NCBI GenBank assembly: GCA_013297875.1
Contig: JAAFIW010000003.1
Span: forward strand, 124,001 to 188,000
From: Comamonadaceae bacterium
GTDB lineage: Bacteria; Pseudomonadota; Gammaproteobacteria; Burkholderiales; Burkholderiaceae_C
Reading direction: 5' to 3'
Length of the DNA stretch: 64,000 nucleotides
Part shown: positions 1-64,000 of the stretch, one piece after another
Layout of the letters: each line of letters opens with the position of its first letter
Numbering within the stretch: position 1 is the first letter of the stretch
Position numbers and translations under genes: made by a program
The notes under the pieces: model-generated
The model's database searches: none
Told to the model about the DNA's origin: nothing
Seen by the model: the letters and a program-made list of their open reading frames with translations, nothing else

Positions 1-532
1 CGGCGAATGGTTGTTGGTCTCTGGTGTCGGCGGGCTGGGGCATCTGGCCGTGCAGTACGCCAAAGCCATGGGGCTGCAGGTCTGCGCGCTGGACATTGAC
101 GACGCCAAGCTGGCCCACGCCACGCAGCTGGGGGCCGAGGCAGAGGTGAACGCCCGCAGCGCTGACGCGGTGGCTGAAGTGAAAAAAATCACTGGCGGTG
201 GCGCACATGGCGTGCTGATCACCGCACCTTCGCTCGGTGCGTTTAAACAAGGCGTGGCCATGACGCGCAAGCGCGGCACCTGCGTGCTGCTGGGTTTGCC
301 AGCGGGGGAGTTTCCGTTTCCGCTGTTTGATGTGGTGCTCAACTGCATCACGGTGCGCGGCTCGCTGGTGGGCACCCGCCAAGACATGGCCGAGGCACTG
401 GCCTTTGCCGCCGACGGGAAGGTGAAAGCCGTGATTGAAACGCAGCCGCTTTCAGCAATCAACCAGGTGCTGGACCGTCTGCAACGCGGCGACGTGGCCG
501 CGCGGGTGGTGCTGGACTTCGCCAGTGTTTAA
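1..532 (+). CDS. Zinc-type alcohol dehydrogenase, C-terminal part (cut by window start)
   Basis: The 5' part lies outside the window; about 177 residues are visible, in frame from position 2. The glycine-rich nucleotide-binding turn GVGGLGHLAVQYAKAMG is near the visible start, followed by DIDDAKL, where an acidic residue at the end of the second beta strand normally contacts the ribose of NAD(H). This is the Rossmann and C-terminal half of a medium-chain zinc dehydrogenase that oxidises alcohols or reduces aldehydes; the catalytic zinc ligands would be upstream. The frame ends in TAA. A copy of the dispersed AATAGCTGCTTGAGCAG element follows the stop. Family assignment is firm, substrate unknown. 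Confidence 0.85.
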   Translation, partial: GEWLLVSGVGGLGHLAVQYAKAMGLQVCALDIDDAKLAHATQLGAEAEVNARSADAVAEVKKITGGGAHGVLITAPSLGAFKQGVAMTRKRGTCVLLGLPAGEFPFPLFDVVLNCITVRGSLVGTRQDMAEALAFAADGKVKAVIETQPLSAINQVLDRLQRGDVAARVVLDFASV

Positions 533-545
533 GTCAGCGTCATTC

Positions 546-591
546 AGTCACTATTATTTTGATAGCTGCTTGAGCAATGAATACATGGGCT
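546..591 (+). repeat. Dispersed TAGCTGCTTGAGCA element, copy 1
   Basis: Contains GATAGCTGCTTGAGCAATG followed by AATACATGGGCT, in forward orientation. It lies between the dehydrogenase stop and the DASS transporter start. Confidence 0.8.
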
Positions 592-632
592 GTCGACCGT
601 TTCTTCATAAAAAACCCTTGCAGGAGACGCGC

Positions 633-2147
633 ATGACCGCCCCATCAACCGCCACCGCGCCGCCCATCTCGGGCAGTAACCTCGTCAAACGCCTGGGTCT
701 GCTGGTGGCGCTGGCCATCTTGCTGGCCCTGGTTTTGATGCCCACGCCCAAAGGGCTGCCCTACGCGGGGCAGGTGATGCTGGGCATTCTGGCTTTTGCG
801 GTGGTGGTCTGGATGACCGAGGCGCTGGACTACGCGGTGAGCGCGGTTGTGATTGGCGCACTGATGGTGTTTTTGCTGGCCTATGCACCCGATGCAGCCA
901 AACCCCTGGGTGCGGACATGGGTACCAGCGCCGCGCTGGGCTTGGCCTTGTCGGGCTTTTCCAATAGCGCGGTGGCGCTGGTGGCGGCTGCCTGCTTCAT
1001 TGCGGCGGCCATGACGGCCACCGGCCTGGATCGGCGCATTGCGCTGAGCGTCTTGTCAAAGGTGGATGCCCGCCCCAACAGCATCGTGATTGGGGCGATG
1101 GCGGTGGGTTTTCTCCTGTCGTTCATCGTGCCCAGCACCACCGCGCGGGTGGCATGCCTGGTGCCCATCATGATGGGCTTTATTCTGGCCTTCAAGGTGG
1201 ACAAGCACAGCCGGTTTGCCGGGCTGTTGGTCATCACCGCCGCGCAAACGGCGAGTGTCTGGAACATCGGCATCAAAACGGCGGCGGCGCAAAACATGGT
1301 GGCCATCGGCTTTATTGAAAAGCAGTTTGGCGTGGGCATCACCTGGCTGGAGTGGTTTATTGCCGGTGCGCCGTTTTCGGCCCTGCTCAGCGTGGCGGTC
1401 TACTTCATCATGACCCGCATGATGAAGCCGGAGATGGCGCAGATTCAAGGCGGCAAGGCGGCCATTGCAGAACAGCGGGCAGCCATGGGCCCGATGAGCG
1501 TGCGCGAGTTCAAGCTGCTGGCCATTGTGCTGGTCCTGTTGGGCTTTTGGGCCACTGAAAAACTGCTGCACGATTTCGATACCGCTTCCACAACGCTGGC
1601 TGCCGTTGGCCTGATGTTGCTACCCCGCCTAGGCGTGATGGACTGGAAAGAATCGCAACGCGGCTTCCCCTGGGGCACGGTGGTGTTGTTTGCCATTGGC
1701 ATCAGCCTGGGCGCGGCCCTGCTGCGCACGCAGGCGGCCGGGTGGCTGGCCAACCTGATCGTGCAAAACCTGGGCCTGGCCCAGGCCAGCGCCTTGACCA
1801 TCCTCATGCTGCTGTCGCTGTTTCTGGTGGTGATTCACCTGGGTTTTGCCAGCGCCACCGCACTGGCGTCGGCCATGATTCCCATCGTCATCAGCGTGCT
1901 GGCAGCGGTGCAAACGCCGGGCATCAACATGATTGGCATGACCATGCTGCTGCAGTTTGTGGTGAGTTTCGGGTTCATCCTGCCAGTGAATGCGCCGCAA
2001 AACATGATTGCCTACAGCACCGACACCTTTGACGCGCGAGACTTCATACGCACCGGCTTGGTCATCACGGCGGCTGGCATGGCTTTGCTATTGGTTTTTG
2101 CCCTGACCTACTGGCCATGGATGGGCTACATGACAAAAGCCGGGTAG
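633..2147 (+). CDS. DASS-family (SLC13-like) anion symporter
   Basis: A 504-residue integral membrane protein with roughly a dozen hydrophobic segments. It resembles the divalent anion:sodium symporter family (dicarboxylates, sulfate and related anions). The two substrate hairpins of the family can be placed: FIVPSTTARVACLVPI in the first half, with STT where SNT is usual, and FILPVNAPQNMIAYST in the second half. The start at 633 is chosen because AGGAG at 622-626 gives normal spacing; an open frame runs further upstream through the dispersed repeat but is not protein-like. The two downstream YeeE/YedE genes suggest sulfur-anion transport, but dicarboxylate transport is equally compatible. 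Confidence 0.85.
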   Translation: MTAPSTATAPPISGSNLVKRLGLLVALAILLALVLMPTPKGLPYAGQVMLGILAFAVVVWMTEALDYAVSAVVIGALMVFLLAYAPDAAKPLGADMGTSAALGLALSGFSNSAVALVAAACFIAAAMTATGLDRRIALSVLSKVDARPNSIVIGAMAVGFLLSFIVPSTTARVACLVPIMMGFILAFKVDKHSRFAGLLVITAAQTASVWNIGIKTAAAQNMVAIGFIEKQFGVGITWLEWFIAGAPFSALLSVAVYFIMTRMMKPEMAQIQGGKAAIAEQRAAMGPMSVREFKLLAIVLVLLGFWATEKLLHDFDTASTTLAAVGLMLLPRLGVMDWKESQRGFPWGTVVLFAIGISLGAALLRTQAAGWLANLIVQNLGLAQASALTILMLLSLFLVVIHLGFASATALASAMIPIVISVLAAVQTPGINMIGMTMLLQFVVSFGFILPVNAPQNMIAYSTDTFDARDFIRTGLVITAAGMALLLVFALTYWPWMGYMTKAG

Positions 2148-2232
2148 CGCCGCCGCTAGTGATTGCGCATGACTGCAATCCGATTTTTGTTCAGGCTTAG
2201 CGTAATCATTCGTGCTTTTGCAGGAGATACGT

Positions 2233-2664
2233 ATGACGATTGACTGGCCCAATTTCACCCCGTGGTCAGCGCTGGGCGGCGGCCTCATGTTGGGCTTGGC
2301 CAGCGCGCTTTTCATTCTGGTCAACGGGCGCATTCTGGGCATCAGCGGCATCGTGGGTGGCTTGATGCGCCCGCAGTCCAAGGATGTGGGTTGGCGCCTC
2401 TCTTTCCTGTTGGGCTTGCTGATCGCCCCTCTGCTTTACCTGTTGCTGGTGGGGCCGGTTGCGGCCCGCATCGATGCTGGCTGGGCCACCGTGGTCGTAG
2501 CCGGTTTGCTGGTGGGTTTTGGCACGCGCTATGGCTCGGGCTGCACCAGCGGCCATGGCGTGTGCGGCCTGTCGCGCCTGTCACCGCGTTCGCTGGTGGC
2601 CACGCTGGCATTCATGGGTGCGGGCTTTGCGACGGTGTTTCTGTTGCGGCACGCACTGGCCTGA
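2233..2664 (+). CDS. YeeE/YedE half-transporter, N-terminal-type subunit
   Basis: A 143-residue protein with four hydrophobic segments and the motif [21 protein letters not shown], which is the cysteine-containing signature of the YeeE/YedE (DUF395, TsuA-like) family. Relatives import thiosulfate or sulfur compounds, or partner with persulfide-handling enzymes. The long single-chain version is here split into two genes; this is the first half. AGGAG at 2222-2226 precedes the chosen ATG, although an open frame begins slightly earlier. The second half starts 19 bp downstream, so they are surely co-transcribed and probably form one transporter. Confidence 0.85.
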
Positions 2665-2683
2665 TGCTTCAAGGAGCAGGCAG

Positions 2684-3124
2684 ATGAACCGCATTTCAGA
2701 GTTTTTTGTCGGCCTGCTGTTTGGCGCTGGCCTGATCGTCTCGGGCATGACCGACCCGGCCAAGGTATTGGGCTTCCTGGATCTGTTTGGTGCCTGGGAT
2801 CCTTCGCTGGCCCTGGTGATGGGTGGTGCCATTCTGGTCGGGGTGGTTGCTTTTGCCATCGCCAAAAAGCGCACAACCACATTTCTGGGCGGTGCCATGC
2901 GCCTGCCGGTCGCACGCGAGATCGACAAGTCGCTGGTGCTGGGCAGCTTGCTGTTTGGCGCTGGCTGGGGCCTGGCTGGCTTTTGCCCGGGGCCTGCACT
3001 GGTCTCGCTGGCGGCAGGGCAACCCAAGGCAGCAGCGTTTGTATTGGCCATGGTGGTGGGTATGGCGGTGCATGAGTGGATGCAGCCGGGCACACCGCCC
3101 CCGGTAGCGAGCGACGCGCGCTAA
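2684..3124 (+). CDS. YeeE/YedE half-transporter, C-terminal-type subunit
   Basis: A 146-residue membrane protein beginning at an ATG preceded by AAGGAG. It has [19 protein letters not shown] near the N-terminus and [15 protein letters not shown] in the second half; the GFCPGPA cysteine motif is the counterpart of GSGCTSGH in the upstream gene. Pairs of such half-size proteins are common in proteobacteria and are usually linked to sulfide, persulfide or thiosulfate metabolism. No sulfur dioxygenase or ArsR/BigR regulator is visible beside it, so the substrate is inferred only from the family. Confidence 0.85.
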
Positions 3125-3576
3125 AGAACCGCTGATTGGCCCCCTGAATCTCCGCGCTGACTGAGCAGGGCGCGGAGCCCCTTCAAACAGAAACCCCGTT
3201 CAGGCTGGGCTGAGGAGCGCAAAACCCAGTGGATCAGGGCACGTGCTTGTCTGAGCCGTAGGCGAGTTTGCACATGACCCCACTGGGTTCGAGCACCGCA
3301 AGGTGCCCGTCGCTTCGCGACGGGACCCAGACTGCCGGGTCGCTTTTTCTTTGCTCACGTTCTTTTGGCGAAGCAAAAGAAAGGCAGTCGCTGTCGGGCG
3401 ACCCCGACATCTGCGTACGCTACGGAGCCCAACTTTGCTACTGAATGAGTAGCATCATGCACCCCACCAATGTGCACGTGAGTCCAGGTCCTGGGCGCCG
3501 GGTGCCGTCCAGCTCTTCAAAGGGGTCGCGTCGTAGCCGCAACACCACCACACCATTGCGAGCCAGTCTTTGTGCT
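3125..3576. other. Non-coding stretch with a dispersed-repeat block
   Basis: About 450 bases without a credible gene, between converging transcription units. Most of 3200-3430 looks like a composite interspersed repeat: CCCACTGGGTTCGAGCACC leads into the hairpin below, then a T-rich track and a second inverted pair around 3360-3381. No promoter or RNA gene was recognised. Confidence 0.6.
3306..3381. repeat. Interspersed repeat core with two hairpins
   Basis: A perfect inverted repeat CCCGTCG-CTTCG-CGACGGG spans 3306-3324. A second pair, TTCTTTTG and CAAAAGAA around GCGAAG, spans 3360-3381. The combination resembles repeats seen between convergent genes in Comamonadaceae. It could serve as a bidirectional terminator, but no clean U-tract follows the first stem. 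Confidence 0.6.
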
Positions 3577-4380
3577 TCATGCGGCCAAAGACTCGTGGCG
3601 GCTTGTCTCAACTGCCGCCATCAGCCGCTGCGGATTCACAATTCGGATGTGGCGTTTGTCAACCTCCAGCAGGCCTTGGTGTGCGAAGGCCGAGAAGGTG
3701 CGGCTGACGGTTTCCAGCTTCAAACCCAGGTAACTGCCAATCTCGGCCCGCGACATGCGCAGGTGGAATTCGCTGGACGAGTATCCAAGCGCTTTTAGGC
3801 GCAGCGACAGGTTCAACAAAAACGCGGCCAGCCGCTCCTCGGCGCTCATGCTGCCCAACAGCATCAGCAAGCTGTGCTCGCGCACGATCTCGCGGCTCAT
3901 CAACCGCGTCAGCGCTTGCTGCAAGCCGCTACCGTCCACCGACGGGTTCATCAGCAATGCATAGGGAATGGCGCAAATCTCGCTGTCTTCCAGCGCAATG
4001 GCGTCGCTGGCGTGGCGTGCGTAGGCCACCGCATCCAGGCCCAGCACTTCTCCTGCCATGTGAAAACCGCTGACCTGCTCGCGCCCATCGGCCAAAGTCA
4101 GGCTGGACTTGAAGGTGCCGCTGCGCACGGCGTAGATGTAGCGAAAGGCATCGCCACCCCGGTACAGCGTTTGGCCAGCTTTGAGCCTTCGGCGGCTGAA
4201 GTCCATGCCGTCCAGCCTGTCCACATCCAGGTCGGTCAAGCCGCAGGGCAAACACAGCTCCCGCAGGTGGCAGGAGGAACACGGGGCTTTGAGTGGCGCG
4301 ACCGATGGGGGCAAGCTGGCAACGCGCAGGGGCACAAAGCGCATGGGTGCTGTGGGTGCGTCCAGGGTGGCAGTTGACAT
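3577..4380 (-). CDS. fnr: FNR-type oxygen-sensing transcriptional regulator
   Basis: A 267-residue Crp/Fnr-family protein. Cysteines 34, 37 and 43 (CSSCHLRELC) plus Cys136 in SEICAIPY match the four ligands of the oxygen-labile [4Fe-4S] cluster of FNR; Cys46 is extra. A cyclic-nucleotide-type beta barrel (about 60-150) and a dimer helix precede the helix-turn-helix, whose recognition helix LKLETVSRTFSAF carries the E-SR residues that read TTGAT-N4-ATCAA. Under low oxygen the protein should dimerise and activate anaerobic genes. It is the last gene of a same-strand run (kinase, regulator, regulator, fnr), and a matching operator lies at 7198-7211. Only 24 bp separate it from the upstream response regulator. 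Confidence 0.93.
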   Translation of the reverse strand: MSTATLDAPTAPMRFVPLRVASLPPSVAPLKAPCSSCHLRELCLPCGLTDLDVDRLDGMDFSRRRLKAGQTLYRGGDAFRYIYAVRSGTFKSSLTLADGREQVSGFHMAGEVLGLDAVAYARHASDAIALEDSEICAIPYALLMNPSVDGSGLQQALTRLMSREIVREHSLLMLLGSMSAEERLAAFLLNLSLRLKALGYSSSEFHLRMSRAEIGSYLGLKLETVSRTFSAFAHQGLLEVDKRHIRIVNPQRLMAAVETSRHESLAA

Positions 4381-4404
4381 GGTGCTCTCCTAGTGAATGG
4401 GTAC

Positions 4405-4788
4405 TTACAGGTCTGAACCGGGTGCATGGGTAGCGTTTTGCACGGCTTGTGCGAGTTGTTCGGATTCACGGCTCTTGTCGAGGAAACAGGCGGCACCCTG
4501 GCTGAGATAGCGCTGGCGAAAGGCTGGCCCCGAGTCGTTGCTGAAAACCACAAAGGCAATCTCGGGGTGCACACCACGAACCGTCTGCAAGACCTGAAGA
4601 CCCGAGCCCTCGGTCAGTTGCACATCCAGCACCACCACATCGGGGCGGGTGGCCAAAATGCCGTCAATGGCCTCCTGCGCGCTGCTGGCATAGCCCACGA
4701 TGGTCATGGCATGCCTGGACAGCAGGGTGCTGACACGATCCCGAATGAGGGCGGAGTCGTCAACGAGGAAAATTTTGAGGGGCTGCAT
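4405..4788 (-). CDS. Single-domain response regulator
   Basis: A 127-residue CheY-like receiver with no output domain. DD at 10-11 and Asp55 in VVVLDVQL form the acidic pocket, FSND supplies the Ser/Thr switch position and LDKS the conserved lysine. The ATG at 4788 is chosen because the longer open frame adds an Arg-rich stretch with no resemblance to a receiver. It lies directly upstream of fnr and downstream of a NarL-type regulator and PAS kinase, so it may take phosphate from that kinase and act by protein contact. Partner and output are unknown. Confidence 0.85.
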   Translation of the reverse strand: MQPLKIFLVDDSALIRDRVSTLLSRHAMTIVGYASSAQEAIDGILATRPDVVVLDVQLTEGSGLQVLQTVRGVHPEIAFVVFSNDSGPAFRQRYLSQGAACFLDKSRESEQLAQAVQNATHAPGSDL

Positions 4789-4930
4789 GGCGTTTGGGCA
4801 TGCCCTCACTGTGCGTGGCAGCGCGCCGCCGCGCCATCGGCGGCGGCTGAAAATGACGTCAGACAACGCCGCGATGTGGTGGGCGCTGCGTCCGACTGCC
4901 GCTCGGAATTTTCCGAGTTGGCCGACTCGA

Positions 4931-4973
4931 CGCTATGTTTTTTGTAGCTACTTGAGCAATTAGTCTCTGGGCT
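4931..4973 (+). repeat. Dispersed TAGCTGCTTGAGCA element, copy 2
   Basis: GCTATGTTTTTTGTAGCTAC then TTGAGCAATTAGTCTCTGGGCT, forward orientation, diverged from consensus in the second half. It sits in the 232-bp gap (4789-5020) between the two regulator genes, upstream of the receiver-fnr pair. Confidence 0.75.
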
Positions 4974-5020
4974 ACCGGCTGTTTTTGCTTGAAAACGGCA
5001 AAACAGTGGCGGTATGGGGC

Positions 5021-5668
5021 CTACAGATCCAGCGAATCCGCCAATCCGTGCTTCATCGCATAACGAACCAGGTCGCTGACATTGTTCAAACCCAGCTTGC
5101 CCATGAGATTGGATTTGTGGGTGCTGACGGTTTTGACCGACAGCGTCAGCCGGCCCGCGATGTCGGTGGCTGACAGGCCCGCCACCAGCAGCCGAAACAC
5201 CTCAAACTCACGATCCGACAGGCTCTCGTGCGGCGCGGCCTGGCTGGCGCCGGGCATGGCACCCAAGGCCAGTTGCTGGGCCACCTCGGCGCTGATGTAG
5301 GCGCCGCCTGCTGCGACTTTACGAATCGCTTGCTCCAACTGCTCGGGTGCGCTTTCTTTGGTGAGGTAACCGCTGGCCCCTGATTTGATGGCACGCACCG
5401 CGTATTGCAGCTCCTGGTGCATGCTGAGCACCAGAATGCGCAGCTTGGGGTTTTCAGCGTGCACCAGCTTGATCAACTCCATGCCGCTGCGTCCGGGCAT
5501 GGACAAATCCAGCATCAGCACCTCAAAGCTCAGCTCGCGCACCCGCTGCAAGGTCTGCGTGCCATCGGCCGCTTCCCCCACCACCTGCATGCCGGGCGCT
5601 GACGACACCAGGCGCTTCAGGCCCTCGCGCACGATGGTGTGGTCATCGGCAATGACGATGCGAATCAA
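5021..5668 (-). CDS. NarL/FixJ-type response regulator
   Basis: A 215-residue two-domain regulator. The receiver (1-120) has DD at 8-9, phospho-acceptor Asp54 in VLMLDLSMPG, LSMH at the switch position and TKES with the conserved lysine. The LuxR-type helix-turn-helix (about 148-212) contains LSDREFEVFRLLVAGLSATDIAGRLTLSVKTVSTHKSNLMGKL, shown here only as a landmark of family identity. Its start codon overlaps the stop of the kinase gene by four bases (ATGA), so the two are translationally coupled and form a cognate pair. Target genes are unknown; the divergent stress-protein genes are the obvious candidates. Confidence 0.92.
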   Translation of the reverse strand: MIRIVIADDHTIVREGLKRLVSSAPGMQVVGEAADGTQTLQRVRELSFEVLMLDLSMPGRSGMELIKLVHAENPKLRILVLSMHQELQYAVRAIKSGASGYLTKESAPEQLEQAIRKVAAGGAYISAEVAQQLALGAMPGASQAAPHESLSDREFEVFRLLVAGLSATDIAGRLTLSVKTVSTHKSNLMGKLGLNNVSDLVRYAMKHGLADSLDL

Positions 5669-7140
5669 GCGTTTGCTCCCGGTTCGTCTAGCGGAATGTT
5701 CACCGCAATGCGGGTGCCCTCGCCCGGCTGGCTGTCGATCTGCACGCTGCCGCGCAACAGCTCAGCCCGCTCCCGCAGACCCATCAGCCCCAGCGAGGCG
5801 GGCTTGCGGGGTGCCTGGGTGGCAAAGCCCTGGCCGTTGTCGTTGACCTTCAGCAGCACCGCGTCAAACGTTCGCTCCACGTCAACCCTGACCCGTGTTG
5901 CCTTGGCATGCTTGGCCACATTGGCCAGCGACTCCTGCACGATGCGAAACACCGCCGTGGCGTAGGGTTCAGCCAATTCCAGCTCCTCGTCCACCACCAG
6001 CTCGCAGGCCACACCCGTGCGCTGGGAAAAGCTTTGCACCAACCACTGGATGGCAGACACCAGCCCCAGGTCGTCCAGCAACAACGGGCGCAGGTCAGCG
6101 GCAATGCGACGGGTTGCACCCACCGTCGCGTCCAGAATGCTCAGCATGTCATCGATCTTGGCAGCAACCGACTGCACGTTGTGCGGCAGGTTGTCGCGCA
6201 TCCAGATGGCGTCCATCTTCAAGGCGGTGAGCGACTGCGCCAACTCGTCGTGCAACTCACGCGCCACCCGCGTTTTGTCGCTTTCAATGGCAGCGTGCGC
6301 CTGCACCGCAAAGCGCCGGACCGCTTCTTGCGACCGCACGCGCTCGGTGATGTCGCGCAGGATCACGGTGAACAGCTTGCCACTGTCGGCGTCCACCTGC
6401 GAAATCGACGCTTCCATGGGGAACTCTTCACCGCTTGCGCGCAGCCCCCACAGCACTGTGGCATCACCAGCGCGGCGCGAGGTGACATGGGTGGTGGCAA
6501 AGCGACGCACATGCGCCTGGTGACGGCTGCGAAACCGCTGCGGAATCAACATGTCCAGCGACTGGCCCATCGCTTGCTGGCGGCTGTAGCCAAAGAGGCT
6601 TTCTGCCGCGCGGTTGTACAAAACGATGTGCTGCGCGTCATTGACTGAAATGATCGCGTCCATCGCCGACTCCACCAGCGCAGACAAGCGGGCCACCAGC
6701 AGCGCCTTGTCCTGCTCAATGCGCACTTTTTCCGTCACGTCACGCAGGATCACGGTGAACAATTTGCCGTCGGACGTATCGATCTGCGAGATGGAAGCGT
6801 CCAGCGGAAACTGTTCACCACTCGCACGCACACCGTGGACCAAGGCCGTGCCACCCATGTGCCGCGAGGTCACACCCGTGGCGGCAAAGCGCTTCACATG
6901 GTCGCTGTGCACTTGCTGAAACTGCGCTGGAATCAGCCGGTGCAGCGGTTGCCCCAGCATCTGCTCGCAAGACCAACCAAAGATGCGTTCAGCGGCCCGG
7001 TTGTATTGCACGATGCGCTGACCGGCATCCATGGTGACGATGGCGTCCGTCGCCGAATCCAGCAGCCCCGCCAGACGGGCACTGGCATCGTCGGCCTGCA
7101 GCAGGGAGGCAAGGGGCGTGGGGCCAGCGTTCAGGGACAT
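5665..7140 (-). CDS. Soluble sensor histidine kinase with two PAS domains (NarX/HisKA_3 type)
   Basis: A 491-residue protein without membrane segments. Two closely similar PAS domains (about 20-145 and 150-270) each contain a YNRAAE..FG core and end in KLFTVILRDxTE. A HisKA_3 dimerisation domain follows, with the phosphoacceptor histidine in RVARELHDELAQSLT near residue 295. The ATPase domain has VNDNGQGF and GLMGLRERAELLRGS. Lack of membrane segments indicates a cytoplasmic signal such as redox state or a bound cofactor. It is coupled to the NarL-type regulator by an ATGA overlap and diverges from two universal stress genes across an FNR box. Confidence 0.92.
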   Translation of the reverse strand: MSLNAGPTPLASLLQADDASARLAGLLDSATDAIVTMDAGQRIVQYNRAAERIFGWSCEQMLGQPLHRLIPAQFQQVHSDHVKRFAATGVTSRHMGGTALVHGVRASGEQFPLDASISQIDTSDGKLFTVILRDVTEKVRIEQDKALLVARLSALVESAMDAIISVNDAQHIVLYNRAAESLFGYSRQQAMGQSLDMLIPQRFRSRHQAHVRRFATTHVTSRRAGDATVLWGLRASGEEFPMEASISQVDADSGKLFTVILRDITERVRSQEAVRRFAVQAHAAIESDKTRVARELHDELAQSLTALKMDAIWMRDNLPHNVQSVAAKIDDMLSILDATVGATRRIAADLRPLLLDDLGLVSAIQWLVQSFSQRTGVACELVVDEELELAEPYATAVFRIVQESLANVAKHAKATRVRVDVERTFDAVLLKVNDNGQGFATQAPRKPASLGLMGLRERAELLRGSVQIDSQPGEGTRIAVNIPLDEPGANA

Positions 7141-7197
7141 GCACGCAATCTACCGCACTTGCATGGATGAACGCGCCGTGCGCAAAGCCGCTTCGGT

Positions 7198-7211
7198 TTG
7201 ACCTACATCAA
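7198..7211. promoter_or_regulatory. Probable FNR operator
   Basis: TTGACCTACATCAA matches nine of the ten defined positions of the FNR consensus TTGAT-N4-ATCAA. It lies between the divergent PAS kinase and universal stress genes, 67 bp upstream of the stress-protein start, and an FNR-type gene is in the same cluster. Confidence 0.75.
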
Positions 7212-7277
7212 CTTCCACAGACCGCATTTGGCCAACACTGTGCATGTCCAAAAACCTTGTCCAGATTGGAGACCTCT

Positions 7278-7721
7278 ATGTACCAGCGCATCCTCGTCGC
7301 GACCGATGGCTCGCCATTGTCCAAAAAAGCCGTGAAGGCCAGTGTCGAACTGGCCAAGGCACTGAGCGCGGAATTGATCGCGCTGTATGTGGTGCCCCGC
7401 TACCCCATGAGCTACTTTGAGGGCGGAATGTCTGTCTCGGCAGACGAGGTGGCGCGCACTGAAAAGCACTGGGCCGATAAAGGTCAGGCGGTTGTTGATG
7501 CCGTGGTTCAGGGCGCGCAATCCGAAGGTGTTCAAGCCAAGGCCGTGGTCACCCACTCGGATCTGGTGGCCGAAACCATCATTTCATCGGCCAAAAAAAA
7601 ACAGTGCGACCTGATCGTGATGGCATCACATGGTCGCAAAGGCATACAGCGCGTGCTGCTGGGCAGCGAAACCCAGCATGTTTTAACGCACAGCCACACG
7701 CCGGTGCTGGTACTGCGCTGA
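7278..7721 (+). CDS. Universal stress protein, UspA family
   Basis: A 147-residue single Usp domain. MYQRILVATDGS at the N-terminus and MASHGRKGIQRVLLGSE near the C-terminus form the ATP-binding signature (HG-nine residues-GS), with Ala at the usual first Gly. The ATG at 7278 is chosen because the N-terminus then matches the family exactly; the longer open frame continues into the FNR box region. Anaerobically induced Usp proteins aid survival during energy starvation in related bacteria. With a second Usp gene 34 bp downstream and an FNR site upstream, an FNR-regulated usp operon is the natural reading. Confidence 0.92.
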   Translation: MYQRILVATDGSPLSKKAVKASVELAKALSAELIALYVVPRYPMSYFEGGMSVSADEVARTEKHWADKGQAVVDAVVQGAQSEGVQAKAVVTHSDLVAETIISSAKKKQCDLIVMASHGRKGIQRVLLGSETQHVLTHSHTPVLVLR

Positions 7722-7755
7722 CCTATTTTTCAAACCAACTGGAAAGGCCGACCAA

Positions 7756-8178
7756 ATGAAAATCCTGTGCGCCGCTGACGGCAGCAAATTCACCAAGAAG
7801 GCCCTGGCCTTTCTGACCACCCATGAAAACCTGGTGGGGCCCGAGGACGAACTCGTGGTGCTGCACGTCCAGCCGCCATTGCCCGCCCATGTGAGGGCCA
7901 TGATCACCAAAAAAACCGTTGACGACTACTACCGCGAGGAGTCGGAGAAGGTGATCAAACCCATCAAGCGCTTTCTGGATCGCCACAGCCTGCGTTACAG
8001 CGCCTCCTGGGTGGTGGGCCACGTGACTGACGAAATCGTTGCCACGGTAAAGCGTGACAAGGTGCACATGCTGGTTCTGGGCACCCACGGCTACGGCTTG
8101 GCTGGGCGACTGCTGATGGGCAGCGTGGCGCAGCAGGTATTGACCCACGTCGACGTGCCGGTGCTGCTCGTCAAGTAG
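7756..8178 (+). CDS. Universal stress protein, UspA family (second copy)
   Basis: A 140-residue Usp domain starting MKILCAADGSKFTKKAL. It carries the complete ATP-binding motif GTHGYGLAGRLLMGS near the C-terminus (G-2x-G-9x-GS), unlike the upstream paralogue whose first glycine is Ala. The two are diverged paralogues, probably co-transcribed from the promoter near 7200, and may hetero-oligomerise as Usp proteins often do. The next gene, ssb, converges from the other strand. Confidence 0.92.
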   Translation: MKILCAADGSKFTKKALAFLTTHENLVGPEDELVVLHVQPPLPAHVRAMITKKTVDDYYREESEKVIKPIKRFLDRHSLRYSASWVVGHVTDEIVATVKRDKVHMLVLGTHGYGLAGRLLMGSVAQQVLTHVDVPVLLVK

Positions 8179-8261
8179 CGCTTATCCGCTCGGCCTTCTG
8201 TCGGTAGTTCCCAGGAAGAAAACGACTTCATGAGCGGTAGGGCGCGATTCCCATTGGAAAT

Positions 8262-8759
8262 CTAGAACGGAATGTCGTCATCCATGTCGTCAAACCCGGT
8301 TGACGATTTCGCGGGTGCTTGCCGTGGTGCTTGTGCAGGTGCCATTGGGGGCCGCGACGCGGGAGCAGGTGCGCGGCGGGGGGCGCCGCCGCCTTCTTCG
8401 TCACCACCGGGGCTGCCCTGGCCCTGGCGGGTGCCCAAAAGTTGCATTTCCTGCGCGACGATGTCGCAGGTGTTTTGTTCCAGGCCGTCTTTGTTGGTGA
8501 ACTTGCCGTATTTGATGCGGCCTTCGATGTAGACCGGATTGCCCTTTTTCAGGTATTCACCGGCAATTTCGGCCAAGCGGTCGAAGAAGGTCACACGGTG
8601 CCACTCGGTGGTTTCAATGTTTTCGCCGGTGTTTTTGTCTTTGCGGCGGGTGGTGGTGGCCACGCTCACGTTGGCCACGGCCTGGCCCGAGGGCAGGTAG
8701 CGGATTTCGGGGTCGCGCCCGCAATTGCCCATCAAGATGACTTTGTTGACTGATGCCAT
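8262..8759 (-). CDS. ssb: Single-stranded DNA-binding protein
   Basis: A 165-residue SSB. The OB fold (about 1-110) begins [25 protein letters not shown] and includes [23 protein letters not shown] low-complexity Gly/Pro/Ala linker follows, ending in the acidic tip DDMDDDIPF, the conserved tail that recruits replication and repair proteins. It binds single-stranded DNA as a tetramer during replication, recombination and repair. An open frame extends far upstream of the true ATG but has no protein-like character. The neighbours are an MFS transporter and divergent uvrA, an arrangement common in Burkholderiales. Confidence 0.97.
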
Positions 8760-8785
8760 GGTGGTTCTCCAGAAACGGGCTGTGA

Positions 8786-9994
8786 TTATGTGGCCACGGC
8801 CTTGTCGGCTGCCGATGGCGCTGTTTGGGTGATGGTGGGTGCAGCCATGGGCCAGGCCACCATCAGCCACAGCAGCATCAGGCCACCGCAGGCGGCAAAC
8901 AGCGCCTGTTCGCCACTGGTTTTTACCAGCCAGCCGCCTGTGGCACCACCGACAAAAAAGCCCAGCGACTGCAGCGTGTTGTAGACCCCCAGCGCCGCAC
9001 CACGGGCGTGGGCAGGCGCGGCGCGCGAGGCCATGCTGGGCTGGCTGGCTTCCAGCACATTGAATCCGCAGAAAAACACAAACAGCAAAGCACCCAGCAA
9101 CCACAGGCTGGGTGCTGCGGTAGCCGCAAACAGCAAGCCGGCCTGCACCACGCCAATCACCGCGACAGAGCTTAGAAACAAGGCGCGCAGGTAGCCGCGT
9201 CGCTCCAGCGGAAACAGCGTCAGGCCCATGACTACGAACGAGGCCAGCACCGTGGGCAAATACACCTGCCAGTGCGCGGGCGCTGCCAGCCCGGCGCGCA
9301 GCAGCAGCGCGGGCAGCGCCACCCACATGGCCATTTGCACCGCGTGCAGCACAAACACGCCGCAATCCAGTCGCAGCAGCATGGGGTTGCGCAGCACCTC
9401 GCGCAAGCTGCCGCGCGCCACGCTTACAGGCTGCGCAGGCGCGGGCGGAACCACCCACAGCAGCACCGCAATACCGCCCAGCACCAGACAGCCCGTCAAG
9501 GCAAACAAGCCCGAAAGGCCCATGAGCGGCGTGAGTAGCGGTGCTGCGATCAGCGACAGCGCAAACATCAGTGCGATGCTGCTGCCCACCAGCGCCATGG
9601 CTTTGGTGCGCACCACATCGCGGGTCTGGTCTGCCAGCAGCGCCGTCACCGCTGCTGAGACGGCACCGGCGCCTTGCAGCGAGCGACCCACCAGCAGGCC
9701 CAGCAAGCTGTCTGCCGCCGCCGCCACAAAGCTGCCCAGCGCAAAAATCAACAAGCCCACCACGATCACGCGCTTGCGGCCCAGCCGGTCGGAGGCCATG
9801 CCAAACGGGATTTGCAGCAGACCCTGGGTGAGACCGTAAATACCCATGGCCAGTCCGACCATGGCCGGGTCTTGCCCGCCGGGGTAGCGTGCTGCTTCGA
9901 GGGCAAACACCGGTAAAACCAGAAACAAGCCCAGCATGCGCAGCGCAAAAATAGCGGACAACCCAGCGCTGGCGCGGCGCTCGGTGGCGGTCAT
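8786..9994 (-). CDS. MFS transporter (drug efflux-like)
   Basis: About 402 residues and 12 hydrophobic segments from the chosen start [11 protein letters not shown]. The MFS signature between helices 2 and 3 is clear: [24 protein letters not shown], and [18 protein letters not shown] follows. It is probably a proton-driven exporter; the substrate is not predictable. The open frame runs on to 10132, with other ATGs at 10024 and 10051, none with a convincing ribosome-binding site, so the start is uncertain. Co-directional with ssb and divergent from uvrA. Confidence 0.85.
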
Positions 9995-10059
9995 GGTGGG
10001 GGAATCAGGGCTGGGGGCTTGCATGGGTAGCGGGGTACTGCGGGCTGGCATTGTCGGGC

Positions 10060-13000
10060 ATGCCTGCAATTGAAGCGGCTGGGCTCTATCATGTTTGGTT
10101 TTACTGCGCCACGCCCACTGTGAACTCACCAACTGACGGCAAATACCTTGAAGCGGCTGAAAACGGCAAATACCTTGAGGCGGCTGAGAACGGCAAGTAC
10201 CTTGAGGCGGCTGAGAACGGCAAGTACCTTGCCGTGGCCCTGGCCGCCCAGCGCATTGCCGTGCGCGGTGCGCGCACCCACAACCTGAAAAACATCGACC
10301 TGGACATTCCGCGCAACCAGCTGGTGGTGATCACCGGTTTGAGCGGTTCAGGCAAAAGCTCGCTGGCGTTTGACACGCTGTATGCCGAGGGCCAGCGGCG
10401 CTATGTGGAGAGCCTCTCGACCTACGCCCGTCAGTTTTTGCAACTGATGGACAAGCCCGATGTGGACTTGATCGAGGGCCTGTCGCCGGCCATTTCCATC
10501 GAGCAGAAAGCCACCAGCCACAACCCGCGCTCCACCGTGGGCACCGTGACGGAAATTCACGACTACCTGCGCCTGCTGTTTGCCCGCGCGGGCACACCGT
10601 ATTGCCCCGACCACGACCTTGCCCTGCAAGCGCAAACCGTCTCGCAGATGGTCGATGCGGTGCTGGCGTTGCCCGAAGAAACCAAGCTGATGATCCTTGC
10701 GCCAGTGGCACGTGAGCGCAAGGGTGAGTTTGTGGAACTGTTTGCCGAGATGCAGGCCAAGGGTTATGTGCGCTTTCGGGTGGACGGCCAGGCCTATGAG
10801 TTTGACCAATTGCCCAAGCTGAAAAAGACCGAAAAGCACGACATTGACGTGGTGATTGACCGGCTGAAGGTGCGGCTGGACATGAAGCAGCGCTTGGCCG
10901 AGAGCTTTGAAGCCGCGCTGCGCCTGGCCGACGGCCGGGCCATTGCGTTGGAAATGGCCGATGACGGCGGCAACGAGCATTTGTTCAACGCCAAATTCTC
11001 CTGCCCCGTGTGCAGCTACTCGCTGGCCGAGCTGGAGCCACGCTTGTTTTCGTTCAACTCGCCGGTGGGTGCCTGCCCCACCTGCGACGGCCTGGGCCAT
11101 AGCGAATTTTTCGACCCCGCGCGGGTGGTGGCCTTTCCCTCACTCAGTATGGCCAGTGGTGCCATCAAGGGCTGGGACCGGCGCAATGGTTACTACTTTG
11201 CCCTCATTGAAAGCCTGGGCAAGCACTACCAGTTTGATGTGGAAGCGCCGTTTGAGTCGCTGCCTCCAAACGTGCAAAAGGCCGTGCTGCACGGCTCGGG
11301 CGATGAAGAAATCCGCTTCAGCTACACCCTGGAATCGGGCGATTCGGCGGGTAAAAAACTCACGAAGAAGCACCCCTTCGAAGGCATCATTCCCAACATG
11401 ACGCGCCGCTACCGCGAGACCGACTCGCAACTGGTGCGCGACGAGCTGGCCCGCTACCGCGGCGTGCAGCCGTGCAAGGACTGTGCTGGCACCCGCTTGA
11501 AGCGTGAGGCGCGTTTTGTGCGCGTGGGCGAGGGCGAGCAGGCCCGCGCGATCTACCAAATCAGCCACACCACTTTGCGCGAGTGCTTTGACTACTTCAA
11601 CACCCTCAAATTGCACGGTGCCAAGGCCGACATTGCCGACCGCGTGGTGCGCGAGATTGGCACCCGGCTGAAGTTTTTGAACGATGTGGGCCTGAACTAC
11701 CTGAGCCTGGACCGCAGTGCGGAAACACTCAGTGGTGGCGAGTCGCAACGCATCCGCCTGGCATCGCAAATCGGCTCGGGCTTGACCGGCGTGATGTATG
11801 TGCTGGACGAACCCAGCATCGGCCTGCACCAGCGCGACAACGACCGCCTGATCGACACCCTGAAACACCTGCGCGACATTGGCAACAGCGTGCTGGTGGT
11901 CGAGCACGACGAAGACATGATGCGCGCCGCCGACCACGTGATCGACATGGGCCTGGGCGCAGGCGTGCACGGCGGGCGGGTGATTGCGCAGGGCACGTTT
12001 GACGATGTGAAAAACACCGCCGCGTCGCTCACGGGCCAATACCTGGCGGGCACTTTGAAAATTGCGGTGCCCACCCAGCGGCACAGCCTGGCCACGCAGG
12101 CCAACCCGCAGACCCTGCGCATCGTGGGTGCCACCGGCAACAACCTGAAAAACGTCAGCGTCGACTTCCCTGTGGGCCTGCTGACCTGCGTCACCGGCGT
12201 CTCAGGCTCGGGTAAATCCACCCTGGTCAACGACACGCTGTACACGGCCGTAGCCCGCCAGCTCTACCGCGCCCACGAAGAGCCCGCCGCGCATGAAGAA
12301 ATCATCGGCATCGAGCATTTCGACAAGGTCATCAACGTTGACCAATCGCCCATTGGTCGCACCCCGCGCAGCAACCCCGCCACCTACACCGGCCTGTTCA
12401 CCCCGCTGCGCGAGCTGATGAGCGAAACCGCCATGGCCAAAGAGCGTGGCTACGGCCCGGGCCGCTTCAGCTTCAACGTGAGCCAGGCCGCAGGCGGTGG
12501 CCGCTGCGAAGCCTGCCAGGGCGACGGCATGGTGAAGGTGGAAATGCACTTCTTGCCCGACGTCTATGTGCCCTGCGATGTGTGCCACGGCCAGCGCTAC
12601 AACCGCGAAACGCTGGAGGTGCAGTGGAAAGGCAAAAACATCGCCCAACTGCTGGACATGACGGTAGAAGCCGCCTACGAATTTCTCAAACCCGTGCCCA
12701 CGCTGGCGCGCAAGCTGCACACCCTGCTCGATGTGGGCCTGAGCTACATCAAGCTCGGCCAGGCCGCCACCACGCTGAGTGGCGGCGAAGCCCAGCGCGT
12801 GAAGCTGGCGCTCGAATTGAGCAAGCGCGACACCGGCCGCACCCTGTACATCCTGGACGAACCCACCACCGGCCTGCACTTTGCCGACATCAATTTGCTG
12901 CTCAAGGTGCTGCACCAGTTGCGCGACGCGGGCAACACCATTGTGGTGATCGAGCACAACCTGGACGTGATCAAGACCGCCGACTGGCTGATCGACATGG

Positions 13001-13110
13001 GGCCAGAGGGTGGCGCGGGCGGCGGCACGGTGGTGGGCATGGGCACGCCGGAAACGCTGGCGGCCAATCCGGCCAGTTTTACAGGGCATTACCTGAAGCG
13101 CCTGTTGTGA
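10060..13110 (+). CDS. uvrA: UvrABC excinuclease subunit A with repeated N-terminal extension
   Basis: About 1016 residues. UvrA is the damage-recognition ATPase of nucleotide excision repair and works as a dimer with UvrB. Visible are the first Walker A ([19 protein letters not shown]), zinc-binding cysteine sets ([29 protein letters not shown]), two ABC signatures ([26 protein letters not shown]), Walker B motifs ([18 protein letters not shown]) and the second Walker A ([16 protein letters not shown]). The conserved core begins at [19 protein letters not shown]. In front is an unusual extension with three and a half copies of GKYLEAAEN. Other in-frame starts are TTG 10051, GTG 10120 and GTG 10234; the silent-only differences between repeats favour a start upstream of them. 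Confidence 0.95.
10138..10231 (+). repeat. 27-bp tandem repeat in the uvrA N-terminus
   Basis: Three full 27-bp units (10138-10164, 10165-10191, 10192-10218) and a partial fourth encode GKYLEAAEN repeats. The three differences between full units are A/G changes at third codon positions (GAA/GAG twice, AAA/AAG once), all silent. Confidence 0.9.
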
Positions 13111-14039
13111 CGGTGCCATCGGCACCCGCGTTTTCCCGTCGCGATGCGCTGTCCGCCCTGGCGGTGGTGGTGATCTGGGGCCTGAATTTTGTTGCCATGA
13201 AAGTGGCATTGCACGACTTCACGCCGTTTCAGCTGGGTGCCGCGCGCTACTTGCTGGCGGTGTTGCCGCTGGTGTTTTTCGTGGGCCGCCCGCCCATACC
13301 CTGGAAGTGGCTGGTGTTGTACGGCCTCTTTCAGGGCGTGGGCCAGTTTGGCTTTTTGTTTTGGGCACTCAAGGTGGGTATGACCGGTTCGCTGGCCTCG
13401 GTGCTGATGCAAACCCAGGTGTTTTTCACCGCCTTGCTCGGCTTTGCCTTGCTGGGCGAAAAGCCGGGGCCTGCCTTGCGGGTGGGGCTGGGTCTGGCGG
13501 CGCTGGGCATCGCCTGCTTTGCGATGAATTTTGTGGTGAGCGATCAGGCGGCGCTTGCCGCTGTGACGGTGCTCGGCTTCGTGCTGAATCTGTGCGCAGC
13601 CTTCATGTGGGCCAGCAGCAATGTGGTGGTGCGCCAACTGCAACAAACCGGCGCACGCTACGACGCCGTGGGCTTTGTGGTGTGGAGCAGCCTGTTTCCG
13701 GTGCTGCCGTTTGTGGCGGCCAGTTGGCTGCTGGATGCGCCCGAGCAGCAGTTGCGCTGGCTGCAGGCTGGGCCGGTGTCTTGGTTGGCTGTGGCTTTTT
13801 TGGGCTGGGCGGCCACGGTCCACAAGGCGTAGGCCACCACTGGCCTGCTCAAGCGGCACCCAGCCAACCGCGTGGCACCGTTCAGCCTGGGCGTGCCGGT
13901 GGTGGGCTTGTCGGCCGGCATGCTGGTGCTGGGTGAAACTGTCGCGCCCTGGCAATGGGCGGGCATTGCGCTGCTGGTGGCGGCGCTGGCTTGCGTGATG
14001 CTGGGCGACCGGTGGCTGCGCCGAACGCGCGATTTGTAG
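13107..14039 (+). pseudogene. EamA/DMT-family exporter inactivated by a 23-nt inversion
   Basis: The frame starts at a GTG overlapping the uvrA stop (GTGA) and encodes a ten-helix drug/metabolite transporter like EamA (amino acid metabolite export): FSRRDALSALAVVVIWGLNFVAMKVAL, then SLASVLMQTQVFFTALLGF. A TAG at 13830-13832 interrupts it before the last two helices, yet the same frame continues afterwards with GLLKRHPANRVAPFSLGVPVVGL and ends at 14037-14039. The faulty segment reads ATVHKA*ATTGLL. Reverse-complementing 13818-13840 restores ATVVAYALWTGLLKRH, the expected family sequence. The truncated product would lack part of the second EamA repeat and is probably non-functional. Confidence 0.9.
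13811..13845. other. Quasi-palindrome enclosing the inverted segment
   Basis: GGCCA at 13811-13815 and TGGCC at 13841-13845 flank the inverted 23 bases (13818-13840). Such short inverted arms favour template switching during replication, which can flip the intervening segment. Confidence 0.75.
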
Positions 14040-14087
14040 TCAAAAAGGCCGATAGCCCACATTCGCAGCGAGCACCCCGTTCGGGGC

Positions 14088-15209
14088 ATGGACAATGCGC
14101 AAAAGACCAACTGCATGGACAATCCTGAGATGACTCGACCTTCCATTTCCTACACCCGCGGCCAACAGTTGCCCGCCATTCTGGCCCAGCGCATCGCCAT
14201 TCTGGATGGCGCAATGGGCACCATGATTCAGCGCTTCAAGCTCACGGAAGAAGACGTGCGCGGCGAGCGGTTTGCCGACCACCACAAAGGCGTGAAAAAC
14301 AATGGCGAGCTGCTCAGCCTCACCCGGCCCGATGTGATTCGTGACATTCACGAGGGCTACCTGGCTGCGGGCTGCGACCTGATCGAGACCAACACCTTTG
14401 GCGCAACCACCGTGGCCCAGGCTGACTATGACATGCAGGACTTGGCCTACGAGATGAATGTGCAGTCGGCCAAAATCGCTCGCGCGGCCTGCGACAAGTT
14501 CAGCACCCCCGAGAAGCCGCGTTTTGTGGCCGGCGCGCTCGGCCCCACGCCCAAAACCGCCAGCATCAGCCCCGATGTGAATGACCCCGGTGCCCGCAAT
14601 GTGAGCTTTGAAGAGCTACGCGCTGCCTACTACGAGCAAACCCAGGCGCTGGTCGAAGGCGGTGCCGATGTGCTCTTGGTCGAGACGATTTTTGACACGC
14701 TGAACGCCAAAGCCGCGCTGTTTGCCATTGACGAATTTTTCGAGGCCAGTGGCCAGCGCTTGCCGCTCATCATCAGCGGCACCGTCACCGATGCCTCAGG
14801 CCGCATCCTCAGTGGCCAGACCGTGACGGCCTTCTGGCACAGCGTGCGCCACGCCCAGCCACTGGCCATCGGCCTGAACTGCGCACTGGGCGCGGCGCTG
14901 ATGCGCCCCTACATCCAGGAGCTGCACCGCGCCGCGCCCGACACCTTCATCAGTTGCTACCCCAACGCCGGCCTGCCCAACCCCATGAGTGACACCGGCT
15001 TTGACGAAACGCCCGACGTCACCGCCCGCCTGCTGCACGAGTTTGCTGCCGAAGGCCTGGTCAACATCGTCGGCGGCTGCTGCGGCACCACGCCTGAGCA
15101 TATTTTTGCGATCCGGGAGAAGGTGCAGTTGCACGCGGCGAGACCCGTCAAGCAGGGATTTTTCTACCGTGACTTGCCGATAGATGCTACAGATTCAATA
15201 GCTGCTTGA
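14088..15209 (+). CDS. metH: Methionine synthase, homocysteine-binding domain as a separate protein
   Basis: A 373-residue homocysteine S-methyltransferase domain. [15 protein letters not shown] begins the barrel; zinc ligands are the Cys in GLNCALGA and the pair in [12 protein letters not shown]. In cobalamin-dependent MetH this module activates homocysteine with zinc, while folate, cobalamin and reactivation domains follow in the same chain. Many Burkholderiales encode the rest as a second gene immediately downstream; here none follows. Other ATGs are at 14115 and 14130. The last codons and TGA lie in a copy of the dispersed element (DSIAA*), so the native C-terminus has been replaced or extended. 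Confidence 0.88.
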
Positions 15210-15228
15210 GCAGGTTTGATATGGGCTA
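15184..15228 (+). repeat. Dispersed TAGCTGCTTGAGCAG element, copy 3
   Basis: GCTACAGATTCAATAGCTGC then TTGAGCAGGTTTGATATGGGCT, forward. It supplies the last codons and stop of the metH fragment. Confidence 0.85.
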
Positions 15229-15267
15229 CCCGTGCTTTTGGCCTGTATCTAGGATAAATTCCTGGGC

Positions 15268-15816
15268 TTACTTCAACCGAATCGACGCCACACTGGCCCG
15301 CAGCGCCGCTTCCTGCGTCGCAAAGTCTTCTTTGGTGGCGTTGAAGTTGAAGACCAGCATCTGGCCGTCAAATGGCGTGATCAGCATGATGTTGTAGATG
15401 TCGGTGTCGATGGCGCTGGAGGTCATTTCCAGGTAAATCCAGCGTTGGCCGGCTTGCTCGATGATTTCTTTGCGCTTGAACACCACATTGGGAATGGCGC
15501 GGCTCAGCACGGTTTCAAACACGGCCAGGCCTTTTTCCAGCTCGGCTTCCTTGATGGCGTTGGGCTTGAGCTCGTAAGCAATCGAGGTGCTGCGCCTCGT
15601 GTTGCCCACCACGTACTGGGGCGGGTTGTTGCGCGGGTATTTCAGCTTGATTTCGGCGCTCGTCAGCGGGGTGAAGCCGGTGGGTGCCTCCAGTGAAACG
15701 GTGGTGCCGGGAATGCTGATCTTTTCGGCTGCCTGCAGCGGCCCGCTGTTCAGGGCCAGCAACAGGCCCAGCGCGCAGGCAAGGTGGCGGAAAAAGTTTG
15801 AGTGTGTGTTTGGCAT
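15268..15816 (-). CDS. Exported protein of unknown function
   Basis: A 182-residue protein with a clear signal peptide (hydrophobic LACALGLLLALNSGPLQAA, cleavage expected after QAA). The mature part is a compact alpha/beta-looking sequence (ISIPGTTVSLEAPTGFTPLTSAEIKLKY...; ...IDTDIYNIMLITPFDGQMLVFNFNATKEDF). I do not recognise the family. No cysteines remain in the mature part and there is no lipobox. It faces the metH fragment with a dispersed repeat between them. Confidence 0.75.
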   Translation of the reverse strand: MPNTHSNFFRHLACALGLLLALNSGPLQAAEKISIPGTTVSLEAPTGFTPLTSAEIKLKYPRNNPPQYVVGNTRRSTSIAYELKPNAIKEAELEKGLAVFETVLSRAIPNVVFKRKEIIEQAGQRWIYLEMTSSAIDTDIYNIMLITPFDGQMLVFNFNATKEDFATQEAALRASVASIRLK

Positions 15817-16167
15817 GGTGTGTGCAATGGGTTGGTAGCTATTTTTTCCCTATTGGGACTTACGCACGAAAGCTGTCCTGGCTCCTTCCCCCAGCGGGGG
15901 AAGGAGCCAAACGCCACTTTGCGTAAGTCCTACCTATAACAGTTCCAACCATGCAAGCGGCCCGCTGAATCGTTGTGGCAAAGCAAACCGTCCCGCCAGG
16001 TGTGCGTCCCGTGTGGGTGGCCAAAGCGGCAGCCCACGAAACGATTGATCAGGTAGCTATAAAATCAGTAGCGAAATTTTGGCAACGTTGGCACTGTCCG
16101 GCGGGCAGCACACGCCGCGAAGCGGCATCCTGCAGCTGCGCGTCCGGGACTAGCAACCGGTTAAATT
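15817..16167. other. Non-coding stretch with a nested palindrome
   Basis: No credible gene. It holds the nested inverted repeat at 15856-15930 and, near 16056-16077, a GCTATAAAATCAGTAGC segment resembling the stem part of the dispersed element. The rest is unremarkable. Confidence 0.6.
15856..15930. repeat. Nested inverted repeat
   Basis: Outer arms GGACTTACGCA (15856-15866) and TGCGTAAGTCC (15920-15930) enclose a perfect 14-bp stem: TGGCTCCTTCCCCC (15879-15892), loop AGC, GGGGGAAGGAGCCA. This nesting is typical of REP- or MITE-like elements. Confidence 0.8.
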
Positions 16168-16482
16168 TCATTGACGTACCCACAACTCTTGATCTGTATA
16201 AGAGAACGTGACACCGGCACGACCCTCAATGGGCGACGACATGAAAGAGTACTTTACGAAACGACCGGTTGACCATAGCGTGCCAAAGGTCAAGATCCCT
16301 TTTTCCGTATCCCACAGTACTTCAAACAGTTGCGGAACCTCGCCATCGTATTTGTCTATTACTGAAACTCTCGGTATGTCGCCTTTGAATTCGACACTGA
16401 TCTCCACATCAGAAAAGCCGCCTCCGCATTTCCAAGTGCCCGTAAGCGAATTCAACACAGCCGCATTTTTATTGCGTTTCAT
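16168..16482 (-). CDS. Small hypothetical protein
   Basis: A 104-residue frame beginning MKRNKNAAVLNSLTGTWKCGGGF, rich in beta-prone residues, with no signal peptide or membrane segment. The sequence (LTGTWKC..FSDVEISVEFKGDIPRVSVIDKYDGEVPQLFEVLWD) looks like a small beta-barrel protein, but I recognise no family. Its codons are noticeably more AT-rich than those of the neighbours, which suggests recent acquisition. Nothing nearby indicates function, and expression is unproven. Confidence 0.5.
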   Translation of the reverse strand: MKRNKNAAVLNSLTGTWKCGGGFSDVEISVEFKGDIPRVSVIDKYDGEVPQLFEVLWDTEKGILTFGTLWSTGRFVKYSFMSSPIEGRAGVTFSYTDQELWVRQ

Positions 16483-16722
16483 TTGAAATTTAACGTAATG
16501 TCCAGAGCAAAACCTGCTCTAGAAACTGGCAACTTGGTAAGAAAAAACCGGCACTCGCCCATGCCAATCCTGCTCAAGCCGCTCACATAAAAATAGCAGC
16601 AAACACCGCATCCAGTTCTTGAGCGGGTGGGTGTCGTTGGATGGCGCGTTCGTCGACATGGCATCCACTTTACGTGATGCCGGTGCATCAAAAACTGCGA
16701 CCAGTCAACGGCCTCATGAACC

Positions 16723-18351
16723 TCACATCGCCTTACGCAAGTTCGCCGGCGCAATCCGCAAAGCCTCCCGATACTTGGCGACCGTGCGGCGGGCGCATTC
16801 GATGCCTTGTTCTTTGAGCATGTCGGCGATCTGGTTGTCGCTGAGCGGTTTTTTGATGTCTTCGGCGGCGACGAATTGTTTGATGAGCGCACGCACGGCG
16901 GTACTGGAGGCGTTGCCGCCGGTCTCGGTGCCGAGGGCGGAGCCGAAGAAGTATTTCAGCTCGAAGGTGCCGTGCGGGGTGGCCATGTATTTGGCCGTGG
17001 TCACGCGGCTGATGGTGGATTCGTGCAGGCCTAGCTCGTCGGCAATTTCGCGTAGCACCAGGGGGCGCATGGCCAGTTCGCCGTGGACGAAGAAGTTTTT
17101 TTGCCGGTCCACGATGGCGGTGGACACGCGCAGGATGGTGTCAAAGCGCTGCTGGATGTTTTTGATGAACCAGCGCGCTTCTTGCAGGCGCTGCTGCAGC
17201 GCGCCGTGGCCTTCGCCTTTGTGCGCTTTGAGGGCGCTGGCGTAGATGTCGTGCACGCGCAGGCGGGGCATCACGTCGGGGTTGAGCTGCACCCTAAAGC
17301 GTGGCTGGCTGCCCGAGCCGCTGCCCACGTGGTTGCCCACGCCAGCGCCGGTGTTTCGCGCGCTGCCCACCACTTGGGTCACCAGCACGTCGGGCACCAC
17401 CACGTTGCGTTGCACGTCGGCAAAGCGGCGTCCCGGCTTGGGCTCTAGCTGGCCGATCAGGCCAATGGCCAGCTTGATCTGTGCTTCGCTGGCCGTGCAC
17501 AACTGGGCCAGGCGCTTGAAGTCGCGCCGCGCCAGCAGCTCCAGTGGCTGCTGGCAGACGCGCAGCGCGACGTGAAAGTCACTGTCCTCGCCGGGCGCTT
17601 GCGCGGCGCACAGGGCTTTGAGCTGCAGGCTCAGGCATTCGGCCAGGTTGCAGGCACCCACGCCGGTGGGCTCCAGGCTTTGCAGCAGGCGCAGGGCCAT
17701 GGTGAAGCGGTGTACCAGCTCTTCGTATTGCTCCAGATCGTCGGTGCCCGACAGGCCTGCGGCCAATTCGCGCAGGGGCTCTTCCAGGTAGCCGTCGTCG
17801 TTGAGTGATTCGATCAAAAACCGCAAGGCGGCGCGGTCGGTTTCGTCCAGGCGCAATGACAAAGCCTGGCGGTGTAAATGGGCTTGCAGGGTTTCGTGGT
17901 CGGGGGCCAACAAGGTGGCGTCCATTGCGCCGTCGTCGCCGGTGCTGCCGTTGCGCGCGGGGGCCTCGCCGCCCCACTCGCCGTCGTCGGGCACCAGCTC
18001 CACCGTGCCATCGCCGTCCCAGCTGGGTTCATCGGAATCGGTGGGGGCTGATTCAGGATCATTTGAGGTACTAGCCCCTGTGGAATCTGCTGAGGCAGCT
18101 ACGAAATCAGGAGCACTCTCAGGTATGTGATCCGTGTCGTCGCGGGGCGTTACCACATCCGCCTGCGTCACGCCAAACGCCTCGCGCTCGGCCTCTTCAG
18201 ACGACAACTCCAGAAACGGGTTGTCATCCAGCATCTGCTCCACCTCCTGGCTCAGCTCCAGGGTGGACAGTTGCAGCAGACGGATGGACTGCTGCAACTG
18301 GGGCGTGAGCGCCAGGTGCTGGGAGACGCGAAGGGACAGGCCGGGTTTCAT
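16723..18351 (-). CDS. rpoN: RNA polymerase sigma-54 factor
   Basis: A 542-residue sigma-54. Region I is Gln/Leu-rich (LSLRVSQHLALTPQLQQSIRLLQLS), the acidic linker spans about 60-160, the core-binding region follows, and the C-terminus carries the RpoN box ARRTVAKYREAL. It directs transcription from -24/-12 promoters with enhancer-binding ATPases (nitrogen, motility, carbon). The protein is longer than the usual 480 or so residues because the linker is expanded. Part of the linker (DFVAASADSTGASTSND) is encoded by a diverged copy of the dispersed element. It lies downstream of lptA-lptB as in other proteobacteria, but the usual hpf gene does not follow. Confidence 0.96.
   Translation of the reverse strand: MKPGLSLRVSQHLALTPQLQQSIRLLQLSTLELSQEVEQMLDDNPFLELSSEEAEREAFGVTQADVVTPRDDTDHIPESAPDFVAASADSTGASTSNDPESAPTDSDEPSWDGDGTVELVPDDGEWGGEAPARNGSTGDDGAMDATLLAPDHETLQAHLHRQALSLRLDETDRAALRFLIESLNDDGYLEEPLRELAAGLSGTDDLEQYEELVHRFTMALRLLQSLEPTGVGACNLAECLSLQLKALCAAQAPGEDSDFHVALRVCQQPLELLARRDFKRLAQLCTASEAQIKLAIGLIGQLEPKPGRRFADVQRNVVVPDVLVTQVVGSARNTGAGVGNHVGSGSGSQPRFRVQLNPDVMPRLRVHDIYASALKAHKGEGHGALQQRLQEARWFIKNIQQRFDTILRVSTAIVDRQKNFFVHGELAMRPLVLREIADELGLHESTISRVTTAKYMATPHGTFELKYFFGSALGTETGGNASSTAVRALIKQFVAAEDIKKPLSDNQIADMLKEQGIECARRTVAKYREALRIAPANLRKAM
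18066..18116 (-). repeat. Dispersed element copy 4, inside rpoN
   Basis: On the reverse strand, TGATTTCGTAGCTGCCTCAG then CAGATTCCACAGGGGCTAGT aligns along its length with the copy at 52421-52464. It is diverged but keeps the rpoN frame. Confidence 0.6.
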
Positions 18352-18359
18352 GGTTTCCC

Positions 18360-18456
18360 GTCATTCCCGCACAGGCGGGAATCCAGCAGTGGCGAGCGAA
18401 AACCGAGCTTCCCCGCGACGTGATCGCGCCTGGATTCCCGCCTGCGCGGGAATGAC
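18360..18456. repeat. Inverted pair of GTCATTCCCGC...GCGGGAAT repeats
   Basis: One copy, GTCATTCCCGCACAGGCGGG then AATCCAG (18360-18386), is followed by its inverse at 18430-18456; each is itself a hairpin around ATTCCCGC/GCGGGAAT. This widespread REP-like repeat occupies most of the lptB-rpoN gap and would be transcribed in the operon mRNA. Confidence 0.85.
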
Positions 18457-18499
18457 AACTTTTGCGTGGCATCGAGGCAAGCGGAACTCATTTGCCACA

Positions 18500-19330
18500 T
18501 CACATCTTGAAGTGCTCACCCAGGTACACCCGGCGCACGTCGGCGTTTTCCACGATCTGCTCCGGTGTGCCCTGGGCCAGCACGTTGCCGTCGTTGATGA
18601 TGTAGGCGTGGTCGCAAATGCCCAGGGTTTCGCGCACGTTGTGGTCGGTGATCAGCACGCCAATGCCGCGCGATTTCAGGAAACCGATGATGCGTTGGAT
18701 CTCGATCACGGCAATCGGGTCGATGCCGGCAAAGGGTTCGTCCAGCAAAATGAAGCGCGGCTGCGTGGCCAGCGCGCGGGCAATCTCCACGCGTCGGCGT
18801 TCGCCGCCTGAGAGGGCCGGTGCGGGCGAATCGTGCAGGTGATCTACCCGCAGGTCGGCCAACAGGCCTTTGAGCCGTTCATCCATGTCTGATTTGCTCA
18901 GGGACTTGCCATCGGGGCCGCGTTGCAGCTCCAGCACGGCGCGCACGTTTTCTTCCACCGTGAGCTTGCGAAAAATGGAGGCTTCCTGGGGTAGGTAAGA
19001 CAAGCCCAGGCGCGAGCGGCGGTGAATGGGCAGGTGCTCCACGGGCTGGCCGTCAATGAAGATGCCGCCTGCATCGACCCGAACCAGCCCCACGATCATG
19101 TAGAAGGACGTGGTTTTGCCCGCGCCGTTGGGGCCCAGCAAGCCCACCACCTCGCCTTTTTTCACCACCAGCGACACGTCTTTGACCACCTTGCGGCTGC
19201 CATACGACTTTTGCAGCTGCCGCGCCTCCAGGCTGCTCTCGCTGTGGCCCTGCAACGGCATATCGGTCTGGGTGTCCGGTTGGCTGTTGGGTCGCGAATC
19301 CGGTGGGCTGCTGGTACCCGCCTCGCTCAC
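18500..19330 (-). CDS. lptB: LPS export ABC ATPase
   Basis: A 276-residue ABC ATPase with Walker A GPNGAGKTTSFYMIVGL, Q-loop YLPQEASIFRKLTVEENV, signature LSGGERRRVEIARAL and Walker B ILLDEPFAGIDPI. LptB powers LptFG extraction of lipopolysaccharide from the inner membrane. The GTG start overlaps the lptA stop (GTGA) and gives an N-terminal extension of about 30 polar residues; an internal ATG at 19261 would give a conventional length. Part of the lptA-lptB-rpoN transcription unit. Confidence 0.95.
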   Translation of the reverse strand: MSEAGTSSPPDSRPNSQPDTQTDMPLQGHSESSLEARQLQKSYGSRKVVKDVSLVVKKGEVVGLLGPNGAGKTTSFYMIVGLVRVDAGGIFIDGQPVEHLPIHRRSRLGLSYLPQEASIFRKLTVEENVRAVLELQRGPDGKSLSKSDMDERLKGLLADLRVDHLHDSPAPALSGGERRRVEIARALATQPRFILLDEPFAGIDPIAVIEIQRIIGFLKSRGIGVLITDHNVRETLGICDHAYIINDGNVLAQGTPEQIVENADVRRVYLGEHFKM

Positions 19331-19971
19331 TTCTTCTCCCCGCCCAGTGTGGTGCTGGGGCGCAATGTGGGGCTGACCGTGGGTGCCGGCGCAGACGCGG
19401 CGTTGCGCGGCGCCAGCACCGCCCGCACGCGCCCGCCCGGTGTGGTGGCACCCGTGGTGGCCGCGCCGGGCGTGGTGGGGCTGCCGTCGACCGCGAACAC
19501 ATCGGTCAGGTTGTCGTAGGTGATGAGGTTGCCGGTCATTTCGTCGGCCAGCGTGGCACCCCGAAAGCGCCGCAGCTGGGCGCGTTTGATGAATTTCACG
19601 CGGTCGGCCTTGCCGTCGTATTCAATCGTTTCGCCGTCGCCTTCAATGAATTCGTCCACGCCCTCGCGCTTTTGCCGGTAAAACGCCAGTTGCCCCGGTG
19701 CAGCGGTCACCAGGCCAAACTGAAAACCATCGGGGTCTTGGCGCACCTCCAGCCGCTCACCGCGAATCACGATGGTGCCCTTGGTCATCAGCACCCGGCC
19801 GGTGAACACGCTGACCTGGCGCAAATCGTCATACCGCAGCGCATCGGCCTCCACATTCATGGGGCGGTTGCGGTCGGCTTTTTCTGCAAGGGCGACACCG
19901 GAAAATGTCAAACCCGCCAGCCATAACGCGGAAACCGTGGAAACTGCGAAAAAAGTGGTAAGTATTTTCAT
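19327..19971 (-). CDS. lptA: LPS transport periplasmic protein
   Basis: About 214 residues: a signal peptide (ILTTFFAVSTVSALWLAGLTFSGVALA), then an OstA-like beta-jellyroll domain starting PMNVEADALRYDDLRQVSVFTGRVLMTKG. LptA oligomers bridge the periplasm between LptC and LptD. The C-terminus is a Pro/Thr/Ala-rich tail. The ATG at 19971 is chosen because the signal peptide then begins normally; another ATG lies at 19992. lptC, usually just upstream, is absent here: the dsbA terminator comes directly before lptA. Confidence 0.92.
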   Translation of the reverse strand: MKILTTFFAVSTVSALWLAGLTFSGVALAEKADRNRPMNVEADALRYDDLRQVSVFTGRVLMTKGTIVIRGERLEVRQDPDGFQFGLVTAAPGQLAFYRQKREGVDEFIEGDGETIEYDGKADRVKFIKRAQLRRFRGATLADEMTGNLITYDNLTDVFAVDGSPTTPGAATTGATTPGGRVRAVLAPRNAASAPAPTVSPTLRPSTTLGGEKK

Positions 19972-20027
19972 TGAGGCACGAAACTTGCTCAAGATTCTGT
20001 GCGGTCATTGTAGCCAGCCCGCCAAAC

Positions 20028-20053
20028 AAAAAAGCCCGCTGCGCGGGCTTTTT
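20028..20053 (-). terminator. Intrinsic terminator downstream of dsbA
   Basis: AAAAAAGCCCGC, loop TG, then GCGGGCTTTTT. The symmetrical A- and T-tracts allow termination in both directions. It separates dsbA from lptA. Confidence 0.8.
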
Positions 20054-20078
20054 AAGGGTCTTTTCAGGAAACGAAAAA

Positions 20079-20732
20079 TCAAGTGCGCTTGATCTGCGCG
20101 ATCAAAAAGTCGGCCACTGTTACTGCGCGGTCCATGCTGCCAGCCAGGCCGCCATCGGTGTAAAAGCGGCCCGCCACGCCCAAGGCGGGCACACCCTGTA
20201 CCTTGTACGCATCCTGCAACTGCGTGGCCCGGCGGGCTTTGGTGGAGATTGAAAACGAGTTGTACAGCTCGGTGAACTTCGGTTTACTCACGCCCTGTTT
20301 TTCAAGCCAGGCACCAATCGTTTCTTCCTTGTTGAGCTGCTGCTTTTCCACGTGAATGGCGTAGAACACCTTGGCATGCAATTCGGGCACTTTGCCCAGG
20401 GCTTCCAGCACATAAAACAGGCGCTGCTGCGGTACAAAACTGTCTTGAAACGCCACCGGCACGCGCTTGACGCTGACATGTGCTGGAATGGTTTTTACCC
20501 AGGCCTCCAGCTTGGGTTCAAAGGCGTTGCAGTGCGGGCAGCTGTACCAGAAAAACTCCACCACCTCAATTTTTCCAGCGGCCGACTCGACCGGCGCGGT
20601 TTTGTCCAGCGTCACGTAGTCGATGCCTTCAATGGGCGCTTTGGCCTGCGCCTGGGCGGTTTGCCAGGCACCGGCACCCGTAGCCGCGATGGCCAGACTG
20701 GCGGTGGCCGCAGAAAAATCGCGTCGTTTCAT
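20079..20732 (-). CDS. dsbA: Thiol:disulfide interchange protein DsbA
   Basis: A 217-residue periplasmic oxidase. The ATG at 20732 follows AAGGAGC and begins a signal peptide (MKRRDFSAATASLAIAATGAGAWQTAQAQA) that has a twin-Arg-like start without the full Tat consensus. The active site CPHC lies in VVEFFWYSCPHCNAFEP, and the cis-Pro region is VQGVPALGVAGRFY. It introduces disulfides into exported proteins. A SPOR protein and argS lie upstream, an order common in Comamonadaceae. Confidence 0.93.
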   Translation of the reverse strand: MKRRDFSAATASLAIAATGAGAWQTAQAQAKAPIEGIDYVTLDKTAPVESAAGKIEVVEFFWYSCPHCNAFEPKLEAWVKTIPAHVSVKRVPVAFQDSFVPQQRLFYVLEALGKVPELHAKVFYAIHVEKQQLNKEETIGAWLEKQGVSKPKFTELYNSFSISTKARRATQLQDAYKVQGVPALGVAGRFYTDGGLAGSMDRAVTVADFLIAQIKRT

Positions 20733-20817
20733 GAAAAAAGCTCCTTGTGCGTGCGTTGCAAAAACTGTGTGGTGATGACTGAAAACGAGACTGCGACCGG
20801 GTGCCGGGTGAAAAAGT

Positions 20818-21537
20818 TCAGCGCTGCACCCGAACCAGGGCCGCTTCTTGGCCACCGGCTTCCAGCTTTTCCTTTTGCTGGTCGGCCTCGTCTTTTTTCT
20901 CGTAAGGCCCCAGGCGCACCCGGTACACCGTGCGGCCCGACTGCTCGCGCTCGGTGATTTTGGCCTCCAGGCCTGTCAGTGACAGCTTGGCGCGCTGGGT
21001 TTCGGCGTCTTCCGGTGTGCGAAATGCGCCCACCTGCACAAAGTACAAAAACGGATCGGCCCCGGCGGAAATCGAGGCCTTGGCTTTGGCCAGATCACCC
21101 AACGGATCGGACGATGCAGGCTTGGGCGCAGGGGGCGGTGGTTTGATCTCTGGCGCAGAAGCGGCGGCCGTTGTTTTGGCCGCCACAGCGGCGGCTGAGG
21201 CAGCCGCAGCCTTGATCTCGGCGCGGGCTGCAGCCTTGGCCGCGCTGGCGGCGGCTTTGGCGGCATCGCCCGCTTCTACCGGGGGCGCTGGCGGTGGTGT
21301 GGCCACTTCGGGTGCCGACGCAGGCCGCGCCGGGTTTTTGCCAGCCAGCGGCGCGTTGGGGTTCCAGTCTTTGTTTTTGCGGGTCTCGGCCTCGTCTTGG
21401 CCTGCTGTGCGGCTCTGCCCCTTGTTGATAAAGGGCACCGGCACTTTGGTGACGTACACCGCCACGGCCAGCGCGGCCGCCAGGCCCACCAGCACGCCGA
21501 TCACGACGCCCAGAAATACGCCACCTTGCTGCTTCAT
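20818..21537 (-). CDS. SPOR-domain inner-membrane protein
   Basis: About 239 residues: a short cytoplasmic N-terminus, one transmembrane helix (VFLGVVIGVLVGLAAALAVAVYV), a long Ala/Pro/Lys-rich spacer, and a C-terminal SPOR domain (FLYFVQVGAFRTPEDAETQRAKL...YRVRLGPYEKKDEADQQKEKL). SPOR domains bind denuded septal peptidoglycan, so a FtsN-like or DedD-like role in division is likely. A GTG at 21561 is an alternative start. It lies between argS and dsbA on the same strand. Confidence 0.88.
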   Translation of the reverse strand: MKQQGGVFLGVVIGVLVGLAAALAVAVYVTKVPVPFINKGQSRTAGQDEAETRKNKDWNPNAPLAGKNPARPASAPEVATPPPAPPVEAGDAAKAAASAAKAAARAEIKAAAASAAAVAAKTTAAASAPEIKPPPPAPKPASSDPLGDLAKAKASISAGADPFLYFVQVGAFRTPEDAETQRAKLSLTGLEAKITEREQSGRTVYRVRLGPYEKKDEADQQKEKLEAGGQEAALVRVQR

Positions 21538-21572
21538 AAATTGAGTTGAGTGCTTGCTCACGTTGATGCTCT

Positions 21573-23273
21573 TCACATTGTCACGGGCGCGCTGACCCCT
21601 AAAACCGCCAAGCCATTGTGCAGCACCTGGGCTGTGGCGCAAACCAAGGCCAAACGGGCGTTTTTCACGCTTTCATCATCTACCAAAATGCGCTCTGCAT
21701 CGTAGTAGCTGTGGTAACAGGCGGCCAGCTCACGCAAGTAAAAGGTCACGTCGTGCGGCGCAAAGTCTTGTGCGGCACTGCTGAGCATTTCGGGGTACTT
21801 GGCCAGTTGCAGCATCAGCGCCAGGGCTTGCGGGCTTTGCAGGTGCGACAGGTCAATGGTTTTAAGCGTTGCAACATCGCCTGCCCAACTGCGCAGCACC
21901 GAGCAGATGCGGGCATGGGCGTATTGCACGTAGTACACCGGGTTGTCGTTGTTTTGGGCGCGCGCCAGATCCACGTCAAACAGGTATTCGGTGTCTGCCT
22001 TGCGGCTGAGCAAAAAGAAGCGCACCGCGTCTTTGCTGGTCCATTCGATCAGGTCGCGCAGGGTCACGTAGCTGCCCGCGCGCTTGGAAATTTTGACCTC
22101 TTCACCGCCGCGCATCACCCGCACCATGGTGTGCAGCACGTAGTCGGGGTAGCCGGAGGGAATGCCCACATCTGCGGCTTGAAGGCCCGCACGCACGCGG
22201 GCAATCGTGCCGTGGTGGTCCATGCCTTGAATGTTCACCACCTTGGCAAAGCCGCGCTCCCATTTGCTGATGTGGTAGGCCACATCGGGCACAAAGTAGG
22301 TGTAACTGCCATCGCTTTTCTTCATCACACGGTCTTTGTCGTCGCCGTAATCGGTCGACTGCAGCCACAGCGCGCCGTCTCGTTCGTAGGTCTTGCCAGC
22401 GCTGACCAATTTGTCCACCGCCGCCTGAACCCGCCCGCTGGTGTACAGGCTGGACTCTAAGTAGTAGTGGTCAAACTTCACCGCAAAGGCCTGCAAGTCC
22501 AGGTCTTGCTCGTGGCGCAGGTAGGCCACGGCAAACTGGCGAATGCTGTCGGTGTCTTGCACATCGCCGCTGGCGGTGAAGCTGCGGTCATCGGCCTGCA
22601 CGGTTTTTTTGGCCAGAAAGTCAGCGGCGATGTCGGCGATGTAATCACCGTTGTAAAACGCCTTGCTCTCGGGGTTGTCGGGGTCGGTGGGCCAGCAATC
22701 GTCGCCCGGCTTGAAGCCTTGCGCGCGCAACTGGGTGGACTTGGCCAGCGTGTCGATCTGCACACCTGCGTCGTTGTAATAAAACTCGCGCCACACCTGC
22801 CAGCCCTGCGTCGCGTAGAGGTTGCAAATCGCATCGCCCAACGCCGCTTGCCGCCCGTGGCCCACATGCAGCGGGCCGGTGGGGTTGGCCGACACAAACT
22901 CAACCATGATGCGTTGGTTGCGCGCAGGCTGGTTGCCAAAGCCCGCACCGGCGGTCAGCACCTCGGTCACCACGTTTTGCTTGGCCGCGGCTTTGAGCTT
23001 GATGTTGATGAAACCCGGCCCGGCGATCCCCATCGTGTCCACCCAGCGCTGATACGGCGCGCTGGCCATCAGCGCAGCAATCAGGTTTTCGGCCACCTGG
23101 CGTGGGTTGAGTTTGAGCGGCTTGGCCAGTTGCATGGCGGCGGTGCTGGCCAAATCGCCTAAAGTGGCCAGCTTGGGCGACTCAAACGCGGCTTTGGCAC
23201 CGGCACCGGGGGAGATTTTTTCCAGCTCAAGCGCCAGTTGCGCGAGCAGTTCTTGTTTGACGAGCAGCATCAA
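21573..23273 (-). CDS. argS: Arginyl-tRNA synthetase
   Basis: A 566-residue class I synthetase. The N-terminal additional domain ends before [25 protein letters not shown], which holds the HIGH-equivalent [21 protein letters not shown] takes the place of the KMSKS loop, and the C-terminal DALR anticodon-binding domain ends the protein. It charges tRNA-Arg in the cytoplasm. Length and motifs are complete. It lies at the head of the argS-SPOR-dsbA run. Confidence 0.97.
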
Positions 23274-23377
23274 ACGATTTTACGGGCGCGCCCTTGTTGC
23301 AGCCTGAAATGTGTGCTTGAATCTTTTTGCTTACCTTTTTGGGCAGCAAAAATCCACCCCTACTCCTGGAGACTCAC

Positions 23378-23683
23378 ATGAAAACACTGCTTTCCATCAT
23401 GGCCCTGGGCTTTGCCCTCGCCGGTTCCGCCCACGCCGCCAGCCATGCAGGCGCGGCGCCCATGGCCGATGCAAAAACCCCTCAGCAAACCAAAATGGGT
23501 GCCTGCAACAAAGAGGCTGAAGGCAAAACCGGCGACGAACGCAAGAAGTTTATGAGCACCTGCCTGAGCGCCAAAAAAGCAACCCAGCAAGACAAAATGA
23601 AATCGTGCAACGCCACCGCCAAGGCCGACGGCAAAAAAGGCGAAGACCGCAAGGCTTTCATGAAAGAGTGCCTGAGCAAGTAA
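23378..23683 (+). CDS. PsiF-repeat exported protein
   Basis: A 101-residue protein with signal peptide MKTLLSIMALGFALAGSAHA followed by two PsiF-type repeats, each with a pair of cysteines: MGACNKEAEGKTGDERKKFMSTCLSAKK and MKSCNATAKADGKKGEDRKAFMKECLSK are the cores. E. coli PsiF is phosphate-starvation inducible; its function is unknown. Each repeat can form an intramolecular disulfide, in keeping with periplasmic location. The ATG at 23378 is chosen for the signal peptide. Confidence 0.9.
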   Translation: MKTLLSIMALGFALAGSAHAASHAGAAPMADAKTPQQTKMGACNKEAEGKTGDERKKFMSTCLSAKKATQQDKMKSCNATAKADGKKGEDRKAFMKECLSK

Positions 23684-23701
23684 GCGGTATTGCGGCTGGG
23701 T

Positions 23702-24625
23702 TCAAGCCTGCCAATACCCCGCCCGCCCATACTGCAGCTTCAAGTGTTCCAGCCACAGCTTGACGCGTAGCGGCAGGTGTTTGCGCTGCACAAACACTGC
23801 GTAAATGCCGTTGGGCGGCGCGGCAAATGCCTCCAGCACCGCCACCAATTGCCCGCTGGCCACCTCGCGCTGCACCTCCCAGGTGCTGCGCCAGGCAATG
23901 CCCAGCCCGGCCAAGCACCAGTCGTGCAGCACCTGGCCGTCCGAGCAATCCAGCGGGCCGCTGGGGCGCAAGTGAATCAGGCTGTGCCCCTGGCCGTCGG
24001 CAGCGGGCAGGCGAAAGGCCCAGCCACGGGTTTGCGAGGCGTCGCTGGACAGGCTCAGGCAGTCAAAACGGCTCAGCTCGCTGGGGTGCTGCGGCGTGCC
24101 GTGGCGCGCCAGGTAAGCGGGCGTGGCCACGCACAGGCGGCGGTTGTCGGCCAGGCGCACGCTGACCAGCGACGAATCGGGCATGTCGCCCACCCGCACC
24201 GCGCAATCAAAACCCTCAGCCGCCAGGTCAATCACGCGGTCGCTCAAATTCAACGACACCGTCACGTCTGGGTGCAGGGCGCGAAAGCCGGGCACCAGCG
24301 GTGCCACGTGGCGGCGGCCAAACCCGGCGGGCGCGGTGATCCGCAAATGCCCGCTGGCCTGAATGCTGCCCGCGCTCACGCGGTCTTGCGCGCTGGCCAA
24401 CTCGGCCAGCAGGCGCTGGCAGTCTTCTAAAAACGCGCTGCCCTCGTGCGTGAGGCTGATGCGCCGCGTGGTGCGCACCAACAGCTTCACGCCCAGGCTG
24501 TGCTCCAACGCATCCAGTCGCCGCCCGATCACCGCGGCGGCCACGCCCTCGGCGCGGGCGGCGGCCGTTAAGCTGCCACGTGTGGCCACGGAAACAAACG
24601 ACTCCAGCGCCTTGAATTTGTCCAT
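23702..24625 (-). CDS. LysR-family transcriptional regulator
   Basis: A 307-residue LTTR. The N-terminal winged helix-turn-helix is MDKFKALESFVSVATRGSLTAAARAEGVAAAVIGRRLDALEHSLGVKLL, and an effector-binding domain follows from about residue 90 (GHLRITAPAGFGRRHVAPLVPGF). It belongs to the CrgA/DsdC-like subgroup that often regulates a divergent gene, here the MFS transporter at 24752. A dispersed-element copy lies in the shared upstream region. The effector is unknown. Confidence 0.9.
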   Translation of the reverse strand: MDKFKALESFVSVATRGSLTAAARAEGVAAAVIGRRLDALEHSLGVKLLVRTTRRISLTHEGSAFLEDCQRLLAELASAQDRVSAGSIQASGHLRITAPAGFGRRHVAPLVPGFRALHPDVTVSLNLSDRVIDLAAEGFDCAVRVGDMPDSSLVSVRLADNRRLCVATPAYLARHGTPQHPSELSRFDCLSLSSDASQTRGWAFRLPAADGQGHSLIHLRPSGPLDCSDGQVLHDWCLAGLGIAWRSTWEVQREVASGQLVAVLEAFAAPPNGIYAVFVQRKHLPLRVKLWLEHLKLQYGRAGYWQA

Positions 24626-24656
24626 TGCTACCTATTTTTATGCAAAAACGCTTGAC

Positions 24657-24699
24657 AGCCCATATAAATATTGCTCAAGCAGCTATGTTTTTTATAGCT
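24657..24699 (-). repeat. Dispersed element, copy 5
   Basis: Reverse orientation: AGCTATAAAAAACATAGCTG then CTTGAGCAATATTTATATGGGCT. It lies in the divergent lysR-MFS promoter region. Confidence 0.8.
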
Positions 24700-24751
24700 A
24701 ATCATAGCTGCACACGGCCCACATCTTGCCCCCGGAAAGGCCCGCATCCGC

Positions 24752-25909
24752 ATGCGCACTGACCCCACCGACATGCGCAGCGTCTGGGTGCTGGCGGCAG
24801 CCACCACCCTGGTCGTCACCTCGTTTGCCATGTTCAGCCCCTTGCTGGCCGTGCAGCTTCAGCAGCGCGGCTACAGCACCACGGCCATTGGCGCATTCGC
24901 CATGATTCCGTTTGCCTGCGTGGGCCTGCTGATTCCGCTGATGCCGCGCGCCTTCCGGCGCTTTGGCCTGGGGCGCTGCTATGTGGCGGGGCTGGTGCTG
25001 GAGTCGGCATGTACCCTGGGCTATGCGCTGACCGACAGTTTTGCTGTGTGGTGTGCCAGCGCCGTGCTGGGCGGTATTGGCGCGGCTGCGGTGTGGAACG
25101 GCACCGAAGCCCTGCTGGCCCAGCGTGCACCGCCCGCGCAGCGTGGGCGTGTGATGGGCCTGTATCAAACCGCTTTGGGCGGCGCGCTGGCGCTGGGGCC
25201 TTTTCTGCCGGTGGCCCTGAAATGGCCTGCGGCCACCACCTTGTGGCTGGCGGCGGCGGTGCAGTTTGCCGCGCTGGCACTGGCGCTGGCCACCGGCGTG
25301 GCGCGGCGGCAGCCCGAGCCTGATTCGCGGGCAACGGGCATCAAACACCTGGGCACCTGGTCCGCCATGCGCCAAGTGCCGGCGCTGGCAGGCATTGCCT
25401 TTGTGGGCGGTGTGTTTGAGGCCGGTCTGGGCAGCATCAGCGCAGCCCACGGCGCGAGCACGGGTTTGTCGATGGCGCAGGCGGCCAGCATCGTCGGCGC
25501 GTTGGGCCTGGGCAGCTTTTTGCTGCAGTTTCCCGCCGGCCTGGCGGCAGACCGCTTTTCGCCCCGCTGGGTGTTTGGCGTGGCCGGTGCGTTGCTGCTG
25601 GTCTCGGTGGCCGCTTTTGCCGCCACCACCGGCCAGCAGCACCTGTGGCTGCTATGGGCCAGCGCCTGGGTGTGGGGCGGCGTGGGCGGGGCGCTGTACA
25701 CATTGACCATGATTGCCGTGGCCCACCACTTCAAGGGCGACGCCGTGGCCGCCGGCACCGCCGCGATGATCACCGGCTACACCGCTGGCGGTGCGCTGGG
25801 GCCCGTGGTCAGCGGTGCGGCTTTGCAGTTTGCCGGGGTGCTGGGGCTGGCGGCGTGGTTAGGGGTGTTGGCGCTGGGGGTTTTGGCGTTGGCGCGGCAT
25901 AGCGATTGA
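24752..25909 (+). CDS. MFS transporter
   Basis: A 385-residue protein with 12 hydrophobic segments, starting MRTDPTDMRSVWVLAAATTLVVTSFAMFSPLLAVQLQQRGYS. It resembles the YcaD-like group of the major facilitator superfamily: PRAFRRFGLGRCYVAGLVLESACTLGYAL, then APPAQRGRVMGLYQTALGGALALGPFLP. Divergent from the LysR regulator, which is its probable controller. An ATG at 24773 is an alternative start. Substrate unknown. Confidence 0.88.
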   Translation: MRTDPTDMRSVWVLAAATTLVVTSFAMFSPLLAVQLQQRGYSTTAIGAFAMIPFACVGLLIPLMPRAFRRFGLGRCYVAGLVLESACTLGYALTDSFAVWCASAVLGGIGAAAVWNGTEALLAQRAPPAQRGRVMGLYQTALGGALALGPFLPVALKWPAATTLWLAAAVQFAALALALATGVARRQPEPDSRATGIKHLGTWSAMRQVPALAGIAFVGGVFEAGLGSISAAHGASTGLSMAQAASIVGALGLGSFLLQFPAGLAADRFSPRWVFGVAGALLLVSVAAFAATTGQQHLWLLWASAWVWGGVGGALYTLTMIAVAHHFKGDAVAAGTAAMITGYTAGGALGPVVSGAALQFAGVLGLAAWLGVLALGVLALARHSD

Positions 25910-26027
25910 CGTAGCTTTCCGGCAACGCTCAGTCAATTTGATTTGCATTTGCTGCAAGTTGTTGCTTTTTAAACTGATTTACAACACACTTTCGTGCACT
26001 TTTACAACCCGGTTTCAAGGAGCATCA

Positions 26028-27788
26028 ATGAAACGCAAACCAATCGTTATCGGTGTAGGCCTGCTTTTAGGCGGCATCGGTCTGGCAAATTTCTCGCAAG
26101 CCAACGTGCTGTTTGACAACGGAGCGTCCACCATTTCGCCAACGGTGAACATTGGTGCTGCTCGAAACCAAGTCATCTCTACCGATGGCATCGGGCATAT
26201 CCTGATCGTGCCTTATTACAACGTGCAGGCGGGCAACGCCACGCTGATCAACCTGGTCAACACCGACACGGTCAATGGCAAGGCCGTCAAGGTGCGCTTT
26301 CGCGGCGCCTCCAACTCCGACGACGTGTATGACTTTCAGGTCTACCTGTCTCCCGGCGACGTCTGGTCGGCCAATATCAGCCGCGGTGCCGATGGCCGTG
26401 CGGCGCTCACGACCAACGACCGTTCCTGCACCATTCCGCAATCCGTCAGCGGCTCGTTCGTCACCGCCCGCTTGAATCCGCGCTTGACCGGCGATGCATT
26501 GGCTGCTGAAACCCGCGAAGGCTATGTTGAGATTTTCAATATGGCTGATGTGCCGCCGTTTGGCGTCAACCTGGCTGGCGCAGGTCCGGCGGCTGTGGGT
26601 GGCCAGGGCACGGGGCCCGGTGCAGCGCCGTTTGGTGCGGCGCTTGCCACAGCCAATCCATTGTTCACCGCCACCAAGCACGTCGGTGGTGTGGCACCCT
26701 GTTTTAGCACCACCGCTGGTGCAGCAGCTTTGAATGCTTTGCAAAACGACCCGGCAGACCTGGGTGCGGCCTATGCGCTGGGCTTGCGGGCACCCAGCAC
26801 CGGCTTGTATGCCAACTGGACCATCATCAACGTGCCCAAGTCGGGCGCATCCAGCGGCGAGGCAATTGCACAATTAATCATCGATTCGGCTTTGCCTAGC
26901 CAGCCCAGTGCGCGCGGCAACCTGGTGTTTTTCCCGCAAACCGGCGCAGCCGCCACCACGCCAGACTTTTTCACGGCAGACCCGATTTTGCGCACCTCCA
27001 CGGTGGGCGTAGGTGGAGTGCAAGACGGCACCGGCGCGCCTTACGCAGGCGGCACCGTGCCCATCTTGGTGGCCAGCAACTTTGATTTGCCCGATCTGTC
27101 GACGCCTTACTATGGCTTCCAAGTCAATGATGCGCAACGCCCCCGCTTCCAGGCCGAAGCGGTGACACGGCGGCTGGCAACCTTGAACGTCATCAACGAA
27201 TACATCACCGACGCCAGCATTGGAGCCTTCACCGACTGGGTGTTTTCTTTGCCCACCCGCCGCTACAGCGTGGCACTGGATTACCGCCCTGCAGCGCCTG
27301 CCGCATTTGTTCGTGCGTTCACCCGCTTAGGCACCCGCGACTATTTCAATGCCAGCAACACCTCGGTGGTGAACAACCAGATTTGTGTGAACACGGGCGG
27401 CTTGACTTTCTATGACCGCGAAGAAACCACCCTGGTGGGCAACAACTTCGTGATCTCGCCCAACCCACCAGCAGCGGGCTTTCGCCTGTGCGGCGAGGTC
27501 AACGTGTTGACCTTCAATGCGCCGGGTGGCCAGTCGGTGATGGGTGCTGAGATTGCCCGCACCGACTTTGGCACCGGCACCATCCGCGACGGCTGGGCCA
27601 ATGTGAGCACACCAGGCTTGAGTGGTGGCTTAAATAACTTCCCTGCAGAATTCGGCAGCCTGTTGGTGGCACCCAATGGCAACGGCCTGCCCATCGTCGG
27701 CAAAGCCTTCACCCGCGCAGGCAACGGCACGGTGTCGGCCAACTTCGGCGCGTCGTGGGAACACCGCTATACCCGGCCATTGCCTTGA
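26028..27788 (+). CDS. Large exported protein of unrecognised family, paralogue A
   Basis: A 586-residue protein with a signal peptide (KPIVIGVGLLLGGIGLANFSQA, cleavage near QA-NVLFDNG). The mature protein is Gly/Ala/Asn/Thr-rich and beta-prone. Landmarks are GIGHILIVPYYNVQAGNATLINLVN, VRFRGASNSDDVYDFQVYLSPGD, NDRSCTIPQ, APCFST and a C-terminus NFGASWEHRYTRPLP. Four cysteines recur in the next gene. No sortase, autotransporter or TonB features are visible. The ATG at 26028 follows AAGGAGC. Its size and composition fit a surface-layer or secreted structural protein, but that is inference; I do not know the family. Confidence 0.7.
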   Translation: MKRKPIVIGVGLLLGGIGLANFSQANVLFDNGASTISPTVNIGAARNQVISTDGIGHILIVPYYNVQAGNATLINLVNTDTVNGKAVKVRFRGASNSDDVYDFQVYLSPGDVWSANISRGADGRAALTTNDRSCTIPQSVSGSFVTARLNPRLTGDALAAETREGYVEIFNMADVPPFGVNLAGAGPAAVGGQGTGPGAAPFGAALATANPLFTATKHVGGVAPCFSTTAGAAALNALQNDPADLGAAYALGLRAPSTGLYANWTIINVPKSGASSGEAIAQLIIDSALPSQPSARGNLVFFPQTGAAATTPDFFTADPILRTSTVGVGGVQDGTGAPYAGGTVPILVASNFDLPDLSTPYYGFQVNDAQRPRFQAEAVTRRLATLNVINEYITDASIGAFTDWVFSLPTRRYSVALDYRPAAPAAFVRAFTRLGTRDYFNASNTSVVNNQICVNTGGLTFYDREETTLVGNNFVISPNPPAAGFRLCGEVNVLTFNAPGGQSVMGAEIARTDFGTGTIRDGWANVSTPGLSGGLNNFPAEFGSLLVAPNGNGLPIVGKAFTRAGNGTVSANFGASWEHRYTRPLP

Positions 27789-27828
27789 TGATTGGTTCTA
27801 TGTAAGTTGGTTGGTGAATAAAGCTTGA

Positions 27829-27859
27829 TAAGGCGGGGAGCAATCCCCGCCTTTTTTTA
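27829..27859 (+). terminator. Intrinsic terminator between the paralogues
   Basis: AAGGCGGGG, loop AGCAAT, then CCCCGCCTTTTTTTA: a strong stem and U-tract 42 bp after the first paralogue's stop. The second paralogue therefore probably has its own promoter or depends on read-through. Confidence 0.9.
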
Positions 27860-27898
27860 TGTGTGAAGATAGGGCTGGTTCATTCACAGGGAGTGACG

Positions 27899-29638
27899 AT
27901 GCAATACAACAAACAGGCCGGTCGTGTGGCTTTGGCAACCATCTTGTGCATGGGCGGCTTGGTGTGTACCGGTGCCGCCGCCTCCCGGCTGGTGGACAAC
28001 GGCGCTGCCACCCTCTCGCCGACCAATCCCGAGGGCAACATCTTTCGGGCCACGCAAACGGTGTTGGGCGGCATTGGGCATCAGCTCATCATTCCTTACT
28101 TCACCGTGCAGGCGGGCAACGCCACCTTGATCAACCTGATCAACACCGATAACAGCAACGCCAAGGCGGTGAAGATCCGGTTTCGGGGCGCGTCCAACGC
28201 TGACAGCGTGCTGGACTTTCAGGTTTTCCTGTCGCCGGGCGACATGTGGACAGCCAATGTGAGCCGGGGTGCCGATGGCCGGGCGGTGCTCACCACCAAC
28301 GATGTCAGCTGCACCATTCCCCAAACCATCAGCGGCACCGCGTTTTCCACCAGCCGCGTGAACCCGCGCCTGACCGGTGATGCGCTGGCAGCCGAGACCC
28401 GTGAGGGCTATGTAGAGATCATCAACATGGCCGACATTCCGTGGTTGGCGATTGATGTGACCGGTGGCCCCATCGGGCCCGGCACGCCACCGTTTGGCCG
28501 TTCTCTGGCCCGACCCAACCCGCTGTATACCGCGGTGAAGCACGTCAACCGCGTGGCTCCGTGCTACAGCACCCCCGCCAGTGCCGATGCCTTGAACCTG
28601 CTGCAAAACGACCCCACCACCCTGGGCGCGGCCTATGCGCTGGGCCTGCGCGCGCCGTCCACCGGCTTGACGGCCAACTGGACGATCATCAACGTGCCGC
28701 AATCGGGCGCGGCCACGGGCGAGGCGCTGGCCCTCGAGGTGTGCAACCCCTACACCGGCGAGCCATCACGCGGGGCCATCGTGTTTTTTCCGCAAAACAA
28801 CGCAGCCGCCGCCACGCCCGATCTGTTTACCGCCGACCCGACGCTGCGCACCAGCAATGTGGGGCCCACCGGCGTGCAGGACGGAAAAGGCACGCCGTTT
28901 GCGGGCCTGCCACTGCCCATGGCCGTGGCCCGCAACGCCGACCTGCCCGATCTGTCCACCCTGTATGTGATTGGCTCGCCGGGCAACGACCCGGTGTACC
29001 CGCTGTACCAGGCCGAGGTGCTGTCCAAGCGCTTGGCGACCCTGAGTGTGATGAACGAATACATCACCGACCCCAGCGTGAACGCGCAGACCGACTGGGT
29101 GCTCAGCACGCCGACTCGGCGGTATGCCGTGGGGCTGGATTACCGGACGGCTGCGCCGGGGGCGTTTGGGGTGGGGTATTCGCGGTTTGTGGGGAGGGAT
29201 TATTTCGGTGCCAACATAAATTACTCATCATCTGGTCAACAGCTTTGCTCACCGGCTGCTCCTGCATCCTACGACCGTGAAGAGACAATCATCTACCCCA
29301 CAAATTTCATACCCCAGCCGCCAACTCAACCCATCCGTATATGTGGCGCGGTCACTGTTCTGGCCTTCAATGCTGTCGGTGCTGACTCCACATTGGGGTC
29401 AACGGTCACGCGTATTAACTTCTCGACTACTGGCCTGCGAGACGGTTGGGTGCAATTGAACTTGATCACTCTTTCCTCCGGCCAAGGCAACTTCCCCGCC
29501 GAATTCGGCACGGTCGACCCACCCGGCGGCAACGGCATCCCCGTACTGGGCCGCGCCTTTACCCGCGTCGGTAAAGGCGGCTTGTCAGCGAACTTTGGCG
29601 CGTCGTGGGAGCACCGCTATACCCGCCCGGTGCCTTGA
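27899..29638 (+). CDS. Large exported protein of unrecognised family, paralogue B
   Basis: A 579-residue paralogue of the preceding protein, colinear with it from signal peptide (VALATILCMGGLVCTGAAA) to C-terminus (SANFGASWEHRYTRPVP). Shared blocks include GIGHQLIIPYFTVQAGNATLINL, VKIRFRGASNADSV, LTGDALAAETREGYVEI and PTRRYAVGLDYR. Cysteines in SCTIPQ, APCYST and IRICGA match paralogue A; VCNPY and QLCSP are further ones. Base composition changes within the gene: a G-rich stretch around 29150-29205 gives way to an AT-richer block to about 29480, as if one segment had been exchanged. Tandem duplication is clear; function unknown. Confidence 0.7.
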   Translation: MQYNKQAGRVALATILCMGGLVCTGAAASRLVDNGAATLSPTNPEGNIFRATQTVLGGIGHQLIIPYFTVQAGNATLINLINTDNSNAKAVKIRFRGASNADSVLDFQVFLSPGDMWTANVSRGADGRAVLTTNDVSCTIPQTISGTAFSTSRVNPRLTGDALAAETREGYVEIINMADIPWLAIDVTGGPIGPGTPPFGRSLARPNPLYTAVKHVNRVAPCYSTPASADALNLLQNDPTTLGAAYALGLRAPSTGLTANWTIINVPQSGAATGEALALEVCNPYTGEPSRGAIVFFPQNNAAAATPDLFTADPTLRTSNVGPTGVQDGKGTPFAGLPLPMAVARNADLPDLSTLYVIGSPGNDPVYPLYQAEVLSKRLATLSVMNEYITDPSVNAQTDWVLSTPTRRYAVGLDYRTAAPGAFGVGYSRFVGRDYFGANINYSSSGQQLCSPAAPASYDREETIIYPTNFIPQPPTQPIRICGAVTVLAFNAVGADSTLGSTVTRINFSTTGLRDGWVQLNLITLSSGQGNFPAEFGTVDPPGGNGIPVLGRAFTRVGKGGLSANFGASWEHRYTRPVP

Positions 29639-29662
29639 CGCCACATCAAAACACCTGTTTTT

Positions 29663-29706
29663 CGCTATACAAAAAATAGCTACTTGAGCAGTATTCACTT
29701 GGGCTG
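29663..29706 (+). repeat. Dispersed element, copy 6
   Basis: CGCTATACAAAAAATAGCTA then CTTGAGCAGTATTCACTTGGGCT, forward, between paralogue B and the convergent Nudix gene. Confidence 0.85.
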
Positions 29707-29711
29707 ACAGC

Positions 29712-30212
29712 CTAAATGCCATAAATACTGGCATCGGTGAACACCAGGTCCAGCGCAAAGCGCTTTCCTGCCAGGTAGTCGTCCAGGCATTTCAGCAGCA
29801 GCGGGCTGCGGTGGCGCGCAGCGCTGGCGCGGATTTCGGCTTCGGTCATCCACAGCGTGCGCACGATGCCATGGTCCAGCGGCTGATTGGGAACGGCATC
29901 GCCCAACTCGCCACAAAACGCAAAGCGCAGGTAGGTGATGTCTTGCACCTGACCGCTGGCCAGGGTGCGGGCAAATCGCGACAGGTAAATACCCACCAAA
30001 TGCGTGGGTGTGAAGTGGTAGGCGGTTTCTTCCAGCGTCTCGCGGGCGCAGCCCTCGGATGGCGACTCGCCGGGGTCTAAATGCCCGGCCGGGTTGTTCA
30101 GTTTCAAGCCTTCGGGCGTGTGCTCTTCCACCAGCAGAAAGCGGCCACCCTGCTCAATGATGGCGGCCACTGTCACGCTGGGTTTAAAACCTTGGTTTGC
30201 GGCTTGCGTCAT
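29712..30212 (-). CDS. Nudix hydrolase (NudJ-like)
   Basis: A 166-residue Nudix protein. The catalytic box GHLDPGESPSEGCARETLEETAY fits GX5EX7REUXEEXGU except at its last Gly/hydrophobic positions; the REXXEE glutamates that bind magnesium are present. The surrounding sequence (KPSVTVAAIIEQGGRFLLVEEHT) resembles NudJ, a phosphatase acting on thiamine pyrophosphate precursors and nucleoside di/triphosphates. Divergent from pntAA. The exact substrate is not deducible. Confidence 0.9.
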   Translation of the reverse strand: MTQAANQGFKPSVTVAAIIEQGGRFLLVEEHTPEGLKLNNPAGHLDPGESPSEGCARETLEETAYHFTPTHLVGIYLSRFARTLASGQVQDITYLRFAFCGELGDAVPNQPLDHGIVRTLWMTEAEIRASAARHRSPLLLKCLDDYLAGKRFALDLVFTDASIYGI

Positions 30213-30313
30213 GCCTTCGCCTGTGGGTTAACCGGGTGTGGAGTGTGGCGCTTCTTCATGTAAGCTAAACGTCAGTCGTTTTTATTCCAACCTACAACAC
30301 CGAGGAGACGCCC

Positions 30314-31444
30314 ATGATCATTGGCGTACCTGCAGAAACCACGGCAGGCGAAACCCGAGTCGCCGTCACACCCGAGACGGTCAAAAAACTCAAAACCCTT
30401 GGCCACACACTGCGTATCCAGTCGGGTGCCGGTGTGGCCGCCAGCGCCACCGACGAGGCCTATGTCGCGGCTGGCGGTGAAATCACCGATGCTGCTGGCG
30501 CGTTTGGCTGCGAAATCGTGCTCAAGGTGCGCTGCCCGTCAGACGCCGAGGTGGCGCATATCAAACCCAGCACCGTGGTGGTGGGCATGCTCAACCCGTT
30601 TGACGCAACGGGCCTGAAGCGCCTGGCCACCGCGCAGATCACCGGCTTTGCGCTGGAAGCCGCGCCCCGCACCACCCGCGCGCAAAGTATGGACGTGCTC
30701 TCGTCGCAAGCCAATATCGCGGGCTACAAGGCCGTGATGATGGCCGCCGACAAGTACCAGCGCTTTTTCCCCATGCTGATGACCGCCGCAGGCACGGTAA
30801 AAGCGGCCCGCGTGGTGATTTTGGGTGTGGGCGTGGCCGGTTTACAGGCCATTGCCACGGCCAAGCGCCTGGGCGCGGTGATTGAGGCCAGCGACGTGCG
30901 GCCTAGCGTGAAAGAGCAGGTCGAGTCGCTGGGCGGCAAGTTCATTGACGTGAGCTACGACACGCCCGAAGAAAAAGAAGCTGCTGTGGGCGTGGGCGGC
31001 TATGCCAAGCCCATGCCGCAAAGCTGGCTGGATCGCCAGAAGATTGAAGTGGCCAAGCGCGTGGCGCAGGCTGACGTGGTGATTTCCACCGCGCTGATTC
31101 CGGGCCGCGCCGCGCCAGTGCTGGTCACAGAAGACATGGTCAAGTCCATGAAGCCGGGCTCGGTGATTGTGGACATTGCGGCCGGCAAAGGCGCGAACGG
31201 AGTTGGCGGCAATTGCCCGCTGACCGAGACCGACAAGACCGTGATCAAACACGGCGTGACCTTGATCGGCGAGACCAACCTGCCTGCGCTGGTGGCGGCC
31301 GATTCGTCTGCGCTCTATGCCCGCAACGTGCTCGACTTTTTGAAGCTGATCGTCACCAAAGAAGGCACGCTAAAGATCGATATGGAAGACGACATCGTGG
31401 CCGCTTGCCTGATGACGCAGAGCGGCGAAGTTCGTCGCAAGTAA
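30314..31444 (+). CDS. pntAA: Transhydrogenase alpha subunit, NAD(H)-binding part
   Basis: A 376-residue PntAA. MIIGVPAETTAGETRVAVTPETV starts the alanine-dehydrogenase-like domain I; RVVILGVGVAGLQAIATAKRLGAVIEASDVR is the NAD-binding site. Together with PntAB and PntB it forms the proton-translocating NAD(P)+ transhydrogenase in the inner membrane, making NADPH at the expense of the proton gradient. GAGGAG at 30302-30307 precedes the ATG. The three genes are tightly linked. Alpha is split into soluble and membrane subunits, as in other Burkholderiales. Confidence 0.96.
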   Translation: MIIGVPAETTAGETRVAVTPETVKKLKTLGHTLRIQSGAGVAASATDEAYVAAGGEITDAAGAFGCEIVLKVRCPSDAEVAHIKPSTVVVGMLNPFDATGLKRLATAQITGFALEAAPRTTRAQSMDVLSSQANIAGYKAVMMAADKYQRFFPMLMTAAGTVKAARVVILGVGVAGLQAIATAKRLGAVIEASDVRPSVKEQVESLGGKFIDVSYDTPEEKEAAVGVGGYAKPMPQSWLDRQKIEVAKRVAQADVVISTALIPGRAAPVLVTEDMVKSMKPGSVIVDIAAGKGANGVGGNCPLTETDKTVIKHGVTLIGETNLPALVAADSSALYARNVLDFLKLIVTKEGTLKIDMEDDIVAACLMTQSGEVRRK

Positions 31445-31458
31445 TTTAGGAGAAGAAC

Positions 31459-31806
31459 ATGGAAGTCTCACACACCCTGACCAACCTCATCATCTTCGTG
31501 CTGGCCATCTACGTGGGCTACCACGTGGTGTGGACCGTCACGCCCGCGCTGCACACGCCGCTGATGGCGGTGACCAACGCGATTTCGGCCATCGTCATCG
31601 TCGGTGCCATGCTGGCGGCGGCGCTGACTGAAACGCCGTTAGGCAAAACCATGGGCGTGCTGGCGGTGGCGCTGGCGGCGGTGAACGTGTTTGGCGGCTT
31701 CCTCGTCACGCGTAGGATGCTGGAGATGTTCAAAAAGAAGGAAAAGAAGGCTCCCGCCCTTGCAAATACTGCTCAAGCAGCTATTGAAAAAGGAGCGGAC
31801 AAATGA
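31459..31806 (+). CDS. pntAB: Transhydrogenase alpha subunit, membrane part
   Basis: A 115-residue protein with three to four transmembrane helices (LTNLIIFVLAIYVGYHVVWTV; LMAVTNAISAIVIVGAMLAAAL; MGVLAVALAAVNVFGGFLV). It forms part of the proton channel (domain II). The last 15 or so residues, ALANTAQAAIEKGADK, are encoded by an inverted copy of the dispersed element, so the cytoplasmic tail has been remodelled. The stop overlaps the pntB start (ATGA), so the insertion had to keep frame to preserve coupling. Confidence 0.95.
   Translation: MEVSHTLTNLIIFVLAIYVGYHVVWTVTPALHTPLMAVTNAISAIVIVGAMLAAALTETPLGKTMGVLAVALAAVNVFGGFLVTRRMLEMFKKKEKKAPALANTAQAAIEKGADK
31758..31796 (-). repeat. Dispersed element copy 7, inside the pntAB 3' end
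   Basis: Reverse orientation: CTCCTTTTTCAATAGCTGCT then TGAGCAGTATTTGCAAGGGC. It encodes the PntAB tail. Confidence 0.85.
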
Positions 31807-33236
31807 GCATGGATGTTGTTACCCTTTTGTATCTGATCGCGTCTGTCTGCTTCATTCAGGCGCTCAAAGGCCTGAGCCACCCCACCACCTCGATTCGCGG
31901 CAACCTGTTTGGCATGGTGGGTATGACCATTGCCGTGCTGACCACAGGCGCACTCATCTGGCAAATTGCGGGCGGCGCTGCCAGAGGCCTGCAGGGCATG
32001 GCCTGGGTGGCGCTGGGCGTGGTGGTCGGCGGCGGCTACGGTGCCTACCGCGCCAAGACGGTGGAGATGACCAAGATGCCCGAGCTGGTGGCGTTTTTCC
32101 ACAGCATGATTGGCCTGGCAGCGGTGTTCATCGCCATTGCCGCGGTGGTGGAGCCCTGGGCTTTTCAAATCGCGGCCAAGGGCATGGAAATTCCGTTGGG
32201 CAATAGGTTAGAACTCGCCCTAGGTTCTGTGATTGGCGCAATCACGTTTAGCGGCTCGGTGATTGCGTTTGGCAAGCTCTCGGGCACCTACAAATTCCGC
32301 CTGTTTCAGGGCGCGCCGGTGCAGTTTGGCGGGCAGCACCAGCTGAACCTGGTGCTGGGCCTGATTCTGCTGGCCAATGTGATTGCCTTCACCGTCACCG
32401 GCAACCATGTCTTTTTTGCGATTGCCACGGCGCTGGCCTTTGTGATGGGTGTGCTCATCATCATTCCCATTGGCGGGGCCGACATGCCGGTGGTGGTGTC
32501 CATGCTCAACAGCTACTCCGGCTGGGCGGCGGCGGGCATTGGTTTCAGCTTGAACAACAGCATGCTGATCATTGCCGGTTCATTGGTGGGATCTTCGGGT
32601 GCGATCCTGAGCTACATCATGTGCAAGGCCATGAACCGCTCGTTTTTCAACGTGATTTTGGGCGGGTTCGGGGGCGAAGCGACAACTGCCGCAGCTGGTA
32701 GCGCCGTGCAGCGCAGCGTGAAAAGCGGCAGCGCCGACGATGCAGCGTTTGTGTTGGGCAATGCCGAGACGGTCGTCATCGTGCCCGGCTACGGCCTGGC
32801 CGTGGCCCGCGCCCAGCATGCGGTCAAAGAGCTGGCGGCCAAGCTCACTGAAAAAGGCATCACCGTGAAATACGCGATTCACCCGGTGGCCGGGCGCATG
32901 CCCGGCCACATGAACGTGCTGCTGGCCGAGGCCGAGGTGCCGTATGACCAGGTGTTCGAGATGGAAGACATCAACGGCGAGTTTGGCCAGGTTGATGTGG
33001 CGATTATTTTGGGTGCCAACGACGTGGTGAACCCCGCCGCACACGTGAAAGGCAGCGCGATTTACGGCATGCCCATTCTGGAAGCCTACAAAGCCAAAAC
33101 CATCATCGTCAACAAGCGCTCGATGGCTGCTGGCTATGCGGGCCTGGACAACGAACTCTTTTACATGGACAAAACCATGATGGTGTTTGGCGATGCCAAG
33201 AAGGTGGTGGAAGATATGGGTAAAGCTATCGAGTAG
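31803..33236 (+). CDS. pntB: Transhydrogenase beta subunit
   Basis: A 477-residue PntB: about nine membrane helices in the first 260 residues (domain II), then the NADP(H)-binding domain III with VIVPGYGLAVARAQHAVKEL (its GXGXXA/V turn) and KRSMAAGYAGLDNELFY near the C-terminus. It completes the transhydrogenase with PntAA and PntAB and starts inside the pntAB stop codon. Its last codons and stop (GTAAAGCTATCGAGTAG) are nearly repeated just downstream at 33242-33260. Confidence 0.96.
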   Translation: MSMDVVTLLYLIASVCFIQALKGLSHPTTSIRGNLFGMVGMTIAVLTTGALIWQIAGGAARGLQGMAWVALGVVVGGGYGAYRAKTVEMTKMPELVAFFHSMIGLAAVFIAIAAVVEPWAFQIAAKGMEIPLGNRLELALGSVIGAITFSGSVIAFGKLSGTYKFRLFQGAPVQFGGQHQLNLVLGLILLANVIAFTVTGNHVFFAIATALAFVMGVLIIIPIGGADMPVVVSMLNSYSGWAAAGIGFSLNNSMLIIAGSLVGSSGAILSYIMCKAMNRSFFNVILGGFGGEATTAAAGSAVQRSVKSGSADDAAFVLGNAETVVIVPGYGLAVARAQHAVKELAAKLTEKGITVKYAIHPVAGRMPGHMNVLLAEAEVPYDQVFEMEDINGEFGQVDVAIILGANDVVNPAAHVKGSAIYGMPILEAYKAKTIIVNKRSMAAGYAGLDNELFYMDKTMMVFGDAKKVVEDMGKAIE

Positions 33237-33293
33237 CTTTGGGGTAAAGCCATCGAGTAAGCCCAACTGCCGGACGCGGAAATCGCAGAAGGC

Positions 33294-33383
33294 GCCCTCA
33301 CCCCCCTCTCCCGCAAGCGGGAGAGGGAGGAAATCCTGTCTTGGCTCCCTCTCCCGCTTGCGGGAGAGGGTTGGGGTGAGGGT
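33294..33383. repeat. Paired CCCTCTCCCGC hairpin repeat
   Basis: Two perfect palindromes with the core CCCTCTCCCGC/GCGGGAGAGGG span 33304-33327 and 33347-33370. They are bracketed by CCCTCACCCC and GGGGTGAGGG, so the whole unit is an inverted repeat. This is a common REP-type (BIME-like) arrangement downstream of operons. Confidence 0.85.
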
Positions 33384-33651
33384 CGGTGCGGTCAGCTCAG
33401 CTTGTCTGAGGCATGCTGTTTGGATTCCAACGGCGCATTTGCGGCCATTTTCGCCCCTCCTCGTCGCCCATGGCACAGGCCATGGCCTCCTCAGTCGGGC
33501 CAAAACTGACTCGCAACTGCATCCGTTGTCTATCCAAACCCTATTGGAAATTCTGGGCTTAATCAGGATTTGTTTTGTTTCTCGCCGGATAGCCCACGTC
33601 CTGAATCGGGATCCGACCCCAAATGCTGATCCCGGCTCAGCGGCAACACTA

Positions 33652-33690
33652 CAAAATTAATAGCTGTTTGAGCAGGCTTTACATGGGCGG
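33652..33690 (+). repeat. Dispersed element, copy 8
   Basis: AATTAATAGCTGTTTGAGCAG then GCTTTACATGGGC, forward, near the 3' end of the tail-anchored protein gene. Confidence 0.85.
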
Positions 33691-33728
33691 CAGCCTGAAA
33701 ACCTGCAAAACCGGGTTCGGAAATTCCG

Positions 33729-34412
33729 TTAGCGCCGCAGCAGCGCCCACAGCAGGGCCATCACCAGGGCCATGCAAAACACAAACTGGGTGAGCACCAG
33801 GCGCTCCAGGCGCTTGTTTTCCTTGGTCAGGCGAGCCCCGGCCTTTTTCATTTTGTGCATTTTGGTCAGCTGGTTTTTCAGCATCTGGCGCTCGCCCCGC
33901 GTGGCTTCCAGCAGCGCAAACAGGCTGGCCATCTGGGTTTCCTGTACCTGCTCGCTCACGGGAGCCGGTGCCGGTGGGGGCGGTGCCAGCGTCGCTTTTA
34001 AATTGGGCGTGGTTTGCTGCGACACGCGCAGCATCTCTTCAAAGCTGCCCGGCGTGGTGGTGCCGTAGAGCATTTCGGTGACGATTTGCGAATTGAAATC
34101 AGAATCTTCCAGCAGCAAATCCAGCGCAGACTGCGAGTCGGGCATGGCGTTGGCGCGCACTTCCTGGGGTGCTTGTAGCTGCACCAGGCCCAGGTTGAGC
34201 AACTCGGCCAGCAGAGACGTCACATCGCCAAACCCTTGCAGGGTTTCCTCATAAACCTGCACGGTCTGCCCGCCGTCAATGGACAAGAGCAGCAGCCGCA
34301 AGCGCCGGGGCAGTGAGCGCGGATCGCGCCGCACCACCGCTAGACCCCGCTCGGTTCGTGTGACCACTTGCAGCCGTCGGCTGAGCAGGTCGTCCTTCGT
34401 AATCGCAACCAT
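33729..34412 (-). CDS. Tail-anchored protein of unknown function
   Basis: A 227-residue protein from the ATG at 34412 (a TTG at 34442 is in frame). It has no N-terminal signal. A globular N-terminal part (LLSRRLQVVTRTERGLAVVRRDPRSLPRRLRLLLLSIDGGQTVQVYEETL) resembles the small winged-helix-like domains found in regulators of Burkholderiales, but I cannot name it. A Pro-rich linker (LAPPPPAPAPVSE) follows, then a basic helical stretch likely to be a coiled coil (about 165-205) and one C-terminal transmembrane helix (LVLTQFVFCMALVMALLWALL). Divergent from the patatin-like gene. Confidence 0.75.
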   Translation of the reverse strand: MVAITKDDLLSRRLQVVTRTERGLAVVRRDPRSLPRRLRLLLLSIDGGQTVQVYEETLQGFGDVTSLLAELLNLGLVQLQAPQEVRANAMPDSQSALDLLLEDSDFNSQIVTEMLYGTTTPGSFEEMLRVSQQTTPNLKATLAPPPPAPAPVSEQVQETQMASLFALLEATRGERQMLKNQLTKMHKMKKAGARLTKENKRLERLVLTQFVFCMALVMALLWALLRR

Positions 34413-34428
34413 GGGGCTTTGTGAAATC

Positions 34429-34442
34429 TTGATGAATACCAA
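34429..34442. promoter_or_regulatory. Weak FNR-like half-palindrome
   Basis: TTGATGAATACCAA matches eight of ten positions of TTGAT-N4-ATCAA and lies 16 bp upstream of the chosen start of the tail-anchored protein. That is too close for class II activation, so if real it would repress. Chance occurrence is possible. Confidence 0.25.
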
Positions 34443-34556
34443 AGACTAATGGCGCTGTGACATTTTGTACAGCCTGAATTAGTGAGCACAGGGTTTGCTG
34501 ACCGTGTGGCGAAGGGGTATTCCAGGCATCAGAACAGCTCTTTGTGCTTATCTGGA

Positions 34557-34584
34557 AAGCGCGAGCAGCTATTATTTACATAGC
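34557..34584 (-). repeat. Partial dispersed element
   Basis: Reverse strand GCTATGTAAATAATAGCTGC then TCGCGC matches the left half of the element; the right half is degraded. It lies upstream of the patatin-like gene. Confidence 0.5.
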
Positions 34585-34712
34585 ACGATTCATTTGAATT
34601 GCAAAGACATCAAATTCTCATCGGGACCTGTCTAGAATATGCTGCAATGCAACAAAGTTGACCAATGAGTGCAGTTCAGCTGCCGGGGTCTACAACCTAA
34701 AGGGGGTCTCCT

Positions 34713-35729
34713 ATGTCAACAAAGCAAAACAGTCCGGTGGCGTTCGCGTTAGGCGGGCTGGCCGGGGGAAATGGTTTTGGCGCGGGTTTTCTGGATGCGG
34801 CGCAGCAGCGCGGCATTCGGCCCACGGCGATTTCCTGCACCTCGGGAATGATCGTCTGGGCGGCCCGCTTTCTGGCAGGCGACAACCTGGCGGAGCGCTT
34901 TCGCAAAGAGGTCACGGCCACGCCGGCCGGTGTGGGCGTGCCGCCACCGGTGGCCTCGGCCTGGATGGGCGTGGCGGGCCTGCCCGGCGTGTTCCGCCCG
35001 GCCAACCTGGAGTACTGGCAGCGCTGGTTTCGCCCGCCCACCCAGCCCCTGGCGCAAGAGCTGGCCGACCGCATGTTGCCGGTGCAAACCGCGCTGCCAA
35101 TCCGGCCCGATGCGTTCTACCAAGAAGTGGCCGACGCGCTGAACGCCAGCGAGGTGGCCGTGTTGTTCAACGCGTTTTGCCCGCCCTCGGGTTTTGAATT
35201 CCTGTTTTTGAACCCGGCTGCCATGCGCCTGCTGGGCCGCAGCCCCGGCCAGCGCCTGGGCAGCCAGGTGTTTCAGGCGGTTGACGCAGCTGCGGTGCGC
35301 GCTGCGCTGCACCTGTATGCCTACGGCCACGAGCAGCTGTACGACGGCCAGCATTTGATCGACGGTGCCTACCACCGCCAGTTCATTCTGGACGAGCTGT
35401 GCGAGTTGCCTGGCGATGCCAAACCGGCAGCACTGTGGCTGGTGCGCCCGCAAAACAGCCGCTGGCTGGACCCCATGCCCAGCAATTTTTTCGAGCAGCG
35501 CGACATGGAAACCGAAATCGCCATGAACAGCAGCTACGCCAGCCAGGTGCGCCGCATCGAGCTGATCAACCGCCTGCTCAAAAGCGGCCAGCTCACCTCG
35601 GACCGCTACAAACAGGTGGCCTTGCACCCGTTTGAGTTTGCGGGCAAACGCGGCTACTTCGACTATTTCAACGAAAGCCAGGCCGTGTTTGACCGTGGAC
35701 GGCAAGACGCGCTGGCGGTGCTGGGCTGA
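34713..35729 (+). CDS. Patatin-like protein with atypical active-site motifs
   Basis: A 338-residue soluble protein. LGGLAGGNGFGAGFLDAAQQRGI fits the oxyanion-hole and first-helix region of patatin phospholipases, and AISCTSGMIVW occupies the place of the nucleophile elbow (GXSXG), which is degraded. LIDGAYHRQ at about 220 resembles the DG(A/G) that carries the catalytic Asp. The fold is therefore probably patatin-like, with lipase activity uncertain. A periplasmic binding protein gene follows 39 bp later. No signal peptide is visible. Confidence 0.65.
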   Translation: MSTKQNSPVAFALGGLAGGNGFGAGFLDAAQQRGIRPTAISCTSGMIVWAARFLAGDNLAERFRKEVTATPAGVGVPPPVASAWMGVAGLPGVFRPANLEYWQRWFRPPTQPLAQELADRMLPVQTALPIRPDAFYQEVADALNASEVAVLFNAFCPPSGFEFLFLNPAAMRLLGRSPGQRLGSQVFQAVDAAAVRAALHLYAYGHEQLYDGQHLIDGAYHRQFILDELCELPGDAKPAALWLVRPQNSRWLDPMPSNFFEQRDMETEIAMNSSYASQVRRIELINRLLKSGQLTSDRYKQVALHPFEFAGKRGYFDYFNESQAVFDRGRQDALAVLG

Positions 35730-35768
35730 TACCCCAAAAACCATTTTTTTAACCTGAGGAGATTGACT

Positions 35769-36917
35769 GTGACTGCGTTTTCCACCCGCCGAGCTGCCTT
35801 GACCACCCTGGCCGCTGCGATCAGCCTGTCCGCCTGGGCGCAACCGGCCAGCACCGGCCCTATCGTCATTGGCATTTCCCGGCCCTACACCGGCGCGCTC
35901 AAGGGCGTGGCGGCTGGCTATGTTGAAGCCTTCAAGGCGGCGATGGACGCCGTCAACGCCCAGGGCGGCATCAATGGCAGCAAGATAGAGCTCGTGGAAA
36001 AAGACGATGAAGGCGTGCCCGCCAACACCGAAAAACAGGTGCGCGCGCTGGCCGACGATGCGCGTGTGGTGGCCCTGGTGGGTGTGGCGGGCACCGGCAA
36101 TGTGCTGGCCGCTTACCCGGTGCTGGAAGCGGCCAAGTTGCCGCTGATTGGCCCGTTCAGCGGTGCCGTGGCGCTGCGTGACATGGCCACCCGCAAAATG
36201 ATTTTTCATGTGCGCGCCAGCTACGACGACGAGCTGGACGGCATTGCCAAAAACATGGCCGAGCGCGCGCCCACCGGCAAGGTGGTGGTGCTATACCAGG
36301 ACGATGCCTTTGGCGCGGGCGCGCTGGCTTCGTTTAACAAGCAGGTCGCGGCCAAGGGCCCCAAGCTCACCGTGTCGGCCATCAAGTTTGACCGCACCAG
36401 CGGCGTGCTGGCCGAGCCCACGCTGGCCCAGGTGGCGCTGCGCCAGTCCAATGCCGTGCTGCTGATTGGCGCGCCCAAAGCCATCGGCATGCTGCTCAAA
36501 ACCGTGCGCACCGAAAGCCAGACGACCCATGCCTACACCTTGTCGGTGGTTGACGCGCTGGCGCTGGTGAAAGATGTGGGCGCGCCGGTAGCCAAGGGCC
36601 TGCTGATCACCCAGGTCATGCCCAACCCGCGCAAGGGGGCCATGAAACTGGTGCGCGACTACCGCGCCCTGATGGAGTCCACCAATCAGCCCTTGAGCTA
36701 TGCCGGCCTGGAGGGTTACCTCACGGCGCGCGTGTTGTTTGAAGCCCTGGGCCGCGTCAAAGGCGCGGCCAGCCGCGACAAACTCATGACCGCGCTGGAA
36801 GATGGGGGCCGGCTCGATGTGGCCGGTTTTCCGATCAGCTTCAGCCGCAAAAGCCACGAGGGCTCGCGCTTTGTCGATATGTCGCTGGTCTCGGCTTCAG
36901 GCTCCATCATCGATTGA
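35769..36917 (+). CDS. Periplasmic branched-chain-type substrate-binding protein
   Basis: A 382-residue Peripla_BP_6 protein. A signal peptide (FSTRRAALTTLAAAISLSAWA) precedes IVIGISRPYTGALKGVAAGYVEAFKAAMDAVNAQGGINGSKIELVEKDDEG, the classic start of Leu/Ile/Val-type receptors. The GTG at 35769 is preferred because GAGGAG (35756-35761) then has proper spacing; TTG at 35763 is also in frame. No permease or ATPase genes are adjacent, so it serves a distant ABC transporter or is an orphan receptor. Ligand unknown. Confidence 0.9.
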   Translation: MTAFSTRRAALTTLAAAISLSAWAQPASTGPIVIGISRPYTGALKGVAAGYVEAFKAAMDAVNAQGGINGSKIELVEKDDEGVPANTEKQVRALADDARVVALVGVAGTGNVLAAYPVLEAAKLPLIGPFSGAVALRDMATRKMIFHVRASYDDELDGIAKNMAERAPTGKVVVLYQDDAFGAGALASFNKQVAAKGPKLTVSAIKFDRTSGVLAEPTLAQVALRQSNAVLLIGAPKAIGMLLKTVRTESQTTHAYTLSVVDALALVKDVGAPVAKGLLITQVMPNPRKGAMKLVRDYRALMESTNQPLSYAGLEGYLTARVLFEALGRVKGAASRDKLMTALEDGGRLDVAGFPISFSRKSHEGSRFVDMSLVSASGSIID

Positions 36918-36922
36918 CGTGT

Positions 36923-37681
36923 ATGGCCCGCATCGCCATCGTCAGCGCCCTGCACGACGAGCTGTCGGCTGTGTTGGAGCTATTTCCAGACGAGCAGAAA
37001 ACGCAGGTGGCCGGGCGCGACTTCTGGCTGGGCGATCTGCATGGCCATGAGGTGGTGGCCGTGCTCAGCCGCGTCGGCAAAGTGGCCGCAGCCACCACCG
37101 CCACCGTGCTGATCGAGCGCTTTGGTGTGCAGCAGGTGCTGTTCACCGGTGTGGCCGGTGGGCTACATGCCGCCGTGCGGGTGGGCGACCTGGTGGTGGC
37201 GCGCGCGTTTGTGCAGCACGACCTGGATGCCTCGCCGATTTTTCCGCGCTACGAGGTGCCGCTGACCGGTATCAGCCGCTTTCCCACCGACGCCCGCCTG
37301 AGCGATGCGCTGGCCCAGGCGGCAGAGCATGTGTTGAGCCATCTTGCCGCCACGCTGGGCGCGCAAGTCATTGAGCGCTACGACTTGCAAAACGCTGGCC
37401 TGCACCAGGGCCTGGTGGCCAGCGGCGACCGTTTCGTCTCCAGCCAGGCAGAAAGCCAGGCCTTGCGGCTGGCACTGCCCGACGCGCTGGCAGTCGAAAT
37501 GGAAGGCGCAGCCGTCGCCCAGGTCTGTCACGACTACGGCGTGCCGTTCGCCGCCATGCGCACCATTTCAGACCGCGCCGACGACAACGCCCATGTGGAC
37601 TTCCCCCGCTTCACAGCGCAGGTGGCCGCCCGCTACGGCGCTGCGGTGGTCGCACACTGGCTACAAGCACTATCAAAATAA
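36923..37681 (+). CDS. mtnN: 5'-methylthioadenosine/S-adenosylhomocysteine nucleosidase
   Basis: A 252-residue MTAN. ARIAIVSALHDELSAVL begins the nucleoside phosphorylase fold; VLFTGVAGGL forms the substrate loop. LAVEMEGAAVAQVC contains the MEGAA motif contacting ribose, and ISDRADD carries the catalytic Asp. It cleaves MTA and SAH to adenine and thioribose or ribosylhomocysteine, relieving product inhibition of methyltransferases. Its C-terminal residues ALSK and TAA fall in a dispersed-element copy. It starts just after the binding-protein stop. Confidence 0.92.
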   Translation: MARIAIVSALHDELSAVLELFPDEQKTQVAGRDFWLGDLHGHEVVAVLSRVGKVAAATTATVLIERFGVQQVLFTGVAGGLHAAVRVGDLVVARAFVQHDLDASPIFPRYEVPLTGISRFPTDARLSDALAQAAEHVLSHLAATLGAQVIERYDLQNAGLHQGLVASGDRFVSSQAESQALRLALPDALAVEMEGAAVAQVCHDYGVPFAAMRTISDRADDNAHVDFPRFTAQVAARYGAAVVAHWLQALSK

Positions 37682-37711
37682 TAGCTGCTTGAGCAGTATT
37701 TACCTGGGCAG
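37670..37711 (+). repeat. Dispersed element, copy 9
   Basis: CTATCAAAATAATAGCTGCT then TGAGCAGTATTTACCTGGGC, forward. It provides the mtnN stop codon. Confidence 0.9.
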
Positions 37712-37872
37712 AACGCCGATTTGGCTTGAAACTGCCCCGGTTTAGAACCAGAAATTGCCTGGCAGCGCGTCACCCGGTTTTTTGATCGGTGACTGCGATG
37801 CTGCCGTTGGCCAGCCATCGGCAGGTGTCCTTGATGCACTGAACCGGTTCGCTCTGTACAAAGGCTTGTAGC

Positions 37873-38913
37873 CTATTTCACCCCAAACACCCCCGCCCCG
37901 TTCTCCCAGCCCACCTTGCGCGCCACGTCAGCGGGCAGCTCGCCTAGCCATTGGCGGTAGGTTTTCATCAGCTCTTCGTAGTATTGCCAGCGCTGGTTCA
38001 CCCAGGTGTCTGAGCCGATCAGAAAGCGGGTGGGGTGTTTGAGGATGAGGGCGCGCCATTCGGGGCACAAAGTAACGCCCCCACGCTCACGCACTGTGTG
38101 TCGTTCGCTGCCCCCAAGCGGGGAAGGGCCCCCGCTGCCGCGGGTTCCGGGGGCGCGACCGCCTTGGGGCGGCCCGCCGTCGGTTATTTGGCTCTCGCAG
38201 GTCAAACCGGGGCGATACGACAGCTCGCCCATCAAATTCGGGTAGCGGGTCAGCAACTCGTCCACCCGCGCCACCGACGCGCCGCCGATGCCGGTGTGGG
38301 CCCAGATCAGGCGGAGTTTTTGGCCTTTGCTGGGGGTGTGGGCCATGAGCAGGTCGATGGCGGTGTCGTCGACGTGGGCGAGCACGGCCAGGGACTTTTC
38401 TTCGGCGTAGACCATGAGCTTTTTGGCGACCGGGCCGTTGGCATTGGCGCTGTCGTACAGGTGAAATTCGCCGATGCCGCGAAAGTCCACGCGTTTGGCG
38501 GCAATGGTGGCGCCGCGGGCGTGCTCGGTGACCACCATGTCGTAGATGGTGTCGTCTTTGAACCAGGTGTCGTAGTCGGCGCGGTTGCGGTACAGGCGGA
38601 TGAACGGTATGACGGCCAGGTCTTTGGCCGAAATGGTTCCGGTTCCTCCGGTCGCCAGGCCACCGCTGTTGTAGGCGGCGGCTACCAGGGCTTTGGTGCC
38701 GTCGTTGGGGCGGCTGTTGGCCACGATGGCTTTCACGCCGCTGCGCTGCATGCGGGCCAGCACGTCAGCCACCGGGTGGGGGCCAGTGGTGCCGTTGAAT
38801 GCCTCGTCGTTGTAATGCAGGTGGGCGTCGAACAGGGGGCCGGTGTAGTCAGCGGCTTGTCCAGCAGTGCATAGAAATGCTATTGAAATAATAGCTGTCT
38901 GAGCAATATTCAT
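37873..38913 (-). CDS. Exported amidohydrolase with repeat-derived start and insertion
   Basis: A 346-residue metal-dependent hydrolase (TIM barrel). [10 protein letters not shown] carries the HxH metal site; [23 protein letters not shown] and FLIGSDTW are later barrel ligands. The ATG at 38911-38913 and most of the signal peptide [20 protein letters not shown] are encoded by a dispersed-element copy. A second repeat family encodes an insertion of about 35 residues, Gly/Pro/Arg-rich, between LSYRPGLTC and LCPEWRALI. The rest matches the family well, so the gene is probably functional, though the insertion could disturb folding. Substrate unknown. Confidence 0.82.
38083..38186. repeat. Second repeat family (CTTGGGGCGGCCC), copy in the amidohydrolase
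   Basis: TTCGCTGCCCCCAAGCGGGG at one end and CCGCCTTGGGGCGGCCCGCC at the other. It is related to the block in amgK at 51118-51186 and lies in frame within the amidohydrolase. Confidence 0.75.
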
Positions 38914-38921
38914 AAGGGCTG
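38877..38921 (+). repeat. Dispersed element, copy 10
   Basis: TGCTATTGAAATAATAGCTG then TCTGAGCAATATTCATAAGGGCT. Read on the minus strand it encodes the amidohydrolase start and signal peptide core. Confidence 0.85.
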
Positions 38922-38979
38922 TTGGCTCAAAACGCTTAAAAACGGGCTGCACAAGCACCTCCACCCAAATGTGGCCTGT

Positions 38980-39663
38980 TCAGGCCAGGTGCTCAGCAAA
39001 AAACGCGAGGCTGCGCTCGCGGGCAGCAGTAGCGGCGGCTTCGTTGTAGGAGCCGCGGGCGTCGCAGTTGAAGCCGTGGTTGGCGGGGTAGATGTGGACT
39101 TGCACGTCGGGTTGCGCGGTTTTGAAAGCCTCCACGCCGTCTAGCGGAATGTAGGCGTCCTGGTCGCCGAAGTGGCTGAGCACGGGGCAGGTGGGTTCAA
39201 GCGCGTGCTCGGCGGTCATGCCGCCGCCGTAGTAGGTCACGGCGGCTGACAGGCCGTCCAGCTCGCAGGCGGCGCGCCAGCTGAGCAGGCCGCCCCAGCA
39301 GTAGCCCACGATGCCGACCTTGCCGCCGTCGGTTTCGTCGTCGGCGTAGTCGATGGCGGCTTGAATGTCGTCCAGCAGCGCGTTAGCGTGTTTCTCGGCG
39401 GCGGCTTTCAGCTCGAAACCGGCTTTCATGTCAGCTTCGGTGTAGCCCAGCACCATATCGGGCTTGGTGCGGGCAAAGGTGCTGGGGGCAATGGCCAGGT
39501 AGCCGGCTGCGGCGTAGCCGTCGGCCACCGACTGGATGTGCGGGTTCACGCCAAAAATTTCCTGCAGCACGACCACGGCAGCCTGCGGCTTGCCAGCCGG
39601 GCGCGCGACGTAAGCAGCGAATTCAAAACCGTCGTCAGACGTGAGGGTGACAAATTGGCCCAT
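38980..39663 (-). CDS. Dienelactone hydrolase family protein
   Basis: A 227-residue alpha/beta hydrolase. The nucleophile is Cys in VGIVGYCWGGLLSW; HFGDQDAYIPLDG carries the catalytic Asp and YPANHGFNCDARGSYN the His. Dienelactone hydrolases open lactones in chlorocatechol and related pathways, but many paralogues have other ester substrates. No aromatic-degradation genes are adjacent except the isomerase downstream on the same strand side. Cytoplasmic. Confidence 0.92.
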   Translation of the reverse strand: MGQFVTLTSDDGFEFAAYVARPAGKPQAAVVVLQEIFGVNPHIQSVADGYAAAGYLAIAPSTFARTKPDMVLGYTEADMKAGFELKAAAEKHANALLDDIQAAIDYADDETDGGKVGIVGYCWGGLLSWRAACELDGLSAAVTYYGGGMTAEHALEPTCPVLSHFGDQDAYIPLDGVEAFKTAQPDVQVHIYPANHGFNCDARGSYNEAAATAARERSLAFFAEHLA

Positions 39664-39695
39664 GGTGAAAGCTCCAGAAAAATAAAGGGGTTGAA

Positions 39696-40313
39696 TCAGG
39701 ACTCAGGCTGAAGGTCAAGCAGCTTGAGCTCCAGCAAGTCCAGCCTATCTTGCCCCCAGAATATTTCAGCTTCCACCACATAGCTGGGCGCGCCAAACAC
39801 CTGTGCGGCAATGGCGGCCTGGGTGTACTCGTCGTAGCGGGTTTGCACCGAGCTGTTGCGCGACTGGGCCAGGCGGCCGGGGCGCAGGCCGCATTCGGTG
39901 ATCAGCTCGGCCAGCACCGCCGTGTCGGCAATGTTGCGCTCTTGTGCCCACACCGCCGCCAGCACGGCACCGGTGAGCTTGAGAGCGGCTTCGCTGCCGT
40001 CGTACTGGTCGATGGCAATGATCAGGCGGGCTGCATCGTCGCCGGCCACCGGGAAAAACTTCGGTTTCACGTTCAGCGGCAAACCCAAGTACTTGCTCCA
40101 GCGCGCCAGCTCCACCAGGCGGTAGGCCAGGCGCTGCGCAGGCCGCTGGCTTAAGGGCAGGCCGCCAGAGACGGGGAACACCTTGCCGCCCAGGTCAATC
40201 GGCATCACCTTCACTGCCGCACGGCGCTCTTTGGCTATGTTGGCAAAGCGGGCGTGGCCTAGATACGTCCAGGGGCTTTGGGGGGCAAAGTAGTAGTCAA
40301 CGCTAATGGTCAT
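39696..40313 (-). CDS. DsbA-like oxidoreductase/2-hydroxychromene-2-carboxylate isomerase family
   Basis: A 205-residue protein starting MTISVDYYFAPQSPWTYLGHARF, where SPWTY occupies the active-site CXXC position of DsbA. This serine-containing form is typical of HCCA isomerases and kappa-class glutathione transferases. FGAPSYVVEAEIFWGQDRLDLL is the conserved C-terminal block with cis-Pro. HCCA isomerase acts in naphthalene catabolism with glutathione; without other such genes nearby, a general GSH-dependent role is as likely. The ATG at 40313 is chosen over a longer open frame. Confidence 0.88.
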   Translation of the reverse strand: MTISVDYYFAPQSPWTYLGHARFANIAKERRAAVKVMPIDLGGKVFPVSGGLPLSQRPAQRLAYRLVELARWSKYLGLPLNVKPKFFPVAGDDAARLIIAIDQYDGSEAALKLTGAVLAAVWAQERNIADTAVLAELITECGLRPGRLAQSRNSSVQTRYDEYTQAAIAAQVFGAPSYVVEAEIFWGQDRLDLLELKLLDLQPES

Positions 40314-40384
40314 GCGGGAAATCTCCGGTTTATTGCGAGCAGTGCTGTAATTGGAAAGACACAGAAAAACACACGAGGAACATT

Positions 40385-41164
40385 GTGAACATATCAAAAC
40401 AGCCGGTGGTGTTGATAACGGGGGCCAGCCGGGGCATTGGTGCGGCCACCGCAACGCTGGCCGCGCAACAAGGCTGGGCGGTGGTCGTCAATTACGCCAG
40501 CAACGCCCGCGCGGCCGATGCCGTGGTGCAGCAGATTCAAGCGGCGGGCGGCACCGCGCTGGCCCTGCAGGCCGACGTGGCCGACGAGGCGCAGGTGCTG
40601 GCCATGTTTGCGCAGATGGATGCGCACTTTGGCCGCCTGGACGGCCTGGTGAACAACGCCGGCGTGGTGGACGCGCAAGCCCGGGTCGAGGAAATGACGG
40701 TGGCGCGCATTCGCCGTATGTTTGACGTGAATGTGATCGGCAGCTTTGTGTGTGCCCGCGAGGCGGTGCGCCGCATGAGCACGCGCCCTGGGGTGAACCC
40801 GCATGGCGCGCCAGGCCGGGGCGGCGTGATCGTGAATGTGTCCAGCGCCGCCGCGCGCCTGGGCTCGCCGGGCCAGTATGTGGACTACGCGGCGGCCAAG
40901 GGTGCGATTGACAGCTTCACCATCGGCCTGGCCAAAGAAGTGGCCGCCGAGGGCATACGGGTGAATGCGGTGCGCCCGGGTTTGATTGAGACCGACATTC
41001 ACGCCTCCGGCGGCCTGCCCGACCGCGTGGCGCAGCTGGCCCACCTGGTGCCCATGCAACGCGGCGGCACGGCAGACGAAGTGGCGCAGTCCATCGTGTG
41101 GCTGCTGTCGCCTGCAGCCAGCTACGTCACCATGGCGCTGCTCGACGTGTCGGGCGGGAGATAG
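40385..41164 (+). CDS. Short-chain dehydrogenase/reductase
   Basis: A 259-residue classical SDR starting at GTG. The cofactor motif is VLITGASRGIGAAT, NNAG is in LDGLVNNAGVVD, and the catalytic Ser-Tyr-Lys set is VNVSSAAARLGSPGQYVDYAAAKGAID. VNAVRPGLIETDIH follows. The sequence after the first strand (NYASNAR) suggests NADP(H) preference. Glucose-dehydrogenase-like and 3-ketoacyl reductase-like homologues cannot be told apart here. The marC gene follows 3 bp later, so the two are co-transcribed. Confidence 0.92.
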   Translation: MNISKQPVVLITGASRGIGAATATLAAQQGWAVVVNYASNARAADAVVQQIQAAGGTALALQADVADEAQVLAMFAQMDAHFGRLDGLVNNAGVVDAQARVEEMTVARIRRMFDVNVIGSFVCAREAVRRMSTRPGVNPHGAPGRGGVIVNVSSAAARLGSPGQYVDYAAAKGAIDSFTIGLAKEVAAEGIRVNAVRPGLIETDIHASGGLPDRVAQLAHLVPMQRGGTADEVAQSIVWLLSPAASYVTMALLDVSGGR

Positions 41165-41167
41165 GCC

Positions 41168-41809
41168 ATGGACTTCAAACCCCTCATCACCCTGCTGGCC
41201 ATCGTGAACCCGCTGGCCATCGTGCCGTTTTTCATTCACTACACGCAGGGTTTTTCGCCCGAGCAGCGGCGGCGCACCATCTACACATCGGCCTTCACCG
41301 CGTTTGTGGTGATTGCCGTCAGCGCCTTGCTGGGCCTGAACATTCTGGAGTTTTTCGGCATTTCGCTGGCCAGCTTTCAGGTGGGCGGCGGCATGCTGCT
41401 GTTGATGAGTTCGCTCAACATGCTCAACGCCCAGCCCGCCGAAGCCAAGCCCAGCAGCCACGAGCTGCAAGACGGCGCTGAAAAAGCCGCCATGGGTGCC
41501 AGCATTGCCGTGGTGCCGCTGACCATTCCGCTGCTCACTGGCCCGGCCACCATGTCCACCGTGGTGATTTACGCCGAGCGCGCCACCGACGCCTGGCAAC
41601 TGGCCGCCCTGGTGGCCTACGGCGCCGTGATCGCCGTGGCCACCGCGCTGTGCTTTGCACTGGCCCAGCCCATTGCGCGGGTGCTGGGTAAAACCGGTAT
41701 CAACGTGATGACGCGGCTGATGGGATTGATTCTGGCGGCCTTGGCGGTAGAGGTGATGGCCGACGGGCTGCTCAAGCTGTTTCCGGTGCTGGGCAATCAC
41801 CTGCGATAG
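41168..41809 (+). CDS. MarC-family integral membrane protein
   Basis: A 213-residue protein with six transmembrane helices, beginning MDFKPLITLLAIVNPLAIVPFFIHYT, and a central ASIAVVPLTIPLLTGPATMSTVVIYA. MarC proteins are widely conserved transporters or exporters of unknown substrate (NAAT family). The link to multiple antibiotic resistance has not held up for E. coli MarC. It follows the SDR gene by 3 bp; the gene ends close to a dispersed-element copy. Confidence 0.93.
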   Translation: MDFKPLITLLAIVNPLAIVPFFIHYTQGFSPEQRRRTIYTSAFTAFVVIAVSALLGLNILEFFGISLASFQVGGGMLLLMSSLNMLNAQPAEAKPSSHELQDGAEKAAMGASIAVVPLTIPLLTGPATMSTVVIYAERATDAWQLAALVAYGAVIAVATALCFALAQPIARVLGKTGINVMTRLMGLILAALAVEVMADGLLKLFPVLGNHLR

Positions 41810-41819
41810 CGCCAACAAA

Positions 41820-41863
41820 CGCTACAAATATAGTAGCTGCTTGAGCAGTATTTACATGGGCTG
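41820..41863 (+). repeat. Dispersed element, copy 11
   Basis: CGCTACAAATATAGTAGCTGC then TTGAGCAGTATTTACATGGGCT, forward, between marC and maeB. One of the copies closest to the consensus. Confidence 0.9.
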
Positions 41864-41996
41864 GTAGCTGATTTCATGCGAAAAAAGCATGTGGTAACTA
41901 CGGTCTGGCAGGCACCACTGCACCCTACAATCTGGCGCACTTTGACAGGCTTGCCGCTGGCCGCACACGCGCTGGGGTTTGCACAGGAGACCACTG

Positions 41997-44345
41997 ATGA
42001 CCGATACCAAAACCATGTCGCCCGACGAAAAACGCGTCGCCAAAATGGAAGAGTTGCGCCGCGCCGCGCTCGAATACCACGAGTTCCCCACCCCCGGCAA
42101 ACTGGCCATTGCGGCCACCAAGCAGCTGGTCAACCAGCACGACCTGGCGCTGGCCTATTCGCCCGGCGTGGCCGCGCCCTGCGAAGAAATCGTCAAAGAC
42201 CCCAACAACGCCTTCAAGTACACCAGCCGCGGCAACCTGGTGGCTGTTATCACCAATGGCACGGCGGTGCTGGGCCTGGGCGACATTGGCCCGCTGGCGG
42301 CCAAGCCAGTGATGGAGGGCAAGGCGGTTTTGTTCAAGAAATTTGCTGGCATTGACGTGTTTGACATCGAGATCAATGAAAAGCACGACCTGGACAAGCT
42401 GGTCGACATCATTGCCGCGCTGGAGCCCACCTTCGGCGGCATCAACCTGGAAGACATCAAGGCGCCCGACTGTTTTTATGTGGAGCGCAAGCTGCGCGAC
42501 CGCATGAAAATTCCGGTGTTTCACGACGATCAGCACGGCACGGCCATCGTGGTGGGCGCGGCCATCATCAACGGGCTGGCCGTGGTGGGCAAAGACATCA
42601 AACAGGTCAAGCTGGTCACCTCTGGCGCGGGCGCTGCCGCGCTGGCTTGTCTGGGTTTGCTGGTCAAGCTGGGCCTGCCGCGCGAAAACATCTGGGCCAC
42701 CGACCTGGCCGGTGTGGTTTATGAAGGCCGCACCGAGTTGATGGACGAAGACAAGATTGCGTTTGCGCAAAAGACCGATGCGCGCACCCTGGCCGATGTG
42801 ATGGTGGGTGCTGACGTGTTTTTGGGCCTGTCGGCTGGCGGTGTGCTCAAGCCCGCGATGGTGAAAACCATGGCGGCCAACCCGCTCATTCTGGCGCTGG
42901 CCAACCCCAACCCGGAAATATTGCCGGAAGAAGCCAAGGCCGTGCGGCCCGACGCGATTTTGGCCACTGGTCGCACCGACTATGTGAACCAGGTCAACAA
43001 CGTCCTGTGCTTTCCCTACATCTTTCGCGGCGCGCTGGATTCCGGTGCCACCACCATCACGGTGGAGATGGAAATTGCAGCGGTGTATGCGATTGCCGAG
43101 CTGGCCCGAGCCGAGCAAAGCGAGGTGGTGGCTGCCGCCTATGTCGGCGAGCAACTGGCCTTTGGCCCTGAGTACCTGATACCCAAGCCGTTTGACCCGC
43201 GCCTGATGATGAAAATCGCGCCCGCCGTGGCCAAGGCGGCTGCCGACAGTGGCGTGGCGCTGCGCCCCGTGACCGATCTGGATGCCTACCGCGAGCGGCT
43301 GCAAAGCTTTGTGTATGCCTCGGGCACGACCATGAAGCCGATTTACACCGCAGCCAAAAACGCCTTGAAAAAGCGCGTGGCCTATGCCGAGGGCGAAGAA
43401 GAACGCGTGCTGCGCGCCGCGCAAATTGTGGTGGACGAAGGTCTGGCACGCCCCACGCTGATCGGTCGGCCCGCCATCATTGCCCAGCGCATTGAAAAGT
43501 TTGGCCTGCGCCTGAAAGAAGAGCTGGACTACGACGTGGTGAACGTCGAGCAAGACCACCGCTACCGCGATTTCTGGCAGACCTACCACCGCATGGCCGA
43601 GCGCAAGGGCGTGACCGTGCAGGCCGCCAAAATCGAAATGCGCCGCCGCCTGACCCTGATTGGTGCCATGTTGGTGCACAAAGGCGATGTGGACGGCATG
43701 ATTTGCGGCACCTGGGGCACCACGGCCCTGCACCTGCACTACATCGACCAGGTGATTGGCAAACGCGCCGGCGGCAGCCCCAGCACGCCGCAAGATGTGC
43801 AGATCTACGCCTGCATGAACGGCCTGCTGCTGCCGGGTCGACAGGTGTTTTTAGTCGACACGCATGTGAACTATGACCCCACAGCCGAAGAATTAACCGA
43901 AATCACCGTGATGGCCGCCGAGGAGATGATGCGCTTCGGCATCAAACCCAAAGCCGCCCTGCTGTCGCACAGCAATTTTGGCCAGAGCAACCAGCCCAGC
44001 GCCATCAAAATGCGCGCCACCCTGGCCCTGCTGCAAACCCAGGCCCCGTGGCTGGAAGTGGACGGTGAAATGCACGGCGACATTGCACTGGACGGCGCAG
44101 CCCGCCAGCTGATGATGCCCCATGGCACCCTGGCAGGCGACGCCAATCTACTGGTGTTTCCCAACATCGATGCTGCAAACATTTCTTACAACCTGCTCAA
44201 GACCGCAGCGGGCGGCAACATCGCCATCGGCCCCGTGCTGCTGGGCGCGGCCAAACCGGTGCATATCCTGACAGCCAGCACCACTGTGCGACGCATTGTG
44301 AATATGACAGCACTGACGGTGGCGGACGCCAACGCCATTCGGTGA
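41997..44345 (+). CDS. maeB: NADP-dependent malic enzyme with phosphotransacetylase-like domain
   Basis: A 782-residue two-part enzyme. The malic enzyme half (about 1-430) holds [31 protein letters not shown] and [20 protein letters not shown] (dinucleotide fold). The C-terminal half (about 450-780) resembles phosphate acetyltransferase ([53 protein letters not shown]) and regulates the enzyme through acetyl-CoA in E. coli MaeB. It decarboxylates malate to pyruvate with NADPH formation. The ATG at 41997 follows AGGAGACC. Confidence 0.95.
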
Positions 44346-44574
44346 AGACTTGGTAAACAGCGGGCGCTAACTTGCTTTTGAGTTGACGTCAGCAAAGCCC
44401 CTGTTCTCCTTGCTTAAATTTTGTGCATTGACTTGCCTTTTTTCAGCGCTTGGTGCACACTCGCGCCTTCCGATTTTTGGGGGTTTACCCGATACAACTG
44501 CTTCAGTTGGCATCGTTGACCTCTGACCAATCCCCCCTGATTTTTGTGTAAGCATTTTGGAAAAGTCTCAGGCC

Positions 44575-44961
44575 ATGGCGCGCGTTCTTGCTGTTTTTGT
44601 CCGCTGTTTGCTGCTGGCCATGCTGTGCCTGGGCTCAACTGCGCACGCAAGAGCCGCATTGCCCGACGAAGCGCGCAGTACTGTGGCCTTGGCCCAGTTG
44701 CCGGCGCAGGCCCGCGAAACCTATGCCCTGATCAGCCAGGGCGGCCCATTTCCTTATGACAAAGACGGCACCGTCTTTGGTAACCGCGAGCGCTTGTTGC
44801 CCAAGCACCCGCGTGGTCACTACCGGGAATACACCGTGAAAACCCCAGGCTCGCGTGATCGCGGTGCCCGGCGTATTGTGTGTGGTGGCCCGGCCAAGAC
44901 CCCGCAGGTCTGTTACTACACGGCAGACCATTACGCGAGTTTTCGCCAGATTGCCCCATGA
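44575..44961 (+). CDS. Secreted barnase-like ribonuclease
   Basis: A 128-residue protein: signal peptide MARVLAVFVRCLLLAMLCLGSTAHA, then a ribonuclease N1/T1 domain. Landmarks are GGPFPYDKDGTVFGNRERLLP, HYREYTVKTPGSRDRGARRIV and YYTADHYASFRQI. The Glu in REYTV, the Arg in DRGARR and the His in TADHY correspond to the barnase triad Glu73, Arg87 and His102. It should cleave single-stranded RNA after guanine. A TTG at 44557 is an alternative start. The barstar-like inhibitor gene starts 79 bp downstream. Confidence 0.92.
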   Translation: MARVLAVFVRCLLLAMLCLGSTAHARAALPDEARSTVALAQLPAQARETYALISQGGPFPYDKDGTVFGNRERLLPKHPRGHYREYTVKTPGSRDRGARRIVCGGPAKTPQVCYYTADHYASFRQIAP

Positions 44962-45039
44962 AAAAGTGTTTTCTTCTGCGTTGCAAGGCGTTGAAGCCGA
45001 GACAAAACCAGTTTTTTGACTATAGAAAGAGAAACGGAG

Positions 45040-45441
45040 ATGGACATGCCACTTCGTAGCGTACGACCCAACATCGTGCAATCGATTCGCGCCTTCAGGG
45101 TGCAAGACTTGCAGGAGGCGGCCCAATCCTTGGGTCAGCACTTCCTGTATGCCAATCTTTCCAGCGCACAGGCCAAACAGGATGTGCTGGATTTGATTGC
45201 CCAACAATTTACCTTTCCAGCGCATTTCGGCAAAAACTTCGACGCGCTGTACGACTGCATGACCGACTCGGTGCACAAGTCTGGCCCACAGCCGGGTTTT
45301 ATTGTCGTGTTGGAGCAGATTCCGGCCAATCTGAAGTTTGACAAAGAGGCACGCGAGCAGTTGTTGGACATCTTCCGGGATGCCGCAGATTACTGGGGGG
45401 AGCGAAAAATACCGTTTCGCTGCTTCTATTCTTTTCTGTAG
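45040..45441 (+). CDS. Barstar-like ribonuclease inhibitor
   Basis: A 133-residue cytoplasmic protein of the barstar family. The core QFTFPAHFGKNFDALYDCMTDSVHK includes the FGxNFDALYDCL-like barnase-binding helix, with Asp and Tyr as contact residues; IVVLEQIP and the C-terminal strand complete the fold. It binds the RNase before export and protects the producer. Start choice is between ATG 45040 and ATG 45046; GGAG at 45036-45039 suits the second better. It forms a toxin-immunity pair with the upstream RNase. Confidence 0.9.
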   Translation: MDMPLRSVRPNIVQSIRAFRVQDLQEAAQSLGQHFLYANLSSAQAKQDVLDLIAQQFTFPAHFGKNFDALYDCMTDSVHKSGPQPGFIVVLEQIPANLKFDKEAREQLLDIFRDAADYWGERKIPFRCFYSFL

Positions 45442-45626
45442 CCCGTTCTGCATCCACCAGCCAAGCAGAACGGGCGAACGAGGCCAACGGCGTCGCGCCT
45501 ACCGGTATTGCCTTGAGCGCCGACGAGGGCGAAAAAATGCCCACCGACAAGTTGATAGACGTCTCGCCCCTGGCGCTGCGCATGAGCAGCCCGTTTAACG
45601 CGGGGTATTGGCTGGCAGCCGCTTGA
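45438..45626 (+). pseudogene. Possible gene remnant after barstar
   Basis: An open stretch of 62 codons ending in TGA reads ...ANEANGVAPTGIALSADEGEKMPTDKLIDVSPLALRMSSPFNAG... with protein-like composition. It has no start codon or ribosome site and overlaps the barstar stop. It may be the tail of a decayed gene; I do not recognise it. Confidence 0.3.
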
Positions 45627-45688
45627 TGACGGGATGACTTCGCCGCTGCGCGGCGTTGATGACAGATGACGTTTGCGAGGGCTGAGCC

Positions 45689-45754
45689 CGTCATGGCGCG
45701 CCAGCGCCGTCATCCACGCGCAGCGAAGTCATGGGCGCGCCAGCGCCGTCATCT
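45689..45754. repeat. Short direct repeat at the rsmA 3' end
   Basis: TCATGGCGCGCCAGCGCCGTC is followed about 40 bp later by TCATGGGCGCGCCAGCGCCGTC. The second copy contains the rsmA stop and last codons (MTALARP), so the repeat looks like a duplication of the gene's 3' end. Confidence 0.65.
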
Positions 45755-46526
45755 TTATCGCCAGTGCCACATATTCAGCCACGGGCACTTCTTCGGCCCG
45801 GCGCTGCGCGTCAAACGGCTCGGCATGTTGACGTTCTTCCAGCCACCGGCCCAGCGTGTGCCGCAAAATTTTGCGGCGCTGGCTAAAGGCAACCTGCACG
45901 ATCTCTGACAGCAGCCGGGCATCGACTTGCGGCGGTTGGGCCAGCGGCACCATGCGTACCACCGAGCTGTCCACGCGGGGCGGCGGATCAAACGATTCGG
46001 GGGGAACGTGCAGCACATGCTCCATCGCGTAGCGCCATTGCAGCATCACGCTCAGGCGGCTGTAGTCGGCGGTAGCGGGCTGGGCCAGCATGCGGTCCAC
46101 CACCTCTTTTTGCAGCATGAAGTGCTGGTCTTGAATCTGGGCGGCAAACGGCAGCAGGTGAAACAGAATGGGGGTAGAGATGTTGTAAGGCAGGTTGCCC
46201 ACCACCCGCAGCAAGCCGGAATTTGCTATTAAATCAGTAGCTTTTTGAGCAGTGTTTACATGGGCGAAATCCACTTTTAATACATCCGCCTGAATCACCG
46301 TGAGCTGTGGATGCTCACGCAACCGCGCTGCCAGGTCGCGGTCCAATTCGATCACCGTCAGATGCCCCAGGCGTTCGACCAGCGGCTGCGTCAACGCGGC
46401 CAGACCGGGGCCGATTTCCACCATGTGCTGGCCCGGCTGGGGCGCAATGGCCGCCACGATCGCATCGATGATGCCGCCATCGGCCAGAAAATGCTGGCCA
46501 AAGCGCTTGCGCGCCATGTGTTTCAT
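45729..46526 (-). CDS. rsmA: 16S rRNA dimethyladenosine transferase with repeat insertion
   Basis: A 265-residue KsgA/Rsm[16 protein letters not shown], the SAM site [21 protein letters not shown] and the catalytic [10 protein letters not shown] are intact. It dimethylates A1518 and A1519 of 16S rRNA late in 30S assembly. Between KVDF and [10 protein letters not shown] the chain carries [18 protein letters not shown], several residues longer than in E. coli, and this segment is encoded by a dispersed-element copy. Being immediately before the catalytic NLPY loop, the insertion must be tolerated on the surface. Alternative ATG at 46517. Confidence 0.95.
46222..46265 (+). repeat. Dispersed element copy 12, inside rsmA
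   Basis: TTGCTATTAAATCAGTAGCTT then TTTGAGCAGTGTTTACATGGGC. Antisense to rsmA and in frame with it. Confidence 0.85.
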
Positions 46527-46547
46527 CGCGCTGGACCCCTCGCAGGC

Positions 46548-47927
46548 TTATTCGGGTTGCGCACGAAACTCCACGAATGCACGGCCACGCACCTCTTGCG
46601 CCCAGCTCACGTAGGCCTCTTCGAGTTTTTTCTCGCGTACCAGGCCGCGCACCAGCTCGCGTTGCTCGCGCGGGCTCAAGGTGGTCTGGCGGCGCTCCTG
46701 CACCTCGATCAGGTGCACACCAAAACGCGAGACCAGCGGCTCGCCAATCTGCCCAGGGTTCAGGTTGTTCATCAGCTCTTCAAACTCGGGCACAAACTGG
46801 CCTGGGTTGGCCCAGCCCAAATCGCCGCCACTGGCCGCGCTGCCGTCTTGCGAATGCTCGCGGGCCAGTGCCGCAAAGTCGGCCTGCCTGGCCTGGATGC
46901 GGCGCTTGTAGTCGGCCAGACGCGCCAGTGCGGCAGACTGCGACAACTGTGGCCCTGTGCGCAACAGGATGTGCCGGGCACGGGTTTGCGTCACGCTCAT
47001 GCCGGGCATACCAGCCTGGCGCTTTTCCAGCACCTTGAGAATGTGAAAACCCGCGCCCGTGCGCACCAGCGCGCTGATGCCACCTTCGCGCAAACTGGCC
47101 GTGGCCTGGACAAAGGCGGGCGGATACCGGTCGGCTGTGCGAAGGCCAAACTGGCCACCCGAGGCAGCGTTTGTTCCCTCGGAAGTTTCACGCGCTAGCT
47201 TGGCGAAGTCTTCGCCTGACACGGCGCGGGCCAGCACCTGCTGGGCACGGGTTTGAATCGCGGCCACCTGGGCTGCCGTGGCGTTTTCGGGCACCGCCAG
47301 CAACACGTGGGCCAGGTTGATCTCGATGTTTTCCAGATCGGAGCTTTCCTGCTGTTCACGCAGAAACTGATCGATCTCCACCTCGCTGACGCGCACCCGG
47401 CTGTCCAGCTCACGCTCGCGCAAGCGCGTCAGCAGAATCTGATTGCGCAACTCATCGCGAAACTGCCCTACGCCCACGCCGTCGGCCAGCAGTTGTCGGC
47501 GCATTTGCAGTACGTCCAGCTGGTTTTGCCGGGCGACGGAGCGCTCGGCTTCATCGACCATGCTGTCGTCGGCCCGCACGCCGGTATCGCGGGCCAGTTG
47601 CAGCTGGGCACGCTCGCCAATCAGGCGCTCCAGCACCTGCGTGGCCAGCTCGGTGCGGGGCGGCAGGGGTGAGCCCTGGGCGGCCAATTGCTGCTCGGCG
47701 CGCACCAGGCGGGCGCGCACCTCGTTGTTGGTAATAGGCTCAGAGTTGACCACGGCCACAATGAAATCGGCCGAGCGTGGTGTGGTGTCCACCGCGCGTG
47801 GCAAGGTCACGGCAGGGGCACGGCTGCCACCCAACTGGGGCGTGGCACGCAACTGGGCTTGCGCAGCCAGGGGCAACAGCGCTGCGCAAACCAGAGATAA
47901 AGCGGCAACGGGGTAAAACTTGTGCAT
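46548..47927 (-). CDS. surA: Periplasmic chaperone/peptidyl-prolyl isomerase SurA
   Basis: A 459-residue SurA. A signal peptide (FYPVAALSLVCAALLPLAAQA) precedes the SurA N-domain (DFIVAVVNSEPITNNEVRARLVRAEQQLAAQG). Two parvulin domains follow, marked by INLAHVLLAVPENATAAQV...GGQFGLRTADRYPPAFVQA and ARHILLRTGPQLS...SGGDLGWANPGQFVPEFE. It escorts outer-membrane proteins, notably LptD. It lies 21 bp from rsmA and 42 bp from lptD; pdxA, which lies between surA and rsmA in E. coli, is absent. Confidence 0.95.
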   Translation of the reverse strand: MHKFYPVAALSLVCAALLPLAAQAQLRATPQLGGSRAPAVTLPRAVDTTPRSADFIVAVVNSEPITNNEVRARLVRAEQQLAAQGSPLPPRTELATQVLERLIGERAQLQLARDTGVRADDSMVDEAERSVARQNQLDVLQMRRQLLADGVGVGQFRDELRNQILLTRLRERELDSRVRVSEVEIDQFLREQQESSDLENIEINLAHVLLAVPENATAAQVAAIQTRAQQVLARAVSGEDFAKLARETSEGTNAASGGQFGLRTADRYPPAFVQATASLREGGISALVRTGAGFHILKVLEKRQAGMPGMSVTQTRARHILLRTGPQLSQSAALARLADYKRRIQARQADFAALAREHSQDGSAASGGDLGWANPGQFVPEFEELMNNLNPGQIGEPLVSRFGVHLIEVQERRQTTLSPREQRELVRGLVREKKLEEAYVSWAQEVRGRAFVEFRAQPE

Positions 47928-47968
47928 GGGGCAGACCTGGGTCAAAAATATGTCGAATCAAAAAGCGG

Positions 47969-50386
47969 CTAATCAAACTGCGTGAACCGGCTGGGCGTGG
48001 TGGTTTTTTCCCGCAGGTACTGGTAGCGAGGAATATTGTCGCGCAGGGTGCGCAGCGGGTTGGTGCCCAGGCGGGTGAAGCCGACAAACTCCAGCTGGAA
48101 CAGCACGCGCTTGTTTGAGGTAGCCGCGCCGGCGGTGGTGGTGCCGCTGGCCAGCCGCTCCAGCACGATGCGGCCCAGCCAGCAGCCGGCGTCGTATTCC
48201 AGGCCAATCACGGTATCCACCAGCTTCTTTTCTTTCAGGCTCATGTTCAGCCGCCCCACGCTGTACCAGCGCCCTTCGCCCTGGCCTTGGCCCGCACCCA
48301 GCTCTTGCCCCCGGTCACCCCAGATGTCGTTCAGTGGCCATTGCCAGCCAATGTCCAGCTGTTCGCTGACGCCTTGCTGGCGGCGGTAGGCGGCGCTGAC
48401 GACGCGGTAGTTGCCAGGGCTGTAGCGGCCACTGATCACGGTGCGCACCGAGCTTTTGGTTTCCTGGTTGTATTGCACCGTGGCATCGGCACTCCAGCGC
48501 GGGTCCCAGGCCAGGCCCGCACCCAGCAGCACATCGCTGACGCCTTTTTTCTCCGGCACGCCACCGGGCAGCGTGACGCGCTGGTCGGCAAAGCGCAGGC
48601 GTTGGGCAATATCAAAGCGCGCCACCTGCACACCGGTGGGCAGCAAAAAGCGCGAGGTCAGGCCCAGGGTCAGCAGGTTGTTGTCCGAGATGCGATCCTG
48701 GCCACCAAAGGCGTTTTCGGTGTAGACGGTGGCGAAGTTGAAGTCGTTGGCCGCCGAGTCGTAATTGGGCAGCAGGCTCTGGTCGCGATACGGTGTGCGG
48801 GTGTAGAAGGCGCGCGGCTCCAGGGTTTGCAGCAGGTCGGTGCCAAACCAGCGCGTATCGCGCTCAAAAATCAGTCCGGAGTCCACGCTGAAGGTGGGCA
48901 GCGAGCGGCTGGCTGAGTCGGCACCGTTGGCCAGCGGGGTCTCAAACTGGTAGCGCGTGCTGTTCAGTTGCAACTTGGGCACTACAAACCAACCGGGGTT
49001 GCGCCAGGGGTAGCTGACCTGGGCCTGCGCAAAGCTGCGCCGGGCATTGGGTTGGCCGGTGAGCACGCGGTCTGAGCGAAAGCGGGTGGAGTCCAGGTCG
49101 GCCTGCACTTCAAAACCGGCCACGTTGGGGTTCAGGTAGCGCCCGGCCAGCTGGGGGCTGCGGTCATACGGCGGCAGGATGGGCGAGGTCACGTCTTGCA
49201 GGGTTTGCCACTTCAGGCTGCGCAGGCTGGCCGAGTAGTTGCCTTGAGCCCACGACAGCTTCATGTCGTTGGCCAGCAGCCGCTGGGTGAGAGACGTGCC
49301 GCTGCGGGCAAAGTCGCGCCAGTAGTTGTCGTCGCTCACGCGGTTCAGGTTCAGGTTCAAGCCCAGTGCACCCACACCCGGCAGGCCGGTCTGCAGCAAG
49401 GCGTCGTGCACCACCGAGGCGCTCCAGCGCGACCGGTCACGCAGCTTGTCGCTGGGCATGTAGTTCAAACGGGTCTGGCCGCGGTAGTCGTTTTCCAGGT
49501 AGCGAAACTCGCCCCCCAGGTCCACGCCGCGCTTGGTCAACCAGGCCGGAAAAAATGTGGCGTCGCGGTTGGGCGCAATGTCCCAGTAGTAGGGCTGGGT
49601 GATCTCCACGCCGTTGATGTTGTCCACGCCAATGGTGGGCGGCAAAAAGCCCGATTTACGTTTGTCGGTCAGTGGAAAACTCATGCTGGGCACGACCAAC
49701 AGGGGTACATCCATGAAGCTCAAGACCGCGTTGGTCGCCTGGCCCACCTCTTCTTCGGCGTCAATGCGCACGCTGGTGGCGCGCAGCATCCAGTCGGGCA
49801 GCCAGCTGGGGCCGGGTTTGCGCTTGCAGGTGGTGTAGGTGGCGTTGCGCAGGGTGGCGCGCTTGTCGTCCACAAAGTCTGCACGGTCGGCGCTGCCGTG
49901 CGCGCTGTTTTTCAGCAATTGGTAGCTGGGCTGCAGGAAAAACCCCTCGAAGCTATCGACCTTGATCTCCAGCTGAGGGCCTTCAAACACGTCACCCGCA
50001 CGGTTGATGCGCACGGCTCCGTTGGCACGCACCCGATCGTCGGGCTGGTAGTACTCGATGCGGTCGGCGCGGATCACGGTGTCGCCCCGGCGCAGCTCCA
50101 CATCGCCTTGCAACACGGTTTCCAGGTCGGGCCGCCCGGTGGCGCTGTCGCTGGTGGTGAAGGTGGGCAGGCTGGCGCGCTCGCCATCGGGCACCACGGG
50201 CCGCATTTGCAGGCTGGGAATGAGGCGCAAGGCGTCGGGTGGCGGGGTTTGGCCGCTTGGGGTTGGCTCAGAAACGATCTGCGCATGCGCCAGTTGGCCA
50301 GTCAGCACCAGCACCACGGCGGCAACCGGATGGAGGTGAAAGCGGCTGCCTGGGGAATGAGGTAGATGGAAAGCGGATCGTGTCAC
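47969..50386 (-). CDS. lptD: LPS-assembly outer membrane protein LptD
   Basis: An 805-residue protein: signal peptide (VAAVVLVLTGQLAHA), an N-terminal OstA-like domain (GDVELRRGDTVIRADRIEYYQPDDRVRANGAVRINRAGDVFEGPQLEIKV) and a large beta barrel with the conserved PLLVVPSMSFPLTDKRKSGFLPP block and a C-terminus ending in aromatic/hydrophobic FTQFD. It inserts lipopolysaccharide into the outer leaflet together with LptE. The gene is divergent from amgK, and the operon continues into surA and rsmA. Confidence 0.95.
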   Translation of the reverse strand: MTRSAFHLPHSPGSRFHLHPVAAVVLVLTGQLAHAQIVSEPTPSGQTPPPDALRLIPSLQMRPVVPDGERASLPTFTTSDSATGRPDLETVLQGDVELRRGDTVIRADRIEYYQPDDRVRANGAVRINRAGDVFEGPQLEIKVDSFEGFFLQPSYQLLKNSAHGSADRADFVDDKRATLRNATYTTCKRKPGPSWLPDWMLRATSVRIDAEEEVGQATNAVLSFMDVPLLVVPSMSFPLTDKRKSGFLPPTIGVDNINGVEITQPYYWDIAPNRDATFFPAWLTKRGVDLGGEFRYLENDYRGQTRLNYMPSDKLRDRSRWSASVVHDALLQTGLPGVGALGLNLNLNRVSDDNYWRDFARSGTSLTQRLLANDMKLSWAQGNYSASLRSLKWQTLQDVTSPILPPYDRSPQLAGRYLNPNVAGFEVQADLDSTRFRSDRVLTGQPNARRSFAQAQVSYPWRNPGWFVVPKLQLNSTRYQFETPLANGADSASRSLPTFSVDSGLIFERDTRWFGTDLLQTLEPRAFYTRTPYRDQSLLPNYDSAANDFNFATVYTENAFGGQDRISDNNLLTLGLTSRFLLPTGVQVARFDIAQRLRFADQRVTLPGGVPEKKGVSDVLLGAGLAWDPRWSADATVQYNQETKSSVRTVISGRYSPGNYRVVSAAYRRQQGVSEQLDIGWQWPLNDIWGDRGQELGAGQGQGEGRWYSVGRLNMSLKEKKLVDTVIGLEYDAGCWLGRIVLERLASGTTTAGAATSNKRVLFQLEFVGFTRLGTNPLRTLRDNIPRYQYLREKTTTPSRFTQFD

Positions 50387-50447
50387 GGTGCGGTGGCTCG
50401 GGGCGGGCGGGTCTTACCGATGTGCCCGTTCGTACAATTGATTATCC

Positions 50448-51626
50448 ATGACCCCACACACCGAACCGACTGCCCAAGCTGGTGCAGCCCAGGCCATCAG
50501 CTGGCCCGATGCCGCGCGACAGGCCGCGTTTACCCACTGGCTGGCCACCATCAGTGGCCCGCAGGCCCTGCTGCCTGCCAGCGTGCGCAGTGCCTCTGCC
50601 GATGCCAGCTTTCGCCGCTACTTTCGCGTAGACCGTGCCGACGGTGGCAGCCGCATCGTCATGGACGCGCCGCCCGCGCTGGAAGACTGCAAACCGTTTG
50701 TGAAAGTCGCTGGCCTGATGCGCCAGGCCGGCTTGCAGGTGCCCGACATCCTGGCCTGGGATGAGGCCCAGGGCTTCATGCTGTTGAGCGACGTGGGCCA
50801 GCACACCCTGATGCAGGTGCTGCAACCGGATCAGCCGCAGGCCAATCAGGCGCTGTTTCTGCAAGCCGTTGATGAATTGGTGCGCTGGCAGCTCGCATCG
50901 CAACCGGGCGTGCTGCCGCCCTACGACGCAGCGCTGCTCAAGCGCGAACTGGCCTTGTTCCCCGACTGGTACATCGCACGCCACCGGAGGTTTGTGCCCA
51001 ACGCCAAGCAGCAAGGCATTCTGGACAGCGCCCTGCAACTGATCGTCTCGCGCAACCTGGCCGCGCCCAGCGTGTACGTGCACCGCGACTTCATGCCCCG
51101 GAATTTGATGGTTCCCACGCTTGTCGCTGCGCGTGCTGCGCTGCCCCCCGAGGGGGAGCGGCCTAGCTTGGGGCGGCCCGGCGCGTCGGCCATCATTCCC
51201 ACGGGCGAGCAAACCCGCTTGTCCATCCTGGACTTCCAGGATGCCGTCTACGGCCCCATCACCTACGACATCGCCAGCCTGATGCGCGATGCCTTCATCA
51301 GCTGGGATGAGGAATTTGTGCTGGATATCACCGTTCGCTACTGGCAGCGCGCCCAGAAAGCCGGGCTGCCGGTCGATGCCGACTTTGGCGATTTTTACCG
51401 CGCGGTGGAGTGGATGGGCTTGCAGCGCCACCTGAAAGTGGCCGGCATTTTTGCCCGCATCACTTTGCGCGACGGCAAACCCAAGTACCTGGCCGACGCA
51501 CCACGCTTCATCGGCTACATCCGCGCCACCTGCAACCGCTACCGCGAGCTGGGGCCGCTGCTACAGGTGATTGACGAGATCGAGGGCCTGCAAGCGGCCA
51601 CGGGTTATGCGTTTGGCCGCGTATGA
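50448..51626 (+). CDS. amgK: Amino-sugar (MurNAc/GlcNAc) anomeric kinase with repeat insertion
   Basis: A 392-residue phosphotransferase of the aminoglycoside-kinase fold. SADASFRRYFRVDR is the nucleotide-binding start, VYVHRDFMPRNLM is the catalytic loop and LSILDFQDAVYGPITYD the metal loop. In Pseudomonas AmgK phosphorylates MurNAc at C1 for peptidoglycan recycling, with MurU next to it; murU is not adjacent here. Between MPRNLM and LDFQDA there is an insertion of about 30 residues (LVAARAALPPEGERPSLGRP...) encoded by the second repeat family. It lies right between catalytic and metal loops, so activity is uncertain. Confidence 0.88.
   Translation: MTPHTEPTAQAGAAQAISWPDAARQAAFTHWLATISGPQALLPASVRSASADASFRRYFRVDRADGGSRIVMDAPPALEDCKPFVKVAGLMRQAGLQVPDILAWDEAQGFMLLSDVGQHTLMQVLQPDQPQANQALFLQAVDELVRWQLASQPGVLPPYDAALLKRELALFPDWYIARHRRFVPNAKQQGILDSALQLIVSRNLAAPSVYVHRDFMPRNLMVPTLVAARAALPPEGERPSLGRPGASAIIPTGEQTRLSILDFQDAVYGPITYDIASLMRDAFISWDEEFVLDITVRYWQRAQKAGLPVDADFGDFYRAVEWMGLQRHLKVAGIFARITLRDGKPKYLADAPRFIGYIRATCNRYRELGPLLQVIDEIEGLQAATGYAFGRV
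51118..51186. repeat. Second repeat family, copy in amgK
   Basis: TGCTGCGCTGCCCCCCGAGG at one end and TAGCTTGGGGCGGCCCGGCG at the other, in frame within amgK. The same family occurs at 38083-38186. Confidence 0.8.
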
Positions 51627-51658
51627 GGGCACTTAGGGCACTTTCAGGTCACCCGCCC

Positions 51659-51697
51659 TTGTCAATACTGCTCAGACAGCTATTTATTTAATAGCAA
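51659..51697 (-). repeat. Dispersed element, copy 13
   Basis: Reverse orientation: TTGCTATTAAATAAATAGCT then GTCTGAGCAGTATTGACAAGG, just upstream of rsmE. Confidence 0.85.
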
Positions 51698-51710
51698 CAT
51701 AAAACAAACC

Positions 51711-52427
51711 ATGCCCCGCTTTCACTGCCCCACGCCGCTTCATGAGGGCTTGAGTCTGGATCTACCCACCAGCGCCGCCCGCCATGTGCAGGTGCTGCGC
51801 CTACAGCCGGGCAGCGCCATCACCCTGTTCAACGGCGAGGGTGGTGAGTTTGAAGCGGTGATTGAAAAAATGGGCCGCAGCGACGTGCGCGCGGTGGTGG
51901 GCGCGCACGACCCGGTGGAGCGCGAAGCAGCTCGCGCGGTGCACCTGCTGGTGGGCATGCCCACCAATGAGCGCATGGACTGGTTGGTGGAAAAAGCCAC
52001 CGAACTGGGTGCGGCCAGCATCACGCCGCTGGTCACCGAGCGCACCGTGCTCAAGCTGTCTGGCGAACGGGCCGAGAAAAAACGCGCCCACTGGCAAGCC
52101 ATTGCGGTAGCCGCCTGTGAGCAATGCGGGCGCAACCGGGTGCCGGTGTTGCATGCGGTGCAGACTTTTGGTGCCGGGCTGGCTGCGACCACCCCGCAGC
52201 GGTGGGTGCTCAGCCTGAGCCCGCAGGCGCAAAGCCTTGACCACTTGCTCACGGCAAACTCGCCCACGGGCGTCACCCTGCTGTCGGGCCCTGAAGGCGG
52301 CCTGAGCGCTGCCGAAGAAACCCAGGCCCTGGCGCAGGGCTATGCTGCACTGTCGCTGGGCAGGCGCACCCTGCGCGCCGAAACCGCACCCCTGGCTGCG
52401 TTGGCAGCGATTGATTGTTTACTATGA
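51711..52427 (+). CDS. rsmE: 16S rRNA m3U1498 methyltransferase
   Basis: A 238-residue SPOUT methyltransferase. An N-terminal PUA-like part (MPRFHCPTPLHEGLSLDLPTSAARHVQVLRLQPGSAITLFNG) is followed by the trefoil-knot SAM site: VEKATELGAASITPLVTERTV, LLSGPEGGLSAAEE and LSLGRRTLRAETAPLAALAAI. It methylates U1498 of 16S rRNA. The final codons and stop fall at the left edge of a dispersed-element copy (CLL* then ATAGCTGC). Confidence 0.95.
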   Translation: MPRFHCPTPLHEGLSLDLPTSAARHVQVLRLQPGSAITLFNGEGGEFEAVIEKMGRSDVRAVVGAHDPVEREAARAVHLLVGMPTNERMDWLVEKATELGAASITPLVTERTVLKLSGERAEKKRAHWQAIAVAACEQCGRNRVPVLHAVQTFGAGLAATTPQRWVLSLSPQAQSLDHLLTANSPTGVTLLSGPEGGLSAAEETQALAQGYAALSLGRRTLRAETAPLAALAAIDCLL

Positions 52428-52464
52428 AATGAATAGCTGCTTGAGCAGTATTGACATGGGCTAG
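52421..52464 (+). repeat. Dispersed element, copy 14
   Basis: ACTATGAAATGAATAGCTGC then TTGAGCAGTATTGACATGGGCT, forward, between rsmE and the MFS gene. Confidence 0.9.
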
Positions 52465-52500
52465 TGCCCAATTTGACTTTAAAAGGTAAAAGGGCTACCG

Positions 52501-53679
52501 ATGAACCGAAACCTCTGGCTCTTGGCCCTTTGTCAGGGCCTGTTCCTGACCAACAACGTGACCTTCATCGCCATCAACGGCCTGGTGGGCCTGGCGCTGG
52601 CACCCCTGGGCTGGATGGCCACTTTGCCGGTGATGGGCTATGTGGTGGGCGGGGCGCTGTCCACCGTGCTGGTGGCACGCACGCAGGCGCGGCATGGGCG
52701 CAAGCGCTCGTTTCAGCTGGGCGCGCTGGTGGCGCTGGTCAGTTGCCTGCTGTGCGCCTGGGCAGCGATTGAAAAGCAGTTCTGGTGGCTGTGCGCGGCC
52801 ACCGTGGTGGCGGGCTACTACAACGCCAACGCGCAGTTGTACCGCTTCGTGGCGGCCGAGTTGGCCAAGCCCGAGGCGCGGGAAAAAGCGGTGTCTATCG
52901 TGATGGCGGGTGGCTTGCTGGGCGCCGTGGCCGGGCCGAACCTGGCGGCTTACACGCGCACGGCGCTGAGTGTTCCGTTCGCAGGGGCTTATGTGGCGCT
53001 GGCAGGGGTGGCGCTCTTGAGTTTGTTGCTGCTGTCGGTGATTGACTTTCCGCCGCCACCGCCGAAAAACGCACCAACTGGCGGGCGACCGTTGGGACAA
53101 ATCATGCGCCAGCCGGTGTTCATCGTGGCCGCCGCCGCCGGCGCCTTGGGCTTTGGCGTGATGAACCTGCTGATGGCCGCCACCCCGCTGGCGATGCAGC
53201 AATGCGGCCTGCCGTTTTCGGATGCGGCCCTGGTGTTGGAGTGGCATGTGATTGGCATGTTTGCGCCCGGCTTTTTCACCGGGCATTTGATCAAGCGCTT
53301 TGGCGCTTTGCCCATCATGGGTGTGGGTGTGGTGCTGAATGTGGCCTGCATTGCAGTGGCCTTGTCGGGGGTGGATCTGCACCAGTTTTTGGTGGCGCTT
53401 TTCATGCTGGGCGTGGGCTGGAACTTCCTTTTTACTGGCAGCACCACGCTGTCGCTGCAAGCCTACCGGCCAGAAGAAAAAGACCGGGCGCAGGGTGCCT
53501 TGAACTTCTGTGTGTTTGCCACGCTGGCCGTGACCTCGTTGGCCTCAGGGGTGCTGGTGACCACCCAGGGCTGGGCGCTGCTGAACTGGGGCTCCTTGTT
53601 GCCGGTTGCGGTCACGGCGGCGGCCTTGCTGTGGCTTGCAGTTGTCACCCGGCACCGCCAGAATGCACAAGTCGGTTAA
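52501..53679 (+). CDS. MFS transporter
   Basis: A 392-residue protein with 12 hydrophobic segments: MNRNLWLLALCQGLFLTNNVTFIAINGLVGLAL begins helix 1, and LVARTQARHGRKRSFQLGAL is the loop 2-3 motif. EEKDRAQGALNFCVFATLAVTSLASG lies in the second half. It resembles the uncharacterised MFS group widespread in proteobacteria beside metabolic genes. It is separated from rsmE by a repeat and followed 32 bp later by the YidB-like gene. Substrate unknown. Confidence 0.88.
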   Translation: MNRNLWLLALCQGLFLTNNVTFIAINGLVGLALAPLGWMATLPVMGYVVGGALSTVLVARTQARHGRKRSFQLGALVALVSCLLCAWAAIEKQFWWLCAATVVAGYYNANAQLYRFVAAELAKPEAREKAVSIVMAGGLLGAVAGPNLAAYTRTALSVPFAGAYVALAGVALLSLLLLSVIDFPPPPPKNAPTGGRPLGQIMRQPVFIVAAAAGALGFGVMNLLMAATPLAMQQCGLPFSDAALVLEWHVIGMFAPGFFTGHLIKRFGALPIMGVGVVLNVACIAVALSGVDLHQFLVALFMLGVGWNFLFTGSTTLSLQAYRPEEKDRAQGALNFCVFATLAVTSLASGVLVTTQGWALLNWGSLLPVAVTAAALLWLAVVTRHRQNAQVG

Positions 53680-53711
53680 TTCAATCGGCTTCACTTTCAA
53701 GGAGAAAGAAC

Positions 53712-54179
53712 ATGGGTTTACTGGATTCGGTTTTAGGCGCGGTAGCCGGTCAGATGGGCGGCCAGCAAAACCAGGCGGCGGCTGGTGGCTTGGGCGGCAT
53801 TTTGAGCATGGTGGCCAACAACCCCCAAATGCTGCAAGTCATCACCGGCATGCTGGGCAATGATGGCCAGCACGGTGGACTGGGCGGTTTGATGGATAAG
53901 TTTCAGCAAGCGGGCATGGGCGATGTGCTGGGCTCCTGGGTCGGTTCGGGTGAAAACCAGGCCATCAATGGCGACCAACTCAGCCAGGTGCTGGGCGGCG
54001 ACGCCTTGGGCGGTATTGCGGAAAAGCTGGGCATGTCGCACGGCGACGCTGCCGGGCAGTTGTCGCAAATTCTGCCCAGCCTGATCGACCAGCTGACCCC
54101 CCATGGCCAGGCACCGGCGGGCGGCCTGGGCAACAGCGGTGATCTGATGGGGATGTTGGGCGGTTTGCTATCTAAATAA
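53712..54179 (+). CDS. YidB-like DUF937 protein
   Basis: A 155-residue Gly/Gln-rich protein: MGLLDSVLGAVAGQMGGQQNQ, low-complexity GGLGGILSMVANNPQML, then the conserved C-terminal part WVGSGENQAINGDQLSQVLGGDALGGIAEKLGMSHGDAAGQLSQILPSLIDQLTPHG. Relatives such as E. coli YidB have no known function; the end module resembles small helical homo-oligomerising domains. AAGGAGAAAGAAC precedes the ATG. Its last codons (LLSK*) coincide with a partial dispersed element. Confidence 0.9.
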   Translation: MGLLDSVLGAVAGQMGGQQNQAAAGGLGGILSMVANNPQMLQVITGMLGNDGQHGGLGGLMDKFQQAGMGDVLGSWVGSGENQAINGDQLSQVLGGDALGGIAEKLGMSHGDAAGQLSQILPSLIDQLTPHGQAPAGGLGNSGDLMGMLGGLLSK

Positions 54180-54190
54180 TAGCTAGTGTA
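54166..54190 (+). repeat. Partial dispersed element, copy 15
   Basis: TTTGCTATCTAAATAATAGCTAG: the left stem only. It contains the stop codon of the YidB-like gene. Confidence 0.6.
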
Positions 54191-54221
54191 GCGAGTTGGT
54201 GCGCTGTGGATGCGCACCAGC

Positions 54222-55175
54222 CTACTGAGCGCCCATCGGACTGAACTCGGTGGGCATCATGCTGCGGCTGGTGGGGGTCTGCTTGAAGTTCAGATCCAGC
54301 CACCGGCATAGCTCGTCAAATACCTGCGCACGACGCACTTCATTGAACATCTCGTGGTACAGCTCGGGAAAGCACCGACTGGTCACCACGTTGCCGGGTG
54401 CCGCCTGGGCAAAAGCACGGCTGCCCTGGGCATTGACCAGCTTGTCCTGACCCGCGTACATCAGCAAGGTGGGCAGCTGCCACTGAGTGGCTTTGGACAC
54501 CACCAGCGGCCCGGTGTTGGCAATAAAGCGCGCCAGACGGCCCGAGATGCGGTCATGCACCAAGGGGTCGCTGCGGTAGGCCTGTATGACGGCCGTGTCA
54601 TGTGACAGGTATTGGCTGTTCAGGCCGTTGCTCACGGTGAGGTTAGGCGCCACGCGGGGCAGGGTGGCCAGCAGAAATTTTTGCATCCAGCTCAGCCCGG
54701 CATCCAGCGCGGGTGACGACAGGATGAGCCCATTAACGGGCAGTTTGAATTTCGGCTGGGCACCGCCCATGCCGGGGGTTTGCGCCATCAGCGCCACATA
54801 GTGCGCCGCCACCAGGCCGCCCATGCTGTGGCCCAACAGCAGCAGCGGAACATCGGGATCCATGCGGCCACGGGTGCTGTCCACCACGTCGGCCAGGTCT
54901 TCCATCAGGCGGTTGTCGTGCGGCAAGGTGCCGCGCACACCAGCTGAGTCGCCATGGCCGTAGTGGTCGTAGCCGCGCACGGCAAAACCCCATTCGTTGA
55001 GCTGGCGGGCCACGTGATCGTAGCGGCCCGCATGCTCACCCAGGCCGTGCACGATCAGTACCACGCCGCGCAAAGCTCCTTCATGGCTGGCCACTGGCCA
55101 GTCTTGCACGGCCAGGTTGTCACCCTGAACAGAGGTGTAGGTGGAAAGGGTGGAGTCGCCGGTGTCGCTGGGCAT
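54222..55175 (-). CDS. Alpha/beta hydrolase, monoacylglycerol lipase-like
   Basis: A 317-residue serine hydrolase of the Hydrolase_4 family. VVLIVHGLGEHAGRYDHVARQL is the oxyanion region, LLLGHSMGGLVAAHYVAL the nucleophile elbow GHSMG, and LMYAGQDKLVNAQGSRAF and ELYHEMFNE supply the Asp and His. It probably hydrolyses monoacylglycerols or lysophospholipids. The ATG at 55175 is chosen because the longer frame overlaps the upstream peptidase gene; the gap is then 34 bp. Confidence 0.9.
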   Translation of the reverse strand: MPSDTGDSTLSTYTSVQGDNLAVQDWPVASHEGALRGVVLIVHGLGEHAGRYDHVARQLNEWGFAVRGYDHYGHGDSAGVRGTLPHDNRLMEDLADVVDSTRGRMDPDVPLLLLGHSMGGLVAAHYVALMAQTPGMGGAQPKFKLPVNGLILSSPALDAGLSWMQKFLLATLPRVAPNLTVSNGLNSQYLSHDTAVIQAYRSDPLVHDRISGRLARFIANTGPLVVSKATQWQLPTLLMYAGQDKLVNAQGSRAFAQAAPGNVVTSRCFPELYHEMFNEVRRAQVFDELCRWLDLNFKQTPTSRSMMPTEFSPMGAQ

Positions 55176-55209
55176 AACGCTGAGGTTTTGGGGAAAAGTG
55201 GGGCGCGGG

Positions 55210-56724
55210 TCAGGCCGGTAGTTGCGCAATTACCTGCGCAACGGCCGCCGTCAGCTTCTTGGCATATGGCACATGCAAAAACTCATTGGGCCCGTGGGCG
55301 TTGCTCTTGGGGCCCAACACGCCGCAGACCATCATTTGCGCTTTGGGAAAGCCCTGGCTGAGCATGTTCATCAGCGGAATGGTGCCGCCCTGGCCGATGT
55401 AGCCGCAGGATGCGCCGAAGTGGGCTTGCGATGCCTGGTTCAGCGCCTGCTCGAACCAGGGCGCGGTGGCCGGTGCGTTCCAGCCCGTTGCCGCTCCAGC
55501 GGCAACATTCAAGCCTCCACCGCCGCCGTGCTCGAACGTGACCTTGGCCTGATACGGCGCGTTGTCTTCCAGCAGCGCCTTCATCTCCTGCACGCAGCGC
55601 GCGGCGTCCACCAATGGAGGCAGGCGCAGGCTGAGCTTGAAGGCGGTGTAGGGGCGCAGCACATTGCCGGCGTCTTTCAGCGCCGAAAAGCCCTCGGCGC
55701 CGGTGACACTGAGCGTGGGCTCCCAGGTGCGCTTGAGCAAAGCCTGCACCGGGTCCGTGGTGGTGGGCAGGGCGAACGCGGTTGCGCCCTCGCAGTCATA
55801 GTGCGCCCAGGGGAAGCGCTTGTACAGCTCGTCGCCCAGAATCGCGGCGGTGGCTTTTGCCTGGTTCAAGCGCTCGGTGGGCACCTCGCAGTGAAAGCTG
55901 GCTGGCAGCAGTCGGCCGGTGGCGCTGTCTTCCAGCCGGTCCAGCACCTGGCGCATGATGCGAAAGCTTGAGGGCACCAGGCCGCTGGCGTCGCCCGAGT
56001 GCACGCCTTCGGTGAGCACTTCCACCTTCAAAGTGCCGCTGGCCATGCCGCGCAGGCTGGTGGTCAGCCACAGCTGGTCGTAATTGCCCGCCCCGCTGTC
56101 CAGACAGATCACCAGGGCCACATCGCCCAAACGGTTGTTGCTGGGGGTGCGCAAAGCGTCCACATACGGCAGCAGGTCATACGAGCCCGATTCTTCACAG
56201 GTTTCGATCAGGCCCACGATGCGCGGGTGGGGAATGTTTTGCGCCTTCAAGGCCTGCACGGCGGCAATGCTGGCGTAGACCGCGTAGCCATCGTCTGCGC
56301 CGCCCCGGCCATACAGCTTGCCGTCTTCCAGCTTGGGCGTCCACGGCCCCAGGTCGTTGCGCCAGCCGGTGAACTCGGGTTGCTTGTCCAGGTGGCCGTA
56401 CATCAGCACGGTTTGGCTGCTTTGCCCAGCGGTCGCCGCAATTTCGAAAAACAGCACCGGTGTGCGGCCCGGCAGGCGTACCACCTCCAAGCTCAGGCCG
56501 GCCACTTTTTGCGCCGTCACCCAGTCAGCGGCGTTGCGCATCACGGTTTCTATGAAGCCGTTGGCGGCCCAGTCTTTGTCGAAGCCGGGCGACTTGGCGG
56601 GGATCTCTATGTAATCAGTGATCTGGCGCACGATGTCGCCATCCCATTTGGCGGTGGCGTGCGCCAGTGCGGCAGCAGCATCCAGGGTACCAGCGGGCAT
56701 TTCACGGTGAAGGGGTGCGTTCAT
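55210..56724 (-). CDS. M20-family metallopeptidase (dipeptidase)
   Basis: A 504-residue dizinc peptidase. VLMYGHLDKQPEF (His-x-Asp) with GRGGADDGYAVYASIAAV (bridging Asp), IVGLIETCEESGSYDL (catalytic Glu pair) and GQGGTIPLMNML, VCGVLGPKSNAHGPNEF (C-terminal His) show an intact active site. The lid/dimerisation domain lies between about 210 and 350. It is of the size and type of carnosinase/PepV-like dipeptidases. It shares a strand with the downstream lipase and is probably co-transcribed. Confidence 0.93.
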   Translation of the reverse strand: MNAPLHREMPAGTLDAAAALAHATAKWDGDIVRQITDYIEIPAKSPGFDKDWAANGFIETVMRNAADWVTAQKVAGLSLEVVRLPGRTPVLFFEIAATAGQSSQTVLMYGHLDKQPEFTGWRNDLGPWTPKLEDGKLYGRGGADDGYAVYASIAAVQALKAQNIPHPRIVGLIETCEESGSYDLLPYVDALRTPSNNRLGDVALVICLDSGAGNYDQLWLTTSLRGMASGTLKVEVLTEGVHSGDASGLVPSSFRIMRQVLDRLEDSATGRLLPASFHCEVPTERLNQAKATAAILGDELYKRFPWAHYDCEGATAFALPTTTDPVQALLKRTWEPTLSVTGAEGFSALKDAGNVLRPYTAFKLSLRLPPLVDAARCVQEMKALLEDNAPYQAKVTFEHGGGGGLNVAAGAATGWNAPATAPWFEQALNQASQAHFGASCGYIGQGGTIPLMNMLSQGFPKAQMMVCGVLGPKSNAHGPNEFLHVPYAKKLTAAVAQVIAQLPA

Positions 56725-56778
56725 GGGGTTGCTCCTGAAACAGCCACCACTTTACGCTGCCAGCGCTTGCCCTGCCAG

Positions 56779-58215
56779 TCACCAAGGGATCAAAACCAGC
56801 TTGACAAGCAGGCCCGCGACCGCACCGCCCGCAATCACCGGAATCACCCCCACTTTGTGCCAGAACAAGGCCCAGGCCGCCGCCAGCATGATCACCACCG
56901 CCGCCCAGTCAATTTTGGCGTCAAGAACGCTTCCAGCCCATGGATTTATTGCGACTGTCGCTATGAAAAAAAGAGCAAGACTGGCCACCACGCCCACCAC
57001 CGCTGCGGTGATGGCGGTCAGCGGCGCGGTAAAGCCCAGCTTGCCGTGGGTCGATTCCGCCAGCGGGCCACCGGCCAGAATGAAAATGAACGAGGGCAAA
57101 AAGGTGAACCAGGTCACCACCATGGCTGCCAGTGCAGCGCCCAGAAACAGCGATTCAGGCCCCAGCACCTGTTTGGCCCAGCCCCCCAGAAAGCCCACAA
57201 AGGCCACCACCATGATCAGCGGCCCCGGCGTGGTCTCGCCCAAGGCCAGGCCGTCGATCATTTGCGTGGCAGTCAGCCACTGGAAATGCTCCACTGCGCC
57301 CTGGTACACATAGGGCAGCACCGCATAAGCCCCGCCAAAAGTCAGCAGTGCCGCCTTGGTGAAAAACCAGGCCATTTGCGTGACCGTGCCCTGCCAGCCA
57401 AACCAGGCCAGTAGCGCCGCCATCGGCAGCAGCCACAGCAGCGCGCCGATTGCCAGCACCCGTGCCAGGCGGCTGCGCACAAAGCGGGCATGCGGCGGCG
57501 TGGGCGTGTGGTCGTCTATCAATGCCGGCAGGTGCGGCGCACCCGCCTTGCCAGCGTGCCCGCCGCCGCCCGCAAACTGCCCCGGAGCCCAGCGCGCGCC
57601 GATTGCGCCCACAGCTGCAGCCACCAACACCACCGCCGGAAACGGCACCTTGAAAAACACCAGCGCTACAAAACTGCTAGCTGCCAAGCCAAGCAAAACG
57701 GGCTGCTGGGCCGGTTTCTTGAATACCTTGCTGCCAATGCGCCAGACCGCATGCACCACAATGGCCGCCACGGCGGGCTTGATGCCATACAGCAGCGCCG
57801 CCACCCACGGCACGTTGCCAAAAACCACATACACCCAGCTCAAGCCAATCAGAATAAACAGCGACGGCAGCACAAACAGCACCCCCGCCACCACACCGCC
57901 CCAGGTGCGGTGCATCAGCCAGCCAATGTAGGTGGCCAGTTGCTGCGCCTCGGGGCCGGGCAGCAGCATGCAGTAGTTCAGCGCATGCAGAAAACGCGCC
58001 TCCGAAATCCAGCGCCGCTCCTCCACCAACACCCGGTGCATGATGGTAATCTGCCCCGCCGGGCCACCAAAGCTGATGAAGCCCAGCTTGAACCAGAAGG
58101 CCAGGGCTTGGGTGAAGGTGACGGAGGGTGGGGTGTTGTCGTCTTGGGTGTGATTCATGGCTTGTTCAAATTGCGCGGCGCGCCTTGCCTGGCGCCGCAA
58201 AGCAGCGTCGTTCAT
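56779..58215 (-). CDS. chrA: Chromate transporter ChrA
   Basis: A 478-residue long-chain ChrA with two homologous halves. The first has FWFKLGFISFGGPAGQITIMHRVLVEERRWI and LPGPEAQQLATYIGW; the second has FFTKAALLTFGGAYAVLPYV and LALGETTPGPLIMVVAFVGF. These FGGP/PGP motifs are diagnostic of CHR-family chromate exporters. chrB, whose product regulates or assists chromate resistance, lies 12 bp upstream in the same direction but is interrupted. Confidence 0.95.
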   Translation of the reverse strand: MNDAALRRQARRAAQFEQAMNHTQDDNTPPSVTFTQALAFWFKLGFISFGGPAGQITIMHRVLVEERRWISEARFLHALNYCMLLPGPEAQQLATYIGWLMHRTWGGVVAGVLFVLPSLFILIGLSWVYVVFGNVPWVAALLYGIKPAVAAIVVHAVWRIGSKVFKKPAQQPVLLGLAASSFVALVFFKVPFPAVVLVAAAVGAIGARWAPGQFAGGGGHAGKAGAPHLPALIDDHTPTPPHARFVRSRLARVLAIGALLWLLPMAALLAWFGWQGTVTQMAWFFTKAALLTFGGAYAVLPYVYQGAVEHFQWLTATQMIDGLALGETTPGPLIMVVAFVGFLGGWAKQVLGPESLFLGAALAAMVVTWFTFLPSFIFILAGGPLAESTHGKLGFTAPLTAITAAVVGVVASLALFFIATVAINPWAGSVLDAKIDWAAVVIMLAAAWALFWHKVGVIPVIAGGAVAGLLVKLVLIPW

Positions 58216-58227
58216 GCTGGCATCCTT

Positions 58228-59148
58228 TCAAGGCAACTTCCAGCTGTGGGCCTCATCCTGCGCCTGCACCTTGTCGCAGCACCACGCATACAGCGCGTCG
58301 TACAGTGGCATGGCCGCTTGCAACATCGCGTGGTCGTTGGCATGCAGACGCGACAAGCCCAGCGACATCGCCAGCAAACCAGCCGACTGCGCCGCCAAGT
58401 CCAGCCGGTCGGTATCGGCCCCGCGCACGATGCGGGCCAACAAATCCAGCGCCGGGTGCGTCAGTTCAAAGCCGCCCAGCAAAGCATCAAAGCTGCACAA
58501 GTCACCCGCGTGCGACACCGATGCGCCGGGAATGTCATAGGCCACGGCGTTCAGTCGTTGCGCCTCAGCAAACACCTGCGGCGTGGGCGCGTAGAAAAAC
58601 TGCGCGCGCGGGTAGATGAAACGGCTGATCAACCAGGGGCAGGCAATGCGGTCAATCTTGGGCCGCTCGCGCGTGATCCAGCGCGAAGCCTGCTCGCCCG
58701 TCACACCCCAGTCCGGCCGTTTGGCGATCGTGAGCACCGGCTGCGCCCGCCACTGCGCGAGGTGCTCGGGCGCATCCACACCGTCCTGCCCGCCCTCAAT
58801 GCCGCCCTCCAGCGCATAGGCGTCCCAGCCCGCAGCACGCAACTGCGCCACCGCATCGGCACTCACGTTGTGGCCATACACGCAATACACCACCACCTAG
58901 CGCGGCGGCTGGCTGGTTGCAAAAGCGGACACATCTTCAGGTTTGCAGCGCTGCGCGGTTGCCACGAACCGCGCGCTTTGCGCGAATTTCTCCTCGCGCC
59001 GCACATCCAACACCAGCGGCGCATCGCTGCGACCCAAGCGCAGGTTCAGCGCGTGAGGCGAGATGGAAAAAGGAGACGGAATGACATGTGCAGTTGAGGT
59101 GTCCACGGGAATACTCCAAGTCGAGTTACCAGCGCTTGGACGGGACAC
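58228..59148 (-). pseudogene. chrB: Chromate resistance protein ChrB with rhodanese domain, interrupted by an amber codon
   Basis: Two contiguous in-frame pieces. The N-terminal piece (59148-58897) ends LVLDVRREEKFAQSARFVATAQRCKPEDVSAFATSQPPR then TAG. The frame resumes at once with VVVYCVYGHNVSADAVAQLRAAG, containing the rhodanese loop Cys, then the ChrB part (ITRERPKIDRIACPWLISRFIYP). Homologues read straight through, with a glutamate or glutamine at the stop, so one base change explains the lesion. GTG at 58896 could restart translation and yield the ChrB part with a truncated rhodanese domain, leaving partial function possible. Confidence 0.85.
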
Positions 59149-59207
59149 CGTCTATCTGTGAAGCAGAAGTTTCAAGATTCGGGAGGCTGCGATCCCGATG
59201 GCTCAGA

Positions 59208-59804
59208 TCATAGCCGCTGAAACTTAAACACCGCCGTGCTCGCCCTTGCATTCGGCGCAAAGCGCACCTCCTGTCCATCCTGCAGACCAAACGCATCAAG
59301 CACCTGCAACTGGTTTTGCGCGGCCAGGGCGGCGAAATCGTTGAAGGTGCCGACGCGGATGTTGGGGGTGTCGTACCACTGGTAGGGCAGGCGTTTGGTG
59401 ACCGGCATGCGGCCTTTCAACACGCTCAGGCGGTTGGGCCAGTGCGCGAAGTTGGGGAAGGCGACGATGCCGACTTTGCCGACGCGGGCGGTTTCAACCA
59501 GCATGGTTTGGGCGTTGCGCAGGTGTTGCAGGGTGTCGATTTGCAGCACCACGTCAAAGCTGTTGTCTTCAAAAATCGCCAGGCCGTCTTCCAGGTTGAG
59601 TTGCAGCACGTTCACGCCGCGCTGCACACAGGCCAGCACGCCCGCATCGGCAATCTCCACACCGTAGCCGGTGCAGCCGCGCTGGGTTTGCAGCAGGGCC
59701 AACAGGGCACCGTCGCCGCAGCCGAGGTCGAGCACGCGCGCGCCTTCGGGCACCAGGCGGGCAATGGCGTCCAGATGGGCTGAGTTAGGTGTCAAATCGG
59801 TCAT
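59208..59804 (-). CDS. metW: Methionine biosynthesis protein MetW
   Basis: A 198-residue class I methyltransferase-fold protein: [17 protein letters not shown] (SAM motif), [23 protein letters not shown], then [66 protein letters not shown], the MetW hallmark. MetW partners with MetX to make it fully active in proteobacteria. Its ATG overlaps the metX stop (ATGA). Confidence 0.95.
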
Positions 59805-60931
59805 GAGCCCAGAGATTCATTGCTCAAGCAGCTATTGAAATAGGAGCGAACCAGGTTCATATAGCGCGCATCGTCCAGCAGAAAAGCGTCGTGTCCGTGG
59901 GGTGCGTCGATCTGCGCGTAGGCCACGTCGCGGCGGTTGTCCAGCAGGGCTTTGACGATTTCGCGGCTGCGCGCCGGGGCAAAGCGCCAGTCGGTGGTGA
60001 AGCTGACCAACAGGAACCTGGCGGTGGCCCGCGCCAGGGCTTGGGACAGGTTGCCGCCGTAGGCGCGCGCGGGGTCGAAGTAGTCCAGCGCGCGGGTGAT
60101 CAAGAGGTAGGTGTTGGCATCAAAGTACTCGGCGAATTTGTCGCCCTGGTAGCGCAGGTAGCTTTCGATCTGGAATTCCACATCTTGGGTCGTGTAGCTG
60201 AGATCAATACCGTTTTTGAGCTGCCGGCCAAACTTCTCGTTCATCACATCGTCGCTCAAATACGTGATGTGCCCCACCATGCGCGCAATGCGCAGGCCGC
60301 GCTTGGGCACCACGCCGTGCTGGTAGAAATGGCCGCCATGAAAGTCGGGGTCGGTGGCAATGGCGCGGCGGGCCACTTCGTTGAAGGCGATGTTTTCGGC
60401 GGTGAGGTTGGGCGCGCTGGCCACCACCACGGCATGCCGCACACGCTCTGGAAACTGTAGCGTCCAACTCAGGGCTTGCATGCCGCCCAGGCTGCCGCCC
60501 ATCACAGCGGCCAGCACCTCGATGCCCAGCGCGTCGAGCAACAGGGCCTGGGCGTTGACCCAGTCTTCGACCGTGACGACCGGGAAGTCAGCGCCATAGA
60601 CCCGGCCGGTTTCGGGGTTCACATGCATGGGCCCGGTGGAGCCAAAACACGAGCCCAGGTTGTTCACGCCGATCACGAAAAAGCGGTTGGTGTCCACCGG
60701 CTTGCCGGGGCCAATCATGTTGTCCCACCAGCCTTCGGATTTGTCCTGCCCCTCATACACGCCCGCTACGTGGTGCGAGGCGTTCAGTGCGTGGCAGACC
60801 AGCACGGCGTTGGACTTGGCGGCGTTCAGCGTGCCGTAGGTTTCATAGGTCAGGTCGTAGCCCGCCAGGCGCGCGCCGCTTTGCAGCGCCAGCGGCGAGG
60901 CAAAGTGCATGGACTGTGGCGTTGCGAACAT
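59801..60931 (-). CDS. metX: Homoserine O-acyltransferase MetX
   Basis: A 376-residue alpha/beta hydrolase-fold acyltransferase. [12 protein letters not shown] and the nucleophile elbow [13 protein letters not shown] with Ser are visible, as are [17 protein letters not shown] (Asp) and [11 protein letters not shown] (His). It acylates homoserine (succinyl-CoA in the MetW-associated group) in the first step of methionine synthesis. Its C-terminal [13 protein letters not shown] and TGA are encoded by a dispersed-element copy. A terminator hairpin ends right at the ATG and a SAM-II-like riboswitch lies before it. Confidence 0.95.
59807..59851 (-). repeat. Dispersed element copy 16, metX 3' end
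   Basis: Reverse strand: TCGCTCCTATTTCAATAGCT then GCTTGAGCAATGAATCTCTGGGCT. It encodes the last residues of MetX. Confidence 0.9.
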
Positions 60932-60968
60932 AAAAAAACCCGGTGTCGCTAAAAACGAGACCGGGTTT
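60932..60968 (-). terminator. Leader terminator of metX
   Basis: On the minus strand AAACCCGGT (60968-60960) pairs with ACCGGGTTT (60944-60936), followed by a T-run that reaches the metX ATG. Its position after the riboswitch suggests transcription attenuation. Confidence 0.85.
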
Positions 60969-60984
60969 CGATGGAAACAAGGCA

Positions 60985-61036
60985 GGTCTTTAGCAGAATT
61001 TATTGAGCGCCCGCAAGCTGAAAGCAAATCGGCGCT
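60985..61036 (-). promoter_or_regulatory. SAM-II-like riboswitch upstream of metX
   Basis: On the minus strand AGCGCC (61036-61031) pairs with GGCGCT to form P1, with GATTT directly after the first arm, CTTGCGG before the second, then CAATAAAT and TGCTAAAG. This order matches the SAM-II pseudoknot (P1, A/U-rich triplex loop, GCUAAA closing pairs). SAM-II controls metX in alphaproteobacteria and some betaproteobacteria. When SAM is abundant, expression should fall. Confidence 0.82.
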
Positions 61037-61084
61037 ATGGGTAAAAGTATAGCGGCTAGCCCAGGAAACACCTGGGCGGAATGG

Positions 61085-61552
61085 CTACTTTGTGCCAAAC
61101 AGGCGTGGCACCACCAGCGCGTCCAGCGACCACTTGCCCGGTCCAAACACCGCCAGACCGGCCAGCAGCGCACCCCAGAACACGTGCTGCTGCATCGCGG
61201 CCGGTGGAATATCGGCCAGCGCAATCACCGCCACGGCGTTGACCACGAACAGGCCCAGGGCTGCGAAGCGTCCGCCCAAGCCCAGCACCAGCAGCACAGG
61301 CAACACCAACTCGCCTGCGGTGCCCGAGAAAGCGGCCAGTTGCGGCGACAGCAGCGGCACTTTGTATTCATCGGTGAACAGCGCCACGGTGGTGCCCCAG
61401 TCGCGCAGCTTGGTCAGGCCCGACAGGAAGAAAACTTGGGCCACGTACAGCCGCGCCAACAGCAAGGCCAGGGGTTGTAGTGCATCGAGCAGGCGGCTGA
61501 ACAACGCCCATAGGTTCACGCCGCGTTGAAAAAGGCTGGGTTTTGATTTCAT
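61085..61552 (-). CDS. DoxX-family membrane protein (HvfD-like)
   Basis: A 155-residue protein with four helices: LALLLARLYVAQVFFLSGLTKLRDWGTT is the DoxX start, and AALGLFVVNAVAVIALADIPPAAMQQHVFWGALLAGLAVFGPG the end. It completes the cluster DUF692-DUF2063-DoxX on the same strand, which in other bacteria is HvfBCD/BufBC-DoxX, linked to RiPP metallophores. Its exact role there is unknown; DoxX proteins often work with thiol or quinone redox. The intergenic gap to hvfC is 80 bp. Confidence 0.9.
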   Translation of the reverse strand: MKSKPSLFQRGVNLWALFSRLLDALQPLALLLARLYVAQVFFLSGLTKLRDWGTTVALFTDEYKVPLLSPQLAAFSGTAGELVLPVLLVLGLGGRFAALGLFVVNAVAVIALADIPPAAMQQHVFWGALLAGLAVFGPGKWSLDALVVPRLFGTK

Positions 61553-61632
61553 GGTGAAGGCTCCTCGGGCGGGTTGTTGTAAGACAGGTTATCAGGGATC
61601 CGCCAGGTACTTCGGCCCCAAAGGCGCTGAGG

Positions 61633-62556
61633 TTACACAGCCTTGGCACCCACCACCAGGCCACTGCGCACGGCTGGCGCAAACCAGTCCTGAAAGTCCA
61701 GGCGCGGCGCGGCAGCCAGGGCTTCTAGCAGATTGGCACCTGATTGCAGGGCTGCAATCAGGCGCATCTCACCCACCTGGGCCACACGCAGTTGCGGCTT
61801 CATGCCTTGCCGCCAGATCAAGGCAGTTTCAGCCACACCGTCGCGCAGCAGTTGCCCGGCCTGGGCCATCGTGACCGCATCCGCAGAAGGCTCTAGCGCA
61901 AGATCCACCGGGCCATCAGCCAGGTGCGCCGCCACCGTCGCCCGTTCGGTGATGACACCGTCTGCAGGCGCAGGGCTGCCGCTTGCTGCGGTGGTGGTAC
62001 CGGCAGGTTGCAAATGGGCCAGCACAATCGTGACCACCGGGTAGGGGCTGACCACGCAGGCGGCACCCGGGCTCAACTGCAGGAAAACGCCCGCCGGGTC
62101 GCGCTCGGCCAGCAGCGACAGCGATGCCAGATCCAGCACGGCATCTGCCGCGCTACTGGCCAGGTGCAGCGCCCACTCCACGCGCGCCACATCGCTCAAA
62201 TAAGGCTCCTGCTCCAGCAAACCTGGCAGCATGGCCATGTGGTCTGCCAACTGCCCGCCCCACTGCGCCAAATCGCCGCGCACCGGCGGGTGGTCGTGCC
62301 AGTGTTGGCGGGCCATGGCTTCAAAATTGTCTTCGCCCACCAACTGATGCACCACCGGATAAGCGCCGGCCAGCGCACGTGGTGCCAGCGCCTGCGCATT
62401 GGCGCGGTAGGCGCTGAGGCCGCGCTCCATGAGTTTTTCGCCTCTAGCCCCTTCAGATAGAGCTCGGGTAGCTATTGAATGAATAGCATCTACCTGTCTG
62501 GGTGCCCACAAAGCCGCCAGCAGGGCGTGCTGGTCATCCACCAAGCCTTGGCTCAT
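61633..62556 (-). CDS. DUF2063 protein (HvfC/BufC-like partner) with repeat segment
   Basis: A 307-residue protein whose N-terminal DUF2063 domain contains RGLSAYRANAQALAPRALAGAYPVVHQLVGEDNFEAMARQHWHDHPPVRGDLAQWGGQLADHM. It is the RiPP recognition partner of MNIO enzymes. A segment close to the start (VDAIHSIATRALSEGARG) is encoded by an inverted dispersed-element copy. Its ATG overlaps the hvfB stop (ATGA), so the two are coupled. The C-terminal half is more variable. Confidence 0.88.
   Translation of the reverse strand: MSQGLVDDQHALLAALWAPRQVDAIHSIATRALSEGARGEKLMERGLSAYRANAQALAPRALAGAYPVVHQLVGEDNFEAMARQHWHDHPPVRGDLAQWGGQLADHMAMLPGLLEQEPYLSDVARVEWALHLASSAADAVLDLASLSLLAERDPAGVFLQLSPGAACVVSPYPVVTIVLAHLQPAGTTTAASGSPAPADGVITERATVAAHLADGPVDLALEPSADAVTMAQAGQLLRDGVAETALIWRQGMKPQLRVAQVGEMRLIAALQSGANLLEALAAAPRLDFQDWFAPAVRSGLVVGAKAV
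62441..62491 (-). repeat. Dispersed element copy 17, inside hvfC
   Basis: Reverse strand: GCTATTCATTCAATAGCTAC then CCGAGCTCTATCTGAAGGGGCT. Diverged in its right half, in frame with hvfC. Confidence 0.65.
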
Positions 62557-63506
62557 GCAGACACCTGCGTCCAGTTTTGCAGCGCAATGCTGGCGTGCTC
62601 GCGCGCCAGATCGGCCTGCCCCAGCAGCACGTCCAGCGCGGGAATGTCGGTGTCCCATTCCACCAGGGTGGGCACCGGGCCAAAGCGGGAGATGGCATGG
62701 CGGTAGATCAGCCAGACCGGGTCGGCCACCGTGCGGCTGTGGTCGTCCACCACGATGTCGTCCATCGCGCAGTGGCCCGCCACATGAATCTGCCCGACCG
62801 CCGCAGGGGCCAGTTGGTCCAGCCAGGCACAGCAGCTTCGCACCGGGTCGTCGGTAGCACCGGCCAGGCGGGCATTCAAGGCATTCACATACAGGTTGTT
62901 CACGTCCACCAGCAGCTGGCCACCGGTGCGCTGCACCAGAGAGGACAAAAACTCGGTCTCTGGCATGTCGCTGGAAGCAAACCCGACGTAGGCCGACAGG
63001 TTTTCAATCAGCAGCGCGCGCTCCAGCCGCTCCTGCACGCGGTGCACATTGCTACACAACACGTCCAGCGCTTCGCGGTTGAATGGCAGGGGCAACAGGT
63101 CGGCCGCATGCACCGTAGCGGGCTCGGCGGTGTCACGCACATGCGCGGCCAGCACGCCGCGCGCAAAACAGGCGTGGTCGCTCACGCGCACGGGTTGAAT
63201 CTGCTTGACCAGGCGCGCCAATTGCGTGAGGTGCCAATCGTCCACACCGCAGGCGGAACCCAGGCCCAAACCCACGCCGTGCAGACTCACCGGCCACTGC
63301 TCGCGCGCTTGTTTCAGCACCGACAAGGCCGCGCCACCCTGGCCGAAAAAATTCTCGGAATGCACCTCAATGAAGTCGAGGTACGGAAACTCCGGTGAGC
63401 CCACCGGCGCGTGCGCGCGCTGCATCAGCTCTCCGTAATGCGGATGCCGCCAGCCAATGCCGGTCTGGTTGGCGCGAACATGAGGGGCAGGTACACGTCG
63501 GTTCAT
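62553..63506 (-). CDS. DUF692/MNIO family enzyme (HvfB/BufB-like)
   Basis: A 317-residue TIM-barrel protein with the MNIO iron ligands: GIGWRHPHYGEL, FIEVHSENFFG, VSLHGVGLGLGS, RVSDHACFA, IENLSAYV, LLVDVNNLYVNA, IHVAGHC and LVEWDTDIP. MNIOs oxidise cysteines in precursor peptides, for example to oxazolone-thioamides or other metal-binding forms. In the usual operon a DUF2282 precursor (HvfA/BufA) precedes this gene. Here the 157 bp before its start hold only frames of under ten codons. Upstream is a TlpA-like gene instead. Confidence 0.92.
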   Translation of the reverse strand: MNRRVPAPHVRANQTGIGWRHPHYGELMQRAHAPVGSPEFPYLDFIEVHSENFFGQGGAALSVLKQAREQWPVSLHGVGLGLGSACGVDDWHLTQLARLVKQIQPVRVSDHACFARGVLAAHVRDTAEPATVHAADLLPLPFNREALDVLCSNVHRVQERLERALLIENLSAYVGFASSDMPETEFLSSLVQRTGGQLLVDVNNLYVNALNARLAGATDDPVRSCCAWLDQLAPAAVGQIHVAGHCAMDDIVVDDHSRTVADPVWLIYRHAISRFGPVPTLVEWDTDIPALDVLLGQADLAREHASIALQNWTQVSA

Positions 63507-63663
63507 GAGCGCCTAGCCATTTTCGTTCGCAGAAGCAGCGAGCACATTTGCATCTATTTGAAACTCATGAAAAATACGGTAAAACTCCGCGAATGACGGG
63601 GTAGTTTACAAAACGGCGATGGCGTGCATGTGTTGGCACCGATCAGAGTGACCACAGGTCTCT
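63507..63663. other. Gap upstream of hvfB with no precursor gene
   Basis: Searched on both strands for a small Cys-rich peptide of the DUF2282 type; none found. The only short frames are MHAIAVL and MSFK on the minus strand and MKNTVKLRE on the plus strand. Confidence 0.6.
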
Positions 63664-64000
63664 TTAAATCAGCTCGGCAATCTTGTCCCACGCCTCGGCC
63701 GGGATGCGGCCCATGAAGCGCTCGACCACCTTGCCGGTTTTGTCAATCAGCAGGGCAGTGGGCAGTTGTGCGGGAACACCGACGTTGTCCGCGTAGCGCG
63801 GTTCGCCCGCCCACAGCTGAACAAAGCGCTGCTTGATCGGAACTGTGCTGGAGATAATTTTTTCGTAGTCATCCAGGTCTTTAACGCGCTTGTCGTGGCT
63901 GACCAGCACCAGTTCAAACGGCTTGCCGGCCCAGCCTTCGTAGTTTTGCCGCAACTCCGGCATTTTGTCGCGGCACACCGCGCAGTTGGTGGACCAAAAC
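63664..64000 (-). CDS. TlpA-like thioredoxin-family protein (5' end outside the window)
   Basis: At least 111 C-terminal residues are visible. The active site FWSTNCAVCRDKMPEL (CxxC) lies at the window edge, and the cis-Pro is in QLPTALLIDKTGKVVERFMG. TlpA/ResA proteins reduce disulfides in the periplasm, for example in cytochrome or metal-centre maturation. Any signal peptide would be upstream of the window. It is co-directional with the hvfBC-doxX genes, and the 157-bp gap leaves operon membership open. Confidence 0.9.
   Translation of the reverse strand, partial: FWSTNCAVCRDKMPELRQNYEGWAGKPFELVLVSHDKRVKDLDDYEKIISSTVPIKQRFVQLWAGEPRYADNVGVPAQLPTALLIDKTGKVVERFMGRIPAEAWDKIAELI

Follow-up and report, generated by a model that had tools for sequence, protein, structure and literature searches.

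The metX leader studied here, from a member of the Comamonadaceae, combines an aptamer of SAM-II appearance with an intrinsic terminator that runs up to the start codon. This raises the question of how such an aptamer could control such a terminator. The window analysed is a stretch of 64,000 nucleotides, and the metX leader extends from position 61039 to 60929 on its minus strand. A first-pass annotation had named the elements of a SAM-II leader at 60932-61036 without giving a strand; all of these elements were identified, on the minus strand. Their order there is AGCGCC, GATTTG, CTTTCAGC, TTGCG, GGCGCT, C, AATAAAT, TCT, GCTAAAGAC, a 17-nt linker, the hairpin, T7 and ATG. The features of the locus are as follows.

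61046-61051, minus strand: possible -10 hexamer TATACT, just 5' of the aptamer (sequence reading; weak)
60983-61039, minus strand: SAM-II-type aptamer, matched by a model built from relatives (69.7 bits, E 4.1e-20; RF00521 26.7 bits, below its cut-off)
61031-61036, minus strand: P1 5' strand AGCGCC, pairing with 61006-61011
61025-61030, minus strand: GATTTG loop strand, invariant among 70 relatives (the search pattern behind 48 of the 70 rows demanded GATTTG)
61017-61019, minus strand: pseudoknot P2 5' strand AGC, pairing with GCT at 60992-60994
61011-61017, minus strand: CTTGCGG (sequence reading)
61006-61011, minus strand: P1 3' strand GGCGCT (sequence reading, fold and alignment of relatives)
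60998-61004, minus strand: AATAAAT, between P1 and the P2 3' strand (sequence reading, alignment)
60988-60994, minus strand: GCTAAAG (sequence reading)
60986-60994, minus strand: GCTAAAGAC, the P2 3' strand and proposed antiterminator 5' strand (complementarity, covariation, predicted folds)
60965-60978, minus strand: GTTTC-CATC-GAAAC, inner hairpin of the proposed antiterminator (predicted folds of the nascent RNA)
60936-60968, minus strand: intrinsic terminator hairpin (-20.0 kcal/mol, z -5.08)
60948-60956, minus strand: GTTTTTAGC, terminator top, 9-bp complement of 60986-60994 including one to two G-U pairs (sequence, predicted folds)
60932-60938, minus strand: U-run of seven, touching the metX AUG (sequence reading)
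59801-60931, minus strand: metX, 376 aa, NCBIfam homoserine O-succinyltransferase MetX (NF047916, 664.7 bits, cut-off 560)
59208-59804, minus strand: metW, overlapping the metX stop (TIGR02081, 235 bits, cut-off 189.5)

The two genes probably form a metXW operon. A strict consensus promoter scan of 60000-64000 identified no promoter. The strong hairpin with a T-run reaching the ATG, as described in the first-pass annotation, was recovered, and none of 200 shuffles folded as well; for the fold of the whole leader (z -2.85), one of 200 shuffles was as good. The first three T of the run lie inside the hairpin. The ATG (60931-60929) follows directly on the seventh T, which agrees with the earlier remark that no Shine-Dalgarno sequence lies between the T-run and the start codon. 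Further along the strand, the chrB-b RNA motif RF03086 (46.2 bits, cut-off 36.5) was identified at 59129-59198 (minus strand), just upstream of an open reading frame with a GTG at 59148.

The covariance search with the Rfam SAM-II model, suggested together with the first description, gave a divided result: RF00521 (SAM_alpha) matches the leader with 26.7 bits and an E-value of 2e-4, but remains below its gathering score of 36. At gathering threshold no SAM family was identified in the window, and RF01726 reached 12.7 bits on the leader against a cut-off of 44. The missed cut-off is a matter of the score threshold and no trait of the RNA. Among 60 genomes, comprising the own genome and relatives, 30 contain an RF00521 match at E<=0.001, the own genome not being one of them, and 8 pass the cut-off; within the same family, the cut-off is passed in 6 of 36 genomes. 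A clade model of 58 positions was built from 70 related aptamers with the window left out, these being the first 70 of 95 thinned aptamers (alignment A1), all from leaders with a terminator. For 48 of the 70 rows the core was prescribed by the search pattern, so that its invariance partly reflects how the rows were chosen; match length and gene context are free of this effect. This model gave the score listed above for the window aptamer, the next best match in the window having 11.7 bits, and bore out the description of the leader as SAM-II-like. In the whole genome it found this single match (next best 18.4 bits), and in the genomes of the family it found matches at E<=0.01 in 278 of 299. 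This suggests, by comparison with the 6 of 36 genomes above, that the Rfam cut-off misses many members in this family, so that annotation may under-report control of methionine synthesis by SAM there.

The structural traits and the gene context of the class are present in the window: a P1 stem closing a loop with GAUUU and UUGC, an H-type pseudoknot P2 in which the loop AGC pairs with the GCU of GCUAAA, and a position upstream of the methionine genes metX and metW. In the 70 relatives, 94.1% of the P1 and P2 cells are paired, above all 500 shuffles. The signal stems from the outer P1 pair, which covaries (AU 29, CG 10, UG 8, GC 3, UA 3, GU 1, other 16); four of the other five P1 pairs never vary, and one P1/P2 pair is changed on both sides, a number equal to that in the shuffles. 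For P2 (AGC/GCU), 90% of the cells are paired and no pair is changed on both sides; by its sequence, the pseudoknot is conserved, not proven by covariation. Homology places the leader among the SAM-II riboswitches, a known class, in the metXZ form of beta-proteobacteria; as such it would be expected to bind SAM and to discriminate against SAH.

Several other observations were made during these searches. RF02278, a toxic small RNA, gave 16.9 bits (cut-off 50) on the terminator and was rejected as a chance similarity of terminators. Matches to RF02424 (Burkholderia sRNA Bp2_287) lie on the reverse strand of leaders that combine SAM-II with a terminator, namely at 60933-61062 (plus strand) in the window and in L146, L088, L047, G051 and G020. 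All RF02424 matches seen are below its cut-off, and three of six in one search coincide with leaders of the present set. In its printed consensus, RF02424 resembles a leader of this kind in reverse complement, and the family may represent a mis-stranded metX-type leader. In 11 of 251 leaders (L039, L042, L047, L055, L073, L074, L084, L088, L117, L122, L146) the first core is followed, at a distance of up to 320 nt, by another SAM-II/V-like core; an Rfam search at E<=0.05 on nine loci, five of these eleven among them, identified no second element. Tandem SAM-II arrangements are known in print (PMC9481103, available text).

For the comparison of leaders, 80 further loci from among the clade-model matches listed were taken in addition to the 30 loci given. 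Four of the first 148 loci (L009, L027, L028, L029) did not match the core expression and were dropped; L028 is without the GATTT core. Later loci include weak matches from the own genome (L150-L156). Duplicates were merged, and the window is represented by L149 in the resulting set of 251 leaders, 170 of which have metX downstream. A looser hairpin scan set a hairpin in 128 of 149 leaders, some of them mis-set, and a stricter one, which was used, in 119 of 149. In 209 of the 251 distinct leaders a strict terminator begins at most 75 nt after GCUAAA, and 203 remained after removal of duplicates. A terminator behind SAM-II is common, and one is expected at this locus. As control served 506 other terminators, which were collected in the flanks of the same loci instead of genome-wide. 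The metX-only covariation and the tests of the GATTTG and AAAT segments used a draw of 200; the motif count, the tests of the P2 strand and regions 3/4 on 203 leaders and the test on pairs of relatives used all 506.

The step from aptamer to terminator is indicated by the P2 3' strand. In the window, this strand, GCUAAAGAC, can form 9 bp with GUUUUUAGC of the terminator. The motif [CU]UUU[AG]GC, the complement of GCUAAAG, was found in 36 of 119 leader terminators and in 9 of the 506 others. When the strand (GCUAAA plus three nucleotides) was paired with the 5' half of its own terminator, p<=0.05 against the generic terminators was reached in 105 of the 203 leaders. When the variable part was thinned so that identity stayed below 65%, the 5% level was passed by 12 of 25 representatives; clustering of the whole leader at 72% identity left 15 representatives, five of them at p<=0.05. 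Against shuffled strands, 39% of the 119 leaders reach p<=0.05. An exchange of terminators among leaders hardly lowers the pairing (the own terminator is within the best 5% for 6% of the 119 leaders, with the window at rank 0.44), which is a weak control because the terminators share the motif. Pairing of -4.0 kcal/mol or weaker was found in seven of the 119 leaders (L011, L035, L083, L094, L108, L124, L138), in some of which the hairpin had been placed too near to leave much of the strand.

The pairs flanking the motif covary. In the 89 of 209 leaders that contain it (63 distinct combinations), positions +1, +2 and +3 are paired in 90, 67 and 68% of cases, against 78, 40 and 46% after permutation (p at most 0.0002), and positions +4 and +6 gave no covariation. 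The pairs are G-C, G-U, A-U, U-A and C-G at +1, mainly A-U and C-G at +2, and C-G, G-C and G-U at +3. Within the metX leaders alone the first two pairs stay significant, while +3 and +4 do not. These permutations ignore kinship, which is corrected in part by a test on disjoint pairs of nearest relatives among the metX leaders, used because the 72% clustering left too few leaders for covariation. Of 72 such pairs 57 were informative; the own combination won in 30 and lost in 12 (sign p 0.008), with 15 ties. With GCUAAA plus six nucleotides alone the result was marginal (29 to 16, sign p 0.07). About half of the 203 leaders, judged by their sequences, have unusually strong pairing between P2 strand and terminator together with covariation, and the other aptamer segments have little or none. 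In a few leaders, GCUAAA is followed by a GAGA-type sequence (L011, L035 and L094, also L031 and L098). In the first three, GAGAAAU and AUUUCUC can form a hairpin; its competitor would be P2 and not the terminator, and it possibly represents another switching scheme.

At a probability of roughly three in four, we read the leader as a metXZ-type SAM-II riboswitch which attenuates transcription and so represses metXW, by means of an antiterminator made by the P2 strand. Without SAM, GCUAAAGAC would pair during transcription with GUUUUUAGC in the nascent terminator, and the enclosed GUUUC/GAAAC and GCC/GGU pairs would hold the terminator 5' arm, so that polymerase could pass the U-run. With SAM, the pseudoknot would hold GCUAAAG, the antiterminator could not start, and the terminator would fold and stop transcription just before the AUG. 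The most likely outcome of the switch is that metX transcription is stopped when SAM is plentiful. Attenuation of transcription in a betaproteobacterium, as the first-pass annotation had suggested, is supported as the likely mode by the terminator and the conserved antiterminator pairing; the antiterminator itself goes beyond that description, as does the fit of the terminator near the AUG to a published dual-platform definition.

The order of folding, like termination in the cell, enters this scheme as a prediction. For the nascent RNA of the window, the predicted minimum is not yet the antiterminator at 85 nt, but is the antiterminator at 94, 97, 101, 103 and 106 nt, where GUUUC/GAAAC and GCC/GGU pairs bury the terminator 5' arm within it; the GAAAC of the inner hairpin overlaps this arm. 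At 111 nt the terminator is lower by 0.8 kcal/mol (-33.8 versus -33.0). To imitate the SAM-bound state, P1 was forced and the loop and P2 strand were blocked; the terminator then formed at 103 nt and beyond, in a folding model that contains neither pseudoknot energies nor kinetics. Over the 203 leaders, the mean predicted probability of pairing between the P2 strand and terminator sequence is 0.74 for the own sequence, 0.44 with shuffled strands, 0.63 with only the linker shuffled and 0.63 with swapped hairpins. It is at least 0.5 in 165 leaders, 132 of which also have the 5' arm engaged at 0.5 or more, and below 0.5 in 38. For the window, the corresponding values are 0.998, 0.25 (whole strand shuffled), 0.98 and 0.61, and engagement of the 5' arm is 0.68 for the own sequence, 0.31 with shuffled strands, 0.48 with shuffled linker and 0.50 with swapped hairpins. 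Since pairing of the strand stays at 0.98 when the linker is shuffled and GCUAAA is kept, the linker appears to matter for the 5' arm and not for the strand itself. An aptamer strand complementary to the terminator, with two competing folds, as in a terminator/antiterminator switch, was thus found at the level of sequence and predicted folds.

Another coupling of a SAM-II aptamer to its terminator was put forward as speculation in the available text of Leyn 2014 (PMC4239095), in which regions 3 and 4, the GC-rich strands of the aptamer, bind one of the terminator arms. CGGG/CCCG complementarity of this kind is present in the window, and regions 3/4 reach p<=0.05 against the terminator 5' half in 18 of 203 leaders, a slight excess over the about 10 expected. 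This is far weaker than the signal of the P2 strand (105 of 203), the 3' arm gives none (1 of 203), and the predicted nascent folds of the window leave P1 intact; a route through these regions is therefore improbable. The remaining segments behave likewise: p<=0.05 is reached by the GATTTG segment in 1%, by the AAAT segment in 7% and by the P2 strand against the 3' arm in 3% of leaders. Less improbable, yet still unlikely, is a terminator that is constitutive or set by a factor other than SAM, with the aptamer acting mainly on translation or RNA stability. A precedent is the metA gene of S. meliloti, where a terminator lies behind a SAM-II aptamer and, in the part of the study available (PMC9373788), the authors were unable to predict a riboswitch-driven antiterminator. 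In the window, however, no Shine-Dalgarno sequence with a nearby AUG lies in or beside the aptamer, and the complementarity of the P2 strand to the terminator is conserved and covarying.

The least probable alternative, to which we give very little weight, is control of translation only, the terminator-like hairpin being a stem that blocks the ribosome site. It was considered on 132 terminator-bearing metX leaders whose gene begins with ATG, the start being set as the first in-frame ATG after the hairpin; a few of 59 short-gap starts may be wrong under this rule, and the short-gap starts are probably real because many of the proteins begin with MSFIATPQ or similar. The ATG lies at most 12 nt from the hairpin in 47 of the 132, named members including Variovorax (L070, L106), Rhodoferax (L095) and also Thauera (L083). 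In favour of a blocking stem, none of these 47 has a Shine-Dalgarno sequence of -4 kcal/mol or better in the gap, compared to 39 of the other 85, and GGGT lies within 18 nt of the ATG in 44 of the 47. The value of 0 of 47 is partly built in, as the gap is too short to hold much, and for the final 20 nt, counting those of the hairpin, both groups have a median anti-Shine-Dalgarno pairing of -3.2. Against a purely translational role, the hairpin is followed by a long U-run, and the feature common to the leaders is the terminator, because 85 leaders have it further from the ATG, 39 of them with such a Shine-Dalgarno sequence in the gap. In some leaders without a terminator (L040, L105, L116), the ATG is placed a few bases after GCUAAAGAG, and there, by its position in the sequence, the P2 strand may serve as ribosome site.

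Under the attenuation scheme with the P2-strand antiterminator, a translational effect would come in addition. The hairpin ends 4 nt before the AUG, which itself adjoins the U-run, and its 3' arm contains the best Shine-Dalgarno-like bases (GGGU); poor translation would therefore be expected of readthrough RNA once it has refolded into this hairpin. According to the available text of Barrick and Breaker 2007, a dual platform has its terminator hairpin within 10 nt of the start codon, which includes the window with its 4 nt. A wider reading, favoured with less confidence than that for the window itself, is that across beta- and some gamma-proteobacteria the invariant SAM-II strand GCUAAAG doubles as antiterminator and terminators have evolved its complement in their own top. 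In a metX lineage including Variovorax and Rhodoferax, the terminator would have slid onto the start codon, so that one hairpin would shut off both transcription and translation, and the metXZ element would be SAM-II.

The consulted parts of the literature differ on how SAM-II acts. The statement of the first-pass annotation that most SAM-II switches are thought to act near the ribosome site agrees with a 2024 review (PMC10907184), which treats SAM-II as a direct-occlusion riboswitch, and disagrees with the 2007 survey of Barrick and Breaker, in which terminators are the commonest mode in alpha- and beta-proteobacteria; its surprise at a terminator is justified only partly. SAM-II with terminators has been described by Corbino 2005 (PMC1273637), by Barrick and Breaker 2007 and in the S. 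meliloti study (PMC9373788), as far as these texts were available. How SAM-II controls a terminator was not experimentally established according to Barrick and Breaker 2007, and the antiterminator was left as speculation by Leyn 2014; from what is available of both, the P2-strand antiterminator would offer a testable answer. In the SAM-II antiterminator literature seen, which includes accessible text of PMC9373788, PMC2258182, PMC10907184 and PMC4239095 and leaves subscription papers mostly outside, none formed from the P2 strand was found. SAM-II with a terminator and the metXZ leader class are already known, and the specific P2-strand antiterminator proposed from the sequences appears new within that literature. 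The present assignment would bring together SAM-II and the metXZ element, which were published separately.

The closest known system is the metXZ element, and Leyn 2014 was the only report found, in the literature searched, on metXZ or metXW together with a riboswitch. By its text and figure legend, which were the basis of comparison in place of the Figure S2 alignment, the element occurs in most beta-proteobacteria studied there, and was published without being called SAM-II. It shares with the window the metXW/metZ genes, the taxa and a pseudoknot followed by a terminator; it forms its pseudoknot between regions 1 and 4 and regions 2 and 6, in a single copy per genome. On the same basis, the pseudoknot regions, the terminator, the position before metX or metZ and the beta-proteobacterial source were all found in the window. 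The difference lies in the interpretation, since Leyn 2014 describes a novel element apart from SAM_alpha with another, speculative antiterminator, whereas the window has a SAM-II match and a proposed P2-strand antiterminator. With SAM_alpha (RF00521), as described in the accessible text of Corbino 2005, the window has in common P1, the P2 pseudoknot, GAUUU, the GCUAAA core, the methionine genes and the terminators present in many members; unlike that family, it scores below the Rfam cut-off and its terminator touches the AUG. The SAM-II riboswitch of S. meliloti metZ, with the sRNA RZ, is predicted in the available part of PMC9373788 to terminate on binding of SAM and to leave a short leader RNA, as proposed for the window, but belongs to an alpha-proteobacterium. 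The tandem SAM-II/SAM-V arrangement, according to the text seen of PMC9481103, likewise places SAM-II on transcription and a second layer on translation. It uses two aptamers for this purpose, whereas the window would manage with one, its terminator also covering the ribosome site.
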